From positions 7,750,001-7,814,000 of the forward strand of contig NZ_BJHV01000001.1 of NCBI RefSeq assembly GCF_005405925.1: 64,000 nucleotides of DNA, read 5' to 3'. The position numbers and the translations under genes were made by a program. Under the pieces are notes generated by a model. That model worked only from the letters and a program-made list of their open reading frames with translations, was not told where the DNA came from and searched no databases. Below, in pieces: positions 1 through 64,000 of the stretch. Each line of letters starts with the position of its first letter. The first letter of the stretch is position 1. This stretch comes from Streptomyces antimycoticus (GTDB taxonomy: Bacteria; Actinomycetota; Actinomycetes; Streptomycetales; Streptomycetaceae).

Positions 1-372
1 AAGGAGGCGGCCCGCGCGGTCGGCGTACCGGTGGAGCGCACCAAGATCGGCCTCTATCTGGGCGTCGCGCTGGCCGCCTGGATCTCCGGCCAGCATCTGC
101 TGTTCAACTACGACGTCGTCCAGTCCGGCGAGGGCGTGGGCAATGAGCTGCTCTACATCATCGCCGCCGTCATCGGCGGCTGTCTGCTGACCGGTGGCTA
201 CGGCTCGGCGGTCGGCGCGGCCGTCGGCGCGTTCATCTTCGGCATGACCAACAAGGGCATCGTGTACGCGCAGTGGGGCGCCGACTGGTTCAAGTTCTTC
301 CTCGGGGCGATGCTGCTGCTCGCCACGCTGCTCAACTGGTGGGTCCGCAAGCGGGCGGAGGAGAGCAAATGA
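1..372 (+). CDS. Sugar ABC transporter permease, RbsC type (5' truncated by window edge)
   Basis: Only the last 123 codons are present; the frame is open from base 1 and the start lies outside the window. It is a membrane component of a carbohydrate importer. The visible part begins with an EAA-loop-like stretch (EAARAVGV), the contact site for the ATPase. Hydrophobic segments follow at about residues 17-36, 55-85 and 97-113, and the tail is positively charged. The IAAVIGG...GGYGS stretch is typical of RbsC/XylH/FrcB-type permeases. The stop overlaps the ATPase start by 4 bp (ATGA), so the two are co-translated. The sugar cannot be deduced. Confidence 0.9.
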
Positions 373-1208
373 GTACGTCCCAGACATCTCGGGCATCCGG
401 GACGCCTCTGGTCGCGCTCAGCGACATCAGCAAGTACTACGGCAACGTCCAGGCGCTGGACGGCGTCTCGCTGGAGGTGCACGCCGGGGAGATCACCTGC
501 GTCCTCGGCGACAACGGCGCGGGCAAGTCCACCCTCATCAAGATCGTCGCGGGGCTGCACCAGCACGACGGCGGCAGCTTCACCATCGAGGGGGAGGAGA
601 CCCGGCTCGGCTCCCCGCGCGAGGCCCTCGACCGCGGCATCGCCACGGTCTACCAGGACCTCGCCGTGGTCCCGATGATGCCGGTGTGGCGGAACTTCTT
701 CCTCGGCTCCGAGATCCACAGGGGTCGCGGGCCGCTCCGGCGGCTGGACGTGGAGGCGATGCGCGCCACGACCCACCGTGAACTGCTGCGCATGGGCATC
801 GATCTGCGCGATGTGGACCAGCCCATCGGCACCCTCTCCGGCGGGCAGCGCCAGTGCGTCGCCATCGCCCGCGCCGTCCACTTCGGCGCGAAGGTGCTGA
901 TCCTGGACGAGCCGACGGCGGCGCTGGGCGTCAAGCAGTCCGGGGTCGTGCTCAAGTACGTCGCGGCCGCCCGGGACGCGGGCCTCGGCGTGGTCCTCAT
1001 CACCCACAACCCGCACCACGCCTATCTCGTCGGCGACCGCTTCGTGCTGCTCAAGCGCGGCGCCATGGCGGGCAGCCACGCCAAGGACGAGATCGCGCTG
1101 GAGGAGCTCACCCGGCAGATGGCGGGCGGCAGCGAGCTGGAACAGCTCAGCCATGAACTGGCCCGCACCCCCGCCCCGGATCTCTCGGAAGGGGTCGCCA
1201 AGGGCTGA
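369..1208 (+). CDS. Sugar ABC transporter ATP-binding protein, single ABC domain
   Basis: 279-residue cytoplasmic ATPase energising the sugar permease encoded just upstream. Walker A is GDNGAGKST (residues 47-55), the Q-loop lies near residue 95, the signature is LSGGQRQ (156-162), Walker B is VLILDEP (176-182), and a switch His follows in ITHN. There is one ABC domain, whereas RbsA/XylG carry two; this matches FrcA-like proteins. The start was chosen at ATG 369 because it overlaps the permease stop; an upstream in-frame extension would run through the permease. The ROK kinase and a small membrane protein follow on the same strand after a 226-bp gap. The sugar specificity is unknown. Confidence 0.93.
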
Positions 1209-1434
1209 GCGGCCGGGCCGACGGCCGTGTCCCGGCCCCTTGGCGGGCCGCGCGCCGTAGGCTCGCCATGCGGCGTGAGGCGCGGGTGAGGCACAATCGC
1301 ACGGCGGGCCCCACCCGCCACGACCGACGCACCCGAGGCCGCGCGGCCTCCCGATACCCCCGCAGGGACGACGAACTCTTGCGAGCACGTACCCGCAGTG
1401 ACCGTACCCCCCACACCGGCGAGGGGGCCGGCCG

Positions 1435-2589
1435 ATGAGCATCTACCGCGAACGAGTGCACCGGGGCTCGGCCCGGGCCACCGTGTTGCGGACCGTCGGC
1501 ACCCGTGAGCGCCGCTCGCATCTCAGCGCGCCCCGGGTGCCCACGGTCGGCATCGACATCGGCGGCACCAAGGTGATGGCCGGAGTGGTCGACGCCGACG
1601 GCACCATCCTCGAGAAGCTGCGCACCGAGACCCCGGACAAGTCCAAGAGCCCCAAGGTCGTCGAGGACACCATCACCGAACTGGTGCTGGACCTCTCCGA
1701 CCGGCACGATGTGCACGCCGTGGGCATCGGCGCCGCGGGCTGGGTGGACGCCGACCGCAACCGGGTGCTCTTCGCCCCGCATCTGTCCTGGCGCAACGAA
1801 CCGCTGCGCGACCGGCTCGCGGAGCGGCTCGACGTCCCGGTCATGGTCGACAACGACGCCAACGCGGCGGCGTGGGCGGAGTGGCGGTTCGGCGCCGGAC
1901 GCGGCGAGGACCATCTCGTCATGATCACCCTCGGCACCGGGATCGGCGGCGCGATCCTGGAGGACGGCCAGGTCAAGCGCGGCAAGTACGGGGTCGCGGG
2001 GGAGTTCGGTCATATGCAGGTCGTCCCGGCCGGCCACCGCTGCCCCTGTGGCAACCGCGGCTGCTGGGAGCAGTACAGCTCCGGCAACGCCCTCGTCCGC
2101 GAGGCCCGCGAACTGGCCGCCGCCGAATCGCCGGTGGCGTACGGGATCACCGACCGGGTCGGCGGCAACATCCAGGAGATCACCGGGCCGCTGATCACCG
2201 AACTGGCCCGCCAGGGCGACGCCATGTGCGTCGAACTGCTCCAGGACATCGGCCAGTGGCTCGGCGTCGGCATCGCCAATCTCGCCGCCGCCCTCGACCC
2301 CTCCTGCTTCGTCATCGGCGGCGGCGTCAGCGCCGCCGACGATCTGCTGATCGGCCCCGCCCGGGACGCCTTCCGGCGCACCCTCACCGGCCGTGGGTAC
2401 CGGCCGGAGGCCCGGATCGTCAAGGCGCAGCTGGGCCCCGAGGCCGGAATGGTCGGCGCCGCCGACCTCGCCCGGCTGGTGGCCCGCCGCTTCCGCCGCG
2501 CCAACCGCCGCCGCGTCGAGCGGTACGAGCGCGCCGGGTCCTCCTCCCCGCTGCGGCTGGCACCGCGAGGTCAGGCAGGCCGCGAATGA
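1435..2589 (+). CDS. ROK-family sugar kinase (glucokinase-like)
   Basis: 384 residues. ROK proteins are ATP-dependent hexose kinases or sugar-responsive repressors. No helix-turn-helix is visible, so a kinase is favoured. The phosphate motif DIGGTK is at residues 41-46, an NDAN catalytic-Asp region is near 140-143, a glycine-rich GTGIGG segment is near 167-172, and the zinc-binding signature H193 plus CPCGNRGC (203-210) is intact. The 36-residue basic leader before the ROK fold is unusual; an alternative GTG start at 1537 would remove it, but the leader reads with normal codon bias. Sitting behind sugar ABC genes, it probably phosphorylates the imported sugar. The next gene overlaps by 4 bp. 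Confidence 0.88.
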   Translation: MSIYRERVHRGSARATVLRTVGTRERRSHLSAPRVPTVGIDIGGTKVMAGVVDADGTILEKLRTETPDKSKSPKVVEDTITELVLDLSDRHDVHAVGIGAAGWVDADRNRVLFAPHLSWRNEPLRDRLAERLDVPVMVDNDANAAAWAEWRFGAGRGEDHLVMITLGTGIGGAILEDGQVKRGKYGVAGEFGHMQVVPAGHRCPCGNRGCWEQYSSGNALVREARELAAAESPVAYGITDRVGGNIQEITGPLITELARQGDAMCVELLQDIGQWLGVGIANLAAALDPSCFVIGGGVSAADDLLIGPARDAFRRTLTGRGYRPEARIVKAQLGPEAGMVGAADLARLVARRFRRANRRRVERYERAGSSSPLRLAPRGQAGRE

Positions 2590-3215
2590 CCGCCGCCGAG
2601 CAGCGCCCCGGCGCCCCGATGCCTCCCGCCGCCGACGGCAGACACCCCGACGGGCCCACGTCCGGTGGCTCCACGCCCGGCGGGTCCACGTCCGGCGGCG
2701 GCCGTCCGTCCCGTCGCTGGCTCAAGGCCGTGATCGTCTTCCTGCTGATCGCGATCCCGGCGGGCTATCTGGTGATCTCCGCCATCCAGAGCCGCAACGG
2801 CGGTGAGGAGAAGGCGGAGGCGGCGTCGGCCAAGGGCCTCAGCGCCGGCTATCCGACCCGGGTGCAGCGGCGCATATACGACGTGCCGGTGCCGCCCCAC
2901 TCCAAGAAGGTCGCGTTCTACGAGACCAACTCCTGGAAGGTCAGCTCGCTGTACGTGCAGTTCGTCACGGACCGCGACGGACTCGACTCCTTCCTGCACC
3001 GGATCGGCGCCGGCCGCTCCGCCCTGGACAAGGGCAAGGTGACCATCACCGGCGACCAGGCGAAGAAGGTCGGCTGGCAGGTCGGGGAGGCTGGTCACGA
3101 CTGGGCGGGAATGGAGCTCAAGCAGAAGGATCCGCAACCCAAGTTGAGGATCACGGTCAAGTTCGACAATCCGGCGCATCCCAAGGTTTACGTGGTCTCC
3201 ACGGTCACTCCGTAG
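2586..3215 (+). CDS. Conserved hypothetical single-pass membrane protein
   Basis: 209 residues, starting inside the ROK kinase stop (ATGA overlap), so translationally coupled to it. The first 45 residues are Pro/Gly/Ser-rich and disordered, with three GGS-T/P repeats. One transmembrane segment lies at about residues 46-65 (VIVFLLIAIPAGYLVI). A roughly 140-residue domain outside the membrane follows, with no Cys and many basic residues. I do not recognise a catalytic motif. Coupling to a sugar kinase is the only functional hint. The upstream open frame from 1872 is a shadow of the kinase gene. Confidence 0.78.
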   Translation: MTAAEQRPGAPMPPAADGRHPDGPTSGGSTPGGSTSGGGRPSRRWLKAVIVFLLIAIPAGYLVISAIQSRNGGEEKAEAASAKGLSAGYPTRVQRRIYDVPVPPHSKKVAFYETNSWKVSSLYVQFVTDRDGLDSFLHRIGAGRSALDKGKVTITGDQAKKVGWQVGEAGHDWAGMELKQKDPQPKLRITVKFDNPAHPKVYVVSTVTP

Positions 3216-3280
3216 GTCCTTCACATCCTGGGTGCATCACGCCCGAAAACCCCGCCGCCTCTGTCGGATACCGTTTTCGG

Positions 3281-4567
3281 GTGAGCGAGACGAAGACACT
3301 TCAGTACCGGACCGACGGACCCGAGGACGGGCCCGTGCTCGTCCTCGGACCGTCGCTGGGCACCACCTGGCATATGTGGGACCGCCAGATACCCGAGCTG
3401 TCCCGCCACTGGCGCGTCCTCCGCTTCGACCTCCCCGGCCACGGCGGCGCGCCCGCCCATCCGGCCCCCTCCGTGGCCGAGCTCGCCGCCCGGCTGCTGG
3501 CCACCCTCGACCAGCTCGAGGTCGAGCGCTTCGGCTACGCGGGCTGCTCGATCGGCGGGGCCATCGGCGCCGAACTCGCGCTCCGACATCCCCAGAGAGT
3601 GGGCTCACTCGCTCTCGTCTCCGCCTCCCCGCGCTTCGGCACCGCCGACTCCTTCCGGCAGCGCGGCGTCGTGGTCCGCACCAACGGCCTCGACCCGATC
3701 GCCCGCGCCACTCCCGAGCGCTGGTTCACCCCCGCCTTCGCCGCCTCGCAGCCCGCCATCGTCGACTGGGCCGTCCAGATGGTCCGCACCACCGACCCCG
3801 GCTGCTACATCGCCGCCTGCGAGGCCCTCGCCGCCTTCGACATCCGCGCCGAGCTGAGCCGGATCGGCATCCCCACCCTCGTGGTGGTCGGCGCCGACGA
3901 CCAGGTCACCCCGGCCGCCGACGCCCGCGTCCTGGTCGCCGGCATCGCCGACGCCCGGCTCGCGCTCGTCCCCGGCGCCTCCCATCTCACCCCCGTCGAA
4001 CAGCCGATGGCCGTCACCGATCTGCTGGTGCGCCACTTCTCCAGCTCCTGGCAGTCCCCGGACCACCCGACCGGGATGACCGCGATCCCGGCGCCCCCGC
4101 TCAAGCCCGTGCTCTCGCCCATGCCGCCCGGCGCCGAGGTCGTCGAGTACGGCCACAACGTACCCGAGCCGCTGGTGGACGTCCGCTCCGACGCGTACGA
4201 CCAGGGCATCAAGGTGCGCCGCGAAGTGCTCGGCGACGCCCATGTGGACCGAGCGCAGTCCCTGACCGACGAGTTCACCGGCGACTTCCAGGACTTCATC
4301 ACCCGCTACGCCTGGGGCGAGGTGTGGACCCGGCCCGGAATCGACCGGCGCACCCGCAGCGTGGTCACCCTCACCGCCCTCGCCGCCCGCGGCCACCTCG
4401 ACGAACTCGCCTTCCACACCCGCGCCGCGCTGCGCAACGGGCTGACCCCCACCGAGATCAAGGAGGTGCTGCTGCACACCGGCGTCTACTGCGGGGTGCC
4501 GACCGCGAACTCCGCCTTCGCCGTGGCCCAGCGCATCATCCGCGAGGAGACGAGCCCGGAGGGCTAG
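3281..4567 (+). CDS. pcaL: 3-oxoadipate enol-lactonase / 4-carboxymuconolactone decarboxylase fusion (PcaL)
   Basis: 428 residues with a GTG start. It fuses two protocatechuate-pathway activities of the beta-ketoadipate route: 4-carboxymuconolactone decarboxylation (PcaC) and enol-lactone hydrolysis (PcaD). Residues 1-260 form an alpha/beta hydrolase with nucleophile Ser90 (GCSIGG), an Asp in VGADDQVTP and a His in PGASHLTP. Residues 300-425 match the carboxymuconolactone decarboxylase/AhpD-like fold (RTRSVVTL, HTRAALRNGLT, HTGVYCGVP). This fusion is usual in actinomycetes. No other pca gene is in the window, so it is either an orphan or a paralog with a different lactone substrate. Confidence 0.88.
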   Translation: MSETKTLQYRTDGPEDGPVLVLGPSLGTTWHMWDRQIPELSRHWRVLRFDLPGHGGAPAHPAPSVAELAARLLATLDQLEVERFGYAGCSIGGAIGAELALRHPQRVGSLALVSASPRFGTADSFRQRGVVVRTNGLDPIARATPERWFTPAFAASQPAIVDWAVQMVRTTDPGCYIAACEALAAFDIRAELSRIGIPTLVVVGADDQVTPAADARVLVAGIADARLALVPGASHLTPVEQPMAVTDLLVRHFSSSWQSPDHPTGMTAIPAPPLKPVLSPMPPGAEVVEYGHNVPEPLVDVRSDAYDQGIKVRREVLGDAHVDRAQSLTDEFTGDFQDFITRYAWGEVWTRPGIDRRTRSVVTLTALAARGHLDELAFHTRAALRNGLTPTEIKEVLLHTGVYCGVPTANSAFAVAQRIIREETSPEG

Positions 4568-4662
4568 CGCTCCGCTGGAAGTGCTGCGATGCGTCGTTGG
4601 CCATCGGCGGCGCCGCCGTGGCTGGTCGCGCCCCGCGGCGGAGCCGATATCGATACAGCCCC

Positions 4663-4679
4663 GCGCCCCTTCGGGGCGC
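4663..4679. repeat. Short GC hairpin, Streptomyces dispersed type
   Basis: GCGCCCC-TTC-GGGGCGC, a perfect 7-bp stem with a 3-nt loop in the 176-bp gap between pcaL and the MBL-fold gene. This kind of block recurs between Streptomyces genes (from memory, not checked). It may help end transcription of pcaL. Confidence 0.6.
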
Positions 4680-4743
4680 TGCCGAACCGTAGCGGACTTC
4701 CTCCGACTCGCTTAGTACGGCCAGGAGGGGTCCCGGTAGCACA

Positions 4744-5400
4744 ATGATCTCCATGAAGCTCACCAAGAAGGGCCATGCCTGCGTCCGGATCGAGAAGGAC
4801 GGGCAGGCGCTCGTCATCGACCCCGGGACCTTCAGCGAAGAGGACGCCGCGGTCGGCGCGGACGCGATCCTCGTCACCCACGAGCACTTCGACCACTTCA
4901 ACGAGGAGCGGCTGCGCACGGCGCTCGACGCCAACCCCGCCGCCCACATCTGGACGCTCGCCAGCGTCTCCGGCCAGATCTCGGCGGCGTTCCCCGGGCG
5001 AGTGCACACCGTCGGGGAGGGCGACACCTTCACCGCCGCCGGATTCGACATCGAGGTGCACGGCCAGCTGCACGCCGTCATCCATCCCGACATCCCGCAG
5101 ATCACCAATGTGGGCTATCTGGTGGACGGCACGCTCTTCCACCCCGGCGACGCGCTCACCGAGCCCGCCGGGCGGCGGGTGGACACCCTGATGCTGCCGG
5201 TGCACGCCCCCTGGAACAAGCTCGCCGAGGTCCTCGACTACCTCCGCGCGGTCGACCCGCGCCGGGCCGTCGACATCCACGACGCCCTGCTGTCCGACCT
5301 CGCGCACATGGTCTACGGCCGCATGCTCGGTCCCGACGGACCGGGCACGGGCGGCGCCGAGCACCTGCGGCTGACACCGGGCGAATCCCTCACCCTCTGA
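4744..5400 (+). CDS. MBL-fold metal-dependent hydrolase (UlaG/YycJ-like)
   Basis: 218 residues. The metallo-beta-lactamase fold is shown by THEHFDHF (HxHxDH) near residues 43-50, further His residues in HAVIHPD and FHPGDA, and a late HD pair (DIHDA). A compact single-domain enzyme of this size fits the L-ascorbate-6-phosphate lactonase-like subfamily. The substrate is not evident. ATG 4744 was chosen because AGGAGGGG lies about 13 nt upstream; ATG 4753 (MKLTKKG) is the alternative and matches where homologs usually begin. It appears to be a single-gene unit. Confidence 0.85.
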   Translation: MISMKLTKKGHACVRIEKDGQALVIDPGTFSEEDAAVGADAILVTHEHFDHFNEERLRTALDANPAAHIWTLASVSGQISAAFPGRVHTVGEGDTFTAAGFDIEVHGQLHAVIHPDIPQITNVGYLVDGTLFHPGDALTEPAGRRVDTLMLPVHAPWNKLAEVLDYLRAVDPRRAVDIHDALLSDLAHMVYGRMLGPDGPGTGGAEHLRLTPGESLTL

Positions 5401-5476
5401 GGGCCGGGGCCCGGCGGGGAGCGGCGCCCTGTGCGGGCCGGGCGGGCTGTCATAGCCGGGATGTAGGTTGTCCCCT

Positions 5477-6256
5477 ATGCGCATCGCGACCTGGAACGTC
5501 AATTCGATCACCGCCCGGCTGCCCCGGCTGCTCGCCTGGCTGGAGAGCAGCGGCACGGACGTCCTGTGCGTCCAGGAGACCAAGTGCGCCGAGTCCGCCT
5601 TTCCCTACGAGCCGCTGCGCGAGCTCGGCTACGAGGCCGCGGTCAACGCCACCGGGCGGTGGAACGGAGTGGCGCTGATCTCCAAGGCCGGTCTCACGGA
5701 CGTCACCGTGGGCCTCCCCGGCGGCCCGGACTACGACGGCGGCCAGGAGCCGCGGGCGATAGGCGCCACCTGCGGCCCGGTCCGCCTCTGGTCGGTCTAT
5801 GTGCCCAACGGCCGGGAGATCGGCCACCCCCACTACGACTACAAGCTCCGCTGGCTGGAGGCGCTGCGCACGACCGTCGCCGGGGACGCGGCCGGTGAGC
5901 GCCCCTTCGCGGTCCTCGGCGACTTCAATGTGGCGCCGACCGACGAGGACGTCTGGGACCGGTCCGCCTTCGACGGGCTGACCCATGTGACCGACCTGGA
6001 GCGCGAGGCCCTGGCGGCGCTGCGCGAGGCCGGGCTGTCGGACGTGGTGCCGCGGCCGCTGAAGTACGACCGCCCCTTCACCTACTGGGACTACCGGGAG
6101 CTGGGCTTCCCCAAGAACCGCGGTATGCGGATCGACCTGGTCTACGGCAACGAGGTGTTCGCCAAGGCGGTCGGCGACGCGTATGTGGACCGCGAGGAGC
6201 GCAAGGGCAAGGGCGCCTCCGACCACGCCCCGGTCGTCGTCGACCTGGAGGTGTGA
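5477..6256 (+). CDS. xth: Exodeoxyribonuclease III (AP endonuclease family)
   Basis: 259 residues. This Mg-dependent DNA 3'-5' exonuclease/AP endonuclease acts in base-excision repair. Family landmarks are present in order: N-terminal RIATWNVNS, VQETK with the metal-binding Glu, YVPNGRE, GDFNVAPTDEDVWD, and C-terminal SDHAPVVVDL with the catalytic Asp-His. Length is normal. ATG 5477 is preferred; a TTG at 5468 would add three residues. The 3' end runs directly into a minisatellite. Confidence 0.94.
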   Translation: MRIATWNVNSITARLPRLLAWLESSGTDVLCVQETKCAESAFPYEPLRELGYEAAVNATGRWNGVALISKAGLTDVTVGLPGGPDYDGGQEPRAIGATCGPVRLWSVYVPNGREIGHPHYDYKLRWLEALRTTVAGDAAGERPFAVLGDFNVAPTDEDVWDRSAFDGLTHVTDLEREALAALREAGLSDVVPRPLKYDRPFTYWDYRELGFPKNRGMRIDLVYGNEVFAKAVGDAYVDREERKGKGASDHAPVVVDLEV

Positions 6257-6299
6257 CCCGGGGGACGCGCTGTACGGGGAGCCCCCTGACGCGGGCGCC

Positions 6300-6512
6300 C
6301 CCCGAGGCGCCCCCTTACACGGGAGGCCCCCCGAGGCGTCCCCTTACACGGGAGGCCCCCCGAGGCGTCCCCTTGCGCGGGCGCCCCCGAGGCGTCCCCT
6401 TACACGGGAGGCCCCCGAGGCGTCCCCTTACACGGGAGGCCCCCCGAGGCGTCCCCTTGCGCGGGAGCCCCCCGAGGCGCCCGCTTATCCGGGAGCCCCC
6501 CGAGGCGCCCCC
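6300..6512. repeat. Minisatellite: eight copies of a 28-29 bp unit
   Basis: The block GAGGCG recurs at 6304, 6333, 6362, 6389, 6417, 6446, 6474 and 6502. Each copy is followed by CCCCTTACACGGGAG or a close variant and a run of C. The array fills the gap between the exonuclease stop and the stop codon of the convergent SGNH esterase gene. Copies differ at a few positions (TTACACG versus TTGCGCG), which suggests slippage plus divergence. Each unit can pair GGGAGGC with neighbouring GCCTCGG-type bases, so the array may act as a bidirectional terminator. Confidence 0.9.
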
Positions 6513-8348
6513 TTACCCCACCAGCTTCCGCAGGTCGATCGAGTCCGCCATCGCCCGCAACCCCGCGTCCCCCGGGTGCAGATGGTCCCCGCTGTCGTAG
6601 GCGGGCAGGATCCGCGCCGGATGCTCGGGGTCCCGCACCACCGCGTCGAAGTCCAGCACGGCGTCGAACACCCCGCCGCTGTCCCGGAGGAAGGCGTTGA
6701 CGGCCGAGCGCCGCGCGTCCGCGTCCGGCGTGCACAGCGACTCGCCCTCGCACGGGGCGATGGTCGCCCCGACCACCCGCAGCCCGCGCTCATGCATGCG
6801 CGCCGCGAGCGACCGCAGCCCCGCGATCAGCTCCTCGGCCGAGCTGCCCCAGCGCAGATCGTTGATGCCCTGGAAGACGACGACCGTACGGGCCCCGGTC
6901 TGGGCGAGCACATCGCGCTCCAGCCGGTGCTGTGCGCTGACCCCGCCGGTGTCCGTGGAGACGCCCTCGCCCGGATAGCGGTCGGCGACCACGCGGTTGG
7001 CGGAGATGCCCGCGTTGAGCACGCCGTACGCCGGGATCTCGGACTGCCCCCGCAGCCGGCGCGAGAGCACATCGGGCCAGCGGCGGTTGGCGTCATTGGT
7101 GGACTTGGTGCCGTCGGTGATCGAGTCGCCGAGCGCCACCACCGAACCCGGCCCGCCCCGCACATCGACCCCGGTCAGAAACGGCCAGGTGGTGAGGGTG
7201 CTGGTATAGGACTCGGCGCCCGGCTCACCGGTTCGGTCACCGCTGCCCGCCGCGCTCAGATACGACCGCTGGGTGGCCTGGCTGTGCACCGGCACCGCCG
7301 CGACCGGACCCGGCAGATGGATGCTCACCAGCAGATTGGCGTCCGCCGGAACCGGGAAGTCCACCGGATCGCTGAACGCCTGCGCGCCCGCGGGGACCGA
7401 CGTCCCCGGCCGCCCGCCGAAGGTCAGCGGCACCGGTACGCCCCGCGCCGCCGCGCCGCTCGCCTGGAGCGCGACCGTCGCATGGCCGATCTCCACGGGC
7501 GATGCGGCGAAGGTGTTCTCCATCCGGACCCGGGCCCTCGGCCCGCCCGCGCTGGTGTGCACCACCAGCCGCAGCGTCTGATCGGTCCACGGCCCGACCT
7601 TGGTGTACCCGGCGGTGCTCGCCGCCCAGCTCCCCGTCCAGCCGTCCGCGGGCTGCCGCAGCGACGCGGCGAAGACATGGAGGTCGGCGGACGGGCCCGG
7701 ATCCCTCGGCAGCACCACCGAGGCGACATCCCGGCCACGCTCCAGCGGCACCGTCACCGCGTACAGCCGGGCCGTCTCCTGCCGCTGCCCGGCGGCGGTG
7801 TTGAGATGAGGGAGCCCGACGGCCTTGGTGGCGGCGGGGCCCGCCCGCCAGTCCGGCGCGCTCAGCGTGTACGGACGGCTCGACCCGTCCCGGTAGCGCA
7901 CCGTGCCGACACCGCTCGCCCCGGCGCCGGGCCCGTCCGGTGAACTGCTCGCCACCAGGAAGGTCAGCGCCTCGCCCCGCCCGCGCAGCCGCACCGCCTG
8001 TCCGTCGGCGATCACGTTGTCGGGCCGTGCCCCCGCGCTCCTCGGCCAGGTCAGCCGCGCCGCGTCCAGGGCGATGTCACGCCCCGGGGTCCAGCCGGCG
8101 GCCCGCAGATCCTGTGCGGAGAGCGAGGAGCCCGCGCCGTCGAAGTCGGCGCCACCCGGCCGGGCGTCATCGCTGACCGCCCGGTTGTCGAAAAGCCGCT
8201 CCAGAGGGAGCGGCTTATGGGTCGGCCGGGTCGGCCGGGTCGCCTGGGTCGGCACACTGGCCGGTGCGGCGGAGGAAGGCGCGAGGAGTACGAGAGTGAC
8301 ACCTCCCGCGACGATCCCGGCGGCTGTCCAGGCTCTCGCGACGTGCAT
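6513..8348 (-). CDS. Secreted SGNH/GDSL-family hydrolase (esterase/lipase)
   Basis: 611 residues. An N-terminal signal peptide (AWTAAGIVAGGVTLVLLAPSS) predicts export. The C-terminal 230 residues hold the SGNH blocks: GDSITDG with the nucleophile Ser, an Asn in LNAGISANR, GINDLRW (block III Asn) and DHLHPGDAG (block V Asp-His). The preceding 350 residues look like a beta-rich accessory region as in Streptomyces SGNH esterases. ATG 8348 was chosen because GAGAGGGG sits just upstream; the frame is open 11 codons further. The gene is monocistronic and convergent with the exonuclease III gene. The substrate (lipid or acetylated polysaccharide) is unknown. Confidence 0.88.
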   Translation of the reverse strand: MHVARAWTAAGIVAGGVTLVLLAPSSAAPASVPTQATRPTRPTHKPLPLERLFDNRAVSDDARPGGADFDGAGSSLSAQDLRAAGWTPGRDIALDAARLTWPRSAGARPDNVIADGQAVRLRGRGEALTFLVASSSPDGPGAGASGVGTVRYRDGSSRPYTLSAPDWRAGPAATKAVGLPHLNTAAGQRQETARLYAVTVPLERGRDVASVVLPRDPGPSADLHVFAASLRQPADGWTGSWAASTAGYTKVGPWTDQTLRLVVHTSAGGPRARVRMENTFAASPVEIGHATVALQASGAAARGVPVPLTFGGRPGTSVPAGAQAFSDPVDFPVPADANLLVSIHLPGPVAAVPVHSQATQRSYLSAAGSGDRTGEPGAESYTSTLTTWPFLTGVDVRGGPGSVVALGDSITDGTKSTNDANRRWPDVLSRRLRGQSEIPAYGVLNAGISANRVVADRYPGEGVSTDTGGVSAQHRLERDVLAQTGARTVVVFQGINDLRWGSSAEELIAGLRSLAARMHERGLRVVGATIAPCEGESLCTPDADARRSAVNAFLRDSGGVFDAVLDFDAVVRDPEHPARILPAYDSGDHLHPGDAGLRAMADSIDLRKLVG

Positions 8349-8728
8349 AAGTGTCCCCTCTCGCAACCAACCTGACGGCATCTACGGTTTGGATTGCCTC
8401 CGGGGCGCCTATGCCTCCCCCAGCTACCGCTGGGAGGTGCCCCGCTGTCGACGGTCGACCGTGCTCAGCCCTTCGCGCGGCGGTAGCCGCATATCGATCG
8501 CAGTCTCAGGGCCTGCGCGCGCTCTCCCTTTCAACAGCACCGCACCCCTTTGGCGATTCGACAGGCGCGGGGAGAACGTAGAAAGACGGCTGGGTATCGT
8601 CAAGACAAGCAACGGGTCATGTCTCGCGCCGCGTCGCGCCGCGTTCGCGCCGCCCTCCCAGCATCGGGTCACAGCTCACACCGCGCGCCCAGTGGTGCGC
8701 CGGTGGCGCGGATGCCACGCTGAGTCGT
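8349..8728. other. Intergenic region between divergent genes
   Basis: 380 bp without a convincing gene. It must hold the promoters of the SGNH esterase (leftward) and the small conserved protein (rightward). It contains one copy of a dispersed hairpin repeat (8415-8443) and three closely spaced TCGCGCCGCG-like repeats near 8625-8655. I see no clear -10/-35 pair. Confidence 0.6.
8415..8443 (-). repeat. Dispersed 29-bp hairpin repeat, copy 1
   Basis: Core stem CCCAGC-TACC-GCTGGG inside a 29-bp block. The same 29 bp occur in inverted orientation at 52992-53020 (identical) and 48706-48734 (one mismatch). Here it lies in a divergent promoter region. Confidence 0.85.
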
Positions 8729-9169
8729 ATGAACATCTCCTTCTTGGGCAACTGGCGCAAGCGACGCGGCCCCGTCTCGGGCACGGCCCTGATGGGCGCC
8801 CAGGAGGAGGATCCCCAGGGCGTCGCCCAACTGCTCTCCGAATGCGAGCTGCTGCGCGCGCGGGCCGCGGCCGCGGGCATCGGACTTGATGACTCGACAG
8901 CCTCCCTGGAGGCGCTCGACCAGATGGCGCCGCGCTGGCGCGACGACCCGGACGAGCTCCCCTGGCTCGGTAACGACGCCGGTCTCTATCTCGGCACGGT
9001 CATCGTCCGCACTGTCCCCGGGGCCGTCTGGCAGGTGTGGCCCAACGGCCGGCCCGTCGTCCTGCTGGCCTCCGGCCGGGAGGTGGACGTCGTGGAGGCC
9101 GGTCAGCAGTGGGCCGCCGACGGCGCCCCCGAACTCTCCCGGCGCTACGCAGAGGTCGCCGAGGCGTAG
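8729..9169 (+). CDS. Conserved Streptomyces hypothetical protein (DUF6278-like)
   Basis: 146 residues, soluble, no signal peptide or membrane segment. An acidic helical N-terminal half contains SLEALDQMAPRWRDDPDELPWLGNDAGLYLGTV-type sequence, followed by a short beta-rich stretch (WQVWPNGRPVVLLASGREVDVV). It resembles a small family conserved in Streptomyces that I recall as DUF6278; its function is unknown. The start is the first ATG of a frame with good codon bias; the ribosome-binding site is weak. It is followed by a strong stem-loop. Confidence 0.75.
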   Translation: MNISFLGNWRKRRGPVSGTALMGAQEEDPQGVAQLLSECELLRARAAAAGIGLDDSTASLEALDQMAPRWRDDPDELPWLGNDAGLYLGTVIVRTVPGAVWQVWPNGRPVVLLASGREVDVVEAGQQWAADGAPELSRRYAEVAEA

Positions 9170-9230
9170 AGGGTATCCAGCCCCTCCGGCGTTTGAGGAG
9201 CGGGGTCCGGGGCGGGGCCGATACCCTATA
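9167..9230. terminator. Large stem-loop enclosing a Streptomyces dispersed repeat
   Basis: Arms TAGAGGGTATC (9167-9177) and GATACCCTATA (9220-9230) pair at 10 of 11 positions. They enclose a GC block containing CCTCCGGCGTTTGAGGAG, which also folds (CCCCTCC...GGAGCGGGG). This block is a repeat I recall from many Streptomyces intergenic regions. It begins at the stop of the upstream gene, so it probably terminates it. A second small hairpin, GGGCGG-TAT-CCGCCC, follows at 9240-9254. Confidence 0.65.
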
Positions 9231-9341
9231 GACCCTGTCGGGCGGTATCCGCCCATCGATGCGTGTCTGTACCCGATAGTCCGCGATTGCCCGGATAGCT
9301 TGCGCTGACCGGGACACAGCGGAAGGTGGGTGGGGCCGGGT

Positions 9342-10088
9342 ATGGCCGTCGGTGAGCCGTTGATCGAGCTGCACGGCGTCAACAAGCACTTCGGCGCGCT
9401 GCACGTTCTGCGGGACATCGAGCTCACCGTCGGGCGCGGCGAAGTGGTCGTGATCATCGGCCCCTCCGGCGGCGGCAAGTCCACCCTGATCCGGACCATC
9501 AACCGGCTGGAGACCGTCCAGTCCGGCTCCATCGTCGTCGACGGCCGGCCGCTGCCCGAGGAGGGCAAGGAGCTGGCGCGGCTGCGGGCCGAGGTCGGCA
9601 TGGTCTTCCAGTCGTTCAACCTCTTCGCCCACCGGACCGTGGTGGCCAATGTGATGCTCGGTCAGGCCAAGGTCCGCCGCCGCGGGAAGCAGGACGCCGA
9701 GCGGCGCGCCCTGGAGCTGCTGGACCGCGTGGGACTCGCCGACCAGGCCGGGAAGTTCCCCGCCCAGCTCTCCGGTGGCCAGCAGCAGCGGGTGGCCATC
9801 GCCCGCGCGCTGGCGATGGATCCGCAGGTGATGCTCTTCGACGAGCCGACCTCCGCCCTCGACCCGGAGATGATCAACGAGGTGCTGGAGGTGATGCGCC
9901 AGCTCGCCCAGGAAGGGATGACGATGGTCGTCGTCACCCATGAGATGGGCTTCGCCCGCTCCGCCGCGAACCGGGTGGTCTTCATGGCCGACGGCCGGAT
10001 CGTCGAGGACCGTGCGCCGGAGGAGTTCTTCAGGGCCCCGGAGAGCGAGCGGGCCAAGGACTTCCTGTCCAAGATCCTCAAGCACTGA
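9342..10088 (+). CDS. Amino-acid ABC transporter ATP-binding protein (GluA type)
   Basis: 248 residues. ATPase of a polar amino-acid importer: Walker [10 protein letters not shown] (40-48), Q-loop VFQSFNLF, signature LSGGQQQR, Walker [13 protein letters not shown], and switch VVTHEMG. High similarity to the GluA/GlnQ class suggests glutamate or another polar amino acid. A GTG at 9330 is an alternative start four codons upstream, but it leaves only 3-4 nt to the GGAAGG motif. First gene of the operon ATPase, binding protein, permease, permease. Confidence 0.93.
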
Positions 10089-10095
10089 GCCGGTG

Positions 10096-11017
10096 ATGAC
10101 GGACATGAGGCGGCTGCGCCGCGCGACCGCCGCTCTCGCAACGGCCCTGGCCCTGCTGCTCATGGCCGGCTGCGGCAAGGAGGGCAGCCCGCCCGCCAAG
10201 GGACCCCGGACCGAGAAGCTGCCCACCTACAAGGTGGCGACCGGCTTCCGGCTGCCCTCCTCGCCCACCTGGCGCCGGGCCGAGCGCCGCGGCCATCTCA
10301 CCGTCGGGGTCAAGGAGGACCAGCCCTATCTGGGCGAGCGGGACCCGGCCACCGGCCGCTACTCGGGTTTCGACATCGAGATCGCCCGCATGATGTCCGC
10401 CTCCCTCGGCTTCCCCCCGAAGACCATCCGGTTCCAGACCATCGCCTCCGCCAACCGCGAGACCGCGCTGCAGAGCGGCCAGATCGACTTCTACGTCGGC
10501 ACCTACACCATCAATCCGCTGCGCAAACGGCTGGTCGGCTTCGCCGGGCCGTACTTCATGGCCGGACAGTCGCTGCTGGTGCGCACCGACGAGGACGACA
10601 TCCACGGCCCCGCCGACCTCGCGGGCAGGACGGTCTGCTCGGTGGCCGGCTCGACCCCGCTGCAGCGCATCGAGCGCGACTACCCCAAGGCCCGCGCGGT
10701 CGCGTACGACACGTACTCGGTGTGCGTGGACAACCTGCTCAGCTTCCAGGTCGACGCGGTGACCACCGACAACACCATCCTGCTCGGCTACGCGGCCAAG
10801 GCCCCGAGGAGCTGAAGGTGGTCGGCCGGCCCTTCTCCAAGGAGCCGTACGGCGTCGGCGTGCCCAAGCGGGACAACGCGCTGCGCTTCGCGCTGGACGA
10901 CGCGATCCAGGTCCATGAGCGCAACGGCAACTGGAGGAAGGCGTACGAGGCAACCCTGGGCCTCTCCGGTGTGCCCGCCCCCAAGCCGCCCCCATCGACC
11001 GCTACCGCACCGGCTGA
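10096..11017 (+). CDS. Amino-acid ABC transporter substrate-binding lipoprotein (GluB type), frameshifted twice
   Basis: The reading frame from ATG 10096 starts with a lipoprotein signal ([12 protein letters not shown], lipobox Cys). It continues through a normal type 3 solute-binding fold ([37 protein letters not shown]) and then hits TGA at 10813-10815. Homologous sequence ([33 protein letters not shown]) continues in the next frame, as if one G were missing near 10803. A second missing C in the run at 10986-10993 would restore the usual ending IDRYRTG and a stop at 11015-11017. Without it the frame runs into the permease. Start 8 bp after the ATPase stop. Sequencing error is more likely than a dead gene, because the rest of the operon is intact. 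Confidence 0.85.
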
Positions 11018-11027
11018 AGGCCCTCCC

Positions 11028-11672
11028 ATGGACGTGCTCACCCAGAACTTCTCGCTCTACGGCAAGGGCTTCCTCGGCACCGTGGAGCTGACCGTCTACG
11101 CCTCGCTGCTCGCCCTCGCGCTCGGCATCCTGATGGCCGCCTTCCGGGTGGCGCCGGTCGCCTCGCTGCGCGCCTTCGGCACCGCCTGGGTGACGGTGCT
11201 CCGCAACACCCCGCTGACGCTGCTGTTCTTCGCGGTGATGCTGGGGCTGCCGCGCTTCGGTCTGGTGCTGCCGTTCACCGTCTTCGCGGTGATCGCGCTC
11301 GGCTGCTATACCTCGGCGTTCATCTGCGAGGCGGTGCGCGCGGGCATCAACACGGTGCCGGTGGGGCAGGGCGAAGCGGCCCGCAGCCTGGGCATGACGT
11401 TCGACCAGACGCTGAGCGCGGTGGTGCTGCCGCAGGCGTTCCGCTCGGTCATCCCGCCGATCGGATCGACCTTGATCGCGCTCGCCAAGAACTCGGCCAT
11501 CGCCGGGTCGTTCAGCGTCACCGAACTGCTCGGCACCTACAAACCCCTCAATGAGCGGGGCTACAGCATCATCTGGTCCTTCGTCTGGATCGCCGCCGGG
11601 TATCTGATCATCACCCTCGCCATCAGCGCGATCTTCTTCCTGCTGGAGCGGCACTGGGGAGTGCAGCGATGA
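11028..11672 (+). CDS. Amino-acid ABC transporter permease (GluC type)
   Basis: 214 residues with about five transmembrane segments. HisM/GluC landmarks: LTVYASLLALALGILMA, RNTPLTLLFF, and the EAA loop EAARSLGMTFDQTLSAVVLPQAFR. It forms the membrane channel with the next gene product. ATG 11028 (MDVLTQNF) was chosen: it lies 10 bp after the reconstructed stop of the binding protein. The longer upstream frame is the frameshifted tail of that gene. The stop overlaps the next start by 4 bp. Confidence 0.9.
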   Translation: MDVLTQNFSLYGKGFLGTVELTVYASLLALALGILMAAFRVAPVASLRAFGTAWVTVLRNTPLTLLFFAVMLGLPRFGLVLPFTVFAVIALGCYTSAFICEAVRAGINTVPVGQGEAARSLGMTFDQTLSAVVLPQAFRSVIPPIGSTLIALAKNSAIAGSFSVTELLGTYKPLNERGYSIIWSFVWIAAGYLIITLAISAIFFLLERHWGVQR

Positions 11673-12538
11673 TCGCCCCCTCGACCACCGCCCTCTACGA
11701 CGCCCCCGGGCCGCACACCCGGCGCCGGCACCGGATCTACGCGCTGGCCGGGACGGCCGTGCTGCTGGTCCTGCTCGGCTGGATCATCTACCTCCTCATC
11801 CACACCGGCCAGTTCACCTACCGCAAGTGGATGCCGTTTGAGTACAAGGGAATCCAGGAACTGCTGCTGAACGGGCTCGCGGGCACCCTCAAGGCGTTCG
11901 GGATCGCCGCGGTCCTCTCGCTCGTGCTCGGCGGAGTGCTCGCCGCGGGGCGGCTCTCCGAGCATCGCCCGGTGCGCTGGGTGGCCACGCTGCTGGTGGA
12001 GTTCTTCCGGGCGATGCCCGTCCTGGTGATGATCTTCTTCGTCTTCGTGGCGCTGAAGGTCCAGCCGCTGCCCGCCCTCGTCACCGGGCTGACGCTGTAC
12101 AACGGCTCGGTGCTGGCCGAGGTGTTCCGGGCCGGGGTGAACTCGGTGGACCGCGGCCAGCGCGAGGCGGCGTACTCGCTCGGGCTGCGGAAGACCCAGG
12201 TCATGACGTCCGTGCTGGTGCCGCAGGGGGTGCGGGCGATGCTGCCGGCCATCATCAGCCAGCTGGTGGTGGCCCTGAAGGACACCTCGCTCGGCTTCCT
12301 CATCACCTATGAGGAGTTTCTGCACGCCGGAAAGCTGATCGCGTCCAATCTCGACTACGACCTGCCGTTCATCCCGGTGGTCATGGTGATCTCGCCCATC
12401 TACATCGGGATGTGCATGCTGCTCTCGTGGTTCGCCAACTGGGTGGCCAAGCGGGAGCGGCGCAGTGTGAAGACCCGCCAGGTCGAGGTCGCCGCCGCCG
12501 AACCGGCCGCCCCGATGCCGGGGGACACCCGCGGCTGA
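11669..12538 (+). CDS. Amino-acid ABC transporter permease (GluD type)
   Basis: 289 residues, overlapping the previous permease by ATGA. The N-terminus is about 25 residues longer than GluC, with a first transmembrane helix (YALAGTAVLLVLLGWIIYLL). The EAA loop (REAAYSLGLRKTQVMTSVLVPQGVR) and KDTSLGFLI are typical of the second permease of glutamate-type systems. The tail is Ala/Pro-rich. Last gene of the operon; the next gene is convergent with a gap of only 37 bp. Confidence 0.92.
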   Translation: MIAPSTTALYDAPGPHTRRRHRIYALAGTAVLLVLLGWIIYLLIHTGQFTYRKWMPFEYKGIQELLLNGLAGTLKAFGIAAVLSLVLGGVLAAGRLSEHRPVRWVATLLVEFFRAMPVLVMIFFVFVALKVQPLPALVTGLTLYNGSVLAEVFRAGVNSVDRGQREAAYSLGLRKTQVMTSVLVPQGVRAMLPAIISQLVVALKDTSLGFLITYEEFLHAGKLIASNLDYDLPFIPVVMVISPIYIGMCMLLSWFANWVAKRERRSVKTRQVEVAAAEPAAPMPGDTRG

Positions 12539-12575
12539 CCGGGGCGGCCGGAGGGCTTGCGTCCCTTGAGCCGCT

Positions 12576-14201
12576 TCAGTCGCGGACCGGGACCGTGAGG
12601 TAGGACGGGTCGGCGGCCGGGGACGAGAAGGTGAGATGGGCGCCGTCGGGGTTGTGCTCGATGTAGAGCGGGTCGACGGTGTCGACGACCAGCGCCAGCC
12701 GATGGCCCGCCGGGACGTCGTACGCCGTGGAGAACAGCTCCAGGTCCACTTTGAACGGCGTGCCCGGGGTGCGGTCATGGAAGGTGACCGGGGCGTTGGT
12801 GATGAGCTTGCCGACGCCCAGCGGGCCCACGTCGTAGAGATACGCGACCGCCGTACCGTCCGAGCGGTCGCTGGTCACGGTGGTGTGGAGCTTCACGGTG
12901 CCGCGGACGCGCTGCTCGCGCGCGCAGGTTCCGGTCTGCCAGACGGCCGCGCGGGACCGGGGCAGCAGTGGGATCGAGGCCAGCGGCGGGACCTTCAGGA
13001 ACTGGTCGAGGGCGCCGCCCAGCAGCACCGTTCCGGCGTTGGCACCGGAGTCGTGATTGGCAGTGATCTTCTCGGTGCCGGCGAGCGGGACGCGGCGCTG
13101 CTCGGAGGGGACGGCCGACCAGCTGGGGTAGCCCTCGTAGTCGTCGCCGCGCGCGGTACGGGACATCAGCTGCACCGGCGCTTGGGTGTCGATGCCGTTG
13201 CGCTCGCCCTTGAGGTAGCGGTCCAGCCACTGGCGGGCGTGGCTCCAGGTGGTGTTGGGCAGTCCGAGCAGTCCGGTGAGCTCGGCGGTGGCGTGGTCGC
13301 CGGGCCGCAGCTCCAGCCGCTTGGGGCCGGTCAGCTTCTCGAAGAAGTCGGCGTAGCTGTTGGGCGGGAAGATCGAGTCGCCCCAGGAGTTGCCCAGCAT
13401 GATGGCCGCGCCATTGGCGTTGATCCGGTCGAGCTGGGCGGCGGGGGACCGCTTCTTGCCCCAGGCGATCAGATCCGGTTCCTTGGCGAGGTCGGAGGAG
13501 AAGAAGTCGTCCAGGATCTGCCGGAGTTCATCGCTGGGCCGGCCGGTCAGCTCCCCGGCCCCGGCGAGCAGCCCGGCGGCCTGGGCGTGCTGGGTGCGGC
13601 CGCTGTAGATCGAGCCGACCAGATCCGCCCAGCCGCTCATGGCCACCACGGCCCTGATCCGCGGGTCGGCACCGGCCGCGAGCAGGCTGATCCCGGCGCC
13701 GTAGGAGAGCCCGGCCATGCCGATGTGGTCGGGGTCGGCGGGGGTGTTGGCCAGCGCCCAGTCGATGACCTTGGACGCGTCGGCGATATCGGGCGGCCCG
13801 GCCGTCTCGATCCTCCCGCCGGACTGCCAGAAGCCGCGGGAGTTGTAGGTGAGCACCACATAGCCGGCTTCGGCGAGCTTCTTGGCCTGGGCGAGGTATT
13901 CGACCTGGGGGAGGGACCAGCTGGTGGGCAGCACGACGAGGGGCAGGCGGCGGGAGGCGTCGGCGTCCGCGGGGGCCACGACGTTGGCGGCCAGCTTCAC
14001 GCCGCCGTCGCCGGGGATGTCGACGAACCGCAGGGAGACGCCCGAGGAGGAGGCGGAGTCGGAGGAGGCGGCCGTGGCGGCGGTCGGGGCCGGTGCCGCG
14101 GCCTGGACGGAGGGGGCGAGGCCGAAGGCCGTGCCGGCCAGGACGGTCACCGAGACGGCCGCGGCCATCGTGGGGCGCAGGGCTTTGCGGGCAGGGGTCA
14201 C
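12576..14201 (-). CDS. Secreted alpha/beta hydrolase, CocE/X-Pro dipeptidyl-peptidase (S15-like) family
   Basis: 541 residues. Signal peptide at 1-35 (TMAAAVSVTVLAGTAFGLAPSVQAA) predicts secretion. The catalytic domain carries the nucleophile elbow GLSYGAG, an oxyanion-region sequence TYNSRGFWQSGG and PGDHATAEL with a probable catalytic His. The last 150 residues resemble the jelly-roll domain of CocE/S15 enzymes (FHDRTPGTPFKVDLELF). An acyl or peptide ester is the likely substrate. It is monocistronic. Its promoter region has five 11-nt-phased TTAC-like elements (14250-14298), hinting at control by a GlnR- or PhoP-type response regulator. Confidence 0.85.
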   Translation of the reverse strand: MTPARKALRPTMAAAVSVTVLAGTAFGLAPSVQAAAPAPTAATAASSDSASSSGVSLRFVDIPGDGGVKLAANVVAPADADASRRLPLVVLPTSWSLPQVEYLAQAKKLAEAGYVVLTYNSRGFWQSGGRIETAGPPDIADASKVIDWALANTPADPDHIGMAGLSYGAGISLLAAGADPRIRAVVAMSGWADLVGSIYSGRTQHAQAAGLLAGAGELTGRPSDELRQILDDFFSSDLAKEPDLIAWGKKRSPAAQLDRINANGAAIMLGNSWGDSIFPPNSYADFFEKLTGPKRLELRPGDHATAELTGLLGLPNTTWSHARQWLDRYLKGERNGIDTQAPVQLMSRTARGDDYEGYPSWSAVPSEQRRVPLAGTEKITANHDSGANAGTVLLGGALDQFLKVPPLASIPLLPRSRAAVWQTGTCAREQRVRGTVKLHTTVTSDRSDGTAVAYLYDVGPLGVGKLITNAPVTFHDRTPGTPFKVDLELFSTAYDVPAGHRLALVVDTVDPLYIEHNPDGAHLTFSSPAADPSYLTVPVRD

Positions 14202-14618
14202 TGTGGCTCCTGGTGGGGGTGCCGTGGGGGCAGGGGAGCACCGGTGCTGGTGACCTGACGGTAACTCGGGGGTTTACCGGCGGTAATAGCACGGTAAGTT
14301 ACGCATGGGTAACGATAGAGGTCGTGGTCGGCTGCCGGGGCCGGCCCGGCCCGGGGCGCTATCCGGGGGCCGGATCCGCAAGGGTCCGGCCCCGCCTATG
14401 CGGAGTCCCGTGCGCCGCAAGTGCCGCCCGCGGTTGACGGCTTACCCCGCCGCTGAGCGCCGCCCCCGCTGGAGCCTTGCCGCGCGCGGAGGGAGTCCCG
14501 CCTGCCTCACGTTCTTATTCCCGCACTGAGGCCGTCTGCCGCTGAGTGCCGTCTGCCGTTGGGGCGTGCCCTGCGCGGGGCTCCGCCCGTCCCCGAGTGC
14601 CGCCCGCTTTGCGGGCGT
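14202..14618. other. Intergenic region upstream of the secreted hydrolase
   Basis: 417 bp without a supported gene. It holds a candidate operator (14250-14313), a 9-bp-stem hairpin with arms 14366-14374 and 14385-14393, and degenerate GCCG-rich direct repeats up to the stop of the small gene at 14619. The hairpin probably terminates transcription arriving from the right. Confidence 0.6.
14250..14313 (-). promoter_or_regulatory. Array of 11-nt-phased TTAC elements, candidate GlnR/PhoP operator
   Basis: On the minus strand, in order: CTTAC, ATTAC, TAAAC, GTTAC, GTCAC, each separated by exactly 6 nt (plus-strand positions 14294, 14283, 14272, 14261, 14250). An extra GTTAC lies at 14309-14313. 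GlnR boxes are gTnAC-n6-GnAAC arrays, and PhoP boxes are also 11-nt direct repeats. The array ends 49 nt upstream of the hydrolase start. The overlapping palindrome TTACCGGCGGTAA is at 14274-14286. Confidence 0.55.
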
Positions 14619-14927
14619 TCAGCGTCGTGCGCCCTTGCGGCGGATCTTGATGTTCCGCATGTCCGTCACGCCGACCCGCAGGATCCGATGCGGGTACCCC
14701 TGTGCGGTCAGCGCCGCGATGGCCCGTTCGGTCGCCTCCCGCTCACCGTCCTCCGGCTCCTCCGCCGGAACCTGACAGCGGAAGGTGAACGCCGAAAGGC
14801 TCTGGTCGCAGGTGAAGGTGCCCGCCTCGGTGAAGCCCACCTGGAAGGAGTCGACCGCGCTGCGCAGCGCCTCGCGATCGTCCTCGCCCAGCTCCTCGAA
14901 GGCCCCGCGGATGGTCACTCGGAACAC
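14619..14927 (-). CDS. Small conserved hypothetical protein (DUF6204-like)
   Basis: 102 residues, soluble, starting MFRVTIRGAFEEL. The order beta strand, helix, FTEAGTFTCDQSLSAFTFRCQVP, helix and IKIRRKGARR matches a small Streptomyces family that I recall as DUF6204; its function is unknown. It overlaps the 3' end of the TetR gene upstream by 13 bp, so the two are co-transcribed. A GGGAG-like site lies in the TetR tail. Confidence 0.8.
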   Translation of the reverse strand: MFRVTIRGAFEELGEDDREALRSAVDSFQVGFTEAGTFTCDQSLSAFTFRCQVPAEEPEDGEREATERAIAALTAQGYPHRILRVGVTDMRNIKIRRKGARR

Positions 14928-15568
14928 GGTCGCTCCTCCCGTACGGCGTAGCCGAGCATCGGCGCGCCGAGCATCTCCTCGATGGCGTCGAGGAGTTCCG
15001 TCACGGCCTCGGCGATGGCGTCGGGGCGCTCGCCCGCCGTGACGCGTCGGCCGATCTCGCCGAAGATGAGTGAGTGATAGCCGCTGATCTGGGCGGCCAC
15101 CACACGCGGCAGCGGATCCTCCGGCGCCGTGCCGGTCTCCTCGGCGAGCACGGCGGCCAGTTCGTCGTTCATCCGGTGGCCGAGCTCCTCCAGCCGGGCG
15201 ACCAGCGTGGGGGCCTCCCGCATCATCGCGAAGAACGGGCCGAAGCCCTCGGTCAGCCCCAGCGAGCGGTCGCGGCGCGCCACCTCCTCGCGCAGCCGGT
15301 CCAGCACCGCCTGGGCGGCGGACCGGCCGGGCGGACGCTCGCGCACGATGTCGGCGATCCGCCGCGGGGACGCCTGGTCGGGCGGCAGGACCAGATCCTC
15401 CTTGGCCGGGAAGTAGTTGTAGACGGTGTTGACGGACACCTCCGCGGCCGCGGCTACCTCGGCGACCGTGACCCGGTCGAAGCCCCGCTCCAGGAACAGG
15501 CCGGTGGCCACATCCGCGATCCGTCGGCGCGTACGGCGCTTGTGCCGTTCCCGCAGTCCTTCGCTCAT
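14915..15568 (-). CDS. TetR-family repressor, divergent from DrrAB-like exporter
   Basis: 217 residues. The N-terminal helix-turn-helix (RIADVATGLFLERGFDRVTVAEVAAAAEVSVNTVYNYFPAKEDL) is canonical TetR. The C-terminal ligand domain is helical and unassigned. ATG 15568 was chosen over an open extension to 15604 because homology starts there. It is transcribed away from the ABC exporter genes at 15660, with paired AAACTTGC/GCAAGTTT half-sites in the gap. It likely represses the exporter and itself. Confidence 0.9.
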   Translation of the reverse strand: MSEGLRERHKRRTRRRIADVATGLFLERGFDRVTVAEVAAAAEVSVNTVYNYFPAKEDLVLPPDQASPRRIADIVRERPPGRSAAQAVLDRLREEVARRDRSLGLTEGFGPFFAMMREAPTLVARLEELGHRMNDELAAVLAEETGTAPEDPLPRVVAAQISGYHSLIFGEIGRRVTAGERPDAIAEAVTELLDAIEEMLGAPMLGYAVREERPCSE

Positions 15569-15588
15569 GGCCGTCAGTGTAGCCCGTT

Positions 15589-15632
15589 GCAAACTTGCGC
15601 TCACTTCCTAACTTTAAGTCGATTGCAAGTTT
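15589..15632. promoter_or_regulatory. Probable TetR operator between regulator and exporter
   Basis: Inverted half-sites AAACTTGC (15591-15598) and GCAAGTTT (15625-15632), 26 bp apart. The left one is part of the palindrome GCAAACTTGC (15589-15598). The location in the 91-bp divergent gap supports autoregulation. The same half-site pair, fused into AAACTTGCAAGTTT, occurs at 23003-23016. Confidence 0.65.
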
Positions 15633-15659
15633 GGGGCGCGTTGTGCTCTGATCGTGGGC

Positions 15660-16439
15660 ATGTCCTCATCCGTCATCCGCGTTCGCGGCCTCACCCGGAC
15701 CTTCTCGCTGGGCAGCGGCCCCGTGTACGCCGTCCGTGGCATCGATCTGACCGTCGGCCGCGGCGAGATCCTCGGCTTCCTGGGCCCCAATGGAGCCGGT
15801 AAGACCACGACCCTGCGCATGCTCACCACCCTGCTGCCGCCCAGCGGAGGCGAGGCCGAGATCGCCGGGCGCGATCTGCTCCGCGATCCGGCGGGTGTGC
15901 GGCGGCGGATCGGCTATGTGGCCCAGTCGGGCGGCCTGGACCCCGCGTGTTCCGTACGCGAGGAGCTGGTCACCCAGGGCCGGTTGCATCTGATGTCCCG
16001 GGGCGCGGCGGCCGGGCGCGCCGATGAACTCGCCGGTGAGCTCGGCCTGTCGGGGCTCATGGACCGCCCGACCGCCGCCCTCTCCGGCGGTCAGCGGCGC
16101 CGGGTGGAGATCGCGCTGGGTCTGGTCAACCGGCCCGAGGTGCTCTTCCTCGACGAGCCCACCACCGGTCTCGACCCCGGCAGCCGGGCGGAGCTGTGGG
16201 ACCTGGTGCGGCGCGTCCGTGCCGAGCACGGCACCACGGTCTTCCTCACCACTCACTATCTGGACGAGGCCGATGCGCTCGCCGACCGGATCGTGGTCGT
16301 GGACGCCGGGCGGATCGTCGCCGAGGGCACCTCCGCCGAGCTCAAGAGCCGCTATGCGGGCGATCCGGCCGCCAGCCTCCAGGACGCCTTCCTCGCCATC
16401 ACCGGCCGGTCCACGGCCGAGCAACCCCTCGCCATCTGA
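15660..16439 (+). CDS. ABC exporter ATP-binding protein, daunorubicin-resistance DrrA type
   Basis: 259 residues. Walker A GPNGAGKTT (42-50), signature LSGGQRRR, Walker B VLFLDEPTTGLDPGSR, switch His in LTTHYLDEAD. The GLDPGSR extension and short C-terminal tail are typical of DrrA-like subunits exporting drugs or lipids. ATG 15660 was chosen; a GTG at 15654 is possible. It pairs with the ABC-2 permease 190 bp downstream and is divergent from a TetR regulator. Confidence 0.93.
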   Translation: MSSSVIRVRGLTRTFSLGSGPVYAVRGIDLTVGRGEILGFLGPNGAGKTTTLRMLTTLLPPSGGEAEIAGRDLLRDPAGVRRRIGYVAQSGGLDPACSVREELVTQGRLHLMSRGAAAGRADELAGELGLSGLMDRPTAALSGGQRRRVEIALGLVNRPEVLFLDEPTTGLDPGSRAELWDLVRRVRAEHGTTVFLTTHYLDEADALADRIVVVDAGRIVAEGTSAELKSRYAGDPAASLQDAFLAITGRSTAEQPLAI

Positions 16440-16480
16440 GGGGGGCCGGCGGGTCTTGCCGCCTGCGGCGGGCTGTTCCC

Positions 16481-16545
16481 CTCCCCGCCCCTTCCCACAA
16501 CTGGGGCTCCGCCCCAGACCCCAGGCCCCGGGGTTCAGGGGCGAA
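16481..16545. repeat. Streptomyces dispersed GC hairpin repeat inside an operon
   Basis: Contains the perfect hairpin CTGGGGC-TCC-GCCCCAG (16501-16517) followed by CCCC/GGGG pairing (16518-16540). It lies between the ATPase and its permease, where DrrA/DrrB genes are usually nearly contiguous, so it is probably an inserted dispersed repeat that could attenuate permease expression. Confidence 0.6.
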
Positions 16546-16629
16546 GACCCTGCCATGCGGCTCCGTCGCGTGGTCCGCCGGACACCCCGTAGTGCCGGCC
16601 ACAACATCCGACGCATCCAAGGCCCTCTC

Positions 16630-17382
16630 ATGACTCTTCTCGCCCATACCGGCATCGTCTTCGGCCGCAGTCTGCGCTCGACGCTTCGCTCGAAGACCAA
16701 TCTCTTCTTCGGGATGCTGCAGCCGCTGCTCCTGCTCGCCCTCTTCGGCCCGCTGCTGACCGGACTCGACATGGGCGTCGGCGGATCGTCCTGGCAGACG
16801 CTGGTCCCCGGTGTGCTCGTCCAGCTCGCCCTGCTCGGCGGGTCGTACGTCGGACTCGGACTGCTGATGGACCGCAACCTCGGCGTACTGGACCGGATGC
16901 GGGTCACCCCGGTCAGCCCGCTCGCGCTGCTGCTCGGCCGTACCCTGCGCGATGTCGTCCAGCTGGTGTCCCAGTCGGTGCTGCTGGTGCTGCTCGGCCT
17001 GGCCTTCGGGCTGCGCGCCCCGCTCCCCGGTGTGCTGATCGGCCTGCTGTTCGTGGCCGTGCTCGCGGCGGCGCTGTCCGCGCTCTCCTACGGGCTGGCC
17101 ATGAACGTCCGCACACCCCCGGAGTTCGCCGCCATCGCCAACACGGCGGCCATGCCGCTGATGCTGCTCTCCGGCCTGCTGCTGCCGATGACCCTGGCCC
17201 CCGGATGGCTGGAGGGCGCCTCGCGCGCGGTGCCGTTCCGCTACACGGTCGACGCGGTGCGCCAGGTGTTCCTGGGGCACTACGCCAACACCACGGTCGC
17301 CGTCGGGGCGGCCGTCACCCTGGCCCTGGCGGCGCTGTGTCTGCTGGGCGGGGCGCGCCTGTTCGGCCGGGTCCGCGGCTGA
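16630..17382 (+). CDS. ABC-2 type exporter permease, DrrB type
   Basis: 250 residues with six transmembrane segments. It starts MTLLAHTGIVFGRSLRSTLRSKTN, then a long hydrophobic helix (LLLLALFGPLL). The ABC-2 signature region RVTPVSPLALLLGRTLRDVV and the FAAIANTAAMPLMLLSGLLLPM segment are characteristic. It forms the pore for the ATPase at 15660. ATG 16630 fits the family start; the same frame is open far upstream only as a shadow of the ATPase gene. Confidence 0.9.
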   Translation: MTLLAHTGIVFGRSLRSTLRSKTNLFFGMLQPLLLLALFGPLLTGLDMGVGGSSWQTLVPGVLVQLALLGGSYVGLGLLMDRNLGVLDRMRVTPVSPLALLLGRTLRDVVQLVSQSVLLVLLGLAFGLRAPLPGVLIGLLFVAVLAAALSALSYGLAMNVRTPPEFAAIANTAAMPLMLLSGLLLPMTLAPGWLEGASRAVPFRYTVDAVRQVFLGHYANTTVAVGAAVTLALAALCLLGGARLFGRVRG

Positions 17383-17402
17383 GTCGGTGGCTCAGGGCCG
17401 GC

Positions 17403-18158
17403 TCAATCGTCCTTCGCGGCCGCCTTCGCGGCGGCGCGGGGGCCCACCGAGGTGGTCGCCGGCTTGGTCACATCCGCGACCAGCTCCACCAGATCCGGGC
17501 CGTACGCCTGGGAGTTGACCACCTTCAGCAGCAGACAGAAGGAGCCCTGGGTGCCGTACTTCCGGGCCAGCCGGGCGCGGTTGCGGACGAGATGGCGGAC
17601 GGCGGCGCGATGGGTGACCGGCCGCTGACCTGCCGCCAGGAAGACCGGCCGGCTGTCGTCGCCCGCCGTCAGCCGGGCCAGCAGCACATACTCGACCGTG
17701 CCCGGCTCCGGGCGGTAGTGCGTACCGGCGATGGTGAACGTCCCCCGGTCCGTGCCGGAGTCGTCCCCCGGGTGCACGGTGACGCCCGGCAGTAGATTGG
17801 TCATATGGGCGGCGAGCCTGCGGTGCGCGGTCGGATCGCCGACGCAGAACTCGGTGCGCGCGCCGAAGCCCTGCAGCCCCGTGTCATGCGGGGCGACTTC
17901 GGTGTGCGCCCCGCAGTTCTCCACGACCGACGCGAGACCGAGCAGCGCGAGCGCGTCATGGCGGGGGATGCTCCAGTGGGCCGAGGTGCTGTCCCGGTGG
18001 GTGACCAGCACGCACTCCGAACCGTCCGGCAGGCCGAAGAAGCGCTGCTCGCGGGCGCGCTTGCGGCGCCCGAACGCCGAGTGCACGGCCCAGCCGGCGG
18101 CCAGGCCCACGATCAGGGCCGCCGCGGAGGCGATCAGGTCCTGCAGGGTGTCTGTCAT
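17403..18158 (-). CDS. Conserved hypothetical membrane-anchored protein
   Basis: 251 residues. One N-terminal transmembrane helix (LIASAAALIVGLAAGWAVHSAF, residues 8-29) is followed by a basic stretch and a soluble domain of about 200 residues rich in beta strands, with the Ala/Lys-rich tail AAAKAAAKDD. No catalytic motif is recognised. ATG 18158 starts right before the membrane helix and replaces an open frame to 18230. It is convergent with the DrrB-like permease (20-bp gap) and has its own promoter. Confidence 0.75.
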   Translation of the reverse strand: MTDTLQDLIASAAALIVGLAAGWAVHSAFGRRKRAREQRFFGLPDGSECVLVTHRDSTSAHWSIPRHDALALLGLASVVENCGAHTEVAPHDTGLQGFGARTEFCVGDPTAHRRLAAHMTNLLPGVTVHPGDDSGTDRGTFTIAGTHYRPEPGTVEYVLLARLTAGDDSRPVFLAAGQRPVTHRAAVRHLVRNRARLARKYGTQGSFCLLLKVVNSQAYGPDLVELVADVTKPATTSVGPRAAAKAAAKDD

Positions 18159-18326
18159 GGCCGCGCATCGTAGCGGCCGATCGGGTGCGCGTTCGAGCGT
18201 ACGGGTGAACGAACGCGGGAACGGACACATGTACGGATGGCGGGACGGATCGGCGATCTACCCCTGTCGTGGGCATGAGGCTCGCGGGTAGGCTCCGCTC
18301 CCTGTCGTTTCGCTTGGAGGTCACGG

Positions 18327-20213
18327 ATGGGGCACGCCGTACGACCAGCCGCATCGTCAACCACGTCCACCACCCGCGCGTCCGCGGCGGCCGTCCGGCG
18401 CCGACTGCCCGCGCTGGCGGCCGCGGCCGGAATGGTCGCGGTGCTGGGCGTCGTCCCGGCCGGCGCCGCAGGGCAGGAGCAGGACGACACCGCGAAGCCG
18501 GCTCCCGGCAAGACGCCCGTGGCCGTCGGCTATGGCGGCGCGGTCTCCAGCGTGGACGCCGACGCCTCGGCGGCCGGGATCGACGTACTGCGGCACGGGG
18601 GCAACGCGGTGGACGCGGCGGTCGCGACCGCCGCCGCGCTCGGGGTCACCGAGCCGTACTCGGCGGGTGTCGGCGGCGGTGGTTACTTCGTCTACTACAA
18701 CGCCAAGCGGCACAAGGTCTCCACGCTCGACGGCCGCGAGACCGCGCCCCGCAGCGCGGACTCGAAGCTCTTCCTCGGCAAGGACGGCAAACCGCTGCCG
18801 TTCGCCGACGCCGTCACCAGCGGGCTGAGCGTCGGCACCCCCGGCACCCCCGCCACCTGGAACGACGCCCTGAAGGACTGGGGCACCCGCTCGCTGGGGC
18901 AGGTGCTCAGGCCCGCCGAGCGGCTGGCCCGCGACGGGTTCACCGTCGACAGCACCTTCCGTCAGCAGACCGCCGACAACCAGGCCCGCTTCAAGGACTT
19001 CCCGGCCACCGCCAAGCTCTTCCTGCCCGGCGGCGAGCTCCCGAAGGTCGGCTCGACCTTCCGCAACCCCGACCTCGCCCGTACGTACGCGCTGCTGGCC
19101 AAGAAGGGCGTCGGCGCCGTCTACAAGGGCGAGCTGGGCCGCGACATCGTCGACACCGTGCGCAAGCCGCCCGTCGACCCGAAGGCGCAGCGCGTCGTGC
19201 GCGCGGGCGATCTGACGGCCGAGGACCTGCGAGCCTACGGAACGAAGCGGCAGGCCCCGACCCGGACCGCCTACCGCGGTCTGGACGTGTATGGCATGGC
19301 GCCCTCGTCCTCCGGCGGGACCAGCGTCGCCGAGGCGCTCAACATCCTGGAGCGGACCGACCTCTCCAAGCTCAGCGACCTCGACTATCTGCACCGTTAT
19401 ATCGAGGCCAGCCGGATCGCCTTCGCCGACCGGGGCCGCTGGGTCGGCGACCCCGCCGCCGAGGACGTCCCCACCAAGGGGCTCACCTCACAGCGGTTCG
19501 CCGACTCCCGGGCCTGCCTGATCAAGGACGACGCGGTGCTCAAGAGCCCCGTACCGCCCGGTGACCCGAACAGCCCGTCCGCACCCGGCTCCTGCGACAC
19601 CCGTGGCCACGCCGCCCCGACCACGTACGAGGGCGAGAACACCACGCATCTCACGGTCGCCGACAAGTGGGGCAATGTCGTGGCCTACACCCTCACCATC
19701 GAGCAGACCGGCGGCAGCGGGATCACCGTCCCCGGCCGTGGCTTCCTGCTCAACAACGAGCTGACCGACTTCTCCTTCGCGCCCGCCGACCCCGCCGTCC
19801 ACGACCCGAACCTGCCGGGCCCGGGGAAGCGGCCGCGCTCGTCCATGTCGCCGACGATCGTGCTGGACGGCCACCAGCCGGTGCTGGCGCTGGGCTCCCC
19901 GGGCGGGGCGACCATCATCACCACCGTGCTGCAGACCCTGCTGAACCACCTCGACCGGGGCATGCCGCTGGTCGACGCGATCGCCGCACCGCGCGCCAGC
20001 CAGCGCAACGCCGCCCAGACGGAGCTGGAGCCGGGGCTGTGGAACGGCCCGGAGCGCGCCAAGCTGGAGGCGCTCGGCCACTCCTTCAAGCAGAACCCCG
20101 AGATCGGGGCGGCCACCGGTGTGCAGCGGCTGTCCGGCGGACGGTGGCTGGCCGCGGCCGAGACGGAACGGCGGGGCGGCGGCTCGGCGATGGTGGTCAG
20201 CCCGAAGCGCTGA
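18327..20213 (+). CDS. ggt: Gamma-glutamyltransferase, secreted
   Basis: 628 residues. It transfers or hydrolyses gamma-glutamyl groups, for example of glutathione or poly-glutamate. A long basic/Ser-Thr leader and signal-like helix (PALAAAAGMVAVLGVVPAGAAG) predict export. The Ntn-hydrolase cleavage site TTHLTVADKWGN places the catalytic Thr at residue 439. The glycine-rich oxyanion region LALGSPGG and the SSMSPTIV stretch are present. The precursor would split into about 438- and 190-residue subunits. TTGGAGG lies 6 nt before ATG 18327. Single-gene unit. Confidence 0.94.
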   Translation: MGHAVRPAASSTTSTTRASAAAVRRRLPALAAAAGMVAVLGVVPAGAAGQEQDDTAKPAPGKTPVAVGYGGAVSSVDADASAAGIDVLRHGGNAVDAAVATAAALGVTEPYSAGVGGGGYFVYYNAKRHKVSTLDGRETAPRSADSKLFLGKDGKPLPFADAVTSGLSVGTPGTPATWNDALKDWGTRSLGQVLRPAERLARDGFTVDSTFRQQTADNQARFKDFPATAKLFLPGGELPKVGSTFRNPDLARTYALLAKKGVGAVYKGELGRDIVDTVRKPPVDPKAQRVVRAGDLTAEDLRAYGTKRQAPTRTAYRGLDVYGMAPSSSGGTSVAEALNILERTDLSKLSDLDYLHRYIEASRIAFADRGRWVGDPAAEDVPTKGLTSQRFADSRACLIKDDAVLKSPVPPGDPNSPSAPGSCDTRGHAAPTTYEGENTTHLTVADKWGNVVAYTLTIEQTGGSGITVPGRGFLLNNELTDFSFAPADPAVHDPNLPGPGKRPRSSMSPTIVLDGHQPVLALGSPGGATIITTVLQTLLNHLDRGMPLVDAIAAPRASQRNAAQTELEPGLWNGPERAKLEALGHSFKQNPEIGAATGVQRLSGGRWLAAAETERRGGGSAMVVSPKR

Positions 20214-20299
20214 TCCGACGCGGTGGGTCGGCGGGCTCGGGTGCGATCCAGGCGCCCGCCGACCAGGTTCTGGCTCTGCGGCTTCTCAGCCAGCAGTTG

Positions 20300-20857
20300 T
20301 CAGCCCAGCAGGCCGATGATCGCGTCGGTGGAGTCGGTCTCCCCGAGCCGGGGGAAGATCTTCTCGACGCTGTTGCGGTGCGCCTCGGCGTCCATGTCGG
20401 TCATGGCGTCGGTCGCCAGGGTCACGTGATACCCGTGCGCGTACGCGCCACGGGCCGTGGACTCCACACCGATGCTGGTGGCGATGCCGCCGAGCACCAC
20501 CTGGGTCACCCCGCGACGGCGCAGCTGGAGGTCGAGGTCGGTGCCGTGGAAGGCGCCCCAGGTGTGCTTGGTGACCACGACGTCGCCGTCCTCGTGGCCG
20601 AGTTCCGGCACGAGGTCGGCGAAGTCGGCCGGGAACTGCCCGCCCCCGCCGCCCCCCTGCGCTTCGGTGCGGCCCGGCGCCCCGGCCACGACCCGGACGA
20701 GGACGACCGGCAGCCCGCGCTTGCGGAACGCGGCCGCCAGCCGGGCACCGCGCTCGATGACCTCGGCGGTGGGGTGGACGGTGGGCAGTCCGGCGATGCC
20801 CTTCTGGAGGTCGACGAGGACCAGGGCGGTGTTCGGGTCGAGCGTGGTGGCGGACAT
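20300..20857 (-). CDS. Isochorismatase-fold hydrolase lacking the catalytic cysteine
   Basis: 185 residues. The fold is shown by LVLVDLQKGI (Asp), VVTKHTWGAF (Lys) and IATSIGVESTARGAYAHGYHVTLATDAMTDM. In cysteine hydrolases (nicotinamidase, carbamoylase) the residue before VES is Cys; here it is Gly, as in true isochorismatases such as EntB/PhzD, which work without Cys. A vinyl-ether or other Cys-independent hydrolysis is therefore more likely than amidase activity. CAGGAGG precedes ATG 20857. The very long frame upstream is a shadow of the MFS gene. Confidence 0.85.
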   Translation of the reverse strand: MSATTLDPNTALVLVDLQKGIAGLPTVHPTAEVIERGARLAAAFRKRGLPVVLVRVVAGAPGRTEAQGGGGGGQFPADFADLVPELGHEDGDVVVTKHTWGAFHGTDLDLQLRRRGVTQVVLGGIATSIGVESTARGAYAHGYHVTLATDAMTDMDAEAHRNSVEKIFPRLGETDSTDAIIGLLG

Positions 20858-20880
20858 GGTGCCTCCTGGGGCGGGTCTGA

Positions 20881-20945
20881 GTCTGTGGGTCTGTGGGCCT
20901 GGGGGCCTGGGGGCCTGGGGGCCTGTGGGTCTGTGGGCCTGTGAG
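20881..20945. repeat. Simple tandem repeat, CTGKGGGYC units
   Basis: About seven 9-10 bp units alternating CTGTGGGTCTGTGGGCCTG and CCTGGGGGC, in the gap between the isochorismatase-fold gene and the MFS gene. Strand-asymmetric G-run on the plus strand; possible slippage site or G-quadruplex. No gene here. Confidence 0.8.
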
Positions 20946-20964
20946 TCGTATGGGTAAGGGGGGG

Positions 20965-22446
20965 TCAGGTGCGGGTACGGGCGCGGCCGCGCAGGGCCCG
21001 GTCGGTGGCGGTCAGCAGCAGCACCGCGAGGCTGAGCGCACCCGCCACCATGGCGATGCCGTGCAGCCCGGGGGCGGTCGCCCGCTGTTCGTAGAAGAGC
21101 CCGATCAGCCCGGCGGCGGTGATCGCGCCGAGGTACTGCGAGGTGCGCTGCAGTCCGGCCGCCGCACCGACGCTCTCGCGCGGGGCCTGGGCGTAGACGG
21201 CGGCCTGGTTGCCGGTCGAGGACAGCCCCTGCGGCAGCCCGAAGAGGACCGCGGCCAGCAGCAGCGCGAGCAGCGGGGTGGACTCGTCGGCGAGCAGCAG
21301 CACCCCGCTCCCCGCGGCGAGCAGGACGGCCGCGAGGACGAGCGGCGCGTAGATGCCCTTCGTACGGGCGCCGAGCAGTGAGCACACGGCGGCCGCGGCC
21401 GACATGGGCAGCATGATCAGTCCGGCCCGGGAGGCGGAGTACCCGTGGCCCTCCTCCAGCCACTGCGCGTATCCGTACATGACCATGTAGATGACCAGGT
21501 ACGCGGTGCCATGGCGGAGGTAGGTGAGGGCGAGGGAGTGGTTGCGGCCGATCATCCGCAGATCGATGAAGGGGCGGGGACGGCGCAGCTGCCACCAGGT
21601 CAGGGCCGCCGCGAGGACCAGGACGACGGGCAGCAGCGCCCAGTGGGGCCGCTCCAGGTCCATCAGGAAGACCATGAGGGTGGTGAGAGTGCCGGTGAAC
21701 AGCGCGATCCCGAGCGGATCGAAGGCCGCGCCCGCCGTCCGTGCCGCGGCGTCCTCGCCGTCCGCGCCGTCCGCGTTCGCCATCCGGGTCCTGGGGAGCC
21801 AGCGCAGCGCGAGGGCGATGCCGAGGAGGGCCAGCGGCACATTGACCGCGAAGATCGCCCGCCATCCGGCCGTCGCGGTGAGCACCCCGCCCAGCACCGG
21901 CCCGACCGCCGCGCTGCCGAGCGCGGCGAGCGAGAGCCGGCCGAGCACGGGGCGCGGTGTCTCGCGCCCGGTGGCGACGGACTGGGCGCGCAGTAGCGCC
22001 ATCGCCGCGGGGTACGCCGCGGACGTACCGATGCCGAGCAGCACGCGCGAGGCGATCAGCCAGCCGAACGAGGGCGCCAGCGCGCCCACGAGCCCGGCGG
22101 CGCACACCACGAGCAGCCCGCAGAGGAAGATCCGGCGCGGCCCGAGCAGATCGGCGAGCCGTCCCATCGCGGGCTGCCCCACGGCGCTGGCGAGGTAGAG
22201 GGAGGCGACCAGCCAGGCGGTCCGGGCGGCGCCGACACCGAAGTCATGGCCGATGGCCACCAGCCCGGTGGCGATCATCGTGGAGTTGACGGGGTTGAGG
22301 ATTGAGCCGATGAGCAGCGGGGTCATCAGCCGGGGGCCGAAGGGGTCGGCGGTGTCGCCGGAGCCGGCTGGTTCGCCCGGGACGGGGCTCGCGCCCGCCG
22401 CCCCGGTCCCCGGGGGTATGGCGGGCTTGCCCACGGTGTCGGTCAT
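20965..22446 (-). CDS. MFS transporter, drug/H+ antiporter type
   Basis: 493 residues with about 14 hydrophobic segments. The motif A-like loop GRLADLLGPRRIF follows TM2, and SRVLLGIGTSAAYPAAMALLRA resembles motif C regions of drug antiporters. The N-terminal 40 residues are Pro/Gly-rich and soluble. It overlaps the upstream MarR gene by 4 bp (ATGA), so the regulator and pump form one operon. Substrate unknown; export of a toxic aromatic compound is the usual role of MarR-MFS pairs. Confidence 0.9.
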   Translation of the reverse strand: MTDTVGKPAIPPGTGAAGASPVPGEPAGSGDTADPFGPRLMTPLLIGSILNPVNSTMIATGLVAIGHDFGVGAARTAWLVASLYLASAVGQPAMGRLADLLGPRRIFLCGLLVVCAAGLVGALAPSFGWLIASRVLLGIGTSAAYPAAMALLRAQSVATGRETPRPVLGRLSLAALGSAAVGPVLGGVLTATAGWRAIFAVNVPLALLGIALALRWLPRTRMANADGADGEDAAARTAGAAFDPLGIALFTGTLTTLMVFLMDLERPHWALLPVVLVLAAALTWWQLRRPRPFIDLRMIGRNHSLALTYLRHGTAYLVIYMVMYGYAQWLEEGHGYSASRAGLIMLPMSAAAAVCSLLGARTKGIYAPLVLAAVLLAAGSGVLLLADESTPLLALLLAAVLFGLPQGLSSTGNQAAVYAQAPRESVGAAAGLQRTSQYLGAITAAGLIGLFYEQRATAPGLHGIAMVAGALSLAVLLLTATDRALRGRARTRT

Positions 22447-22976
22447 TCCTGGACCAGCCGCTTGAGCAGATCGGTGGCCTCGGCGAGGGTGCGGCGCTCA
22501 TCGGCGTCCAGGCGGGTGTCGATCGCGTCGAGCAGCCAGCTCTGCTTGGCCTGCCGTACCGATGCGATCGCCTCATGCCCCCGCTCGGTGATCGAGAAGA
22601 CCACCTGCCGTCCATCGGTGGGATGCGGGGTCCGCTCGACCAGCGTCTGTTCCTCCAGCGTGGCCAGGATCATGCGCATCGACTGCGGCCGCACCAGCTC
22701 GGCGCGGGCCAGCGCGGCGGTGGTGGTCGGCCCCTCGGTGTACAGCCTGCTGATGACCGCGCGCTGGGAGGGCGTGAGCGCTCCCTGCGAGGAGGCCGCC
22801 CGCATACGGCGCATCAGCTGGCTGACGACCGCGGCGAGGTCGACGGCGATGCGCTCCTCGGCCCGCGGGCCGGGCTCCGGGCGTTGCCCGGTCCCTGGCC
22901 GGGGCCCGGTCTCTGGCCGAGGGCCGGTCTCTGGCCGGGAGGCGGGCTCGGTGGGCGGGTGATCAGGCGTGGCCAT
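22443..22976 (-). CDS. MarR-family transcriptional regulator
   Basis: 177 residues. The winged helix is seen in LTPSQRAVISRLYTEGPTTTAALARAELVRPQSMRMILATLEEQTLVERTPHPTDGRQVVFSITERG. The first 40 residues are an unusual Arg-Pro-Glu-Thr-Gly-Pro repeat (about four RPxTGP units). It probably controls the co-transcribed MFS pump through the perfect palindrome 26 bp upstream of its start. Confidence 0.9.
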   Translation of the reverse strand: MATPDHPPTEPASRPETGPRPETGPRPGTGQRPEPGPRAEERIAVDLAAVVSQLMRRMRAASSQGALTPSQRAVISRLYTEGPTTTAALARAELVRPQSMRMILATLEEQTLVERTPHPTDGRQVVFSITERGHEAIASVRQAKQSWLLDAIDTRLDADERRTLAEATDLLKRLVQE

Positions 22977-23002
22977 GCCCTCACCCTAGGAGTTCGACAG
23001 AT

Positions 23003-23016
23003 AAACTTGCAAGTTT
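23003..23016. promoter_or_regulatory. Perfect palindrome AAACTTGCAAGTTT, candidate MarR operator
   Basis: 14-bp perfect palindrome in the 161-bp divergent gap between the MarR gene and the Pro/Ala-rich hypothetical gene, 26 bp upstream of the MarR start. The half-site AAACTTGC is the same as in the TetR/DrrAB gap 7.4 kb to the left. Confidence 0.65.
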
Positions 23017-23137
23017 GCCTGTTGTGTGCGGAGCAGGAAAAGCGCTCGTAGCGCAGCCGTAACCGAATCCGTAACACGCAGGGTGTCGAATGCGTGGCCT
23101 TGGGCCGTGCATCGTCCGAGGGGGAGGGGAGGGGGCC

Positions 23138-25077
23138 ATGGCGAGCGGACAACTCCCGGCCGAGGTCGAGGAGTTCGCGAGATATCTGCGGGCCCTGGCG
23201 AGGCGGCTGGACGCGGGGACGGGCTGGTACGGCGTCTTCGCCCTGCGCGACCCCGAGGGACTGCGGGCCTGTCTGGACGGCCTGGAGGTGCCGCCGTGGG
23301 ACGTCGTCCAGTCCCTGCTGCAGGACCTCTCCACCCAGCGCGGCGCCGACGCCGCCCAGGAGGCGGCGGCCCGCGCTTCGACGCTCTACCGTGCCTCGGT
23401 CGCGGCCCACGACACCGGGCCCGGCAGCCGCGAGGCGCTCCAGACCCGTCTGGACGGCATGCTCCGCGAGCAGCGGAACGCCGCCCTTCGCGAACGCGAC
23501 CTCCAGGCGGCGATATCCGCCACCGAGGGCGCGGCCGACCGCGAACGCCTCGGCGCGGAGCTGGCCTGGGCCCACGATGACTGGCGTCGCGCGACGGCCC
23601 GTACCGAAGAACTGCACGCCCGCCTCACCGCCCTCACGCCCCGTCCCTCCGGGCCCTCGGCCCCGGGGACCGGGCCCCCCGCGGCGGCGGCCCCGACCGC
23701 GGGCCCTACGCCAACCGCGCCCGCCCCGGCGCCCCGGCCGTCGGCCCAGACGGGGGCCACGCCGACCGTGCCTGGCCCGGTGCCCTGGTCGTCGGCCCAG
23801 ACGGGGCCCACGCCGACCGCGCCCGCCCCGGTGCCCCGGTCGTCGGTCCAGACGGGGCCCACGCCGACTGTGCCTGGCCTGGCGCCGCGGCCGTTGCCCC
23901 CGCCGGCGGGGATCAGGCCGCCGGGCACCTCCGTGGGTGCTCCCGCGTCTGCTGTGGGGTCGGACGGGGACGCGTCTGTCGAGCCCGTCGCGCAGGGTTC
24001 GGCGCCCGCGTCGACAGCGTCCGCGCCCGCCCCTGGCCCGCGCGGCCTCGGCCGCGCGGGGCGCGGTTTGCCGGAGTCGAGGAGCGGGGAGCGGCGCCGC
24101 GCTCGACGGCTTCGGAGGCCGGGTTCCGCGCCGCTGCGGAGGCTGTGGCGGTGGCCCCGATGGCGGGGCCCACGTCACCGGGCACTCCTGCTGGCGCCTC
24201 CGCGTCTGGTGTGGATTCGCGCGCGGATGAGCCTTTCGGGTCCCCCGCGCCGGGCGGGGAGCCCGCGTCTGCCGCGTCTGCTCCCGCCCCTGGCCCCGCG
24301 CGGCCTCGGCCGCGCGGGGCGCGGTTTGCCGGGGCCGGAGGCGAGGGTACGGCGGCGCCGACGCCGGCCTCACCCGCCCCGCCCTTGGCGGAGAGCGGAA
24401 CGGAGGTCCCCGCGACTCCGCGCGGTGCTCGGTTCGCCGGGGCGTACGACGGCGAGGGTGGCGGCAAGCGCCGTAAGCGGGACAAGGCGGCGGACGACGG
24501 GCGGCGGCTCGCCCGTGAAGCGGCGGAGCGTGCCGACACGCGACGTGACGCCCAGGAGGCCGTCGCGCGGCTCGGCCGACTCAGGGCGGTGGGCCGCTCC
24601 GGCGAGGCCCATGTCGTGCTCTACGAGGCCGCTGCCTGGCCCGCTCCACGGTTGCCCGTCCTCGCGGAGGAGCTGGAGCGCGCCGGACTCGGGGCCGATG
24701 TGTCCACGCTGCTGTGGGAGATGGCGTGTCTGCCGCCCACACGGCTCGCCGCAGCCGCCGAAGCGCTGGTCGCGGCGGACCGCGCGGACGACGGCGAGCG
24801 GCTGTTACGGCAGAGCGTCTCCCGCCCCGCCCCCGAGGTGGCCCACACCGCCCAGGCGCTCCTCGCGGCGGGCGCACCTCGCGGGGCGGCGTTTCTGCTG
24901 GAGGCGCTCGTACGGGCCCGTACGCCGGAGGAGGCGGCGCGGGCGGCGGCGGAGGACCCCGCCACGTTGGTGCCCCTGCTGCTCGAAGTCGCCGCTGGCG
25001 TGTCCTCCAGCAGTCACCACGACCTAGCCCATGCGTTGCGCGCTGCGGGGCTGCCGGGCGTACCCGGTCTGGCCTGA
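23138..25077 (+). CDS. Pro/Ala-rich hypothetical protein with helical ends, one frameshift
   Basis: Reads as about 646 residues after repair. The N-terminal 190 residues are helical (EVEEFARYLRALARRLD...), then comes a disordered Pro/Thr/Ala region with a 17-residue tandem repeat, three RGARFAG motifs, a basic patch (KRRKRDK) and a helical C-terminal 200 residues. The frame changes near 24035-24040. The block CCTGGCCCGCGCGGCCTCGG there recurs about 250 bp later with one more C, and the second copy is in the correct frame, so one C is missing. A rare TTA codon at 24805-24807 makes expression potentially bldA-dependent. GGGGAGGGGG precedes ATG 23138. Function unknown. Confidence 0.72.
23708..23890 (+). 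repeat. 51-bp in-gene tandem repeat (17-residue units)
   Basis: Units begin at 23708, 23759, 23810 and 23861 and encode TPT[A/V]P[A/G]xxPxxSxQTG[A/P]. About 3.6 copies in the disordered part of the hypothetical protein. Copies alternate between an A-type (APAP) and a V-type (VPGP), suggesting a duplicated pair. Confidence 0.85.
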
Positions 25078-25762
25078 GCCTGAGCCTGAGCCTGAGCCCG
25101 GGCGTGGGTCTCGGGTGGTGGCTCGTTCGAGCTGGTCGGGGTGGTTGGGTGCGGCGCCGTTTCGCGCCTTCGGCGCATTTGAGCAGCGGCGGCGGCGGTG
25201 GTGGGGGGGCGCGGCGCCGCTGCCGGGCGCCGGGTCGGTGGGTGGCTCCGCTGGGAGGGGGTTGGGGCGGTGCCGGGCAGCAGGGAGGGGGTTGGGGTAC
25301 CCCTCTCGAAATCGTTTGACAAATTAGTTGCTTCAGATCAAGCGTTTTTTTGGGGGGTACCCCGAGGGGCCGTTAGCCCGGATGGGTCAGCCTCGGGCCA
25401 CGGGAGCCGCCACCCGGGCCCGCCCCGCGCCCTGCGGGGATTCCCCCGCCCCCGGCGGTCCGGCAGCCGCCCTGGCTTCCGGGCGTAGGTGCCGCTACCG
25501 GCGCCTGCCCCCAACGGCCCGGCGGTCGGCGACGCGGCCCGCGCCCCCGCCGCCGCTGCTCAATCGCGCCGAAGGCGCGAGGCGAAACCCGTACCCACCC
25601 ACCGGCCCTCGCCCCGATCGCCCCCACCCCGCCACCCGACAAAACAGGAAACGTGATCGTCTTCGTTGAGTAACGGCGGCGGTATTGCCAGAGTGGTCAG
25701 TGCGCTCTTACGTTCTTCACAGCCGGATTCTACGTGCGTAGACACAGGTTGAGGAGCTGATC
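25078..25762. other. 685-bp non-coding region with inverted repeats and AT-rich core
   Basis: Begins with four or five GCCTGA hexamers right at the upstream stop. It contains a pair of inverted repeats of about 38 bp (25161-25196 and 25547-25584, both carrying GCGCCTTCGGCGC or its complement next to a GAGCAGCGGCGG block). Between them is an AT-rich stretch flanked by two GGGGTACCCC palindromes (25294-25303, 25354-25363). No gene is supported. The right end holds the promoter of the pyrimidine operon. Confidence 0.65.
25730..25741. promoter_or_regulatory. CTACG-TG-CGTAG palindrome upstream of pyrimidine operon
   Basis: Imperfectly centred palindrome 22 bp before the first start codon, close to the GAGGAG ribosome-binding site (25751-25756). 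It could be an operator of the catabolic operon. No regulator gene is adjacent in the window. Confidence 0.35.
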
Positions 25763-26605
25763 ATGGCCAACCTCGTACGTGCCGCTCTCGTCCAGGCCAC
25801 CTGGACCGGCGATACCGAATCGATGATCGCGAAGCATGAGGAGTACGCCCGGCAGGCGGCCGCGCAGGGCGCCAAGGTGATTGGCTTCCAGGAGGTGTTC
25901 AACGCGCCCTACTTCTGCCAAGTGCAGGAGGCGGAGCACTACCGGTGGGCGGAGCCGGTGCCGGATGGGCCGACCGTGCAGCGGATGCGGGAGCTGGCGC
26001 GGGAGACCGGCATGGTGATCGTGGTGCCGGTCTTCGAGCTCGAGCAGTCGGGCTTCTACTACAACACCGCGGCCGTGATCGACGCGGACGGCAGCTATCT
26101 GGGCAAGTACCGCAAGCACCACATCCCGCAGGTCAAGGGGTTCTGGGAGAAGTACTACTTCAAGCCGGGAAACGTGGGCTGGCCGGTGTTCGACACCGCG
26201 GTCGGCAGGGTCGGGGTGTACATCTGCTACGACCGCCACTTCCCCGAGGGCTGGCGTGCGCTGGGCCTGGCCGGGGCGCAGCTCGTCTACAACCCCTCGG
26301 CCACCTCCCGCGGGCTGTCGGCCTACCTCTGGCAGCTGGAACAGCCCGCCGCGGCCGTCGCCAATGAGTACTTCATCGCCGCGATCAACCGCGTCGGCAC
26401 CGAGGAGTACGGCGACAACGACTTCTACGGCACCAGCTACTTCGTCGATCCGCGCGGCCAGTTCGTCGGCGATGTGGCCAGTGACAAGGAGGAGGAGCTG
26501 ATCGTCCGCGACCTCGACTTCGGTCTGATCGACGAGGTGCGGCAGCAGTGGGCGTTCTACCGCGACCGGCGCCCCGACGCCTACGAGGGGCTGGTGAACC
26601 CATGA
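25763..26605 (+). CDS. Nitrilase-superfamily amidase, N-carbamoyl-beta-alanine hydrolase type
   Basis: 280 residues. The Glu-Lys-Cys triad is visible: E44 (GFQEVF), K118 (KYRKHHIP) and C155 (YICYDRHFPE). In this operon it most likely hydrolyses N-carbamoyl-beta-alanine to beta-alanine, CO2 and ammonia, the last ring-derived step of reductive pyrimidine degradation. N-carbamoyl-D-amino acid hydrolysis (hydantoin route) is the alternative. GAGGAG lies 6 nt before ATG 25763. First gene of a five-gene operon; the stop overlaps the aminotransferase start. Confidence 0.9.
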   Translation: MANLVRAALVQATWTGDTESMIAKHEEYARQAAAQGAKVIGFQEVFNAPYFCQVQEAEHYRWAEPVPDGPTVQRMRELARETGMVIVVPVFELEQSGFYYNTAAVIDADGSYLGKYRKHHIPQVKGFWEKYYFKPGNVGWPVFDTAVGRVGVYICYDRHFPEGWRALGLAGAQLVYNPSATSRGLSAYLWQLEQPAAAVANEYFIAAINRVGTEEYGDNDFYGTSYFVDPRGQFVGDVASDKEEELIVRDLDFGLIDEVRQQWAFYRDRRPDAYEGLVNP

Positions 26606-27969
26606 GCAGCAGCGATGCCATGAGTAGCGGCAGTGGTGCCGGGAGCGATGCCGACCGCGGTCCCCACGCGGCCCTTTACGCACGGCACCAAGCCGTGCTC
26701 CCCGACTGGCTCGCCGTCTACTACCAGCGCCCCATCGAGATCACCCACGGCGAGGGCCGCCACGTCTGGGACGCCGAGGGCAACCGCTACCTCGACTTCT
26801 TCGGCGGCATCCTCACCACCATGACCGCGCACGCCCTCCCCGAGGTCACCAAGGCCATCAGCGAGCAGGCGGGCCGGATCCTGCACACCTCCACGCTCTA
26901 CCTCGACCGGCCCATGGTCGACCTGGCCGAACGGGTCGCCACGCTGTCCGGCATCCCGGACGCGCGGGTCTTCTTCACCACCTCCGGCACCGAGGCCAAT
27001 GACACGGCCCTGCTGCTCGCCACCACCTACCGCCGCTCCAACCAGATCCTGGCGATGCGCAACAGCTACCACGGCCGCTCCTTCTCGGCCGTCGGCATCA
27101 CCGGCAACCGCGGCTGGTCGCCGACCAGCCTCTCCCCGCTGCAGACGCTGTATGTGCATGGCGGGGTGCGCACCCGGGGGCCGTTCGCCGGGCTGTCCGA
27201 CGGGGAGTACATCAAGGCGTGCGTCGCCGATCTCGAGGACGTCCTCGGCCAGGCGCACGGCAATGTCGCCGCGCTGATCGCCGAGCCGATCCAGGGCGTC
27301 GGCGGCTTCACCTCCCCGCCCGACGGGCTGTTCGCCGCCTTCCGCGAGGTGCTCGACCGGCACGGCATCCTGTGGATCACCGATGAGGTGCAGACCGGCT
27401 GGGGCCGCACCGGCGACCACTTCTGGGGCTGGCAGGCACACGACCGCTCCGGGCCGCCCGACATCCTCACCTTCGCCAAGGGCATCGGCAACGGCATGTC
27501 CATCGGCGGTGTCGTCGCCCGCGCCGAGGTCATGAACTGCCTGGGCGCCAACTCCATCTCCACCTTCGGCGGCAGCCCCATCACGATGGCGGCCGGTCTG
27601 GCCAACCTCACCCACCTGGTCGAACACGATCTGCAGGGCAACGCCCGCCGGGTCGGCGGGCTGCTGATCGAGCGGCTGCGCGCCGCCTGCGCCGGTCTGG
27701 ACACCGTGCGCGAGGTCCGCGGCCGGGGGCTGATGATCGGCATCGAGCTGGTCGAACCGGGCACCGGCGACCCGCACCCCGAGGGCGCGTCCGCCGTTCT
27801 GGAGGCCGCCCGGGAGGGCGGGCTGCTCATCGGCAAGGGCGGCGGGCACAACAGCAGCGTGCTGCGGATCGCCCCGCCGCTCAGCCTCACCGTGGCCGAG
27901 GCCGAGGAGGGCGCGGACATCCTCGAGGCCGCTCTGAAGAGCACCCGGTCCGCAAGGAGCGTGAGCTGA
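26602..27969 (+). CDS. Class III PLP aminotransferase (beta-alanine/AGXT2-like)
   Basis: 455 residues. Landmarks: FFTTSGTEANDTALLLA, SYHGRSFSAVGITG, WITDEVQTGWGRTG with the cofactor Asp, and TFAKGIGNGMSIGGV with the PLP-lysine. Its place behind a beta-ureidopropionase suggests it converts beta-alanine to malonic semialdehyde using pyruvate or glyoxylate. ATG 26602 overlaps the upstream stop by 4 bp. The leader MSSSDAMSSGSGAGS is disordered. The 3' end overlaps the hydA start by 1 bp (TGATG). Confidence 0.9.
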   Translation: MSSSDAMSSGSGAGSDADRGPHAALYARHQAVLPDWLAVYYQRPIEITHGEGRHVWDAEGNRYLDFFGGILTTMTAHALPEVTKAISEQAGRILHTSTLYLDRPMVDLAERVATLSGIPDARVFFTTSGTEANDTALLLATTYRRSNQILAMRNSYHGRSFSAVGITGNRGWSPTSLSPLQTLYVHGGVRTRGPFAGLSDGEYIKACVADLEDVLGQAHGNVAALIAEPIQGVGGFTSPPDGLFAAFREVLDRHGILWITDEVQTGWGRTGDHFWGWQAHDRSGPPDILTFAKGIGNGMSIGGVVARAEVMNCLGANSISTFGGSPITMAAGLANLTHLVEHDLQGNARRVGGLLIERLRAACAGLDTVREVRGRGLMIGIELVEPGTGDPHPEGASAVLEAAREGGLLIGKGGGHNSSVLRIAPPLSLTVAEAEEGADILEAALKSTRSARSVS

Positions 27970-29369
27970 TGTCCCGTACCGTGATCCGCGGCGGGCTGGT
28001 CATCACCGCCGCCGAGGAGACCTTGGCCGATGTGCTGATCGAGGACGGGAAGGTCGCCGCCCTCGCCTCGTCCGACAGCGCGTACGCCCAGGGCTGGACG
28101 GCCGACCGTACGATCGACGCCACCGGCAAGTACGTCATCCCGGGCGGGGTCGACGGGCACACCCATATGGAGATGCCGTTCGGCGGCACCTTCGCCTCCG
28201 ACACCTTCGAGACCGGCACCCGGGCGGCGGCCTGGGGCGGCACCACCACCATCGTGGACTTCGCCATCCAGACGGTGGGCCACTCCCTGCGCGAGGGCCT
28301 GGACGCCTGGCACCTGAAGGCGCGGGGCAACTGCGCCATCGACTACGGCTTCCACATGATCCTCTCCGATGTGCACGAGAGCGCGCTCAAGGAGATGGAT
28401 CTCCTGGTGGGGGAGGGCGTGACCAGCTTCAAGCTGTTCATGGCCTACCCGGGGGTCTTCTACAGCGACGACGGGCAGATCCTGCGGGCCATGCAGCGCG
28501 CCTCCGCCAACGCGGGGCTGATCATGATGCACGCCGAGAACGGCATCGCCATCGACGTCCTGGTGGAACAGGCCCTGGCCGAGGGCAGGACCGACCCCCG
28601 CTACCACGGTGAGGTCCGCAAGGCGCTGCTGGAGTCGGAGGCGACCCATCGCGCCATCCAGCTCGCCCGGGTGGCCGGCGCCCCGCTGTATGTCGTCCAT
28701 GTATCGGCCCAGGAGGCCCTCGCGGAGCTGACACAGGCGCGTGACCTGGGGCTTCCGGTGTTCGGCGAGACCTGTCCGCAGTATCTGTTCCTGTCCACGG
28801 ACAACCTCGCGGAACCGGACTTCGAGGGCGCCAAGTACGTCTGCTCCACACCGCTTCGGCCCGTCGAGCACCAGGCCGCGCTGTGGCGGGGGCTGCGGAC
28901 CAACGACCTCCAGGTGGTCTCCACCGACCACTGCCCGTTCTGCTTCACCGGGCAGAAGGAGCTGGGCCGGGGCGACTTCTCCAAGATCCCCAACGGGATG
29001 CCGGGCGTGGAGCACCGGATGGACCTGCTCCACCAGGCCGTGGTGGACGGCCATATCTCCCGCCGCCGCTGGATCGAGATCGCCTGCGCCACCCCGGCCA
29101 GGATGTTCGGCCTCTATCCGCGGAAGGGCACCATCGCGCCCGGGACCGACGCCGACATCGTCGTCTACGATCCGGTGGCCCAGCAGACCCTGTCCGCCGA
29201 GACCCACCACATGGACGTCGACTACTCGGCGTACGAGGGCAAGCGGATCACCGGGCAGGTCGAGACCGTGCTGTCGCGCGGTGTCCCCGTCATCGACCGG
29301 CGGGAATACACCGGGCGTGCCGGGCACGGCCAGTTCCTCATCCGCGACACCTGTCAGTATCTCAGCTGA
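27969..29369 (+). CDS. hydA: Dihydropyrimidinase / D-hydantoinase
   Basis: 466 residues. Opens dihydrouracil/dihydrothymine (or 5-substituted hydantoins) to N-carbamoyl amino acids in the cytoplasm. All binuclear zinc ligands are seen: H64 and H66 (GHTHME), carboxylatable K155 (FKLFMAYPG), H188 (MMHAENG), H244 (VVHVSA) and D320 (STDHCPF). Length is normal. It is translationally coupled to the aminotransferase and followed 14 bp later by the F420-dependent gene. Confidence 0.95.
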   Translation: MSRTVIRGGLVITAAEETLADVLIEDGKVAALASSDSAYAQGWTADRTIDATGKYVIPGGVDGHTHMEMPFGGTFASDTFETGTRAAAWGGTTTIVDFAIQTVGHSLREGLDAWHLKARGNCAIDYGFHMILSDVHESALKEMDLLVGEGVTSFKLFMAYPGVFYSDDGQILRAMQRASANAGLIMMHAENGIAIDVLVEQALAEGRTDPRYHGEVRKALLESEATHRAIQLARVAGAPLYVVHVSAQEALAELTQARDLGLPVFGETCPQYLFLSTDNLAEPDFEGAKYVCSTPLRPVEHQAALWRGLRTNDLQVVSTDHCPFCFTGQKELGRGDFSKIPNGMPGVEHRMDLLHQAVVDGHISRRRWIEIACATPARMFGLYPRKGTIAPGTDADIVVYDPVAQQTLSAETHHMDVDYSAYEGKRITGQVETVLSRGVPVIDRREYTGRAGHGQFLIRDTCQYLS

Positions 29370-29383
29370 GCCAGGGAGCGAGC

Positions 29384-30385
29384 ATGGACTTCGGACTCGT
29401 CCTGCAGACCGATCCACCCGCCTCGGCCGTCGTCGAGCTGATGCGCCGCGCCGAGCGCAACGGCTTCGGCCACGGCTGGACCTTCGACTCCGCCGTGCTG
29501 TGGCAGGAGCCGTTCGTCATCTACAGCCAGATCCTGGCCCGCACCGAGCGGCTGATCGTCGGCCCCATGGTCACCAACCCGTCCACCCGCACCTGGGAGG
29601 TGACCGCCTCCACCTTCGCCACCCTCAACGAGATGTACGGCAACCGCACCGTCTGCGGTATCGGCCGCGGTGACTCCGCGCTGCGGGTGGCCGGGCGCAA
29701 GCCCAACACCCTCGCCCGCCTCGGCGAGGCCATCGACGCCATCCGCGAGCTGGCGGAGGGCCGGGAGGCCGTGGTGGACGGCAGCCCGATGCACATCCCC
29801 TGGATCGAGGACAGCAGGCTGCCGGTGTGGATGGCGGCGTACGGCCCCAAGGCGCTCGCGCTGGCCGGGCAGAAGGCCGACGGTTTCATCCTGCAGCTCG
29901 CCGACCCCTTCCTGACGGAGTGGATGGTCAAGGCGGTGCGCACCGCCGCCGCCGAGGCCGGGCGCGATCCGGACGCGGTCACCATCTGCGTCGCCGCCCC
30001 CGCGTATGTCGGCGACGACCTGGCCTACGCCCGTGAGCAGTGCCGCTGGTTCGGCGGCATGGTCGGCAACCATGTGGCCGACCTGGTCTCCCGCTATGGC
30101 GAGCACTCCGGCGCCGTGCCCGAGTCGCTGACCGCGTACATCAAGGAGCGGCAGGGGTACGACTACGCACACCACGGCCGCAGCGGCAATCCGGACACGG
30201 CCTTCGTCCCCGATGAGATCGTCGACCGGTTCTGCCTGCTCGGCCCGGCCGAGGCGCATATCGAGAAGCTGGAGCGGCTGCGCGCCCTGGGGGTCGACCA
30301 GTTCGCGGTCTACGCGATGCACGACGCGAAGGAGCGCACGCTCGACGCGTACGGCGAGCGGGTCATCCCCGCGCTCACCGGCTGA
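29384..30385 (+). CDS. LLM-class F420-dependent oxidoreductase of the pyrimidine operon
   Basis: 333 residues with a luciferase-like TIM barrel: DFGLVLQTDPP, HGWTFDSAVLW, RLIVGPMVTNP, YGNRTVCGIGRGDSALR and PVWMAAYGPKALALAG. It belongs to the group usually called TIGR03842-like F420-dependent oxidoreductases (from memory). AGGGAGCG precedes ATG 29384. No dihydropyrimidine dehydrogenase (PydA/PreA) is in the operon, so this enzyme is a good candidate for the uracil/dihydrouracil redox step. A RutA-like ring oxygenation is less likely next to a dihydropyrimidinase. Confidence 0.88.
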   Translation: MDFGLVLQTDPPASAVVELMRRAERNGFGHGWTFDSAVLWQEPFVIYSQILARTERLIVGPMVTNPSTRTWEVTASTFATLNEMYGNRTVCGIGRGDSALRVAGRKPNTLARLGEAIDAIRELAEGREAVVDGSPMHIPWIEDSRLPVWMAAYGPKALALAGQKADGFILQLADPFLTEWMVKAVRTAAAEAGRDPDAVTICVAAPAYVGDDLAYAREQCRWFGGMVGNHVADLVSRYGEHSGAVPESLTAYIKERQGYDYAHHGRSGNPDTAFVPDEIVDRFCLLGPAEAHIEKLERLRALGVDQFAVYAMHDAKERTLDAYGERVIPALTG

Positions 30386-30526
30386 CCGTTCAGCCGCGCG
30401 CCCACACCCGTACGCCCGAACACGACATCCGCCGGCCGGCCCACCACCGGCCGGCACCCGGGCCCCGCACGGCCCTCGTTCGTTCCGCACTCCCCGACAC
30501 CTTCCGTACGAACGAAGAGGGTCCCC

Positions 30527-32077
30527 ATGACCGCTACCGCACCGCCCCCTGCCGAGCCGGACCCGGTCACCTCCCACCCCGACGGCCGGGTGGAGCTGCC
30601 GCCGGGTGTGACCCTGGACGACAACCGCTTCAGCAACGAGGACCTGCGCCCGGTGCCGGTGGCCGAACGCCGCTGGACCACCTACAACTTCACCGCGCTG
30701 TGGGTGGGCATGGCCCACAACATCCCCTCCTGGACGCTGGCCTCCGGTCTGGTCGCGCTCGGCATGGACTGGAAGCAGGCCGTCTTCACCATCGCCGTCG
30801 CCAATGTCGTCGTTCTGCTGCCGATGCTGCTCACCGGCCATGCCGGGCCCAAGTACGGCATCCCCTTTCCCGTGCTGGCCCGCGCCTCCTTCGGGTTGCG
30901 CGGCGCCAACCTCCCGGCGCTGATCCGCGCCGCCGTGGCCTGTGCCTGGTTCGGCATCCAGACCTGGATCGGCGGGCAGGGCATCTACGTCCTGCTGGGC
31001 AAGGTCGTCGGGGGCGGCTGGGAGCGGGCCGGGGAGATCGCCGGCTACCCCTGGACGCTGTGGCTGTGCTTCCTGGTCTTCTGGGTGCTGGAGCTGGCCA
31101 TCATCTACCGCGGCATGGAGACCCTGCGCCGCTTCGAGAACTGGGCCGCGCCCTTCGTCCTCGTCGGAGCCGTGGTCCTGCTGGTGTGGATCGCGGACAA
31201 GGCGGGCGGCTTCGGCTCGCTGCTCGACCAGCCCTCCCGGCTGGGCTGGGGCAGCGACTTCTGGCCGGTCTTCTTCCCCGCCCTCATGGGCATGATCGGC
31301 TTCTGGTCCACCCTCTCGCTGAACATCCCTGACTTCACCCGCTTCGGCGCGGGGCAGCGGGCCCAGGTGTGGGGCCAGACGCTGGGCCTGCCCACCACCA
31401 TGACCGCCTTCGCGCTGCTGTCGGTCTTCGTGACCTCCGGCTCCGAGGCGGTCTACGGGGAGCCGATCTGGGACCCGGTGGCGCTCGCGGGCAAGGCGGA
31501 CAATGTCTTCGGCCTGCTCTTCGCACTGGTCACGGTGCTGATCGCCACCGTCTCGGTCAATATCGCGGCCAATGTGGTCTCGCCCGCGTATGACCTGGCC
31601 AATCTCGCGCCGAAGTTCATCACCTTCCGTACCGGGGCGCTGATCACCGGCATCGTCGGGGTGCTCATCTTCCCCTGGAAGCTGACCTCCACCCCCGAGC
31701 TGTACATCTTCACCTGGCTCGGGGTGGTCGGCGGCCTGCTCGGCACGGTCGCGGGCGTCCTGATCGCCGACTACTGGATCATTCGCCGTACCGTTCTCGA
31801 TCTGGCCGATCTGTATCGGCCCAAAGGGCGCTATTGGTATGCATCCGGCTGGAACTGGCGGGCGGTTGTCGCCTTCGTGGTGGGCGGTGTGCTCGCGGTG
31901 GGCGGTTCCGCCTCCCAGCCCGGCAAAGGGCCTTTTCCCAAGGAAGGGTTAATTCCGTTTCTGCGGCCGCTCGCCGACTATGGATGGGCGGTCGGACTCG
32001 GGGCTTCATTGGTGCTGTATACGGCCCTGATGCTGCCCGTCGGGGCCCGGAGAACAAAAGGCACTCCGGCCCCCTGA
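30527..32077 (+). CDS. NCS1-family nucleobase/hydantoin:cation symporter
   Basis: 516 residues with 12 transmembrane segments. NCS1 landmarks: RWTTYNFTALWVGMAHNIPSW, GIPFPVLARASFG, WFGIQTWIGGQ, LSLNIPDFTRFG and NIAANVVSPAYDLANL. It imports uracil, hydantoin or allantoin for the enzymes upstream. A TTA codon at 31949-31951 (residue 475) is rare in Streptomyces and suggests bldA-dependent translation. The last 90 codons have lower third-position GC than the rest. It starts 142 bp after the F420 enzyme, so it may have its own promoter. Confidence 0.92.
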   Translation: MTATAPPPAEPDPVTSHPDGRVELPPGVTLDDNRFSNEDLRPVPVAERRWTTYNFTALWVGMAHNIPSWTLASGLVALGMDWKQAVFTIAVANVVVLLPMLLTGHAGPKYGIPFPVLARASFGLRGANLPALIRAAVACAWFGIQTWIGGQGIYVLLGKVVGGGWERAGEIAGYPWTLWLCFLVFWVLELAIIYRGMETLRRFENWAAPFVLVGAVVLLVWIADKAGGFGSLLDQPSRLGWGSDFWPVFFPALMGMIGFWSTLSLNIPDFTRFGAGQRAQVWGQTLGLPTTMTAFALLSVFVTSGSEAVYGEPIWDPVALAGKADNVFGLLFALVTVLIATVSVNIAANVVSPAYDLANLAPKFITFRTGALITGIVGVLIFPWKLTSTPELYIFTWLGVVGGLLGTVAGVLIADYWIIRRTVLDLADLYRPKGRYWYASGWNWRAVVAFVVGGVLAVGGSASQPGKGPFPKEGLIPFLRPLADYGWAVGLGASLVLYTALMLPVGARRTKGTPAP

Positions 32078-32164
32078 AACCTTCGAACATGGTTACAATC
32101 ACCTCGGATTTTGTGCTCTGATGTGCCGTCGGCTGAACGACTCCTTGTCAGAGAAGGGTTGGGC

Positions 32165-33202
32165 ATGACGCAAACCGAGGTACCGATAGACGTGGAGCTC
32201 AGAGGGCTCTACAAGGCCCACTATCGGTTTCAGTTCCTGAGCGCGGGATTCCAGTTGGGGCTCTTCGCGCTGGTGGAGAAGGAGCCCGGTCTGGCCGTGC
32301 GGGAGATCGCCGCACGGCTGGACCTCAAGGAGCAGCCCACCCGCATCCTCCTTCTCGGCTGTACGGTATTCGGGCTTTTGCACAAGGACGGCGAGGGTTA
32401 CCACACCACCCCGCTCTCGAAGCCGCTGACCGCAAACTTCGACGAGGCGCCCGCCTCCAACATTCCCTGGGAACAGCACGGTATCTACCGGGCGATGGCC
32501 TGGTTCTGTGAATCCCTCAAGGAAGACACCAACCTCGGTCTGCGGCGGGAAATTCCGGGAACGGCGCCCACCCTCTACGGGCGGCTCGCCGAAAATCCCG
32601 AGCTGGAGACCACATTCCACACCATGATGTCGTCGGTGAGCAGGCTCGTGGGCGCCGAGCTGGGGGAGAAGCTGGACCTCTCGGGGTGCGGCCACCTCCT
32701 GGACATCGGCGGCGGAACGGCCATCAACGCCGCCAACCTCGCCGACCGCTGGCCGGACCTGCGCATCACCATCGCCGATCTGCCCTCCGTGGCCACCGCC
32801 GCCAACGAGAAGATCGGGAAGCTCGGGCTGGCCGACCGGGTGCGGGCGGTGAGCCTCGACGCCTTCCACGACGAGTTCCCGACCGGCTGCGACGGAGTGC
32901 TCTTCGCCCACTTCCTGGAGATCTGGTCCTCCGAGCGGATCCAGGAACTGCTCGCCAAGGCCGCCCGCGCCCTCCCGCCCGGCGGCCGGATCTACGTGGT
33001 CACCCCGCGCCAGGACGACGACGGCACCGGACCCGAGCGGGCGGCGATGCTGTCCGCCTACTTCCACACCATCGCCTCCGGCGAGGGCATGGTCTACACG
33101 GGCGCCGAGTACGAGCAGTGGTTCCGCGCGGTGGGCTTCGAGCCCACCGGACGGCTGCCCCTCGGCGCGGACACCGTCGTGATCACCGGCCGCAAGGCAT
33201 AG
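32165..33202 (+). CDS. SAM-dependent O-methyltransferase, dimerisation plus class I domain
   Basis: 345 residues. The N-terminal winged-helix dimerisation domain (LFALVEKEPGLAVREIAARLDLKEQPTRILL) and C-terminal Rossmann domain with motif I LLDIGGGTAINAANLADRWP match acetylserotonin/plant-type O-methyltransferases common in antibiotic pathways. ATG 32165 has AGAAGGG upstream; an in-frame ATG at 32111 is less likely. Codon usage in the first third is less GC-biased than in neighbours. It is followed by an MFS exporter, so the pair may modify and export a small aromatic molecule, but no biosynthetic core gene is adjacent. Confidence 0.87.
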   Translation: MTQTEVPIDVELRGLYKAHYRFQFLSAGFQLGLFALVEKEPGLAVREIAARLDLKEQPTRILLLGCTVFGLLHKDGEGYHTTPLSKPLTANFDEAPASNIPWEQHGIYRAMAWFCESLKEDTNLGLRREIPGTAPTLYGRLAENPELETTFHTMMSSVSRLVGAELGEKLDLSGCGHLLDIGGGTAINAANLADRWPDLRITIADLPSVATAANEKIGKLGLADRVRAVSLDAFHDEFPTGCDGVLFAHFLEIWSSERIQELLAKAARALPPGGRIYVVTPRQDDDGTGPERAAMLSAYFHTIASGEGMVYTGAEYEQWFRAVGFEPTGRLPLGADTVVITGRKA

Positions 33203-33305
33203 TCCGGAACCCAGGCGAGGCACCCCCGGCGGGCGGACCCTTCGATGCGGAGGTCGCAGCGGTCCGTGCGCCGGGGCATGCCCCGCCCCGACCAGGAGGC
33301 GAACC

Positions 33306-34796
33306 ATGGCCGGCTCCATGAGCCAAGCCACCCCGGGCGACGCGGACAGCGAGGGAGACGGTCCGCCGCCGCACCACCGCCACAAGTGGCTGATCCTGGG
33401 GATCTGCTGCATCAGCCTGTTCATGGTGGGCCTCGACACCACCATCGTGAATCTCGCCCTGCCGTCCATCCAGAAGGATCTGGACGCCTCGCCCTCGGGG
33501 CTGCAGTGGACGGTGGACTCCTACACCGTGGTGCTCGCCAGCCTGCTGATGCTCTCCGGCTCCATGGCCGACCGGTTCGGCAGGCGCCGGACCTTCCAGA
33601 CCGGGCTGCTGCTGTTCAGCCTGGGGTCGCTGCTGTGCGGGCTCGCCACCGACACCGGTTCGCTCATCGCCTTCCGGATGGTGCAGGCCATGGGCGGGGC
33701 CATGCTCAACCCCGTCGCGGTCTCGATCATCGCCAACACCTTCACCGACCTCAAGGAGCGGGCCAGGGCGATCGGGCTGTGGGGTGCGGTCGCGGGGGTG
33801 AGCATCGCGCTGGGGCCCGTCGTCGGCGGTGCGCTGGTGGACTCGACCGGCTGGCAGGCCGTCTTCTGGGTCAACCTCCCCGTCGCCGCCCTCGCCCTCG
33901 TCCTCACCGCGCTGTTCGTCCCCGAGTCCAAGGCCCCGCGGCCGCGCAGGCTCGATCCGGTGGGACAGCTGCTGGTGATCGTGCTGTTCGCGACGCTCAC
34001 GTTCGGCATCATCGAGGGCCCGGTCCGGGGCTGGGGGTCGGCGCAGATCGTCGGCTGCTTCACCGTCGCGGCCATCGCCACCGCCACCCTCATCGGCTAT
34101 GAACTGCGCCGCGCCGAACCCCTGCTGGACGTCCGCTTCTTCCGCAGCCCCTCCTTCAGCGGCGCCATCGCCTCGGCGGTGTGCGGTTTCGCCGCGCTCG
34201 CCGGGTTCCTCTTCCTCAACGCCCTGTATCTGCAGGACGTACGGGACTTCTCCCCGCTGCACACCGGGCTGCTCACGCTGCCGATGGCGGCCATGACCCT
34301 GGTCTCCTCACCGCTCGCGGGCCGTATCGTCGGCGCCCGCGGCCCGCGTATCCCCATGGTGATCGCCGGGGCCGGTACGGCGGGGTGCGGGCTGCTGCTG
34401 ACCCAGGTGGGCGCGGACACCCCGATCTGGTACCTCGTGATCGCCTATGTGGCGTTCGGTATCGGCTTCGGCATGCTCGACGCCCCGCTCACCTACTCGG
34501 CGGTGTCCGGAATGCCGCGCTCCCAGGCGGGGGTGGCCGCCGCGGTCACCTCCACCGGCCGCCAGGTGGGGGCGGCCCTCGGCGTCGCCGTCCTCGGCTC
34601 GGTCTCCACCGCCCGGGTGCACGGCCCCTTCGCCTCCGGCTTCCCCGAGGCCAGCCATCTGGGCTGGGCGATCATGGCGGGCTGCGGTCTCGCCATCGTG
34701 ACCCTGGGCCTGCTCACCACCGGCACCCGGGCCCGCGGCCCGGCGGCGCCCAGCCCCGAACCGGCCACCGGCCGTCCCGCGGAGCGCGTGCGCTGA
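33306..34796 (+). CDS. MFS drug exporter, DHA2 (14-TMS) family
   Basis: 496 residues with 14 predicted transmembrane segments. Motif A ADRFGRRRTFQ, motif C-like WGAVAGVSIALGPVVGGALVD, and LDTTIVNLALPSIQKDL (motif D1) define the EmrB/QacA group. CAGGAGG lies 7 nt before ATG 33306. It lies 103 bp after the O-methyltransferase on the same strand, probably one unit. Likely exports an antibiotic-like compound. Confidence 0.92.
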   Translation: MAGSMSQATPGDADSEGDGPPPHHRHKWLILGICCISLFMVGLDTTIVNLALPSIQKDLDASPSGLQWTVDSYTVVLASLLMLSGSMADRFGRRRTFQTGLLLFSLGSLLCGLATDTGSLIAFRMVQAMGGAMLNPVAVSIIANTFTDLKERARAIGLWGAVAGVSIALGPVVGGALVDSTGWQAVFWVNLPVAALALVLTALFVPESKAPRPRRLDPVGQLLVIVLFATLTFGIIEGPVRGWGSAQIVGCFTVAAIATATLIGYELRRAEPLLDVRFFRSPSFSGAIASAVCGFAALAGFLFLNALYLQDVRDFSPLHTGLLTLPMAAMTLVSSPLAGRIVGARGPRIPMVIAGAGTAGCGLLLTQVGADTPIWYLVIAYVAFGIGFGMLDAPLTYSAVSGMPRSQAGVAAAVTSTGRQVGAALGVAVLGSVSTARVHGPFASGFPEASHLGWAIMAGCGLAIVTLGLLTTGTRARGPAAPSPEPATGRPAERVR

Positions 34797-35408
34797 TCCC
34801 TGCCCGGCGCCGCGCGCGCTCCTGTGCCGCCCCTGGCGCGCGGCGGCGAGTCCGTTCCGAGCCCCGGGCGCGCAGCGGCGCGGCCCGTCCGTCCCCGGGC
34901 CCCTGGCACGCGGCGGCACGCCCGTCCCCGCGTCTGTGGCGTCCGGCAGCGTGCTCGTTTCCGGGCCCCGGGCCCGGGACGCCTGGCAGCGCTTCCGTTC
35001 CGCGCCCGCGGCACCGCGCCCACGGCACCCGCCTGCGCGGGACTGGCCGCCGCGCCCACGGCACCCGCCTGCGCGGGACTGGCCGCCGCGCCTGCGGCAC
35101 CCGGCACCCGGCACCGCGCCTGCGGCACCCGGCACCCGGCACCGCGCCTGCGGCATCCGGCGCCGTGCCCGCGGCCCCCGGTACCGCGCATGCGGCACTC
35201 GGCGCCGTGCCTGCGGCACCCGGTACCGCGCCCGTTCCCGTTCCCGTTCCCGCTCCCGCTCCCGCGCCCCGCGGCACCCGCAGGTCGGCGGGGTGAACCG
35301 GGATGCCGGTCGAAAGGGGATTTGCGGCGGTCGCTCCCTTCACCTCGATGACATCGTCTGGCAGCCGCTATGCCACCTGCCGTCGCTGAGACATGATTCG
35401 ATGAACGC
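34797..35408. repeat. Non-coding degenerate tandem-repeat region
   Basis: 612 bp with no supported gene. From about 34990 to 35220 a GCGGCACCCGGCACCGCGCCT-like unit of about 25 bp repeats in degenerate form, including two near-identical 47-bp blocks starting near 35015 and 35062. At 35229-35272 a six-base GTTCCC/GCTCCC unit repeats about seven times. Long GC-rich open frames here on both strands are artefacts of the repeats. The region ends at the start of the IMPase-like gene. Confidence 0.75.
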
Positions 35409-36236
35409 ATGATCGATGAATTTCTCGCCGGTGATCTCGGCGCGGTGGAGGAGGCGATCCGCACGGCGGTCGCCGACGAGGTCATGCCGCGCTACCGGCA
35501 GCTCGCCGCCCACGAGATCGTGGAGAAGAAGGGCCCGCACGACCTGGTGACCACCGCCGACCGGCAGGCCGAGGAGCATCTGACCGACGCCCTCACCAAG
35601 CTGCTGCCCGGCTCCGTGGTGGTGGGCGAGGAGGCGGTGCACGCCGATCCGGCCGTGCTCACCGCCCTCGGTGGCGACGCACCCGTATGGATCGTCGACC
35701 CGGTCGACGGCACCCGGCAGTTCGTCCACGGCGACCCCGGCTTCGCGACGCTGGTCACCCTCGCCCACGGCGAAGAGCTCCTCGCGTCCTGGACCTACGC
35801 CCCGGTGTTCGAGCAGATGGCCATCGCCCGCCGTGGCGGGGGCGCCCTGCTGAACGGCGAGCCGATCCACTGCGGCTCCCCGGAGCCCGGCGCGGTCCTC
35901 CACGTCGCCGTCTCCCACTACGACTTCACCACCGACGCGGAGAAGCGCGCCCTGTCGGGCCTGCAGGTGCCGGGAGTTGAGGTGCGCCCCTGCGGTTCGG
36001 CCGGTCTGGAGTATCTGAACGTGGCCCGAGGGCTGCTCGACGCCGTCGCCTTCACCTGGGAGAACGCCTGGGACCACGCCGCCGGTCTGCTGCTGGTCGG
36101 CGAGGCGGGCGGGGCACATGCCACGCTCAGCCGCGAGCCGTTCCGGATCACCGGGGGCAATGCCCTTCCTTTCACGGCGGCCAGGGACGAGGCGGCCGTT
36201 GCGCATATCCTGGGCTTGCTGGCCGCCGCCGGCTGA
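35409..36236 (+). CDS. Inositol-monophosphatase-family phosphatase
   Basis: 275 residues. Mg2+-dependent phosphatase fold with all motifs: GEE (VVGEEAV), WIVDPVDGTRQF and WDHAAG. Substrate could be inositol-1-phosphate, histidinol phosphate, PAP or fructose-1,6-bisphosphate. The divergent spacing and lack of context do not decide. It is followed 36 bp later by the FAD oxidoreductase gene, so the two may be co-transcribed. Confidence 0.9.
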   Translation: MIDEFLAGDLGAVEEAIRTAVADEVMPRYRQLAAHEIVEKKGPHDLVTTADRQAEEHLTDALTKLLPGSVVVGEEAVHADPAVLTALGGDAPVWIVDPVDGTRQFVHGDPGFATLVTLAHGEELLASWTYAPVFEQMAIARRGGGALLNGEPIHCGSPEPGAVLHVAVSHYDFTTDAEKRALSGLQVPGVEVRPCGSAGLEYLNVARGLLDAVAFTWENAWDHAAGLLLVGEAGGAHATLSREPFRITGGNALPFTAARDEAAVAHILGLLAAAG

Positions 36237-36272
36237 TCGTTCCACTGATTCCTCAAGGACGAGGGGGCCGAG

Positions 36273-37694
36273 GTGCCGTCCATGCTCGACGCGGTCGTTG
36301 TGGGTGCCGGGCCGAACGGGCTGACCGCGGCCGTCGAACTCGCCCGCCGCGGCTGTGCGGTGGAGATTTTCGAGGCCGCGGACACCATCGGCGGGGGCTC
36401 CCGCACCGAAGAGCTGACCCTTCCCGGCTTCCGGCACGACCCCTGTTCCGCCGTACACCCCCTCGCGGTCGGCTCCCCGGCCTTCGACCGGATGCCGCTC
36501 GCCCGGCACGGCCTGGAGTGGCTCCACCCCGAACTGCCGCTGGCCCACCCCTTCCCGGACGGCTCGGCCGCGGTGCTGGCCCGCTCGGTCGGCGAGACCG
36601 CCATGTCGCTCGGCCCGCGCGACGCCGGTACCTACCGCCGGATGATCGCGCCCTATCTGGGCAAATGGTCCACCCTCGCCCCCGATATACTGCGCACCGC
36701 CTGGGACGGGGTGCCCCGCGACCCGATCACCTGGGCCCGCTTCGGGCTGCACGCGCTGCAGCCGGTCTCGCTGCTCGCCGGGCCGCTGCGCTTCCGTGAC
36801 GAGAAGGCGCGCGCCCTGTTCACCGGGCTGGCCGGGCATGCCATCGCGCCGACCAGCGCGCTGGCCACCGGCGGACCCGCCCTGATCTTCGCCGTCGCGG
36901 CCCATGAGGTCGGCTGGCCGATTCCGCGCGGCGGCTCCCAGTCGATCGTGGACGCGCTGGGGGCGTATCTGCGGGAGAACGGCGGGACGATCCACGTCTC
37001 CACCGAGGTCAAGCGGCTCGACGAGCTGCCGCCCGCCCGCGCGTACATCTTCGACACCTCGCCGCGCGCCCTGGCCCGTATCGCCGGTCTCGGCAACGCC
37101 TACCGCCGCTACCGCTACGGGGCCAGCGCCTTCAAGGTCGACTACGCGCTCTCCGGCCCGGTGCCGTGGGCCGCGCCCGAGGCCCGGCGCGCGGGCACCG
37201 TCCATGTGGGCCCCACCTCGGGCGAGATCGGCGCGGCGCTGCGGGCCGCCGTCGAGGGGCGCGACCCCTCCGTCCCGTTCCTGATCACCTCTCAGCCGAC
37301 CCTGCTCGACCCCTCACGGGCCCCGGAGGGCAAGCACACGTTCTGGGCGTACGGCCATGTGCCCAGTGGGTGGAAGGGCGACGCCACCGAGGTGATCGAG
37401 CGTCAGATCGAGCGCTTCGCCCCCGGTTTCCGCGATCTGGTCCTGGCCCGCGCGGTGGCCGGACCGCCCGAACTCGCCGCGCGCAACGCCAACTACATCG
37501 ACGGCGACATCGCGTGCGGCGCCTTCGAGGGCATCCAGGCGGCCATACGGCCCAAGCTCGCCCGCGTCCCGTACGCCACCGCCCACCCGGCGGTCTTCCT
37601 GTGCTCCTCCGCCACCCCACCGGGGCCCGGCGTGCACGGCATGTCGGGGCACCATGCGGCGCGGGCGGTGTGGCGGAGGCTGCGGGCGCGGTAG
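36273..37694 (+). CDS. Phytoene-desaturase-like FAD oxidoreductase
   Basis: 473 residues. The FAD-binding Rossmann motif is [20 protein letters not shown] with a following acidic residue (EIFEAAD), and the CrtI/NAD(P)-binding amine-oxidase-like pattern extends to the C-terminus ([18 protein letters not shown]). No phytoene synthase or other carotenoid gene is near, so it is better described as an uncharacterised NAD(P)/FAD oxidoreductase of this family. GTG 36273 was chosen because GAGGGGG lies 5 nt upstream; ATG 36282 is the alternative. Confidence 0.85.
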
Positions 37695-37715
37695 GGCCCT
37701 GGAGCCCTAGGGTCC

Positions 37716-37743
37716 GGGAGGGCCCGGGAGGGCCCGGGAGGGG
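37716..37743. repeat. GGGAGGGCCC tandem repeat
   Basis: Three 10-bp units, partly self-complementary (GGGCCC), between two convergent genes. May serve as a bidirectional terminator. Confidence 0.7.
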
Positions 37744-37755
37744 ACTGCGGCCGCC

Positions 37756-38715
37756 TCAGTGCGGGATGGTGTCGATGACCTCGCGGGCGCCCTGCCGCAG
37801 CAGCGCCACCGCGACCGACGTCCCCAGCGTGGCCGGGTCCAGCGGGCCCGCCCACTCGTGGGCGTCCAGCACCGTCTTGCCGTCCGGGCTGAAGACCCGG
37901 GCGCGCAGCGAGAGCCGGCCGTCGCGCTCGGCCTTGGCGTAGCCCGCGATGGGGGAGTTGCAGTGCCCCTGCAGCACATGCAGCAGCATCCGCTCCGCGC
38001 TGATTTCCTTCCAGACGTCGGCGTCGCCGAGCCCGGCCACGGCCTCGATCGTCTCGGTGTCGTCCTCGCGGCACTGCAGCCCCAGCACCCCGGCTCCGAT
38101 CGGCGGGCACATGGTGTCCACCGGCAGGATCTCGCTGATCCGGTCCGTACGGCCGATCCGCTCCAGCCCCGAGACGGCCAGCATCAGCGCGTCGCACTCG
38201 CCCGCGTCCAGCTTCTCCAGCCGGCGGTTGGCGTTGCCGCGCATCGGCACGCACTCCAGCTCCGGGTGGGTGATGGCCAGCTGGGCGACGCGCCGGACCG
38301 AGGAGGTGCCGATCCGGGCCCCCGCGGGCATCTCGTCGAGAGTCAGCCCCTCGGGATGGATCACGGCATCGCGGATGTCGTCCCGCTTGAGGTACGCGGC
38401 GAAGACCGTGCCCGCGGGCAGCGGGCGGTCGGCGGGCACGTCCTTGATGCAGTGCACCGCGAGGTCCGCCTCGCCCGCCAGCAGCGCGGCGTCCACCTCC
38501 TTGGTGAACGCCCCCTTCCCGCCCAGCTTCGACAGATCGCCCATCCAGCGGTCCCCGGAGGTGGTGACCGGCACGACCTCCGTACGGATGCCCGGCCGCA
38601 GCGCGGCCAGCTCGGCGCGGACCCGCTCGACCTGGGCGAGGGCCATGGGGGAGGAGCGGGAGACGATGCGGATCAAATCGGCGGAGCCGTGACCGGAGTC
38701 GGAGGCGGAAGACAT
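37756..38715 (-). CDS. hemC: Hydroxymethylbilane synthase (porphobilinogen deaminase), isolated copy
   Basis: 319 residues. Polymerises four porphobilinogens to hydroxymethylbilane in tetrapyrrole synthesis. Seen: [54 protein letters not shown], and the dipyrromethane-cofactor Cys in [11 protein letters not shown] (usually GGCQVPIG). It is not inside a hemACBD cluster, so it is probably a paralog of the housekeeping enzyme. It stands alone on the minus strand, next to the conflict-type operon. Confidence 0.88.
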
Positions 38716-38745
38716 GGCCTAGAGGATAGGCCCTCGGCGTGGGCG

Positions 38746-41700
38746 CTATGTTCCGGCCCCGGGGAACCCCTCCGCGACCAGCGCCGCGAGATCGAGGTAG
38801 GCGTCGAAGGTCCTGGGCGCCAGTTGCTCGAGGTCGATTTCCCTCCCGGCGGCCACATGGTCGTCGTACGGCACGACGACCACGTCGCGGCAACGGGCCC
38901 GGAACTCCGTGACCGGGTCTTCCCTCGGGTCGGGCTGGGATGTCTCGTGTGATGTGCTGATCACGGTGATGGCGTTTCGTGCCAGGTCCGCGTGGCCGTC
39001 CTCGGCCAGCCGGTCCAGGATCGTATGCGCGCTGTTCGTGAGTTCCGCGGACGGGGTGGTGACGATGATGAGCTGGTCGGCGAGGTCGAGCACGCCCCGC
39101 ATACCGGTGCGGGACGCGCCGGCGTCCGAGTCGGCGAGAATGATCGAGTAGTGCCTGCTCAGCACACCGATGACGCGGCGGTACTCCTCGTTGGTGACCG
39201 GGACTCGCGGGGTTCCCAGGCTCCTTTGGTCATAGTCCCCCGCGAGGATCTCGAGTCCGGACGGCTTCTGCGTGGTGAATTGCTCCAGGGACGCATGGTC
39301 GTCCGAAAGCGGATCGCTGTGCGCCAGATCACGGATGGTCGCCCTGGTCTCGTGCCGAACGCGACGGGTGAGACCCCGGCCGCCGGGGATCGCGTCGACC
39401 GCGAGGACGTGCTCCTCGCGCTCGCTCGCGAAGATGGCGCCGAGCGCGAGGGTCGTGGCGGTCCGCCCGACCCCGATCGGGTGACTGATCACCGCGATGC
39501 GGTGGCAGACCGCCAGGTCCCTCAGGATCACCTCCCGTTTACGTTGCCGCCGGGCACTTCTGCCGAATCCGGCGTTCCGGAGAATGGTCGTCAGGCGGCT
39601 GGGGCGCGCGGCGCGGGCGGGCGGGTCCTCGGGCTGTGCCGGAAGCGGCACCTGAGGGCCGGGGACGGGCGTCTCCGGCGCCGGGTCGTCCGGGGGTTGG
39701 GCGCCTGTCGGGAGTTGGGCGTCCGTCGACTCGAGCTCGTACGGCGTCTCGTGGCCGAACGTCGGCGTGGTCGTCAGGCACTGGACGAAGACGTCCGCCA
39801 CCCGCCCCGCCGACGGGCGCCTGCCCGGCCGGTCGTCCAGACAGGCGGAGATGGTCGAGAGCAGCTCGGGGTTGCGCCACAGGTCCATGGTGCGGATGAG
39901 CTCACCGGTCGGCTGCGCGTCGCTCAGATCGCGGAGGATCTGGCCCAGGGCGTAGACGCTGTCCGCGGCGGTGGGAGCGCCCGGGAGGCGGTCGCCGACA
40001 CTCGCCTCGGTCCAGCCGATCAGCTTCACCGTGCTGTCGGTGACGAGCACGGTGTCCGCCGTCAGGGGCCCGGGCACGACGCCCTTGAGCGAGCACATGT
40101 TCACCGCCTCGGCGATGCGGAGGCCGATGGTGGCGGCGCGCTCGGCGTCCAACCGGGGCGAGCCGTCGGGCCTTCGGCCCATGAGCGAGGACAGCGGTGG
40201 GGCCGGTGAGCCGTCGGGCAGCCGGACGCATTCCACCACGAGCCCCGGAGGGTTGAGCGAGGAAGCGTCGACGAAGAGCCGAGGGGCGTAGTGCCCGGCC
40301 ATCCGCCGCAGCGCGTCCGCCTCGGCCCGCAGTCGCCGCCCGATCCCCTGGGCGGTGCCGCCAGGGGCGACGCGTATCACCACATCGTTAGACGCGCCCG
40401 GCCGACGGGCCAGATAGACGCCGTACCCCTGACTGCCGCCCAGCCTGCGGTAGGCCCGATACGCGTTGATCGACGGCAGGCCGCTCTCGGGCTCCGGGCG
40501 GGAGGCGCGAGCGGAGTCGGGTGGCGCCGACGATGGCGGGGTCGTCAAGATATCCGAACCGCAGGTATCGCAGAAGCGGTCGTGTGGGGCAAGCGGACTG
40601 CCGCACTGCGCGCAGACGATGGGCCGCTCGGTCCGGGGGCGTCGGGCGCGGGGCTCCGGTGTTCCGGCCTCCGGCCGGAAGTGCATGAGGAACTCCCAGA
40701 CCTCGTGCGCGGTGTGGCCGTGGGGCCTCTCCCGGCACGACATCACCAGGGTGCGGAGCGGCTCCCAACCGGCACTGCTCCAGCGCGGCATGAAATAGAG
40801 CCCCGGGGCGGGCCGACGCGTCGGCGCCCCGCCGCCGAGGCTCACCAGGATGTCGCCCAGCGCCCTGACGTTGTGCTCGGGGTCGGCGGGCGGTCGCCGC
40901 CGAGTGCCGGGGACGGCACACCGTCGATGGACGCCGATGACCAGCCGGTCAGGAGGATGTCCGCCCCGGCGACATGCACTGTGCTGATGGTGAGGTCACC
41001 GTGCACCATGCCCGCCTCCTCGGACAGCCGCACCGCGTCCGCGACTTGGCGGGCGAGCGCGAGGGCGGTGAGCCCGTCCCACCGCCCGGGGTCGGTAAGG
41101 GCGGCCTCGTCCAGCCGGTCGTCCCAACGCTCGGCGTCGCCGCGCAGGACGTCCAGCCGGTCGTCCCATCGCTCGGCATTGCCGCGCAGGACGTAGTCCA
41201 GCCGGTCCCCGATGAGGGCTTCCTCCGCGAGCCACGGAACGTCGTCGCCCAGCCCCGTGCGCAGCAGACGGCGGGTGTAGCGCCCGTCCATCCGGCGCAG
41301 TGCCTCCGCCTCCACGCCCAGCAGGTCGGCGGCCCGCTGTCCGCGCAGATGGCGGGCGATCCGGACGATGGCCACCGCACCGTAGGCGTCCTGGCCCAGA
41401 AAGGGATTGACCCGCGCTCCCGGCGGCCCGGCCATCGTCAGCCGGTACGGCCCGAGCACGTATGGGTCACCGGGTTCCGGGCGGCGCCACTCCTGCGCCG
41501 CGGTGGGGGTCGTGAACACCGACGGCTGCGGTGGTGCCCCCAGCCGGGCCGCCAAGCGTTGCTCCACCGCCGTGAAGGGGCGGGCGCCGGGCGGGAGTTG
41601 GTCGCTGCCGGCAGTGTGGGCCAGCCAGGCCGGGAAGTCGGGGGAGCGGCCCGCCAGTTGCTCAAGACGGCGGCCGATCAGCCGGCTGGTCGCGACCAGT

Positions 41701-43327
41701 TCGGACAGCGGCACCGCGCCCAGCAGGGCCCGCTGCGCCGCGTCGGCGAAGGCGAAGGGACGGTGTTCGGGCGGCAGCGGGTCCGGTCCCGCCGAGGCGG
41801 GCGGTGCGACGGGGCGCATCAGGCCGCCCAGGAACACCTCGGCGAGACGTCCGGTGTCCGTCCGGCCGTCCACCGCCTTCTGCACCATCCGCATCACCGG
41901 CACCGGCAGTGGGGCCACGGCGGCCAGATGGGCCGCCAGCCGGTACGCCTCCGGGGACGCCGCGTCCCGGAAGCGCTGGACACGGCTCAGCTCATCGGCC
42001 GGGGCGGGGGTAGCGGCCGGGCCGGGGACGGTGGTGGCCGGGGCGGGGCGGGGGCCGCCGCGCCCCGGGTCCAGCAGCGGCAGGACGGCCGTACCGCTCG
42101 CGGAGGCGATCAGCCGGGCCCAGTCGGCCAGCGGCCCGGCGTCCGGTTCCAGCACCGGCACCGGCACCCCCTCGAAACGCGCCAGGGCGGCGGGCAGCAC
42201 CGGATCCGCGACCGTCCAGTCCGTATTGGCCGAACCCGGTCTGCGGGTCCGCACCTGCCAGCGCCGCGCCCGGATCCCGGAGCCCTCCCACAGCCGGGGC
42301 GGCAGCGCGTGCACCACCGCCGTGGGGCCGACCCCCGCCCAGCGCGCCAGCACCTGGCCCATCCGCCCGTCGCGCCACGCGGGCCCCACCCCGTCGCTCA
42401 CCACGAGCACCAGCGTGTGCCCGGAGGGGTCCGAGAGCGCTGTCGCGGGGAGCCTGGGCGCGTCCGGGGCGTAGGGCCGGGCGCGCAGCGCGGGGGCGGC
42501 GGTGCCGCGCGTGTGCAGACCGAGGACGCGTACGACGCGGAACGCGCCCGAGCGCTGCAGTACGGTGCGCAGTTCGACGGCGAGCCGCCGCCACAGCAGC
42601 ATCGACATCCCGTCGTCGATGACGAGCGCGAGATCGAGCCAGCGCTCACGGGCGGGGCGGGTCACCACGTCCGGCAGACCGGTCTCGGCGAGCGCCGTGG
42701 CGGTGGCCGCCTCGTCGAACTCCCGCTTGAGCGGATTGGGGCGGTGCTGTTTCAGCGGGCGCAGGGCACGGCCGATGGACAGCTCCTGGCGCAGCGCCTT
42801 GTCCTCGGGCACGCGCAGCGGCAGTGCCCGCCGCGCGTCGGGCGCCCCCTCCGTATCGGGGCCCTGGCCTCCGCCGTACAGGCCGCGCAGCCGCTGATCG
42901 CCATGGGGGCGGGGGCGCGGCCGGTCCGGCGGATCGTCCGGATACGCCTCGGCGGGGCCGGACGGCTGGGCGCCGGGTGCGCAGTGATCGGCCCGATGCG
43001 GGAGAGGGGCGGGCGTGGCCGGTTGGGCGGTCGGCTCGGGGTCCGGTGGGCGGGCGTGGCGGGGGAGGCCGGGGCGGCGGAGGAGCGGGTGGATACGGGG
43101 GGCTCGGCGGGCAGCGCCGTCCCGCCGCCTGTCACCGCGCGGGCCAGGGGCGCCCGCTCCGCATCGTCCTCGGGCAGCCGCCCGGCCAGCCAGAGCGCGT
43201 CGAGCAGCTCCTCCCTGGAGAGTTCGAGACCGCTGGAGGCGAGGAGCGCGATGGCCTCATCGAGTCGTCCCAACCGCTCGGCGCCGCCCTGCCCCGCGCC
43301 GCCCCGCCCAGCGTCACCCCGGCTCAT
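38746..43327 (-). CDS. Giant SAV_2336/vWA-pseudokinase-zinc ribbon-MinD-like fusion protein (two frameshifts)
   Basis: Three consecutive frames read as one protein of about 1,527 residues if one base is restored near 43043-43050 and one near 40883-40890. In order: helical SAV_2336-type N-terminus (LDEAIALLASSGLELSREELLDALWLA); Pro-rich linker; vWA-like region (about 225-390; WLDLALVIDDGMSMLLW, HTLVLVVSDG); helical region; degenerate kinase fold (about 620-880; HGDLTISTVHV instead of HRD...N, no DFG); zinc ribbon CAQCGSP...CDTCGSD (about 900-925); second kinase-like fold without HRD or DFG (about 950-1190; VPGPLTADTVLV); Pro-rich linker; MinD/ParA-like domain (about 1270-1510) with altered P-loop SHPIGVGRTATTL. 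ATG 43327 follows the AAA+ stop by 6 bp. Last gene of the four-gene operon; likely its signalling or sensor platform. Confidence 0.8.
41109..41195 (-). repeat. 42-bp in-gene duplication in first pseudokinase
   Basis: Units 41109-41150 and 41151-41192 differ at few bases and encode LRG[D/N]AERWDDRLDV twice in the first kinase-like domain. A partial third copy (GTCCAGCCGG) follows after a 3-nt insertion. Confidence 0.85.
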
Positions 43328-43333
43328 GCGTCG

Positions 43334-44329
43334 TTACACCGCCCCGCCCAGCCGGTGCAGCACCGCTTCCAGGAGTCCGTCCGCCGTCACGTCCATGCCG
43401 CCCGCCCGCAGGAACACGGCGTTCAGCAGCTGATCGGTCGCCAGCTCGCGGGCCGCGCGCCGACGGAGGAAGGCGTCCAGCAACTGGTCGACCTCCTCCA
43501 GCGCGTCGTCCCCCAGATGGGCGGTGACGATCGCCCGCAGCCGCCCCTCGTCGGGGGTGGGCAGCTCCAGCCGTACGCAGCGGCGCAGGAAGGCGGGCGG
43601 GAAGTCGCGCTCGCCGTTGCTGGTGATCACCACGACCGGGAACTCCTCGCACACCAGCCGGCCCCGACGCACCGTGGCCCGCTCGCCCGCCCGTGCGGTG
43701 AGCACCTCCACCACCGATTGGTCCTCGGGCAGCCGGGCCAGCTCGGGAATCTCGAACTCGCCCTCCTCGAAGACGGTCAGCAGGTCGTTCGGCAGGTCGA
43801 CATCGCCCTTGTCGAGTTCGTCGACGAGCAGCACCCGGGGGCGTTCGTTCGGCACCAGTGCGGTGCCCAGCGGCCCGAGCCGTACGAAGCTGCCGATGTC
43901 GGGCTCGGTCTCGCCACGGTCGCGCGTCAGGGCCGTCTCGCGCAGCCGCCCGATCGCGTCGTAGCGGTAGAGCGCGTCCTGCACGGTGGAACGGCTGTTG
44001 ACCGGCCAGCGCAGCACCTCGCCCAGCCCCATCTCATGCGCGATCGCCCGCGCGAGCGAGGACTTGCCGGTCCCCGGGCTGCCGGTGACGAGCAGCGGGC
44101 GCCGGAGGTGGAGGGCGGCGTTGACCACGTCGGCGTGTTCGGGCGAGATGAGATACGGCGCCGGGCCGGACGCGGGCGACCCCTGCGCGTTGTCGGGGGC
44201 TCCCGTGTCCGGGGCCGCCTGCTCCCCGCCGCCGAAGCGGCGCCACGGCGGGGCGGGTGGCATCTCCACGCGCCGGGGCACACCGTCCCCCCGGAACAGC
44301 CGCCAGTCGTGCCGTTCCCGTGGATTCAT
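43334..44329 (-). CDS. MoxR-type AAA+ ATPase of the conflict operon
   Basis: 331 residues. AAA+ chaperone-like ATPase: Walker A GSPGTGKS (83-90), Walker B VLLVDELDKG (166-175), FEEGEFEIPE (MoxR/RavA hallmark), sensor 1 VVVITSNGERD, arginine finger region FLRRCVRLELP. The C-terminal helical lid is typical. ATG 44329 was chosen for the upstream GGGAGG; the open frame to 44569 lacks coding character. It sits between the protease gene (100-bp gap) and the giant vWA-like gene (6-bp gap). MoxR proteins act with vWA partners to remodel proteins, which fits the neighbour. Confidence 0.9.
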   Translation of the reverse strand: MNPRERHDWRLFRGDGVPRRVEMPPAPPWRRFGGGEQAAPDTGAPDNAQGSPASGPAPYLISPEHADVVNAALHLRRPLLVTGSPGTGKSSLARAIAHEMGLGEVLRWPVNSRSTVQDALYRYDAIGRLRETALTRDRGETEPDIGSFVRLGPLGTALVPNERPRVLLVDELDKGDVDLPNDLLTVFEEGEFEIPELARLPEDQSVVEVLTARAGERATVRRGRLVCEEFPVVVITSNGERDFPPAFLRRCVRLELPTPDEGRLRAIVTAHLGDDALEEVDQLLDAFLRRRAARELATDQLLNAVFLRAGGMDVTADGLLEAVLHRLGGAV

Positions 44330-44429
44330 CGGGGAACCTCCCTTTCGGTCCGCCACAGCGGACATCGCGCTCCTCCTGCCGTCATCACGCCTCGCCGTCC
44401 CCGCCCACCACCGCCACCGCGTCCCACCG

Positions 44430-46613
44430 TCACTCCGTGGGGTCCGCGAGGTCCAGCCGTGGCAGCGCCCGCCCGGCGTCGGCCCAGGCGAGCACCGGCC
44501 GCCCGCTGTACTCCTCGGGTCTCTGCAGGGTCTTCGTGCGGTAGGTCCGTACCGCTTCGGGCAGTTCACGGGCGCTCACCCCCGCCGCGTGGCGCACGGC
44601 CGGGGATCCCTCCTCCCCGCTCCGGTCCCACAGCACCACCGGAATGCCCGCGGCGAGACACATCTGCACCACACCGGTGCGCCGGTGGGCCGCCACATCG
44701 ATGGTGACCCGGGCGGTGAGCCGCTCCATGACCAGCCCGCACACCGCCTCCGGGTCCGGGGCCGTGGCGTCGTCGATGTGCACGGGCTCCTCGGCGTCCA
44801 GCCGGACCCAGCGCTCCCGCCACTGGTCGAGCATCGTGCCGCCGTTCAGCTCCCGCAGCTCGGGGCAGTTGACGACCAGGGGGTACGGAGTGCCGAGCCG
44901 CATGGGGAGCACCGCGCCCGGCCCGGCGGCCTTCCAGCGGTCCACGGGCACCTCCAGGGCGTCCCGGTCCACGATCAGTTCGATGACGGGCCGTGGCCCC
45001 GAGGGGTCGGGGCGGCGCAGCGAGCCCACGGCGGCGAAGATCTCCTGGGCCACCTCCTCGGCACCGCGCGGCCGTTCGCTGTCGTCCGACACCTGACGCA
45101 GCCCGTCCCCGTCGTCGCACCACAGCCGCAGCCGGTACCGCTCCGGCTCCTCGCGCGCCGTCGCCGACGGGCCGCCCGATGGGGCCCCGCAGGGGTCCAG
45201 CTTCGCCACGACGCGGGGCGCGGAGCCCCGAGAGGCGCTCTGGGCCCACTGCTCGGCCTCGAGGCGGCGTTCGGTCATGGCGGCGTCATGGACGCCGAGG
45301 CGGCGGGCGACCGCCCTGTTCCACCGCCGCAGCGCGATGCGCTGGTCCGCCGGGCAGCACCCGGCGGCCACGAACTCCACGGCGCGCAGCAGGCCCGGCA
45401 CGGCCATGACCCCGTCGTCGATCGGCGAGCTGTCGCCGTGCAGCCCCTCCAGATGGGCGATCAGAGCCTCGAGCCGCCCGGCGGGGCCGGCGCCGTTCCT
45501 GTCCTCATCACCGTGGCCGCCGTCATGGCCGGTGAGCAGCACCGCGGGCAGGGCCGCCAGCGGCAGCGCGGCCCGTACGGCCCCGGGGACACCGGCCGCG
45601 GCGGCCGTGGGCAGGGCGCGCAGCAGGACCAGCAGCCGCTCGTGCTCACCCGGCGAGAGCAGCTTGGGCAGACCGCAACGGCGTCCGATCGCGAGCAGGT
45701 CGTCGGCCGCCGTGCCCGCCGTGCCGCGCACCGCCTCGACCAGCGCGGGCAGCGCACGCCCCCGGGTGAGCAGCAGATGGGCGAACTCGTCGGCGGAGGG
45801 CACGCCGTCCGCGCGATGGCCGAGGCCGCACTGCCGGGCGACCGCCCGGCAGGAGCGTATCCAGCCCTCGGACAGCGGCAGCGGCCCGTCCAGCAGGGAG
45901 ACCAGCTCCGCGTAGCCCGGGTGGTCGCGTACGTCCTCCTCGGGCTGAGGTGGCAGCAGATGGCCCGCCCCGGCGTCGTGCAGCTCCCGCGCCACGCGCT
46001 GCCAGGGGATCCCCCAGGCGCGGCGCAGCGTCCCCTGGATGCGGAGCTTCGCCGTCACGAGCCCGACGACGGCGCCCTCCTCGTTGGACCACAACGGGCC
46101 GCCGCTGTAGGCCGGTTCGATGTCCAGGGCGCGCTCGGCGCCGTCGAAGTAGCCGAACCGCCCGTCGCATTCGCTCACTTCGGCATCGGCGAAGACCCCT
46201 GGCTCACCGCTGCCGTGCCAGGCCCGTACGAGCTGCCGCTGCGCCATCGGGTGCCAGCGCGGCGGCTCGATCGCGGGCGGCAGAGTGGCCGACAGCCGTA
46301 GCACGGCGAGGTCGCCGTTCCACTCGAAGGCGCCCAGGCCGCCGTCGTCGGTCCGGGGAGGTATCCATACCGCCAGCTCGGCCTCGGCCTCGACGGTGTG
46401 CTCCGGTCCGTGGAGCCGTACGGGAACGGCGATCGGGCCCGGGTGATCCGGGGCCAGCCGGTCCTTTCCGAGGGCGCTGTTGACCACATGAGCGCAGGTC
46501 AGCAGATGGCGGCGGGGCAGCAGGACGCCCGCGCCCGCCGGTTTTCCGTCGGCCTTGGCGAGAATGGATACGGCGGGCCGCGACAGGGACCCGTGCGCGT
46601 GGAACCACCCCAT
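44430..46613 (-). CDS. Trypsin-like serine protease with VMAP-C-like C-terminus
   Basis: 727 residues, no signal peptide, so cytoplasmic. Residues 1-220 form a trypsin-like domain with triad H42 (LLTCAHVV), D101 (WNGDLAVLRL) and S170 (AYSGGPLW). A helical middle (about 225-430) follows. The C-terminal 250 residues (RYRLRLWCDDGDGLRQV, IELIVDRDALEVPVDRWK, YPLVVNCPELREL, RWVRLDAEEPVHIDD, AGIPVVLWDR) match what is described as the vWA-MoxR-associated protein C-terminal domain (recognised by eye). Three bp after the Trypco1 stop, so tightly coupled. A likely regulated protease effector or switch of the system. Confidence 0.88.
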   Translation of the reverse strand: MGWFHAHGSLSRPAVSILAKADGKPAGAGVLLPRRHLLTCAHVVNSALGKDRLAPDHPGPIAVPVRLHGPEHTVEAEAELAVWIPPRTDDGGLGAFEWNGDLAVLRLSATLPPAIEPPRWHPMAQRQLVRAWHGSGEPGVFADAEVSECDGRFGYFDGAERALDIEPAYSGGPLWSNEEGAVVGLVTAKLRIQGTLRRAWGIPWQRVARELHDAGAGHLLPPQPEEDVRDHPGYAELVSLLDGPLPLSEGWIRSCRAVARQCGLGHRADGVPSADEFAHLLLTRGRALPALVEAVRGTAGTAADDLLAIGRRCGLPKLLSPGEHERLLVLLRALPTAAAAGVPGAVRAALPLAALPAVLLTGHDGGHGDEDRNGAGPAGRLEALIAHLEGLHGDSSPIDDGVMAVPGLLRAVEFVAAGCCPADQRIALRRWNRAVARRLGVHDAAMTERRLEAEQWAQSASRGSAPRVVAKLDPCGAPSGGPSATAREEPERYRLRLWCDDGDGLRQVSDDSERPRGAEEVAQEIFAAVGSLRRPDPSGPRPVIELIVDRDALEVPVDRWKAAGPGAVLPMRLGTPYPLVVNCPELRELNGGTMLDQWRERWVRLDAEEPVHIDDATAPDPEAVCGLVMERLTARVTIDVAAHRRTGVVQMCLAAGIPVVLWDRSGEEGSPAVRHAAGVSARELPEAVRTYRTKTLQRPEEYSGRPVLAWADAGRALPRLDLADPTE

Positions 46614-46616
46614 GGC

Positions 46617-47063
46617 TCAGGCCGAGGGACCGGGCCGGGACGGCTGTGGCGGCTGTGGCATCTGCGGCGGCACCGTCGGCTCGGGCTGCTCCGACGGCCT
46701 CCAGGTGGCCGAGAGCGTCAAGTTGGCGTTCCCATTGGCACCCACGATGCCGAGTTTCAGGTCCTGGCCGACCTGCACCCCGAACTGCACGGTGAACTCC
46801 TGCGGCGGATGGGGAGTCGAGCGGACGGCGTCGTGCACGTCCTCCAGCACCGACCCCAGCCCTTGGAGGATGACGCCCAGACTGGCGTTGGCGAGGGCGG
46901 CCGCGGCCTGCGCACCCCGCCCCACCGGGGTCACGCCACCGACGCCGCCGTACGCGTCCTCCAGGGAGGCATCCCCCACGGGAGCCAGTTCCAGCCGTAC
47001 GGTGGTGCCGTTCGCCAGGGGTATCTCACGGTGTTCCGTCACCTTCCTCATCATGCCGATCAT
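46617..47063 (-). CDS. Trypsin-co-occurring (Trypco1-like, CU044_2847 family) small protein
   Basis: 148 residues. An N-terminal beta strand (EIPLANGTTVRLEL), a central helix (AAAALANASLGVILQGLGSVLEDVHDAV) and a beta hairpin (EFTVQFGVQVGQDLKLGIV...NANLTLSATW), then a Pro/Gln tail. This order is that of Trypco1 proteins, which neighbour trypsin-like proteases. Start uncertain: ATG 47063, 47054 and 47051 are all possible, and the frame opens at 47099. First gene of the operon; divergent from ada/alkA at 47205. It probably binds and regulates the protease encoded 3 bp downstream. Confidence 0.82.
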   Translation of the reverse strand: MIGMMRKVTEHREIPLANGTTVRLELAPVGDASLEDAYGGVGGVTPVGRGAQAAAALANASLGVILQGLGSVLEDVHDAVRSTPHPPQEFTVQFGVQVGQDLKLGIVGANGNANLTLSATWRPSEQPEPTVPPQMPQPPQPSRPGPSA

Positions 47064-47204
47064 CAGGCCCCCGGTCTGCCCCTTCGCACTAAACACCACC
47101 GGAACGGGGACGTGGCGCGGGGCGCCGCGGGCGGGCGTCGCCCGCTGAGGTCAATGTCGGATTCCCGCGAGAACGCACCCGCCCCGCTGACGGATGCTGG
47201 ACCC

Positions 47205-48680
47205 ATGCACACCGACACCGACCGCTGCCTCCGCGCCGCCCAGGCGAAGGACGCCCGCTTCGACGGGTGGTTCTTCGTCGCCGTCGTGACCACCGGGATC
47301 TACTGCCGGCCGAGCTGTCCGGTCGTCGCGCCCAAGGCCGAGAACATGCGGTTCCACCCCAGCGCCGCAGCCGCCCAGCAGGCGGGCTTCCGGGCCTGCA
47401 AGCGGTGCCGTCCGGATGCCAGCCCGGGGTCGCCGCAGTGGAACGAGCGCGCCGACCTCGTCGCGCGGGCCATGCGGCTGATCGCCGACGGCGTGGTGGA
47501 CCGGGACGGGGTGCCGGGCCTGGCGGCCCGCCTGGGATACAGCACCCGGCAGATCGAGCGGCAGCTGCTCGCCGAGCTCGGCGCGGGCCCGCTCGCGCTG
47601 GCCAGGGCGCAGCGGGCACAGACCGCGCGGCTGCTCATCGAGACCAGCGCGCTCCCGATGGCGGACATCGCCTTCGCGGCCGGGTTCGCCAGCGTCCGCG
47701 CGTTCAACGAGACCGTACGGGAGGTCTTCGCGCTCTCCCCGACCGAGCTGCGGCAGCGGGCCGGCCGCGGGCCGCGGGCCGGCGTGCCGGGGGCGCTCAC
47801 GCTCCGGCTGCCGTTCCGGGCGCCGCTGTGCCCGGACAACCTCTTCGGGCATCTGGCCGCCACCGCCGTCCCCGGGGTCGAGGAGTGGCGCGACGGCGCG
47901 TACCGGCGGACGCTGCGGCTGCCGTACGGGCCCGGGGTGGTCACCCTGAGCCCGGGCCCGGATCACATCGCCTGCCAGCTCTCCCTCGCCGACCTCCGCG
48001 ACCTGGCCGGGGCGATCAGCCGCTGCCGGCGGCTGCTGGACCTCGACGCGGACCCGGCCGCCGTGGACGACCTGCTGCGGACGGACCTTCAGCTGGCGCC
48101 GCTGGTCGACAAGGCCCCGGGGCGGCGGGTGCCGCGCGCGGTGGACGCGGACGAGTTCGCGGTGCGCGCCGTGCTCGGCCAGCAGGTGTCCACGGCCGCC
48201 GCCCGCACCCACGCCGGGCGCCTGGTCGCGGCGCACGGCGAGCCGGTGGAGGACCCGGCGGGCGGCCTGACCCACCTCTTCCCGTCCGTCCAGGCCCTCG
48301 CCGGGCTGGACCCCGAGACGCTGGCCATGCCCCGCACCCGCCGCGCCACCCTCACCGGGCTGGTCGGCGCGCTCGCCGAGGGCCGGGTCGCGCTCGGCGT
48401 CGGCAGCGACTGGGACGACGCCCGCGCGACCCTGGGCACGCTGCCGGGGCTCGGCCCCTGGACCGTCGAGGTGATCGCGATGCGTGCCCTCGGCGACCCG
48501 GACGCCTTCGTTCCGACCGACCTCGGGGTGCGGCGCGCCGCCGCCGAACTGGGGCTGCCCGCCACGCCCGGCGCCCTCACCCGCCACTCGACGCGCTGGC
48601 GCCCCTGGCGCGCGTACGCCGTCCAGTACCTCTGGGCAACGGACGCCGCCCACGCCATCAACCGCCTGCCCGCGGCCTGA
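47205..48680 (+). CDS. alkA: Ada regulatory domain / AlkA DNA-3-methyladenine glycosylase fusion
   Basis: 491 residues. Ada N-terminal zinc/methyl-acceptor domain with C34, C38, C65 and C68 (GIYCRPSCP, ACKRCRP); an AraC-type helix-turn-helix (LAARLGYSTRQIERQLLAELG, MADIAFAAGFASVRAFNETV); then the AlkA fold with HhH-GPD (LPGLGPWTVEVIAMRALGDPDAFVPTD, catalytic Asp). It senses methyl phosphotriesters and excises alkylated bases. The Ogt-type methyltransferase gene 150 bp downstream supplies the missing Ada C-terminal activity. Divergent from the conflict operon. Confidence 0.93.
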   Translation: MHTDTDRCLRAAQAKDARFDGWFFVAVVTTGIYCRPSCPVVAPKAENMRFHPSAAAAQQAGFRACKRCRPDASPGSPQWNERADLVARAMRLIADGVVDRDGVPGLAARLGYSTRQIERQLLAELGAGPLALARAQRAQTARLLIETSALPMADIAFAAGFASVRAFNETVREVFALSPTELRQRAGRGPRAGVPGALTLRLPFRAPLCPDNLFGHLAATAVPGVEEWRDGAYRRTLRLPYGPGVVTLSPGPDHIACQLSLADLRDLAGAISRCRRLLDLDADPAAVDDLLRTDLQLAPLVDKAPGRRVPRAVDADEFAVRAVLGQQVSTAAARTHAGRLVAAHGEPVEDPAGGLTHLFPSVQALAGLDPETLAMPRTRRATLTGLVGALAEGRVALGVGSDWDDARATLGTLPGLGPWTVEVIAMRALGDPDAFVPTDLGVRRAAAELGLPATPGALTRHSTRWRPWRAYAVQYLWATDAAHAINRLPAA

Positions 48681-48705
48681 CTGTTTGTGGGCAATCGTTC
48701 CGCGG

Positions 48706-48734
48706 GGGGCACCTCCCAGCGGTGGCTGGGGGAG
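48706..48734 (+). repeat. Dispersed 29-bp hairpin repeat, copy 2
   Basis: Same 29-bp block as at 8415 and 52992 with one mismatch in the loop (GGTGGCT for GGTAGCT). Flanked by CGTTCC/GGAACG, which extends the pairing. It lies between the two alkylation repair genes. Confidence 0.85.
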
Positions 48735-48832
48735 GAACGGGCGGGCACAAACCGACCACCGGCCCGCACCCGGCAACGAAACGGCAGCCCGTTACCCGGA
48801 GTAGCCGCCCAACCCGCACCCGAGAGGACTTC

Positions 48833-49336
48833 GTGAACCGCACCCACACCGTCGTCGACAGCCCCTACGGCCCGCTCACCCTCGTGGCCACCGGCCCGGA
48901 GCTGTCCGGCCTCTACATGGTCGAGCAGCGCCACCGTCCACCCGAGGAGACCTTCGGCGCGCCCGGCGACCCCGACGACGCGCCCTTCGCCGAGACCGTC
49001 CGCCAGCTCACGGCCTACTTCGAGGGCGAGTTGACCGCGTTCGACCTGCCGCTGCACCTGGACGGCACGCCGTTCCAGCGGCGCGTCTGGGCCGAGCTGC
49101 GGCGGATCCCGTACGGCGAGACGTGGTCGTACGGGCAGCTGGCCGACCACATCGGGCAGCCGACCGCGTCCCGTGCCGTGGGCCTGGCCAACGGCAAGAA
49201 CCCGGTCGGCATCATCGTTCCCTGCCACCGCGTCGTCGGCTCCAGCGGCAGCCTCACCGGCTACGGCGGCGGCCTGGACCGCAAGCGGCGGCTGCTGGAG
49301 TTCGAGGCGCGGCAGCAACTGCCGGGCCTCTTCTGA
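48833..49336 (+). CDS. ogt: Methylated-DNA-protein-cysteine methyltransferase (O6-alkylguanine repair)
   Basis: 167 residues. Single-use repair protein: active site VPCHRVVG with acceptor Cys, Arg finger region [14 protein letters not shown] and the Asn hinge are present. GTG 48833 has GAGAGGA 6 nt upstream. With the Ada/AlkA fusion upstream it completes an adaptive-response pair. The stop is directly followed by an 18-bp tandem repeat. Confidence 0.93.
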
Positions 49337-49337
49337 A

Positions 49338-49441
49338 CCCTTCGAGCCCGGGACGCCCTTCGAGCCCGGGACGCCCTTCAAGCCCGGGACGCCCTTCAAG
49401 CCCGGGACGCCCTTCAGGCCCGGGACCCCCTCCGAGCCCGG
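49338..49441. repeat. 18-bp tandem repeat, six units
   Basis: Units CCCTTCGAGCCCGGGACG at 49338, 49356, 49374, 49392, 49410 and 49428 (last partial). A/G changes occur only at one or two positions. Each contains CCCGGG. It fills the space between convergent ogt and sirtuin genes and probably acts in termination. Confidence 0.92.
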
Positions 49442-49444
49442 TGC

Positions 49445-50206
49445 TCAGCCGCCGCTGCCCCCGTCGCCCGCGGCGATGCGGTCCAGCAGGGCGGGCAGGG
49501 CCGTACTGATGGGCTCGCGGACGACCTGGTCCGCGAGCTCGTCGTACGGCGTCGGCTCGGCGTTGACGATGATCAGCCGGGCGCCGTGCTCGGCGGCCAG
49601 CCCGGCGAGCGAGGCCGCGGGCTGGACCTGGAGGCTGGTGCCGACCGCGATGAAGATCTCACAGGCCTGCGCCACCGCGACCGCCTCGGTCAGCACCTCC
49701 GGATCGAGGCTCTCCCCGAACATCACCGTGGCCGACTTCAGGATCCCGCCGCAGTCCTGGCACGTCGGATCCGGCTCACCCGCCGCGACCCGCTCCAGCG
49801 CCTCCTCCATCCCGGACCGCGCCTCGCAGTGGGTGCACAGCACGGCCCGCGCGGTGCCGTGCAGTTCGAGCACCTTGCGCGCGGGCATTCCGGCGATCTG
49901 GTGCAGCCCGTCCACGTTCTGGGTGATCACCCGCACCGGCACCCCCGAGCGCTCCAGCCGGGTGACGGCCTCATGCGCCCCGTTGGGCCGTGCGCGCAGC
50001 GTCTCGCTGTCGCGCCGCATCTGCCAGGAGCGCCGCCGGATCTCCGGGTCGGTCATGTAGTACTCGTACGTCACGAGCTTCTCGGCCTCGGGGTCGCGCC
50101 GCCAAAGCCCCTGCGGGCCGCGGTAGTCGGGGATCCCGGAGTCGGTGGAGATGCCCGCCCCGCTCAGGATCGCCACCAGCGGCCGGTGCGTTGTCTGGCT
50201 GCTCAT
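49445..50206 (-). CDS. Sir2-family NAD-dependent protein deacylase
   Basis: 253 residues. [15 protein letters not shown] (NAD binding), TQNVDGLHQ, catalytic His in LELHGT, four zinc Cys (CTHCEA, CQDCGG) and [10 protein letters not shown]. It removes acyl groups from lysines, for example of acetyl-CoA synthetase. ATG 50206 was chosen (MSSQTTHRP); the frame is open upstream but not coding. Monocistronic, convergent with ogt. Confidence 0.94.
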
Positions 50207-50312
50207 GCGGCGAGCGTACGCACGCCGCGCGGCCGGCGGCGAGCGGCTTTCTCCGGACGGGTAGAGTCCGCCCGGCACCGGGACGGACGCGGCGGACGGG
50301 GAGAGTGGGGGA

Positions 50313-51104
50313 ATGGCGCGTTTCCTGTGGCTGACCAGCCACGATGCACAGGAGGACGAGGCGCGCGAAGGGCATGCCCAGGAGGGCCAGGCGCAGGAAA
50401 CCCCTGCCCCGGAAACCCCTGCCCCGGAGGCCCACGCTCCGGAGAGCCACGCCCAGGACGGCGGCGTCCCCTGGGCGATACGGATCTCCGACGGTCCCGC
50501 CCGCCGCGGCCATACCAGCCGCCCGCTGGCCTTCCCCGAGCGGCGGAACCCGCCCGGCGGCGGCCTCCCCGAATACCGTGCCGCCCGTAAGGAGGGCACC
50601 CGCGCGTTCACCCTGTGGGCAGATCCCCATGGCGGGCAGGTGTTCGCGCAGGTGGTGACCACGTCGGCCACCAGGGGCGGCCCGGCGGCCTATGAAGTCC
50701 TGGGCGCCGCCGGTGAACCCCTGGCCCTCGTCACCCGCCGCCCGGCGATGAAGGGCGGCCTCCGCACCCGCTGGACCGTCCAGCAGACCGGCTCCCGGCC
50801 CGCCGTCGGCTTCAAGGGGCGGCCGATCTGGTGGGGCGTGTGGTGGCTGTTCCTCCCTCTCCAGCTGTTGATCGTGATCGGCAGCATCCTCAACGGCGGC
50901 GGCGACCCCGCCCGCACCCCGCGCCGCACCCGATGGCGGCTGGACCGCCGGATCGTCCTCGACTTCCACAGCGGCCCCGGAGCCGCCTTCGAGCTCACGG
51001 TCGTGGCGGACTGGTGGGACGACCGTGTGGCCGCCTCCCTGGTCGGCCTCCTCGACAGCCACGGCGGCTGGCTGGGCAGTCAATGGGACACCGCCGAGCG
51101 CTGA
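50313..51104 (+). CDS. Hypothetical protein with N-terminal AQE/AP repeats and one hydrophobic segment
   Basis: 263 residues. Residues 10-48 are low-complexity (AQE, APET and PEAH repeats). A beta-rich middle (AYEVLGAAGEPLALVTRRPAM, RWTVQQTGSRPAVGFKGRP) faintly resembles tubby/LURP-one-type scramblase folds. A Trp-rich hydrophobic helix (WWGVWWLFLPLQLLIVIGSI) follows, and then WRLDRRIVLDF. GAGAGTGGGG precedes ATG 50313. Function not known; the scramblase idea is weak. Confidence 0.75.
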   Translation: MARFLWLTSHDAQEDEAREGHAQEGQAQETPAPETPAPEAHAPESHAQDGGVPWAIRISDGPARRGHTSRPLAFPERRNPPGGGLPEYRAARKEGTRAFTLWADPHGGQVFAQVVTTSATRGGPAAYEVLGAAGEPLALVTRRPAMKGGLRTRWTVQQTGSRPAVGFKGRPIWWGVWWLFLPLQLLIVIGSILNGGGDPARTPRRTRWRLDRRIVLDFHSGPGAAFELTVVADWWDDRVAASLVGLLDSHGGWLGSQWDTAER

Positions 51105-51150
51105 CTCCGGGGGAGGCGGGGGCGAGCGGGCCCGGTTTCGTTCCGCTACG

Positions 51151-52014
51151 TCACCGGGGCGGCGTGACAGCCGACTTCAGGTAGTCCTCCAGGCACACCG
51201 TGGGCCGACCGAGCAGGTCGGCGAGCGTGGGGTCGACCGGTGCGAAGTCGCCCCGGCGGCTGGCGGCGAAGAGACCGACGAGCAGGTCGGCCGCCGACTC
51301 GGGCGCGCCATGCGTGACCAACTGCGCGCGATAGTCGCCGTCGGAGACGACCACCCGACGGATCGGGCGGCCCGTCACCCGCGTCAGGATCTTCGCGATA
51401 CCGGCCATGTCGATCACCTCGGGCCCGGTGAGCGCGGGGCTCAGGCCGTCCAGGACCTCGCCGGTGAGGGCGAGGACCGCCGCGTCGGCGAGGTCGGCAT
51501 GGGCGGTCCAGGCGACCGGACCGTCCTCGGGCACGGCCAGGACGCCCGTCTCGAGCGAGGCCCGGACCAGCTCCAGCGCCGATGAGGCGTAGAAGCCGTT
51601 GCGCAGCGAGGTGAAGGGGACACCGGACCTCCGCAGCGCCTCCTCGGTGGCGGCGTGGTCGGGCATCGGGTGGAAGGGGGAGGACGGGTTCGCGCCCATA
51701 TGGCTCGTGTAGAGGATCCGCTTGGCCCCGGCCGCCGCCGCGGCGTCGATGGCCGCGCGGTGGCCTCGGACGGCGGCCTCGCCCGTGGTGCCCGTCGAGA
51801 CGATCAGGACCTGCGAGGCGCACTCGAAGGCGTGGGGGAGGGTTTCCGGGTCGTCGAAGTCGCCCCGGCGGACGCGTATGCCCTGCGCCTCGAGGTCCCG
51901 TGCCGCCTCCACCTCGCGCACGCTGACGCCGATCTCCCCGGCGGGGACGCGCTTCAGCAGCCGCTCGGCGACCATCCGGCCGAGCTGGCCATTGGCTCCG
52001 GTAACGATGATCAT
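51151..52014 (-). CDS. NmrA-like NAD(P)-binding oxidoreductase
   Basis: 287 residues. An atypical short-chain reductase: IIVTGANGQLGRMVAERLL with the NAD(P)-binding GxxGxxG, RRGDFDDPETLPHAF and LYTSHMGAN. No YxxxK pair is obvious, as in NmrA/quinone-reductase-like (QOR2/SDR_a5) proteins. GGGAGATC precedes ATG 52014. Divergent from a TetR gene with a shared 36-bp operator, so it is the probable regulated target. Confidence 0.9.
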   Translation of the reverse strand: MIIVTGANGQLGRMVAERLLKRVPAGEIGVSVREVEAARDLEAQGIRVRRGDFDDPETLPHAFECASQVLIVSTGTTGEAAVRGHRAAIDAAAAAGAKRILYTSHMGANPSSPFHPMPDHAATEEALRRSGVPFTSLRNGFYASSALELVRASLETGVLAVPEDGPVAWTAHADLADAAVLALTGEVLDGLSPALTGPEVIDMAGIAKILTRVTGRPIRRVVVSDGDYRAQLVTHGAPESAADLLVGLFAASRRGDFAPVDPTLADLLGRPTVCLEDYLKSAVTPPR

Positions 52015-52032
52015 GGCGATCTCCCATCGCTG

Positions 52033-52068
52033 TTTCCAGTGGTATCGCTGGGAACGTATCACTGGAAA
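52033..52068. promoter_or_regulatory. 36-bp inverted-repeat operator between reductase and TetR genes
   Basis: Arms TTTCCAGTGGTAT (52033-52045) and GTATCACTGGAAA (52056-52068) pair at 11 of 13 positions with a 10-bp spacer. It lies in the 92-bp divergent gap, 19 bp from the reductase start and 39 bp from the TetR start. This is the typical placement of a TetR operator that controls both genes. Confidence 0.75.
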
Positions 52069-52106
52069 CGAATGACCGCTAACGCGATTCTGTTATCGTC
52101 GGAAGC

Positions 52107-52934
52107 ATGGAGAGCGAGGACGTCACTACGGCGGACGGGAGCCGCGACGGGACCCAGGACGCGCACCGCGACCACGACGCGCACCGCGACCACGACGCGA
52201 ACCGTGGCCATGACGCGAACCGCGATCGCGACGGACACCGCGAACGCATCGTCGTCGCCGCCGCCCGGCTGCTGTCCGAGGGCGGGCCCGACGCCGTCTC
52301 CACCCGGGCGGTGAGCTCCGCCGCCGGGGTGCAGCCGCCGACCATCTACCGGCTCTTCGGCGACAAGCAGGGCCTGCTCGACGCGGTCGTCGCCCACGGC
52401 TTCACGGAGTACCTGAGCAGCAAGACCGCCGAGGAACCCACCGAGGACCCGGTCGAGGACCTGCGCGCCGGCTGGGATCTGCACCTTGGCCTCGGCCTGG
52501 CCAACCCGGCGCTGTACTCGCTGATGTACGGCGGGCACCGCCCCGGGGTGTCCTCGCCGGCCTCCGTCGCCGCCTTCGAGATGCTCGCCCGGCTCATCCG
52601 GCGCATCGCCGAGGCGGGACGGCTCGCCATCCCCGAGGAGCGCGCGGCGGCCCTCGTGCACGCGGCGGGCTGCGGTACGACGCTCACGCTCATCGCCACG
52701 CCCGAGGACCGCCGCGATCCGGAGCTGTCCCGCACCGCCCGCGAGGCGGCCATCGCGGCGATCACCACGGACGCCCCCGCGGCCGCCGAACCCGGACCCG
52801 TCGCGGCCGCCGTCACCCTCCGCGCCGCACTGCCCCGGACCGACGCCCTGACCGCGTCCGAACGCGGCCTCCTGCGGGAGTGGCTCGACCGGATCGCCGA
52901 CCCGTCCGGCCCCCACCCTCGTCGGGCCGGCTGA
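52107..52934 (+). CDS. TetR-family regulator with His/Asp-rich N-terminal repeats
   Basis: 275 residues. Helix-turn-helix at about residues 46-92 (RERIVVAAARLLSEGGPDAVSTRAVSSAAGVQPPTIYRLFGDKQGLLDAVV). Unusually, residues 19-46 are five six-residue repeats (AHRDHD, AHRDHD, ANRGHD, ANRDRD, GHRER...), coded by an 18-bp tandem repeat (52161-52250). The stop is followed 6 bp later by a MITE-like element. Confidence 0.9.
   Translation: MESEDVTTADGSRDGTQDAHRDHDAHRDHDANRGHDANRDRDGHRERIVVAAARLLSEGGPDAVSTRAVSSAAGVQPPTIYRLFGDKQGLLDAVVAHGFTEYLSSKTAEEPTEDPVEDLRAGWDLHLGLGLANPALYSLMYGGHRPGVSSPASVAAFEMLARLIRRIAEAGRLAIPEERAAALVHAAGCGTTLTLIATPEDRRDPELSRTAREAAIAAITTDAPAAAEPGPVAAAVTLRAALPRTDALTASERGLLREWLDRIADPSGPHPRRAG
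52161..52250 (+). repeat. 18-bp in-gene tandem repeat, five units
   Basis: Units of type GCGCACCGCGACCACGAC start at 52161, 52179, 52197, 52215 and 52233. The first two are identical, later ones diverge. They encode the His-Asp-Arg-rich N-terminus of the TetR protein. Confidence 0.88.
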
Positions 52935-52940
52935 TCGCGC

Positions 52941-53131
52941 CTAGGGGTGTCTTGTCGATCAGGCCGGATCAGCGAGCGGCGTCTGGTGCAGGGGGCACCT
53001 CCCAGCGGTAGCTGGGGGAGCATCGCAAGTCGCGTGAGGAGAGCGCAGCGGCGCTGCGTGCGACGAGCGCGGCGCCGCGAGGTGCCGTGCCAGGCGTCGG
53101 GAGCCCGGCATGATCGGCGAGACACCCCTAG
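52941..53131. mobile_element. 191-bp MITE-like element with 27-bp terminal inverted repeats
   Basis: Both ends begin CTAGGGGTGTCT inwards; the 27-bp ends match at 24 positions (52941-52967 against 53105-53131). The outer CTAG may be the target duplication, giving a 183-bp element starting GGGTGTCT, as in IS5-like families of Streptomyces. No transposase is encoded; frames across it are repeat artefacts. It carries a copy of the 29-bp hairpin repeat. It sits exactly between two convergent genes and supplies or overlaps the TAG stop of the ADP-ribosylglycohydrolase gene. Confidence 0.8.
52992..53020 (+). repeat. Dispersed 29-bp hairpin repeat, copy 3 (inside MITE)
   Basis: Identical over 29 bp to the reverse complement of 8415-8443. 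Being inside the MITE-like element it may show how this block spreads, but copies 1 and 2 lack the MITE ends. Confidence 0.85.
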
Positions 53132-54204
53132 CGCCCCGCCGAGACCGCCAGCCGGTGGGTGCGGGCCGCCAGGTCGCTGATGCGGGCGCCATCGAAGCCG
53201 AAGACGGCGCTGCGCACCCGGTCCTCCAGCGGCGCGGTCCACTGCGGCGGGATGGCGGCCGCGCCGCACAGCACCCCCGCGACCGACCCGGCCGTGGCGC
53301 CGTTGGAGTCGGTGTCCAGGCCGCCGCGCACCGTCAGGGCGATCGTCGTCGTGAAGTCGCCCGCGCCGTAGAGCAGCCCCGCCGTGAGAACGGCGGCGTT
53401 GGGGACCACATGGATCCAGGGCAGCCCGGCGGTCTCCCGCTCCAGCTGGGCGAGCGCGTCCGCCCACGCCACGCCCGCGTCGTGCAGGGACGCGGCCCGG
53501 CGCACCGTACGGGCCAGTCGGCAACGCCCCGGGATCCGGTCCAGGGCGCTCGAGACGGCGGCGCGCGGACCGTCCGCCGTGAACGCGGCCGCGATCAGCG
53601 CGGCCGCCCACATCGCCCCGTACACCCCGTTGCCGGTGTGGGAGAGGACGGCGTCCCGGCGGGCCATCGCGGCGGCCCGGTGCGGATCGCCGGGGTTGAC
53701 CCAGCCGTGGACGTCGGCGCGGATCAGGGCGCCGATCCACTCCTGGTAGGGGTTGTCGAGGGTCGCGCTGAGCGGCGGCTTCACCCCGGCCGTGAGGTTG
53801 CGGTAGGTGGCCCGCTCGGCGGTGAAGGTCTGCAGATACGGCAGCCGCAGCAGCCACACCTCGCCGACCTGCTCGGTGGTGAAGCCGGGGCCGTGGGTCT
53901 CCAGCAGGTGCAGACCGAGGACGGAGTAGTCCACGTCGTCGTCACGGCAGCTGCCGTGGATCCGGCCGCGGACGCAGCTCTGCCACTCGGGGCGCAGCGC
54001 GAACTCCACCGGATCGGGCGGCGGCTCCAGCGCGGGGAGGTAGTCGGTCAGCGGCAGGGCGTCGGCGCGGCGCAGATACCGGTCGATGCGGTCGCGGGTC
54101 CAGTGGTCGCCGTTTTCGATGGGCTTGCCGAGCATGTTCCCGGCGATCCGGCCGAGCCAGCCGCCGTGGATCCGGTCCGCGAGTGTGCTCCCGCTGAGGG
54201 CCAT
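53128..54204 (-). CDS. ADP-ribosylglycohydrolase-family protein
   Basis: 358 residues. ARH/DraG fold: GGWLGRIAGNMLGKPIEN, RDDDVDYSVLGL (metal-binding Asp cluster) and C-terminal GLDTDSNGATAGSVAGVLCGA with the second Asp cluster. It removes ADP-ribose from proteins or hydrolyses related N-glycosidic bonds. The TAG stop is within the CTAG end of the MITE-like element, so the natural C-terminus may have been slightly altered. Divergent from glycerate kinase. Confidence 0.9.
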   Translation of the reverse strand: MALSGSTLADRIHGGWLGRIAGNMLGKPIENGDHWTRDRIDRYLRRADALPLTDYLPALEPPPDPVEFALRPEWQSCVRGRIHGSCRDDDVDYSVLGLHLLETHGPGFTTEQVGEVWLLRLPYLQTFTAERATYRNLTAGVKPPLSATLDNPYQEWIGALIRADVHGWVNPGDPHRAAAMARRDAVLSHTGNGVYGAMWAAALIAAAFTADGPRAAVSSALDRIPGRCRLARTVRRAASLHDAGVAWADALAQLERETAGLPWIHVVPNAAVLTAGLLYGAGDFTTTIALTVRGGLDTDSNGATAGSVAGVLCGAAAIPPQWTAPLEDRVRSAVFGFDGARISDLAARTHRLAVSAGR

Positions 54205-54304
54205 GGGTCAGGTGTACCCATATGGGGTGGGTGTACCGGTGAGCCGCGCGCCGGATAGGGTCACAGCGGCGCGACCGCCTGTACGAATGCGAGGAGTTAC
54301 CAAG

Positions 54305-55573
54305 GTGACGGACGCTTCGACGGAGACTTCGAGCGCTATGGGCGCTACGGGCGCTTCGCAGGCAGAGGCCGCGACAGAGACCGAGACGCAGACCGAGACC
54401 AAGACGTGGGCGGAGGGGCAGGCGACGCCTCCGAAGCGCGTGCTGATCGCCGCGGACAAGTTCAAGGGCTCGCTCACGGCGGTGGAGGTCGCCGAGCGCG
54501 TCACGGCGGGGCTGCGCCGCGGCGCGCCCCAGGGCGGCGAGGGACTGCGGATCGCGGCGCTGCCCGTCGCCGACGGCGGGGACGGCACGGTGGACGCGGC
54601 GGTCGCGGCCGGGTTCGAACGGCGCGAGGCGCGGGTCACCGGGCCGCTGGGCGCGCCGGTGACGGCGGCGTACGCGCTGCGCGGGACCACGGCCGTGGTG
54701 GAGATGGCCGAGGCGTCCGGGCTGCGCCATCTGCCGCACGGGGTGTTCGCGCCGCTCACCGCGACCACGTACGGCAGCGGCGAGCTGCTGCGCGCGGCGC
54801 TCGACGCGGGCGCCCGCACGATCGTCTTCGGCGTCGGCGGCAGCGCCACGACGGACGGCGGCGCGGGGATGCTCAGCGCGCTCGGCGCGCGCTTCCTGCG
54901 CGAGGACGGTACGCCCGTGGGGCCGGGCGGGGGCCCGCTGCGCGACCTCGCCACGGCCGATCTGTCCGGCCTCGACCCGCGCCTGGCCGACACCGAGACC
55001 GTCCTGGCCAGCGATGTCGACAACCCCCTGACCGGCCCGAAGGGCGCGGCGGCGGTCTACGGCCCGCAGAAGGGCGCGGGCGAGGACGATGTGGCGGCCC
55101 TGGACGCCGCCCTCGCCCACTACGTACGCGTCCTGGAGCGCGCGGTCGGGGCCCCGGCCGCCGAGTACGCCCTCGCGCCCGGCGCGGGCGCGGCGGGCGG
55201 CATCGGCTTCGGCGCCCTCGTCGGCCTGGGCGCGGCCTTCCGCCCCGGCATCGAGGTGATGCTCGACGTCCTCGGCTTCCCCGCCGCGCTGGAGGGCGCG
55301 GACCTGGTGATCACGGGGGAGGGCTCGCTGGACGAGCAGACCCTGCACGGCAAGGCCCCGGCGGGCGTCGCGGCGGCGGCCCGGGCGCGGGGCATCGAGG
55401 TGGTCGCGGTCTGCGGCCGCCTGGCCCTCGCCCCGGTGGCCCTGGGCAACGCGGGCATCCGCCGCGCCTACCCCCTCACCGACCTGGAACCGGACCCGGC
55501 CCGCTGCATCGCCGAAGCCGGCCCCCTCCTGGAACGCGCAGCAGAACGCCTGGCGGCAGACTTCCTGACCTGA
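54305..55573 (+). CDS. Glycerate kinase (GarK/GlxK family)
   Basis: 422 residues. Phosphorylates D-glycerate. Family motifs: IAADKFKGSLTA, VADGGDGTVDA, FGVGGSATTDGGAGML, LASDVDNPLTGP and ITGEGSLDEQT. A Thr/Glu-rich leader of about 45 residues (ATETETQTETKT) precedes the fold. GTG 54305 has GAGGAG 8 nt upstream; an internal ATG at 54338 is possible. Convergent with pssA, separated by a perfect hairpin. Confidence 0.92.
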   Translation: MTDASTETSSAMGATGASQAEAATETETQTETKTWAEGQATPPKRVLIAADKFKGSLTAVEVAERVTAGLRRGAPQGGEGLRIAALPVADGGDGTVDAAVAAGFERREARVTGPLGAPVTAAYALRGTTAVVEMAEASGLRHLPHGVFAPLTATTYGSGELLRAALDAGARTIVFGVGGSATTDGGAGMLSALGARFLREDGTPVGPGGGPLRDLATADLSGLDPRLADTETVLASDVDNPLTGPKGAAAVYGPQKGAGEDDVAALDAALAHYVRVLERAVGAPAAEYALAPGAGAAGGIGFGALVGLGAAFRPGIEVMLDVLGFPAALEGADLVITGEGSLDEQTLHGKAPAGVAAAARARGIEVVAVCGRLALAPVALGNAGIRRAYPLTDLEPDPARCIAEAGPLLERAAERLAADFLT

Positions 55574-55740
55574 CGCCGCACGGGGCCGCTGGGGGCCTTT
55601 CCCCGCCCCTCCCCCGAACCGGGGGAAGCCCCCGGACCCCAGCGGGACTGCGCCGGGCCGCCGCCACCGGGCCGCGCTCGGCCCACCCGGCCTCGTCGTG
55701 CCTCAAGCTCCCGCCGCGGAGCGCAACGCACCGGGAACGG

Positions 55741-55785
55741 CGAATGGGGTGGACCCGAGTGCAATGCTCGGGTCCACCCCATTCG
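55741..55785. terminator. Perfect 19-bp stem bidirectional terminator
   Basis: Arms 55741-55759 (CGAATGGGGTGGACCCGAG) and 55767-55785 are exactly complementary, with the 7-nt loop TGCAATG. It lies between the ends of convergent glycerate kinase and pssA genes. GC hairpins without a U-tract are usual Streptomyces terminators. A dispersed CCCC-rich repeat lies just before it (55600-55650). Confidence 0.85.
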
Positions 55786-55805
55786 GCAGGTGCGGCCGAA
55801 GGCCG

Positions 55806-56666
55806 CTACGGGAGCTGTGCTGCCCTCGCCTCGCGGCGGTTGTCGCGGAAGGCGTTCACCCGGCGGGCCGTGGCGAAGAGGGGGATCACCGCGCCCATGA
55901 CGACCTGCAGCGCGCAGGCCGACTGGAGCAGCAGCTCGCCGCCGGGGGCCTCGAAGGCCCAGGCCGCCAGCAGCGCCATGCTGGTGACGATCCAGCCGAG
56001 CATGGCCACCGCGAGCCGGCCGCGCGGCTTGGGGTACTCCACCCGGCTCACCATCAGCCAGGCGACGCCGATGATCGCGAGCAGCGTCGGCACGAACGGC
56101 AGGCCCAGCAGGACCACCGAGACCACCGTCAGCGCGCCGAAGGGGCTCGGCATGCCCTGGAAGACTCCGTCACGCAGCGTGACACAGGAGAATCTGGCAA
56201 GCCGTAGCACCACCGCCAGCAGCACCACGATCGCGCCCACCACCGAGACCCGCTGATACGCGTCGTCGGAGACCATGCCCCAGACGAGGACGAAGTACGC
56301 GGGGGCCAGCCCGAAGCTGATCAGGTCGGAGAGGTTGTCCAGCTCCGCACCCATCGCCGAGCTGCGCAGCTTCCGCGCGACCAGTCCGTCGAAGAGGTCG
56401 AAGACGGAGGCGAGCAGCATCAGCATCACGGCGGATGCCGCGCTGTGCCGGGTCATCCCGCCGTCCTCGCTGCCCGTCAGGTGCGGGATGAGGACGCCGG
56501 TGGTGGTGAAGTAGACCGCCAGGAAGCCACAGGTGGCGTTGCCCAGGGTCAGCGTGTCGGCTATCGACAGTCGCGTCGACAGCGGCATGTCGTCCGTCTC
56601 GTCGACGGCGTCCACCTCGGCCTCGGGGACCCAGGTGGCCTGTGTGTCGGGATCAATCACGGTCAA
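55806..56666 (-). CDS. pssA: CDP-diacylglycerol-serine O-phosphatidyltransferase
   Basis: 286 residues with about eight membrane helices. The CDP-alcohol phosphotransferase motif FDGLVARKLRSSAMGAELDNLSD is complete (D-G-x2-A-R-x8-G-x3-D-x3-D). It makes phosphatidylserine at the membrane. TTG 56666 starts MTVIDPD; GTG 56660 is an alternative. Either overlaps the psd stop, so both are coupled: PssA makes and Psd decarboxylates the same lipid. Confidence 0.92.
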   Translation of the reverse strand: MTVIDPDTQATWVPEAEVDAVDETDDMPLSTRLSIADTLTLGNATCGFLAVYFTTTGVLIPHLTGSEDGGMTRHSAASAVMLMLLASVFDLFDGLVARKLRSSAMGAELDNLSDLISFGLAPAYFVLVWGMVSDDAYQRVSVVGAIVVLLAVVLRLARFSCVTLRDGVFQGMPSPFGALTVVSVVLLGLPFVPTLLAIIGVAWLMVSRVEYPKPRGRLAVAMLGWIVTSMALLAAWAFEAPGGELLLQSACALQVVMGAVIPLFATARRVNAFRDNRREARAAQLP

Positions 56667-57309
56667 GGCGTGTCACCCCCGCGGTGGTGGCCTGGCCGAC
56701 CTCGACCGCGACATCGACACCCTCGGGGAGGTAGATGTCGACCCGCGAGCCGAAGCGGATGAGACCGATCCGCTCACCCTGCTCGACCTTCGTGCCCTGT
56801 GGCACATACGGCACGATACGCCGGGCGACCGCACCGGCGATCTGGACCATCTCGATGTCGCCGAGCTCGGTGTCGAAGTGCCAGACGACCCGCTCGTTGT
56901 TCTCGCTCTCCTTGTTGAACGCGGGAACGAAGCCGCCGGGGATGTGCTCCACGGAGGTCACGGTGCCGGCCAGCGGGGCGCGGTTGACGTGAACATTGAG
57001 CGGGCTCATGAAGATGGCGACGCGGGTGCGCCCGTCCTTCCACGGCATGATGCTCTGCACCACACCGTCGGCCGGCGAGATCACACGGCCTTGCGTGATC
57101 TCTCTCTCGGGGTCGCGGAAGAACCACAGCATGCCCGCCGCGAGCGCGGTGGCGGGCACGGCGACTGCCGCCCAGCGTCCGGAGCGGCGGGCCCGAGCAA
57201 GACTGACCGCCGCGGTGGCAACGGTCGGGAGGAGCCACGGCGATGCTCCGCGCGCGAGGCGTACACCGAACGGGCTGTCGCGTTGTGCAGAGGATTGGCT
57301 GTGGGGCAT
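56653..57309 (-). CDS. psd: Phosphatidylserine decarboxylase, short (type II/archaeal-like) form
   Basis: 218 residues. Self-cleaving pyruvoyl enzyme making phosphatidylethanolamine. Membrane segments at the N-terminus (SPWLLPTVATAAVSLAR, AVPATALAAGMLWFFRDP), then ISPADGVVQ, MSPLNVHVNR and RFGSRVDIYLP, where cleavage at Gly-Ser forms the pyruvoyl group. ATG 57309 was chosen; the open frame to 57399 lacks homology. Overlaps pssA by about 14 bp. Confidence 0.93.
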   Translation of the reverse strand: MPHSQSSAQRDSPFGVRLARGASPWLLPTVATAAVSLARARRSGRWAAVAVPATALAAGMLWFFRDPEREITQGRVISPADGVVQSIMPWKDGRTRVAIFMSPLNVHVNRAPLAGTVTSVEHIPGGFVPAFNKESENNERVVWHFDTELGDIEMVQIAGAVARRIVPYVPQGTKVEQGERIGLIRFGSRVDIYLPEGVDVAVEVGQATTAGVTRLDRD

Positions 57310-57489
57310 GGATGACCTTCGTAGCGGAGGATGCCGCGACGCAAGACTGGGGACGGCGGCTTTCCCGGATGGTATCGGTTGCGAGCGGTAACTGGGCAAG
57401 CGCCGGGGCCTGTCGGTGGCTGGTCAGTGACCGAAGACCCGCGGCGCGGTGTGACCTTCTTCTCTCGGATACCACCCCAAAAGGGACGT

Positions 57490-58692
57490 TCAGTCTTGGG
57501 TTCGGTATTCCTCCAGGAGCCTCCGTCCAATAATCATTTTCTGAATCTCGGCGGTACCTTCGCCGATGAGAAGCATCGGCGCCTCTCGGTAGAGGCGCTC
57601 GATCTCGTATTCCTTGGAGAAGCCGTACCCGCCGTGGATGCGGAAGGCGTCCTCCACGACCTCTTTGCAGTACTCCGACGCGAGGTACTTGGCCATTCCC
57701 GCCTCGAGGTCGTTGCGCGCCCCGGAATCCTTCTTCCGGGCCGCATTGACCATCATCGCATGGGCCGCCTCGACCTTTGTTCCCATTTCGGCCAGTTTGA
57801 ACTGGATGGCCTGGTGCTGCGCGATCGGCTTACCGAAGGTATGCCGCTGCTGCGCGTATGCGACGCCCAGCTCGAAAGCGCGCCGCGCCACACCACAGCC
57901 GCGGGCGGCGACATTCACCCGGCCGACCTCGACTCCGTCCATCATTTGGTAAAAACCTCGGTTCGGCATCCCGCCGAGCACTCGATCGGCCGGAATGCGC
58001 AGTCCGTCCATGATGAGCTCGGTGGTGTCGACGCCCTTGTAGCCCATCTTGTCGATCTTGCCGGGGATGGTCAGACCGGGCCGGACCTCGCCGAAGCCCG
58101 GCTCCTTCTCGATCAGGAAGGTGGTCATCGCCTTGTGCGGCGCGACCCCCTCCTGGGCGTCACCGGTCCGGCACAGAACCGCCACCAGAGTGGAGGTGCC
58201 GCCGTTGGTGAGCCACATCTTCTGCCCGTTCAGGACGTACTCGTCGCCGTCCTGAACCGCCTTGCTGGTGATGGCCGACACATCCGAGCCCAGCCCCGGC
58301 TCCGACATCGAGAAGGCGCCCCGGATCTCGCCCAGCGCCATCTTGGGAAGGAAATACTCCTTCTGTTCCTCGGTGCCGTGCTGCTTGAGCATGTAGGCCA
58401 CGATGAAGTGGGTGTTGATGATGCCCGAGACGCTCATCCAGCCGCGTGCGATCTCCTCCACACACAGCGCGTAGGTGAGCAGTGACTCACCCAGACCGCC
58501 GTATTCCTCCGGGATCATCAGCCCGAAGAGGCCGAGCTCCTTCAGCCCCTCGACGATCGCGGTCGGATATTCATCGCGATGTTCCAGTTCCGTCGCGACC
58601 GGCAGGATCTCCTTGTCGACAAAATCCCTGACCGTGGAGAGGATCTCCCGCTGGATGTCGGTCAGGCCCTCGGTCTGCGCCAGGCGGCTCAT
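57490..58692 (-). CDS. Acyl-CoA dehydrogenase, probable methylsuccinyl-CoA dehydrogenase
   Basis: 400 residues. FAD-dependent acyl-CoA dehydrogenase: AFSMSEPGLGSDVSAI, KMWLTNG, RHTFGKPIAQHQAIQ, and YREAPMLLIGEGTAEIQKMII with the catalytic Glu region. Its place in the ethylmalonyl-CoA operon suggests oxidation of (2S)-methylsuccinyl-CoA to mesaconyl-CoA. It is shorter than the proteobacterial Mcd (about 540 residues) and has the normal ACAD length. The start is 1 bp after the MaoC stop. Confidence 0.88.
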   Translation of the reverse strand: MSRLAQTEGLTDIQREILSTVRDFVDKEILPVATELEHRDEYPTAIVEGLKELGLFGLMIPEEYGGLGESLLTYALCVEEIARGWMSVSGIINTHFIVAYMLKQHGTEEQKEYFLPKMALGEIRGAFSMSEPGLGSDVSAITSKAVQDGDEYVLNGQKMWLTNGGTSTLVAVLCRTGDAQEGVAPHKAMTTFLIEKEPGFGEVRPGLTIPGKIDKMGYKGVDTTELIMDGLRIPADRVLGGMPNRGFYQMMDGVEVGRVNVAARGCGVARRAFELGVAYAQQRHTFGKPIAQHQAIQFKLAEMGTKVEAAHAMMVNAARKKDSGARNDLEAGMAKYLASEYCKEVVEDAFRIHGGYGFSKEYEIERLYREAPMLLIGEGTAEIQKMIIGRRLLEEYRTQD

Positions 58693-58693
58693 A

Positions 58694-59200
58694 TCACTGC
58701 TCTCCCAGCTCCGGGCGGCCCGGCTGCTCGCCGCCCCGCTCCTTGATGTACGTGGCGGTCGGCACCATCACCTTGCGCCGGAAGATGCAGACCAGGGTGC
58801 CGTCCTGCTTGTAGCCCTTGGTCTCCACATGCACGATGCCCCGGTCCGTCTTGGACTTCGACGGCGTCTTGTCGAGGACCGTCGTCTCGCCGTAGATCGT
58901 GTCGCCGTGGAAGGTGGGTGCGACATGCCGTAGCGACTCGACCTCCAGATTGGCGATGGCCTTTCCGGAGACATCGGGGACGGACATCCCCAGGAGCAGT
59001 GAGTAGATATAGTTCCCGACCACCACGTTCTTGCCGAAATCGGTCGTCTTCTCGGCGTAGTTGCTGTCCATGTGCAGCGGGTGGTGGTTCATGGTGAGCA
59101 GACAGAAAAGGTGGTCGTCGTACTCGGTGACCGTCTTCCCCGGCCAGTGCCGGTAGACGTCGCCCACCGTGAACTCCTCATAGGTACGGCCGAACTGCAT
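58694..59200 (-). CDS. MaoC-type hydratase, probable mesaconyl-CoA hydratase
   Basis: 168 residues, one hot-dog domain. Hydratase motif TMNHHPLHMDSNYA (Asp/His catalytic) and GNYIYSLLLGMSVPDVSG. In the operon it would hydrate mesaconyl-CoA to beta-methylmalyl-CoA. Three bp after the CoA-ester lyase stop; the spacing shows one transcript. Confidence 0.9.
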   Translation of the reverse strand: MQFGRTYEEFTVGDVYRHWPGKTVTEYDDHLFCLLTMNHHPLHMDSNYAEKTTDFGKNVVVGNYIYSLLLGMSVPDVSGKAIANLEVESLRHVAPTFHGDTIYGETTVLDKTPSKSKTDRGIVHVETKGYKQDGTLVCIFRRKVMVPTATYIKERGGEQPGRPELGEQ

Positions 59201-59203
59201 GGC

Positions 59204-60199
59204 TCATGCCTCCGGAGGCTGGAAGGCGGACGTACGGGTCATCCCGGCCGCGCGGCCCTTGCCCGCGACGACCAGGGCCATCTTGCGGCTGGCCTCGTCG
59301 ATCATCTCGTCGCCGAGCATCGCCGAGCCCTTCATGCCGCCCTCCGCCGAGGTGCAGTAGTCATAGGCGTCCAGGATCAGCTCGGCGTGGTCGTAGTCCT
59401 CCTGGGACGGCGAGAAGACCTCGTTGGCCGCCTCCACCTGGCCGGGGTGCAGCACCCACTTGCCGTCATAGCCGAGGGCTGCCGCGCGCCCGGCCACCTC
59501 GCGGAAGCCGTCCACGTTCCGGATCTGGAGGTAGGGGCCGTCGATCGCCTGGAGGTCATGGGTGCGGGCCGCCATCAGGATCCGCATCAGGATGTAGTGA
59601 TAGGCGTCCGCCGGATAGCCGGGCGGCTGCTCGCCCACGACCAGCGACTTCATGTTGATGGACGCCATGAAGTCGGCCGGGCCGAAGACGATGGTCTCCA
59701 GACGCGACGAGGCGCCCGCGATCTCGTCCACGTTGACCAGGCCCTTGGCGTTCTCGATCTGCGCCTCGATGCCGATCCGCCCGACCTCGAAGCCCATCGT
59801 CTTCTCGATCTGGGTGAGCAGCAGGTCCAGCGCGATCACCTGCTGGGCGTCCTGCACCTTGGGCAGCATGATGCAGTCCAGGTTGGGGCCCGCGCCCTCG
59901 ACGACCGTGATGACGTCCCGGTACGTCCAGTGGGTGGTCCAGTCATTGACCCGCACCACGCGGGTCTTACCGGTCCAGTCGCCCTCGTTCAGCGCCTTGA
60001 CGATGGTGTGCCGGGCGTCCTCCTTGGCCAGCGGCGCACAGGCGTCCTCCAGGTCCAGGAAGACCTGGTCGGCCGCGAGCCCCTGGGCCTTCTCCAGGAA
60101 GCGCGGATTGGAGCCGGGGACGGCCAGGCAGGAGCGGCGGGGTCGACTGAGGGCGGTTGCGGGCGACGGCCGGGAATCTGCGCGGTCGGGGGCGGTCAT
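59204..60199 (-). CDS. CoA-ester lyase (malyl-/beta-methylmalyl-CoA lyase, CitE-like)
   Basis: 331 residues. HpcH/HpaI-CitE fold: RSCLAVPGSNPRFLEKA, QVFLDLEDACAP, CIMLPKVQDAQQV, EAQIENAKGLVN (metal-binding Glu) and FGPADFMASI (metal-binding Asp). Splits beta-methylmalyl-CoA into propionyl-CoA and glyoxylate in the ethylmalonyl-CoA pathway. ATGA overlap with the mutase gene upstream. Confidence 0.9.
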   Translation of the reverse strand: MTAPDRADSRPSPATALSRPRRSCLAVPGSNPRFLEKAQGLAADQVFLDLEDACAPLAKEDARHTIVKALNEGDWTGKTRVVRVNDWTTHWTYRDVITVVEGAGPNLDCIMLPKVQDAQQVIALDLLLTQIEKTMGFEVGRIGIEAQIENAKGLVNVDEIAGASSRLETIVFGPADFMASINMKSLVVGEQPPGYPADAYHYILMRILMAARTHDLQAIDGPYLQIRNVDGFREVAGRAAALGYDGKWVLHPGQVEAANEVFSPSQEDYDHAELILDAYDYCTSAEGGMKGSAMLGDEMIDEASRKMALVVAGKGRAAGMTRTSAFQPPEA

Positions 60200-62214
60200 A
60201 CGAGAACCTCCAGAGGGGGAAGCGTGTTCGCGGCGCGGATCTCATCGACGATACGGCCGATGATCTCCGTGATACCGAAGTCCTTGGGGGTGAAAACGGC
60301 GGCGACACCCGCGGCGCGCAGCACGGCCGCGTCCGTGGCCGGGATGATCCCGCCCACGATGACGGGGATCTCCGGGGCGCCCGCGTCGCGCAGCCGCTCC
60401 AGGACGTCCGGCACCAGCTCGGCATGCGAACCGGACAGGATGGACAGCCCGACGCAGTGCACATCCTCGGCCACGGCCGCCGAGACGATCTGCTCGGGGG
60501 TGAGCCGGATCCCCTGGTAGACCACCTCGAAACCGGCGTCCCTGGCCCGTACGGCGATCTGCTCGGCGCCGTTGCTGTGCCCGTCCAGACCGGGCTTGCC
60601 GACCAGCAGCCGCAGCCTGCCGCCGCCGAGCTCGGCCGCCGTCTTCTCGACCTTCTCGCGGACGGTGGACAGCAGGGAGCCCGCCTCCGTGGCGACCGCC
60701 AGGGGCGCGCCGCCGACTCCGGTGGGGGCGCGGTACTCGCCGAAGACATCGCGCAGCGCCCAGGACCACTCGCCGGTGGTCACGCCCGCGCGGGCGCAGC
60801 GCAGGGTCGCCGGCATCAGGTTCTCGGTCCCCGCGGCGGCCTTACGGAGGGCGGTGAGGGCCTCCTGGGCGGGGCCCTCGTCGCGCTGCTCGCGCCAGGC
60901 GTGCAGGGCCGAGACGACCCGCGCCTCGTTCTCCGGGTCCACCGTCATGATCGCGGTGTCGAGATCGGCGGTGAGCGGATTGGGCTCGGTGGACTCGTAG
61001 CAGTTGACGCCGATGATCTTCTCTTCGCCCGCCTCGATCCGCGCCCGGCGCTCGGAGTGGGAGGCCACCAGCTGCGCCTTGAGATAGCCGGATTCGACGG
61101 CGGCCATCGCCCCGCCCATCTTCTCGATCCGCTCGATCTCGGCCTCGGTCTCCTCGACCAGCGCGGCGACCTTGGACTCGATCACATGGGAGCCCTCGAA
61201 GATGTCGTCGTACTCCAGCAGATCGCTCTCCAGGGCGAGGACCTGCTGGATGCGCAGCGACCACTGCTGGTCCCAGGGGCGCGGCAGGCCCAGCGCCTCG
61301 TTCCAGGCCGGGAGCTGGACGGCGCGGGCGCGGGCGTCCTTGGAGAGGGTGACGGCCAGCATCTCCAGGACGATGCGCTGGACGTTGTTCTCCGGCTGGG
61401 CCTCGGTCAGGCCGAGCGAGTTCACCTGGACGCCGTAGCGGAACCGGCGGTGCTTGGGGTTCTCGATGCCGTACCGCTCACGGGTGATCCGGTCCCAGAT
61501 GCGGCCGAAGGCGCGCATCTTGCACATCTCCTCGATGAAGCGGACGCCCGCGTTCACGAAGAAGGAGATCCGGGCCACCACGTCGCCCTTACGGTCCTCG
61601 GGAACCTGGCCGGAGGCGAACACCGCGTCCAGGACGGCGATCGCCGTGGACATCGCGAAGGCGATCTCCTGTACCGGAGTGGCCCCGGCCTCCTGCAGGT
61701 GGTAGCTGCAGATGTTGATCGGGTTCCACTTGGGGATGTGGTTCACCGTGTACGCGATCATGTCGGTGGTCAGCCGCAGGCTCGGGCCCGGCGGGAAGAC
61801 ATGCGTACCGCGCGAGAGGTACTCCTTGACGATGTCGTTCTGCGTCGTCCCCTGGAGCTTGCCGATGTCCGCGCCGTGCTCCTCCGCCACGACCTGATAC
61901 AGCGCCAGCAGCCACATCGCGGTCGCGTTGATGGTCATGGAGGTGTTCATCCGCTCCAGGGGGATCTCCTGGAACAGCCGCCGCATGTCGCCCAGATGGG
62001 AGACTGGGACCCCGACCCGGCCCACCTCGCCGCGGGCGAGGATGTGGTCGGGGTCGTAGCCGGTCTGGGTGGGCAGGTCGAAGGCGACCGAGAGCCCGGT
62101 CTGGCCCTTGGCCAGGTTGCGCCGGTACAGCTCGTTGGACGCCTCGGCGGTGGAGTGCCCGGCGTAGGTGCGCATCAGCCAGGGCCGGTCCTTGGGGCGG
62201 GGTGTGCCACTCAT
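60196..62214 (-). CDS. meaA: Ethylmalonyl-CoA mutase (MeaA/Ecm), B12-dependent
   Basis: 672 residues. Catalytic TIM barrel (KGQTGLSVAFDLPTQTGYDPDH, NTSMTINATAMWLLALY, FPPGPSLRLTTDMIAYT) followed by the cobalamin domain with LDGHSNGAEQIA (DxHxxG), LSILSGSH and GGIIPATD. It converts ethylmalonyl-CoA to methylsuccinyl-CoA. ATG 62214 shares one base with the ccr stop (TGATG); the open frame upstream to 62562 is a shadow of ccr. Confidence 0.93.
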   Translation of the reverse strand: MSGTPRPKDRPWLMRTYAGHSTAEASNELYRRNLAKGQTGLSVAFDLPTQTGYDPDHILARGEVGRVGVPVSHLGDMRRLFQEIPLERMNTSMTINATAMWLLALYQVVAEEHGADIGKLQGTTQNDIVKEYLSRGTHVFPPGPSLRLTTDMIAYTVNHIPKWNPINICSYHLQEAGATPVQEIAFAMSTAIAVLDAVFASGQVPEDRKGDVVARISFFVNAGVRFIEEMCKMRAFGRIWDRITRERYGIENPKHRRFRYGVQVNSLGLTEAQPENNVQRIVLEMLAVTLSKDARARAVQLPAWNEALGLPRPWDQQWSLRIQQVLALESDLLEYDDIFEGSHVIESKVAALVEETEAEIERIEKMGGAMAAVESGYLKAQLVASHSERRARIEAGEEKIIGVNCYESTEPNPLTADLDTAIMTVDPENEARVVSALHAWREQRDEGPAQEALTALRKAAAGTENLMPATLRCARAGVTTGEWSWALRDVFGEYRAPTGVGGAPLAVATEAGSLLSTVREKVEKTAAELGGGRLRLLVGKPGLDGHSNGAEQIAVRARDAGFEVVYQGIRLTPEQIVSAAVAEDVHCVGLSILSGSHAELVPDVLERLRDAGAPEIPVIVGGIIPATDAAVLRAAGVAAVFTPKDFGITEIIGRIVDEIRAANTLPPLEVLV

Positions 62215-63623
62215 CAGATGTCCCGGCTGTGCTTGGTGGTCCGCTCCGACGAGTCGTCGCGGCTGTGCTTGGTGGTCCGCTCCGACGAGTCGTCGCGGAA
62301 CAGGTTGATGCCGTCGATGTGCTGCTCGCGCATCGCCTGGTCGCGCACGCCCATGCCCTCCTCGGGGGCCAGGCACAGCACGCCGACCTTGCCCTGGTGG
62401 AGGTTGCGGTGGACGTCGTACGCGGCCTGTCCGGTGTCCTCCAGCCGGTAGGTCTTGGACAGCGTCGGGTGGATCTTGCCCTTGGCGATCAGGCGGTTGG
62501 CCTCCCACGCCTCGCGGTAGTTGGCGAAGTGCGAGCCGATGATCCGCTTCAGCTGCATCCACAGGTAGCGGTTGTCGTACTCGTGGGTGTAGCCGGAGGT
62601 CGAGGCGCAGGTGACGATCGTGCCGCCCTTACGGGTGACATAGACGGACGCGCCGAAGGTCTCCCGGCCCGGGTGCTCGAAGACGATGTCCACGTCCTCG
62701 CCGCCGGTCAGCTCGCGGATCTTCTTGCCGAACCGCTTCCACTCGCGCGGGTCCTGGGTGCCGTCGTCCTTCCAGAACGCGTAATCCTCGGCGGTGCGGT
62801 CGATGATCGCCTCGGCGCCCATCCGCCGGCAGATCTCGGCCTTCTGCGGCGAGGAGACCACGCAGATCGGGTTGGCGCCGCCGGCCAGCGCGAACTGGGT
62901 GGCGTAGGAGCCGAGCCCACCGCTCGCGCCCCAGATCAGGACGTTGTCGCCCTGCTTCATCCCGGCGCCGTTACGGGAGACGAGCTGCCGGTAGGCGGTG
63001 GAGTTGACCAGGCCCGGGGCGGCCGCCTCCTCCCAGCTCAGATGCTTGGGCTTGGGCATCAGCTGGTTGGACTTGACCAGGGCGATCTCGGCGAGCCCGC
63101 CGAAGTTGGTCTCGAAGCCCCAGATGCGCTGTTCGGGGTCGAGCATGGTGTCGTTGTGGCCGTCGGAGCTCTCCAGCTCGACCGACAGACAGTGCGCGAC
63201 CACCTCGGCGCCCGGCTGCCAGGCGTTCACACCGGGGCCGGTGCGCAGCACGACGCCCGCGAGGTCGGAGCCGATGATGTGGTACGGCAGGTCGTGCCGC
63301 TTGGCCAGGGGGGAGAGCTTGCCGTACCGCTCCAGGAAACCGAAGGTCGGCAGCGGCTCGAAGATCGAGGTCCACACGGAGTTGTAGTTGACCGAGCTGG
63401 CCATCACGGCGACGAGTGCCTCTCCGGGGCCGAGCTCCGGCACCGGCACCTCGTCCACGTGCAACGACTTGCGGGGGTCCTTCTCCCGGGTGGTGAGGCC
63501 CGCGAACATCTCGGCCTCGTCCTTGCGCACGGTCACCGCGCGGTACGACTCGGGGATGCGCAGTGCCGCGAAGTCCTCGGGTGCTGTGTCCGACGCCAGG
63601 ATCGCGTCAAGTATCTCGTTCAT
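62214..63623 (-). CDS. ccr: Crotonyl-CoA carboxylase/reductase
   Basis: 469 residues. MDR-family enzyme that reductively carboxylates crotonyl-CoA to ethylmalonyl-CoA with NADPH and CO2; also a source of polyketide extender units. Visible: VMASSVNYNSVWTSIFEP, YHIIGSDLAGVV, GASGGLGSYATQFALAGGANP (NADPH binding), EHPGRETFGASVYV, and IGSHFANYREAWEANRLI. GGAGG is 5 nt before ATG 63623. First gene of the operon. The last 27 residues hold a perfect 12-residue duplication (RDDSSERTTKHS twice), beyond the normal C-terminus. Confidence 0.95.
   Translation of the reverse strand: MNEILDAILASDTAPEDFAALRIPESYRAVTVRKDEAEMFAGLTTREKDPRKSLHVDEVPVPELGPGEALVAVMASSVNYNSVWTSIFEPLPTFGFLERYGKLSPLAKRHDLPYHIIGSDLAGVVLRTGPGVNAWQPGAEVVAHCLSVELESSDGHNDTMLDPEQRIWGFETNFGGLAEIALVKSNQLMPKPKHLSWEEAAAPGLVNSTAYRQLVSRNGAGMKQGDNVLIWGASGGLGSYATQFALAGGANPICVVSSPQKAEICRRMGAEAIIDRTAEDYAFWKDDGTQDPREWKRFGKKIRELTGGEDVDIVFEHPGRETFGASVYVTRKGGTIVTCASTSGYTHEYDNRYLWMQLKRIIGSHFANYREAWEANRLIAKGKIHPTLSKTYRLEDTGQAAYDVHRNLHQGKVGVLCLAPEEGMGVRDQAMREQHIDGINLFRDDSSERTTKHSRDDSSERTTKHSRDI
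62224..62295 (-). repeat. Perfect 36-bp tandem duplication at ccr 3' end
   Basis: 62224-62259 and 62260-62295 are identical. The length is a multiple of three, so the frame is kept and 12 residues are duplicated in the Ccr tail. Confidence 0.95.
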
Positions 63624-63845
63624 CGGTGCCTCCGGCGAGGCGTCCAGGGGGACGCCTGAGGGAACGCTGGGCTCGTGACGGGTGATGCTGATGCGGTGCC
63701 GTCGGTTCGGCGGAGGTGGTGCTCGATGCGGCGCGGGTGGCGCCGGTTGCCTGGTGACGCAGGCGTTGTCCGGGCGCACAAAGCGGTTTGCGGGGACAGC
63801 CGACGCACGAAGGTTGGCAGTGCGCCGGCCGCCCGGACTCCACTC

Positions 63846-63874
63846 ACCGTATGGCACGCTGTGCCACCTCGCAA
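63846..63874 (-). promoter_or_regulatory. Candidate ccr promoter with operator in spacer
   Basis: Minus strand: TTGCGA (63874-63869), 17 bp, TACGGT (63851-63846), a good match to the vegetative -35/-10 pattern. The spacer consists of the perfect palindrome TGGCACAGCGTGCCA (63852-63866), so a repressor bound there would block polymerase. Distance to the ccr start is 222 bp. A further GTGCCA lies at 63883-63888. Confidence 0.5.
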
Positions 63875-63928
63875 GACACTGCGTGCCAACAAATTCCCTC
63901 AGTTGTCATCTCGGCTGCACACATGAGC

Positions 63929-63963
63929 AGTGACGGCCGCCCCCGGATGGGGCGGCCGTCACT
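63929..63963. terminator. Perfect 15-bp stem hairpin at window end
   Basis: AGTGACGGCCGCCCC (63929-63943), loop CGGAT, then the exact complement (63949-63963). Typical U-less Streptomyces terminator. It probably ends a gene lying beyond the right edge or insulates ccr from it. Confidence 0.8.
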
Positions 63964-64000
63964 GTGGGTCTGCGGTGAGGTGCGTCTCGTCAGTCGTTCT

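Follow-up and report, generated by a model that had tools for sequence, protein, structure and literature searches.

A predicted VMAP ternary system in Streptomyces antimycoticus with a pseudokinase and MinD-like tail related to an ESX-locus ATPase

The window, a stretch of 64,000 nucleotides of the Streptomyces antimycoticus genome, carries an operon on its minus strand between hemC and an ada/alkA-like gene, a site common to a group of relatives and found in 15 of 69 related loci. The genes and their principal features are as follows.

46617..47063, minus strand: Trypco1 protein, 148 aa (Pfam Trypco1 PF19493, 2.8e-17; NCBIfam CU044_2847, 3.3e-14)
44430..46613, minus strand: VMAP protein, 727 aa, comprising a trypsin/HtrA-fold protease, a helical middle region and VMAP-C
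46059..46535, minus strand: Trypsin_2 domain (PF13365) with H42, D101 and S170 (Pfam, 1.8e-10)
44475..45143, minus strand: VMAP-C domain (PF20028; Pfam, 2e-33, 116.7 bits against a cut-off of 27)
43334..44329, minus strand: MoxR AAA+ ATPase, 331 aa (Pfam AAA_5, 2.5e-8; bpMoxR, 8.1e-4, under its cut-off)
42752..43327, minus strand: vWA gene, first of three ORFs, 191 aa (weak NF041121 match, 0.0046)
40842..42812, minus strand: vWA gene, second ORF, 656 aa, with the SAV_2336/vWA module and a first kinase-like region
38746..40845, minus strand: vWA gene, third ORF, 699 aa, with a zinc-ribbon-like stretch, a pseudokinase and a MinD-like domain
39691..40491, minus strand: pseudokinase region of the 699-aa ORF (36-sequence profile against PDB kinases, 2.1e-9)
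38758..39630, minus strand: MinD-like domain with a degenerate Walker A, HPIGVGRT (placed by identity to the ESX-locus MinD-like ATPase of the same genome)

A first-pass annotation, made from the letters and translated reading frames, had described four genes on one strand separated by 3, 100 and 6 bp, and the coordinates bear this out: the gaps lie between Trypco1 and VMAP, between VMAP and MoxR, and between MoxR and the vWA start at 43327. Its calls of a Trypco1-like protein, a trypsin-like protease with a VMAP-C-like tail, and a MoxR ATPase likewise stand; the single giant protein that it placed last does not. The HMM searches it had suggested matched Trypco1, VMAP-C and a MoxR-like AAA+ domain in Pfam and SAV_2336/vWA in NCBIfam, the last as SAV_2336_NTERM (NF041121, 4.1e-108) over residues 2-388 of the 656-aa ORF. 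A VMAP-M0 match in the VMAP protein (7.6e-4) and a zinc ribbon in the 699-aa ORF fall under their Pfam cut-offs, and the best NCBIfam match of MoxR, MadB_ATPase (1.5e-18), reaches 67 bits against a cut-off of 475.

Structural and defence-specific searches were less informative. The Foldseek and VIA rows for the VMAP protein are matches of its protease domain, and the Trypco1 structure model, with a mean pLDDT of 47, is too poor to interpret. Sequence searches of the PDB gave no match for the VMAP protein at E <= 0.1 or for the 656-aa ORF at E <= 1, a weak MinD-type match for the 699-aa ORF (0.0053), and matches at 0.21 and 0.29 for Trypco1. PADLOC returned no defence model matched over most of its length; its partial matches were short ones near the MoxR P-loop (TRIP13, 1.1e-6; IetA, 8.8e-6; mad8, 1.7e-5; RtcR, 0.0061) and one on the 699-aa ORF (PDC-M28B, 0.0064).

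The gene order of the operon, VMAP > MoxR > vWA, agrees with that of the VMAP ternary systems that Kaur et al. (2020; PMC7159879) predicted, and is conserved. Eight of the 69 relative loci begin too near the vWA gene for upstream genes to be scored; VMAP and MoxR stand in the same order in all 61 of the others, and Trypco1 is also upstream in 59, which is the co-occurrence as a set that the first reading had expected. VMAP-C was found in 49 of 61 Streptomyces genomes in variable copy number, and the genome studied here has two further VMAP sets with different enzymes. The system type is common in Streptomyces, and it has already been predicted in print (PMC7159879).

The VMAP protein has both the fold and the catalytic triad of an HtrA/trypsin-type serine protease, and the triad is retained in the homologues (H42 and D101 in 60 of 61 each, with one gap apiece, and S170 in 61 of 61). 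In MoxR, Walker A and Walker B are intact in the window and conserved among homologues; the N-terminal family motifs (WxhapG, PsWRxa) are present as WRLFRG and PPWRRF, W9 being kept in 59 and W29-R30 in 60 of 61 homologues. The vWA MIDAS aspartates D66 and D140 of the 656-aa ORF are each found in 66 of 69 rows, with three gaps, a count that is partly circular in that VIDDGMSM was one of the six patterns used to retrieve the loci. As judged from its sequence, the locus encodes a VMAP whose HtrA/trypsin-type protease is intact, together with a MoxR ATPase, a vWA protein and a Trypco1 partner, the last being probably an adaptor or regulator of that protease. The earlier assignment to the MoxR-vWA-VMAP ternary systems is upheld, the family features tested being found here.

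The vWA gene requires separate comment. The first reading had it encode one giant protein opening with a SAV_2336/vWA module; the module is borne out, but between 43327 and 38746 the coding sequence is divided among three ORFs, each in its own frame (43327-42752, 42812-40842 and 40845-38746), and an intact vWA protein is not encoded as the sequence stands. The close relative G055 has a single 1619-aa ORF at the equivalent place, in S. niphimycinicus the frame is open for 1421 codons from the contig end, and most relatives have one frame, shorter frames occurring in L032, L081 and L083. Programmed frameshifting is judged unlikely because G055 and most relatives have one frame. The cause is either a disrupted gene or indels in the assembly. 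The split means that the window copy may not work; it bears on the function of that copy and not on membership in the VMAP family. That the locus is a decaying remnant, defunct in this strain, is in our opinion only slightly short of an even possibility. The contrast with the uninterrupted frame of G055 suggests it, as does the third VMAP gene of the genome, which is likewise spread over two frames; however, frame-changing differences from G055 occur elsewhere in the window too (e.g., the transporter region 10722-11672), so that assembly indels are possible at the vWA gene as well, and the Trypco1, VMAP and MoxR genes are intact with their key residues.

By eye, the tail of the vWA protein reads as consecutive domains separated by proline-rich stretches. 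For its second kinase-like region, a profile built from 36 sequences, those of the window and of 35 relatives, finds protein kinases in the PDB (best 2.1e-9), and PF07714 is matched by 8 of the 36, whereas Pfam finds no kinase domain in the window's own vWA copy; the kinase-like fold claimed earlier thus holds for the profile and is blank in Pfam for the window itself. The catalytic HRD and DFG sites are not kept, reading GPLTADTVLV and IGW in the window in an alignment inspected by eye. The MinD-like fold, also claimed, scores weakly in Pfam (AAA_31, 0.037) and is clear by comparison with a MinD/ParA-family ATPase encoded in this genome: 291 positions align at 48% identity, and the alignment continues upstream of the P-loop. 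With HPIGVGRT, the domain lacks the deviant Walker A of active MinD/ParA ATPases (KGGxGK[ST]). The suggestion that kinase and MinD folds in one polypeptide form an undescribed variant is rejected, since Kaur et al. describe this coupling in PMC7159879.

The vWA protein tail diverges fast among relatives, and its P-loops decay. Many of the fused MinD-like copies at sites other than hemC share only some 28-36% identity with that of the window, and alleles at the hemC site range from 87% identity to the free ATPase, with an intact P-loop, down to worn copies at 46-51%. The MinD-like domain was undetected in 6 of 69 relatives (L021, L058, L074, L075, L076 and L078, of which L074 is cut short by its contig end) and therefore cannot be essential to the mechanism.

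The operon could also be a housekeeping maturation chaperone with no role in conflict, which we consider quite improbable. Several known MoxR-vWA pairs do mature or assemble enzymes (PMC7159879), and the recurrent hemC-adjacent site would suit such a role, but VMAP-C is missing from some Streptomyces genomes and varies in number in others, two other sets with different enzymes share this genome, and a rapidly diverging tail with decaying P-loops is not what such a chaperone would lead one to expect.

Of 12 Streptomyces regions checked, 8 have type VII secretion (ESX) genes next to the free ATPase to which the MinD-like domain is closest (in this genome, L089:7853-9730); the other 4 have no secretion genes beside it, which makes the link to secretion as such loose. 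At E <= 0.001, the sole match of the third ORF in the same genome besides itself was this ATPase (18 of 48 first-look candidates scored), PF13614 giving 12 places there at E <= 0.01. In a tree, 65 fused and 12 ESX-type rows are separated by a branch with SH-aLRT 82, among long branches, from 7 further ParA/MinD-like rows taken from the genome of the window; L098 gave no usable row, L102-L104 were left out, and L005 and L006 were dropped as duplicates of the window and G055. This tree disfavours an origin of the tail from a generic cell-division MinD. End branches run from 0 to 0.022 in free copies versus 0 to 2.0 in fused copies, a sampling-dependent difference. Forcing the 16 same-site (hemC) copies, chosen by hemC synteny after the first tree had been inspected, into one clade is rejected (AU p 0.0008), and forcing all 26 fused copies of the tested set into one clade is not (AU p 0.506), so that the tests do not separate a single capture from repeated ones. 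In the phage collection the free ATPase has just 3 relatives, all distant (28-31% identical), and relatives are also carried on actinobacterial plasmids.

GK[ST] of Walker A is absent from 62 of 65 vWA-fused domains, and the lysine itself from 61 of 65, versus its presence in 12 of 12 free copies. This loss and retention would fit a decoy. We regard it as moderately probable that the operon is a VMAP ternary conflict system in which MoxR and vWA restrain the protease, the vWA tail is the trigger, and the MinD-like domain serves as a decoy. MoxR and vWA would hold the protease off until an invader engages the fast-changing tail, with its pseudokinase and its MinD-like domain that has lost the P-loop; ATP-driven remodelling would then turn the protease on, and cleavage may free the tail, damage the infected cell, or both. 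The decoy may have been copied from a working ESX-locus ATPase of the same lineage. The domains, the conserved order, and the near-invariant triad, MoxR motifs and MIDAS against a lost Walker A in the tail argue for a conflict system, and the published logic of the family, in which Kaur et al. treat inactive enzyme domains as possible decoys (PMC7159879), points the same way, as do the end branches and the sole match of the third ORF to the ESX-locus ATPase. The partial PADLOC matches, the disrupted vWA gene of the window, the relatives in which no MinD-like domain was found and the loose link to secretion weigh against this reading.

The tail could equally be a released effector, as Kaur et al. 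propose. In their model, VMAP senses, MoxR-vWA transduces, and the VMAP protease cuts the vWA protein to free C-terminal effector domains, which in this operon would be a pseudokinase and an inactive MinD-like domain that interfere dominantly; as a whole, this is plausible but falls somewhat short of probable. Beyond its proposal in PMC7159879, the arrangement of tail domains between proline-rich stretches agrees with it. Against it, the tail domains seem to have lost catalysis, in contrast to a protease triad that hardly varies; a protease acting as executioner would account for this at least as well.

A narrower form of the decoy reading, which we consider rather doubtful, is that the tail is an integrated decoy of the ESX-locus ATPase itself. 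The system would guard against elements that encode or subvert this ATPase, sense them by way of the dead copy, and fire the protease. Plant immune receptors carry integrated decoys, to which this would be a bacterial parallel. If true, it names concrete partners that the dead domain should bind, the free ATPase of the same cell and its plasmid cousins, and so turns a general decoy suggestion for a dead domain into a two-protein test.

The operon is one more case of a predicted immunity family of multicellular bacteria. The earlier proposal, in which an AAA+/vWA pair controls the protease with Trypco1 as adaptor, is close to the prediction in PMC7159879; no experimental test of that role was found in the titles, abstracts and passages of the literature examined. 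In its relevant passages, PMC7159879 places Trypco1 beside trypsin-type VMAPs, with Trypco1 or Trypco2 a frequent companion, and has the vWA protein couple S/T/Y kinase domains to C-terminal MinD/ParA domains, both mostly inactive. The operon resembles these systems in components, gene order, MoxR N-terminal motifs, VMAP-C and inactive tail domains. It differs in its split vWA gene and in the affinity given to its tail: PMC7159879 files the MinD/ParA tail under cell division, and its main text contains neither 'type vii' nor 'esx' (0 occurrences), whereas the tail is tied here to an ATPase whose gene often neighbours those of type VII secretion, which is what is new. The DGR-diversified VMAP systems of Thiohalocapsa and multicellular cyanobacteria, in which, as proposed in passages of PMC10907252, sensing would fall to the vWA-carrying target and the effector role to the VMAP enzyme, share the VMAP trypsin, MoxR, vWA and Trypco1; their tails are retroelement-varied C-type lectin domains, unlike the pseudokinase and MinD-like domain of the window. 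The ESX-locus ATPase, alike in sequence to the MinD-like domain, differs in being free-standing, no MoxR or vWA gene having been noticed in passing next to it, with proline-rich flanks and a canonical KGGVGKTT.

The minus-strand operon at window 47063-38746 almost certainly belongs to the VMAP ternary family, which PMC7159879 defines by the gene order VMAP, MoxR, vWA and by MoxR motifs, and where Trypco1/2 are said to accompany trypsin. A scan with the 656-aa ORF, the SAV_2336/vWA portion of the vWA gene, returned 69 loci. Going by their record titles, these belong to Streptomyces or its close relatives; two titles read only Actinobacteria bacterium. Eight of these start too near a contig end, and upstream genes were scored in the other 61. 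The first-pass annotation had expected homologues to co-occur as a set, and the neighbourhood survey bears this out: VMAP and MoxR precede the vWA gene on its own strand at 61/61 scorable loci, and Trypco1 does so at 59/61 (not found in L037 and L073). The VMAP protease residues are kept (H42 and D101 in 60/61, S170 in 61/61), as are the MoxR Walker A lysine (60/61, with one gap) and the Walker B DE (61/61). In near relatives the vWA tail diverges faster than the core; at locus L018, to take one example, identity is 83% for VMAP, 88% for MoxR, 80% for the second ORF and 60% for the third. The hemC gene is directly downstream at 15 of the 69 loci, 11 of which also have an ada/alkA-like gene upstream; little or no upstream sequence is present at the other four (L017, L023, L033 and L080).

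The vWA gene itself was previously described as encoding a giant protein. As a single polypeptide this does not hold for the window, where 43327-38746 contains three ORFs of 191, 656 and 699 aa, each in a different frame. At the equivalent position, within a syntenic stretch, the close relative G055 has one ORF of 1619 aa, to which the third ORF is 94% identical. Nucleotide comparison with G055 places frame-changing differences within the vWA gene and also outside it, for example in the transporter region 10722-11672. Because such changes occur elsewhere in the window, the split may reflect either a broken gene or assembly indels.

Several other features of the window were recorded. At 9940-11672, a solute-binding protein ORF overlaps a BPD_transp_1 permease ORF, and the frame-changing differences from G055 there hint either that one assembly contains indels or that the transporter gene is broken. 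An 18-bp repeat in about six copies (49338-49441) separates a methylguanine methyltransferase gene from a Sir2-like gene. A 28-bp unit repeated in tandem about eight times (6281-6516) lies where a GDSL lipase-like gene has its 3' end. The tRNA called by ARAGORN at 18381-18474, with an unassigned four-base anticodon and located within a gamma-glutamyltranspeptidase gene, is probably a false call.

The MinD-like tail is related in sequence to a free ATPase and has lost the P-loop. The third ORF matched 58 of 61 Streptomyces genomes (every best E <= 1.6e-68), the matches mostly spanning the MinD-like region only, at 47-52% identity. The match in the own genome is the following:

L089:7853-9730, a 625-aa protein at the same locus as EccE, EccB, a subtilase and a WXG100 gene

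EccB and EccE lie near the free ATPase in 8 of the 12 regions inspected, own genome included, and are absent from four (L106, L109, L113 and L114); the free ATPase is therefore also found without secretion genes. Linkage to EccB and EccE was assessed for nine of the 12 free copies in the tree and is present in seven.

All 12 free copies carry KGGVGKTT. Among 65 fused copies (the window, G055 and 63 of the 69 loci), GK[ST] is absent from 62 and the lysine from 61: GK[ST] is kept in L032, L047 and L081, the loop of L081 being otherwise changed, and L077 keeps the lysine alone, as judged by eye. Of the 16 copies at the hemC site, 7 were compared with the free ATPase, giving identities of 87% in L032, 69% in L047, 63% in L035, 51% in the window, 50% in L033, 49% in L018 and 46% in L025. 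The MinD-like domain is in one frame with vWA in L035 and L047; in L032 they occupy separate, overlapping frames, and thus this fusion is only putative. An 84-row tree unites the free copies in one group (SH-aLRT 87) adjoining L032, L035 and L047, and a careful 40-row tree leaves the branching order among them open. Divergence is far greater in the remaining fused copies, which are not at the hemC site and whose placement depends on long branches. The tail may function as a decoy, an inactive copy of the free ATPase that would sense invaders.

Plasmids are possible triggers of such a system, since the free ATPase domain has relatives in plasmid records. Searched by tblastn against 72,556 such records, it matched 209, in 162 of which a single place spans at least 80% of the query. 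Identity is below 60% in 205 records and 81-92% in four Streptomyces records, one of them 2.8 Mb long; one listed plasmid record, of 11.8 Mb, is chromosome-sized. No secretion gene was found beside the plasmid-borne relatives among the listed features of three regions inspected, for which the gene table is incomplete. On the Pseudonocardia plasmid pFRP1-2 (L117:8887-9777), a relative of the ESX-locus MinD-like ATPase directly follows two integrase-type genes.

VMAP-C is present in 49/61 sampled Streptomyces genomes versus 0/14 named control genomes. The own genome has three VMAP sets, the operon described here and two others:

L090:3440-11421 (own genome C1, ~3.645 Mb), a VMAP set that includes a caspase-domain gene and a gene resembling alpha/beta hydrolases, the match of this second gene falling below the Pfam cut-off
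L091:5257-13892 (own genome C1, ~9.13 Mb), a VMAP set comprising a PNP_UDP_1-EAD2 protein, an EAD2-VMAP and, at the place usually taken by vWA, an NB-ARC/TPR protein; its VMAP-C is split between two frames

The mechanism considered here is a published prediction, existing in two versions. In the proposal of PMC10907252, sensing falls to the protein that carries vWA, and the VMAP enzyme acts as effector. A literature search by title and start of abstract, with most subscription journals and all preprints outside its scope, found among the matches listed no paper that sets out to test a VMAP system by experiment and none that links the VMAP MinD-like domain to the ESX locus. In PMC7159879, the MinD/ParA domains of VMAP systems are predicted to be inactive and classed under cell division, and kinases are coupled with a C-terminal MinD/ParA or wHTH. 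For the kinase-like part, a 36-sequence profile hits kinases in the PDB (best 2.1e-9), and the window's own copy has no match to a Pfam kinase. Catalytic motifs are missing from the second kinase-like region, in an alignment judged by eye, in agreement with the statement in PMC7159879 that the kinases of VMAP systems are mostly inactive.
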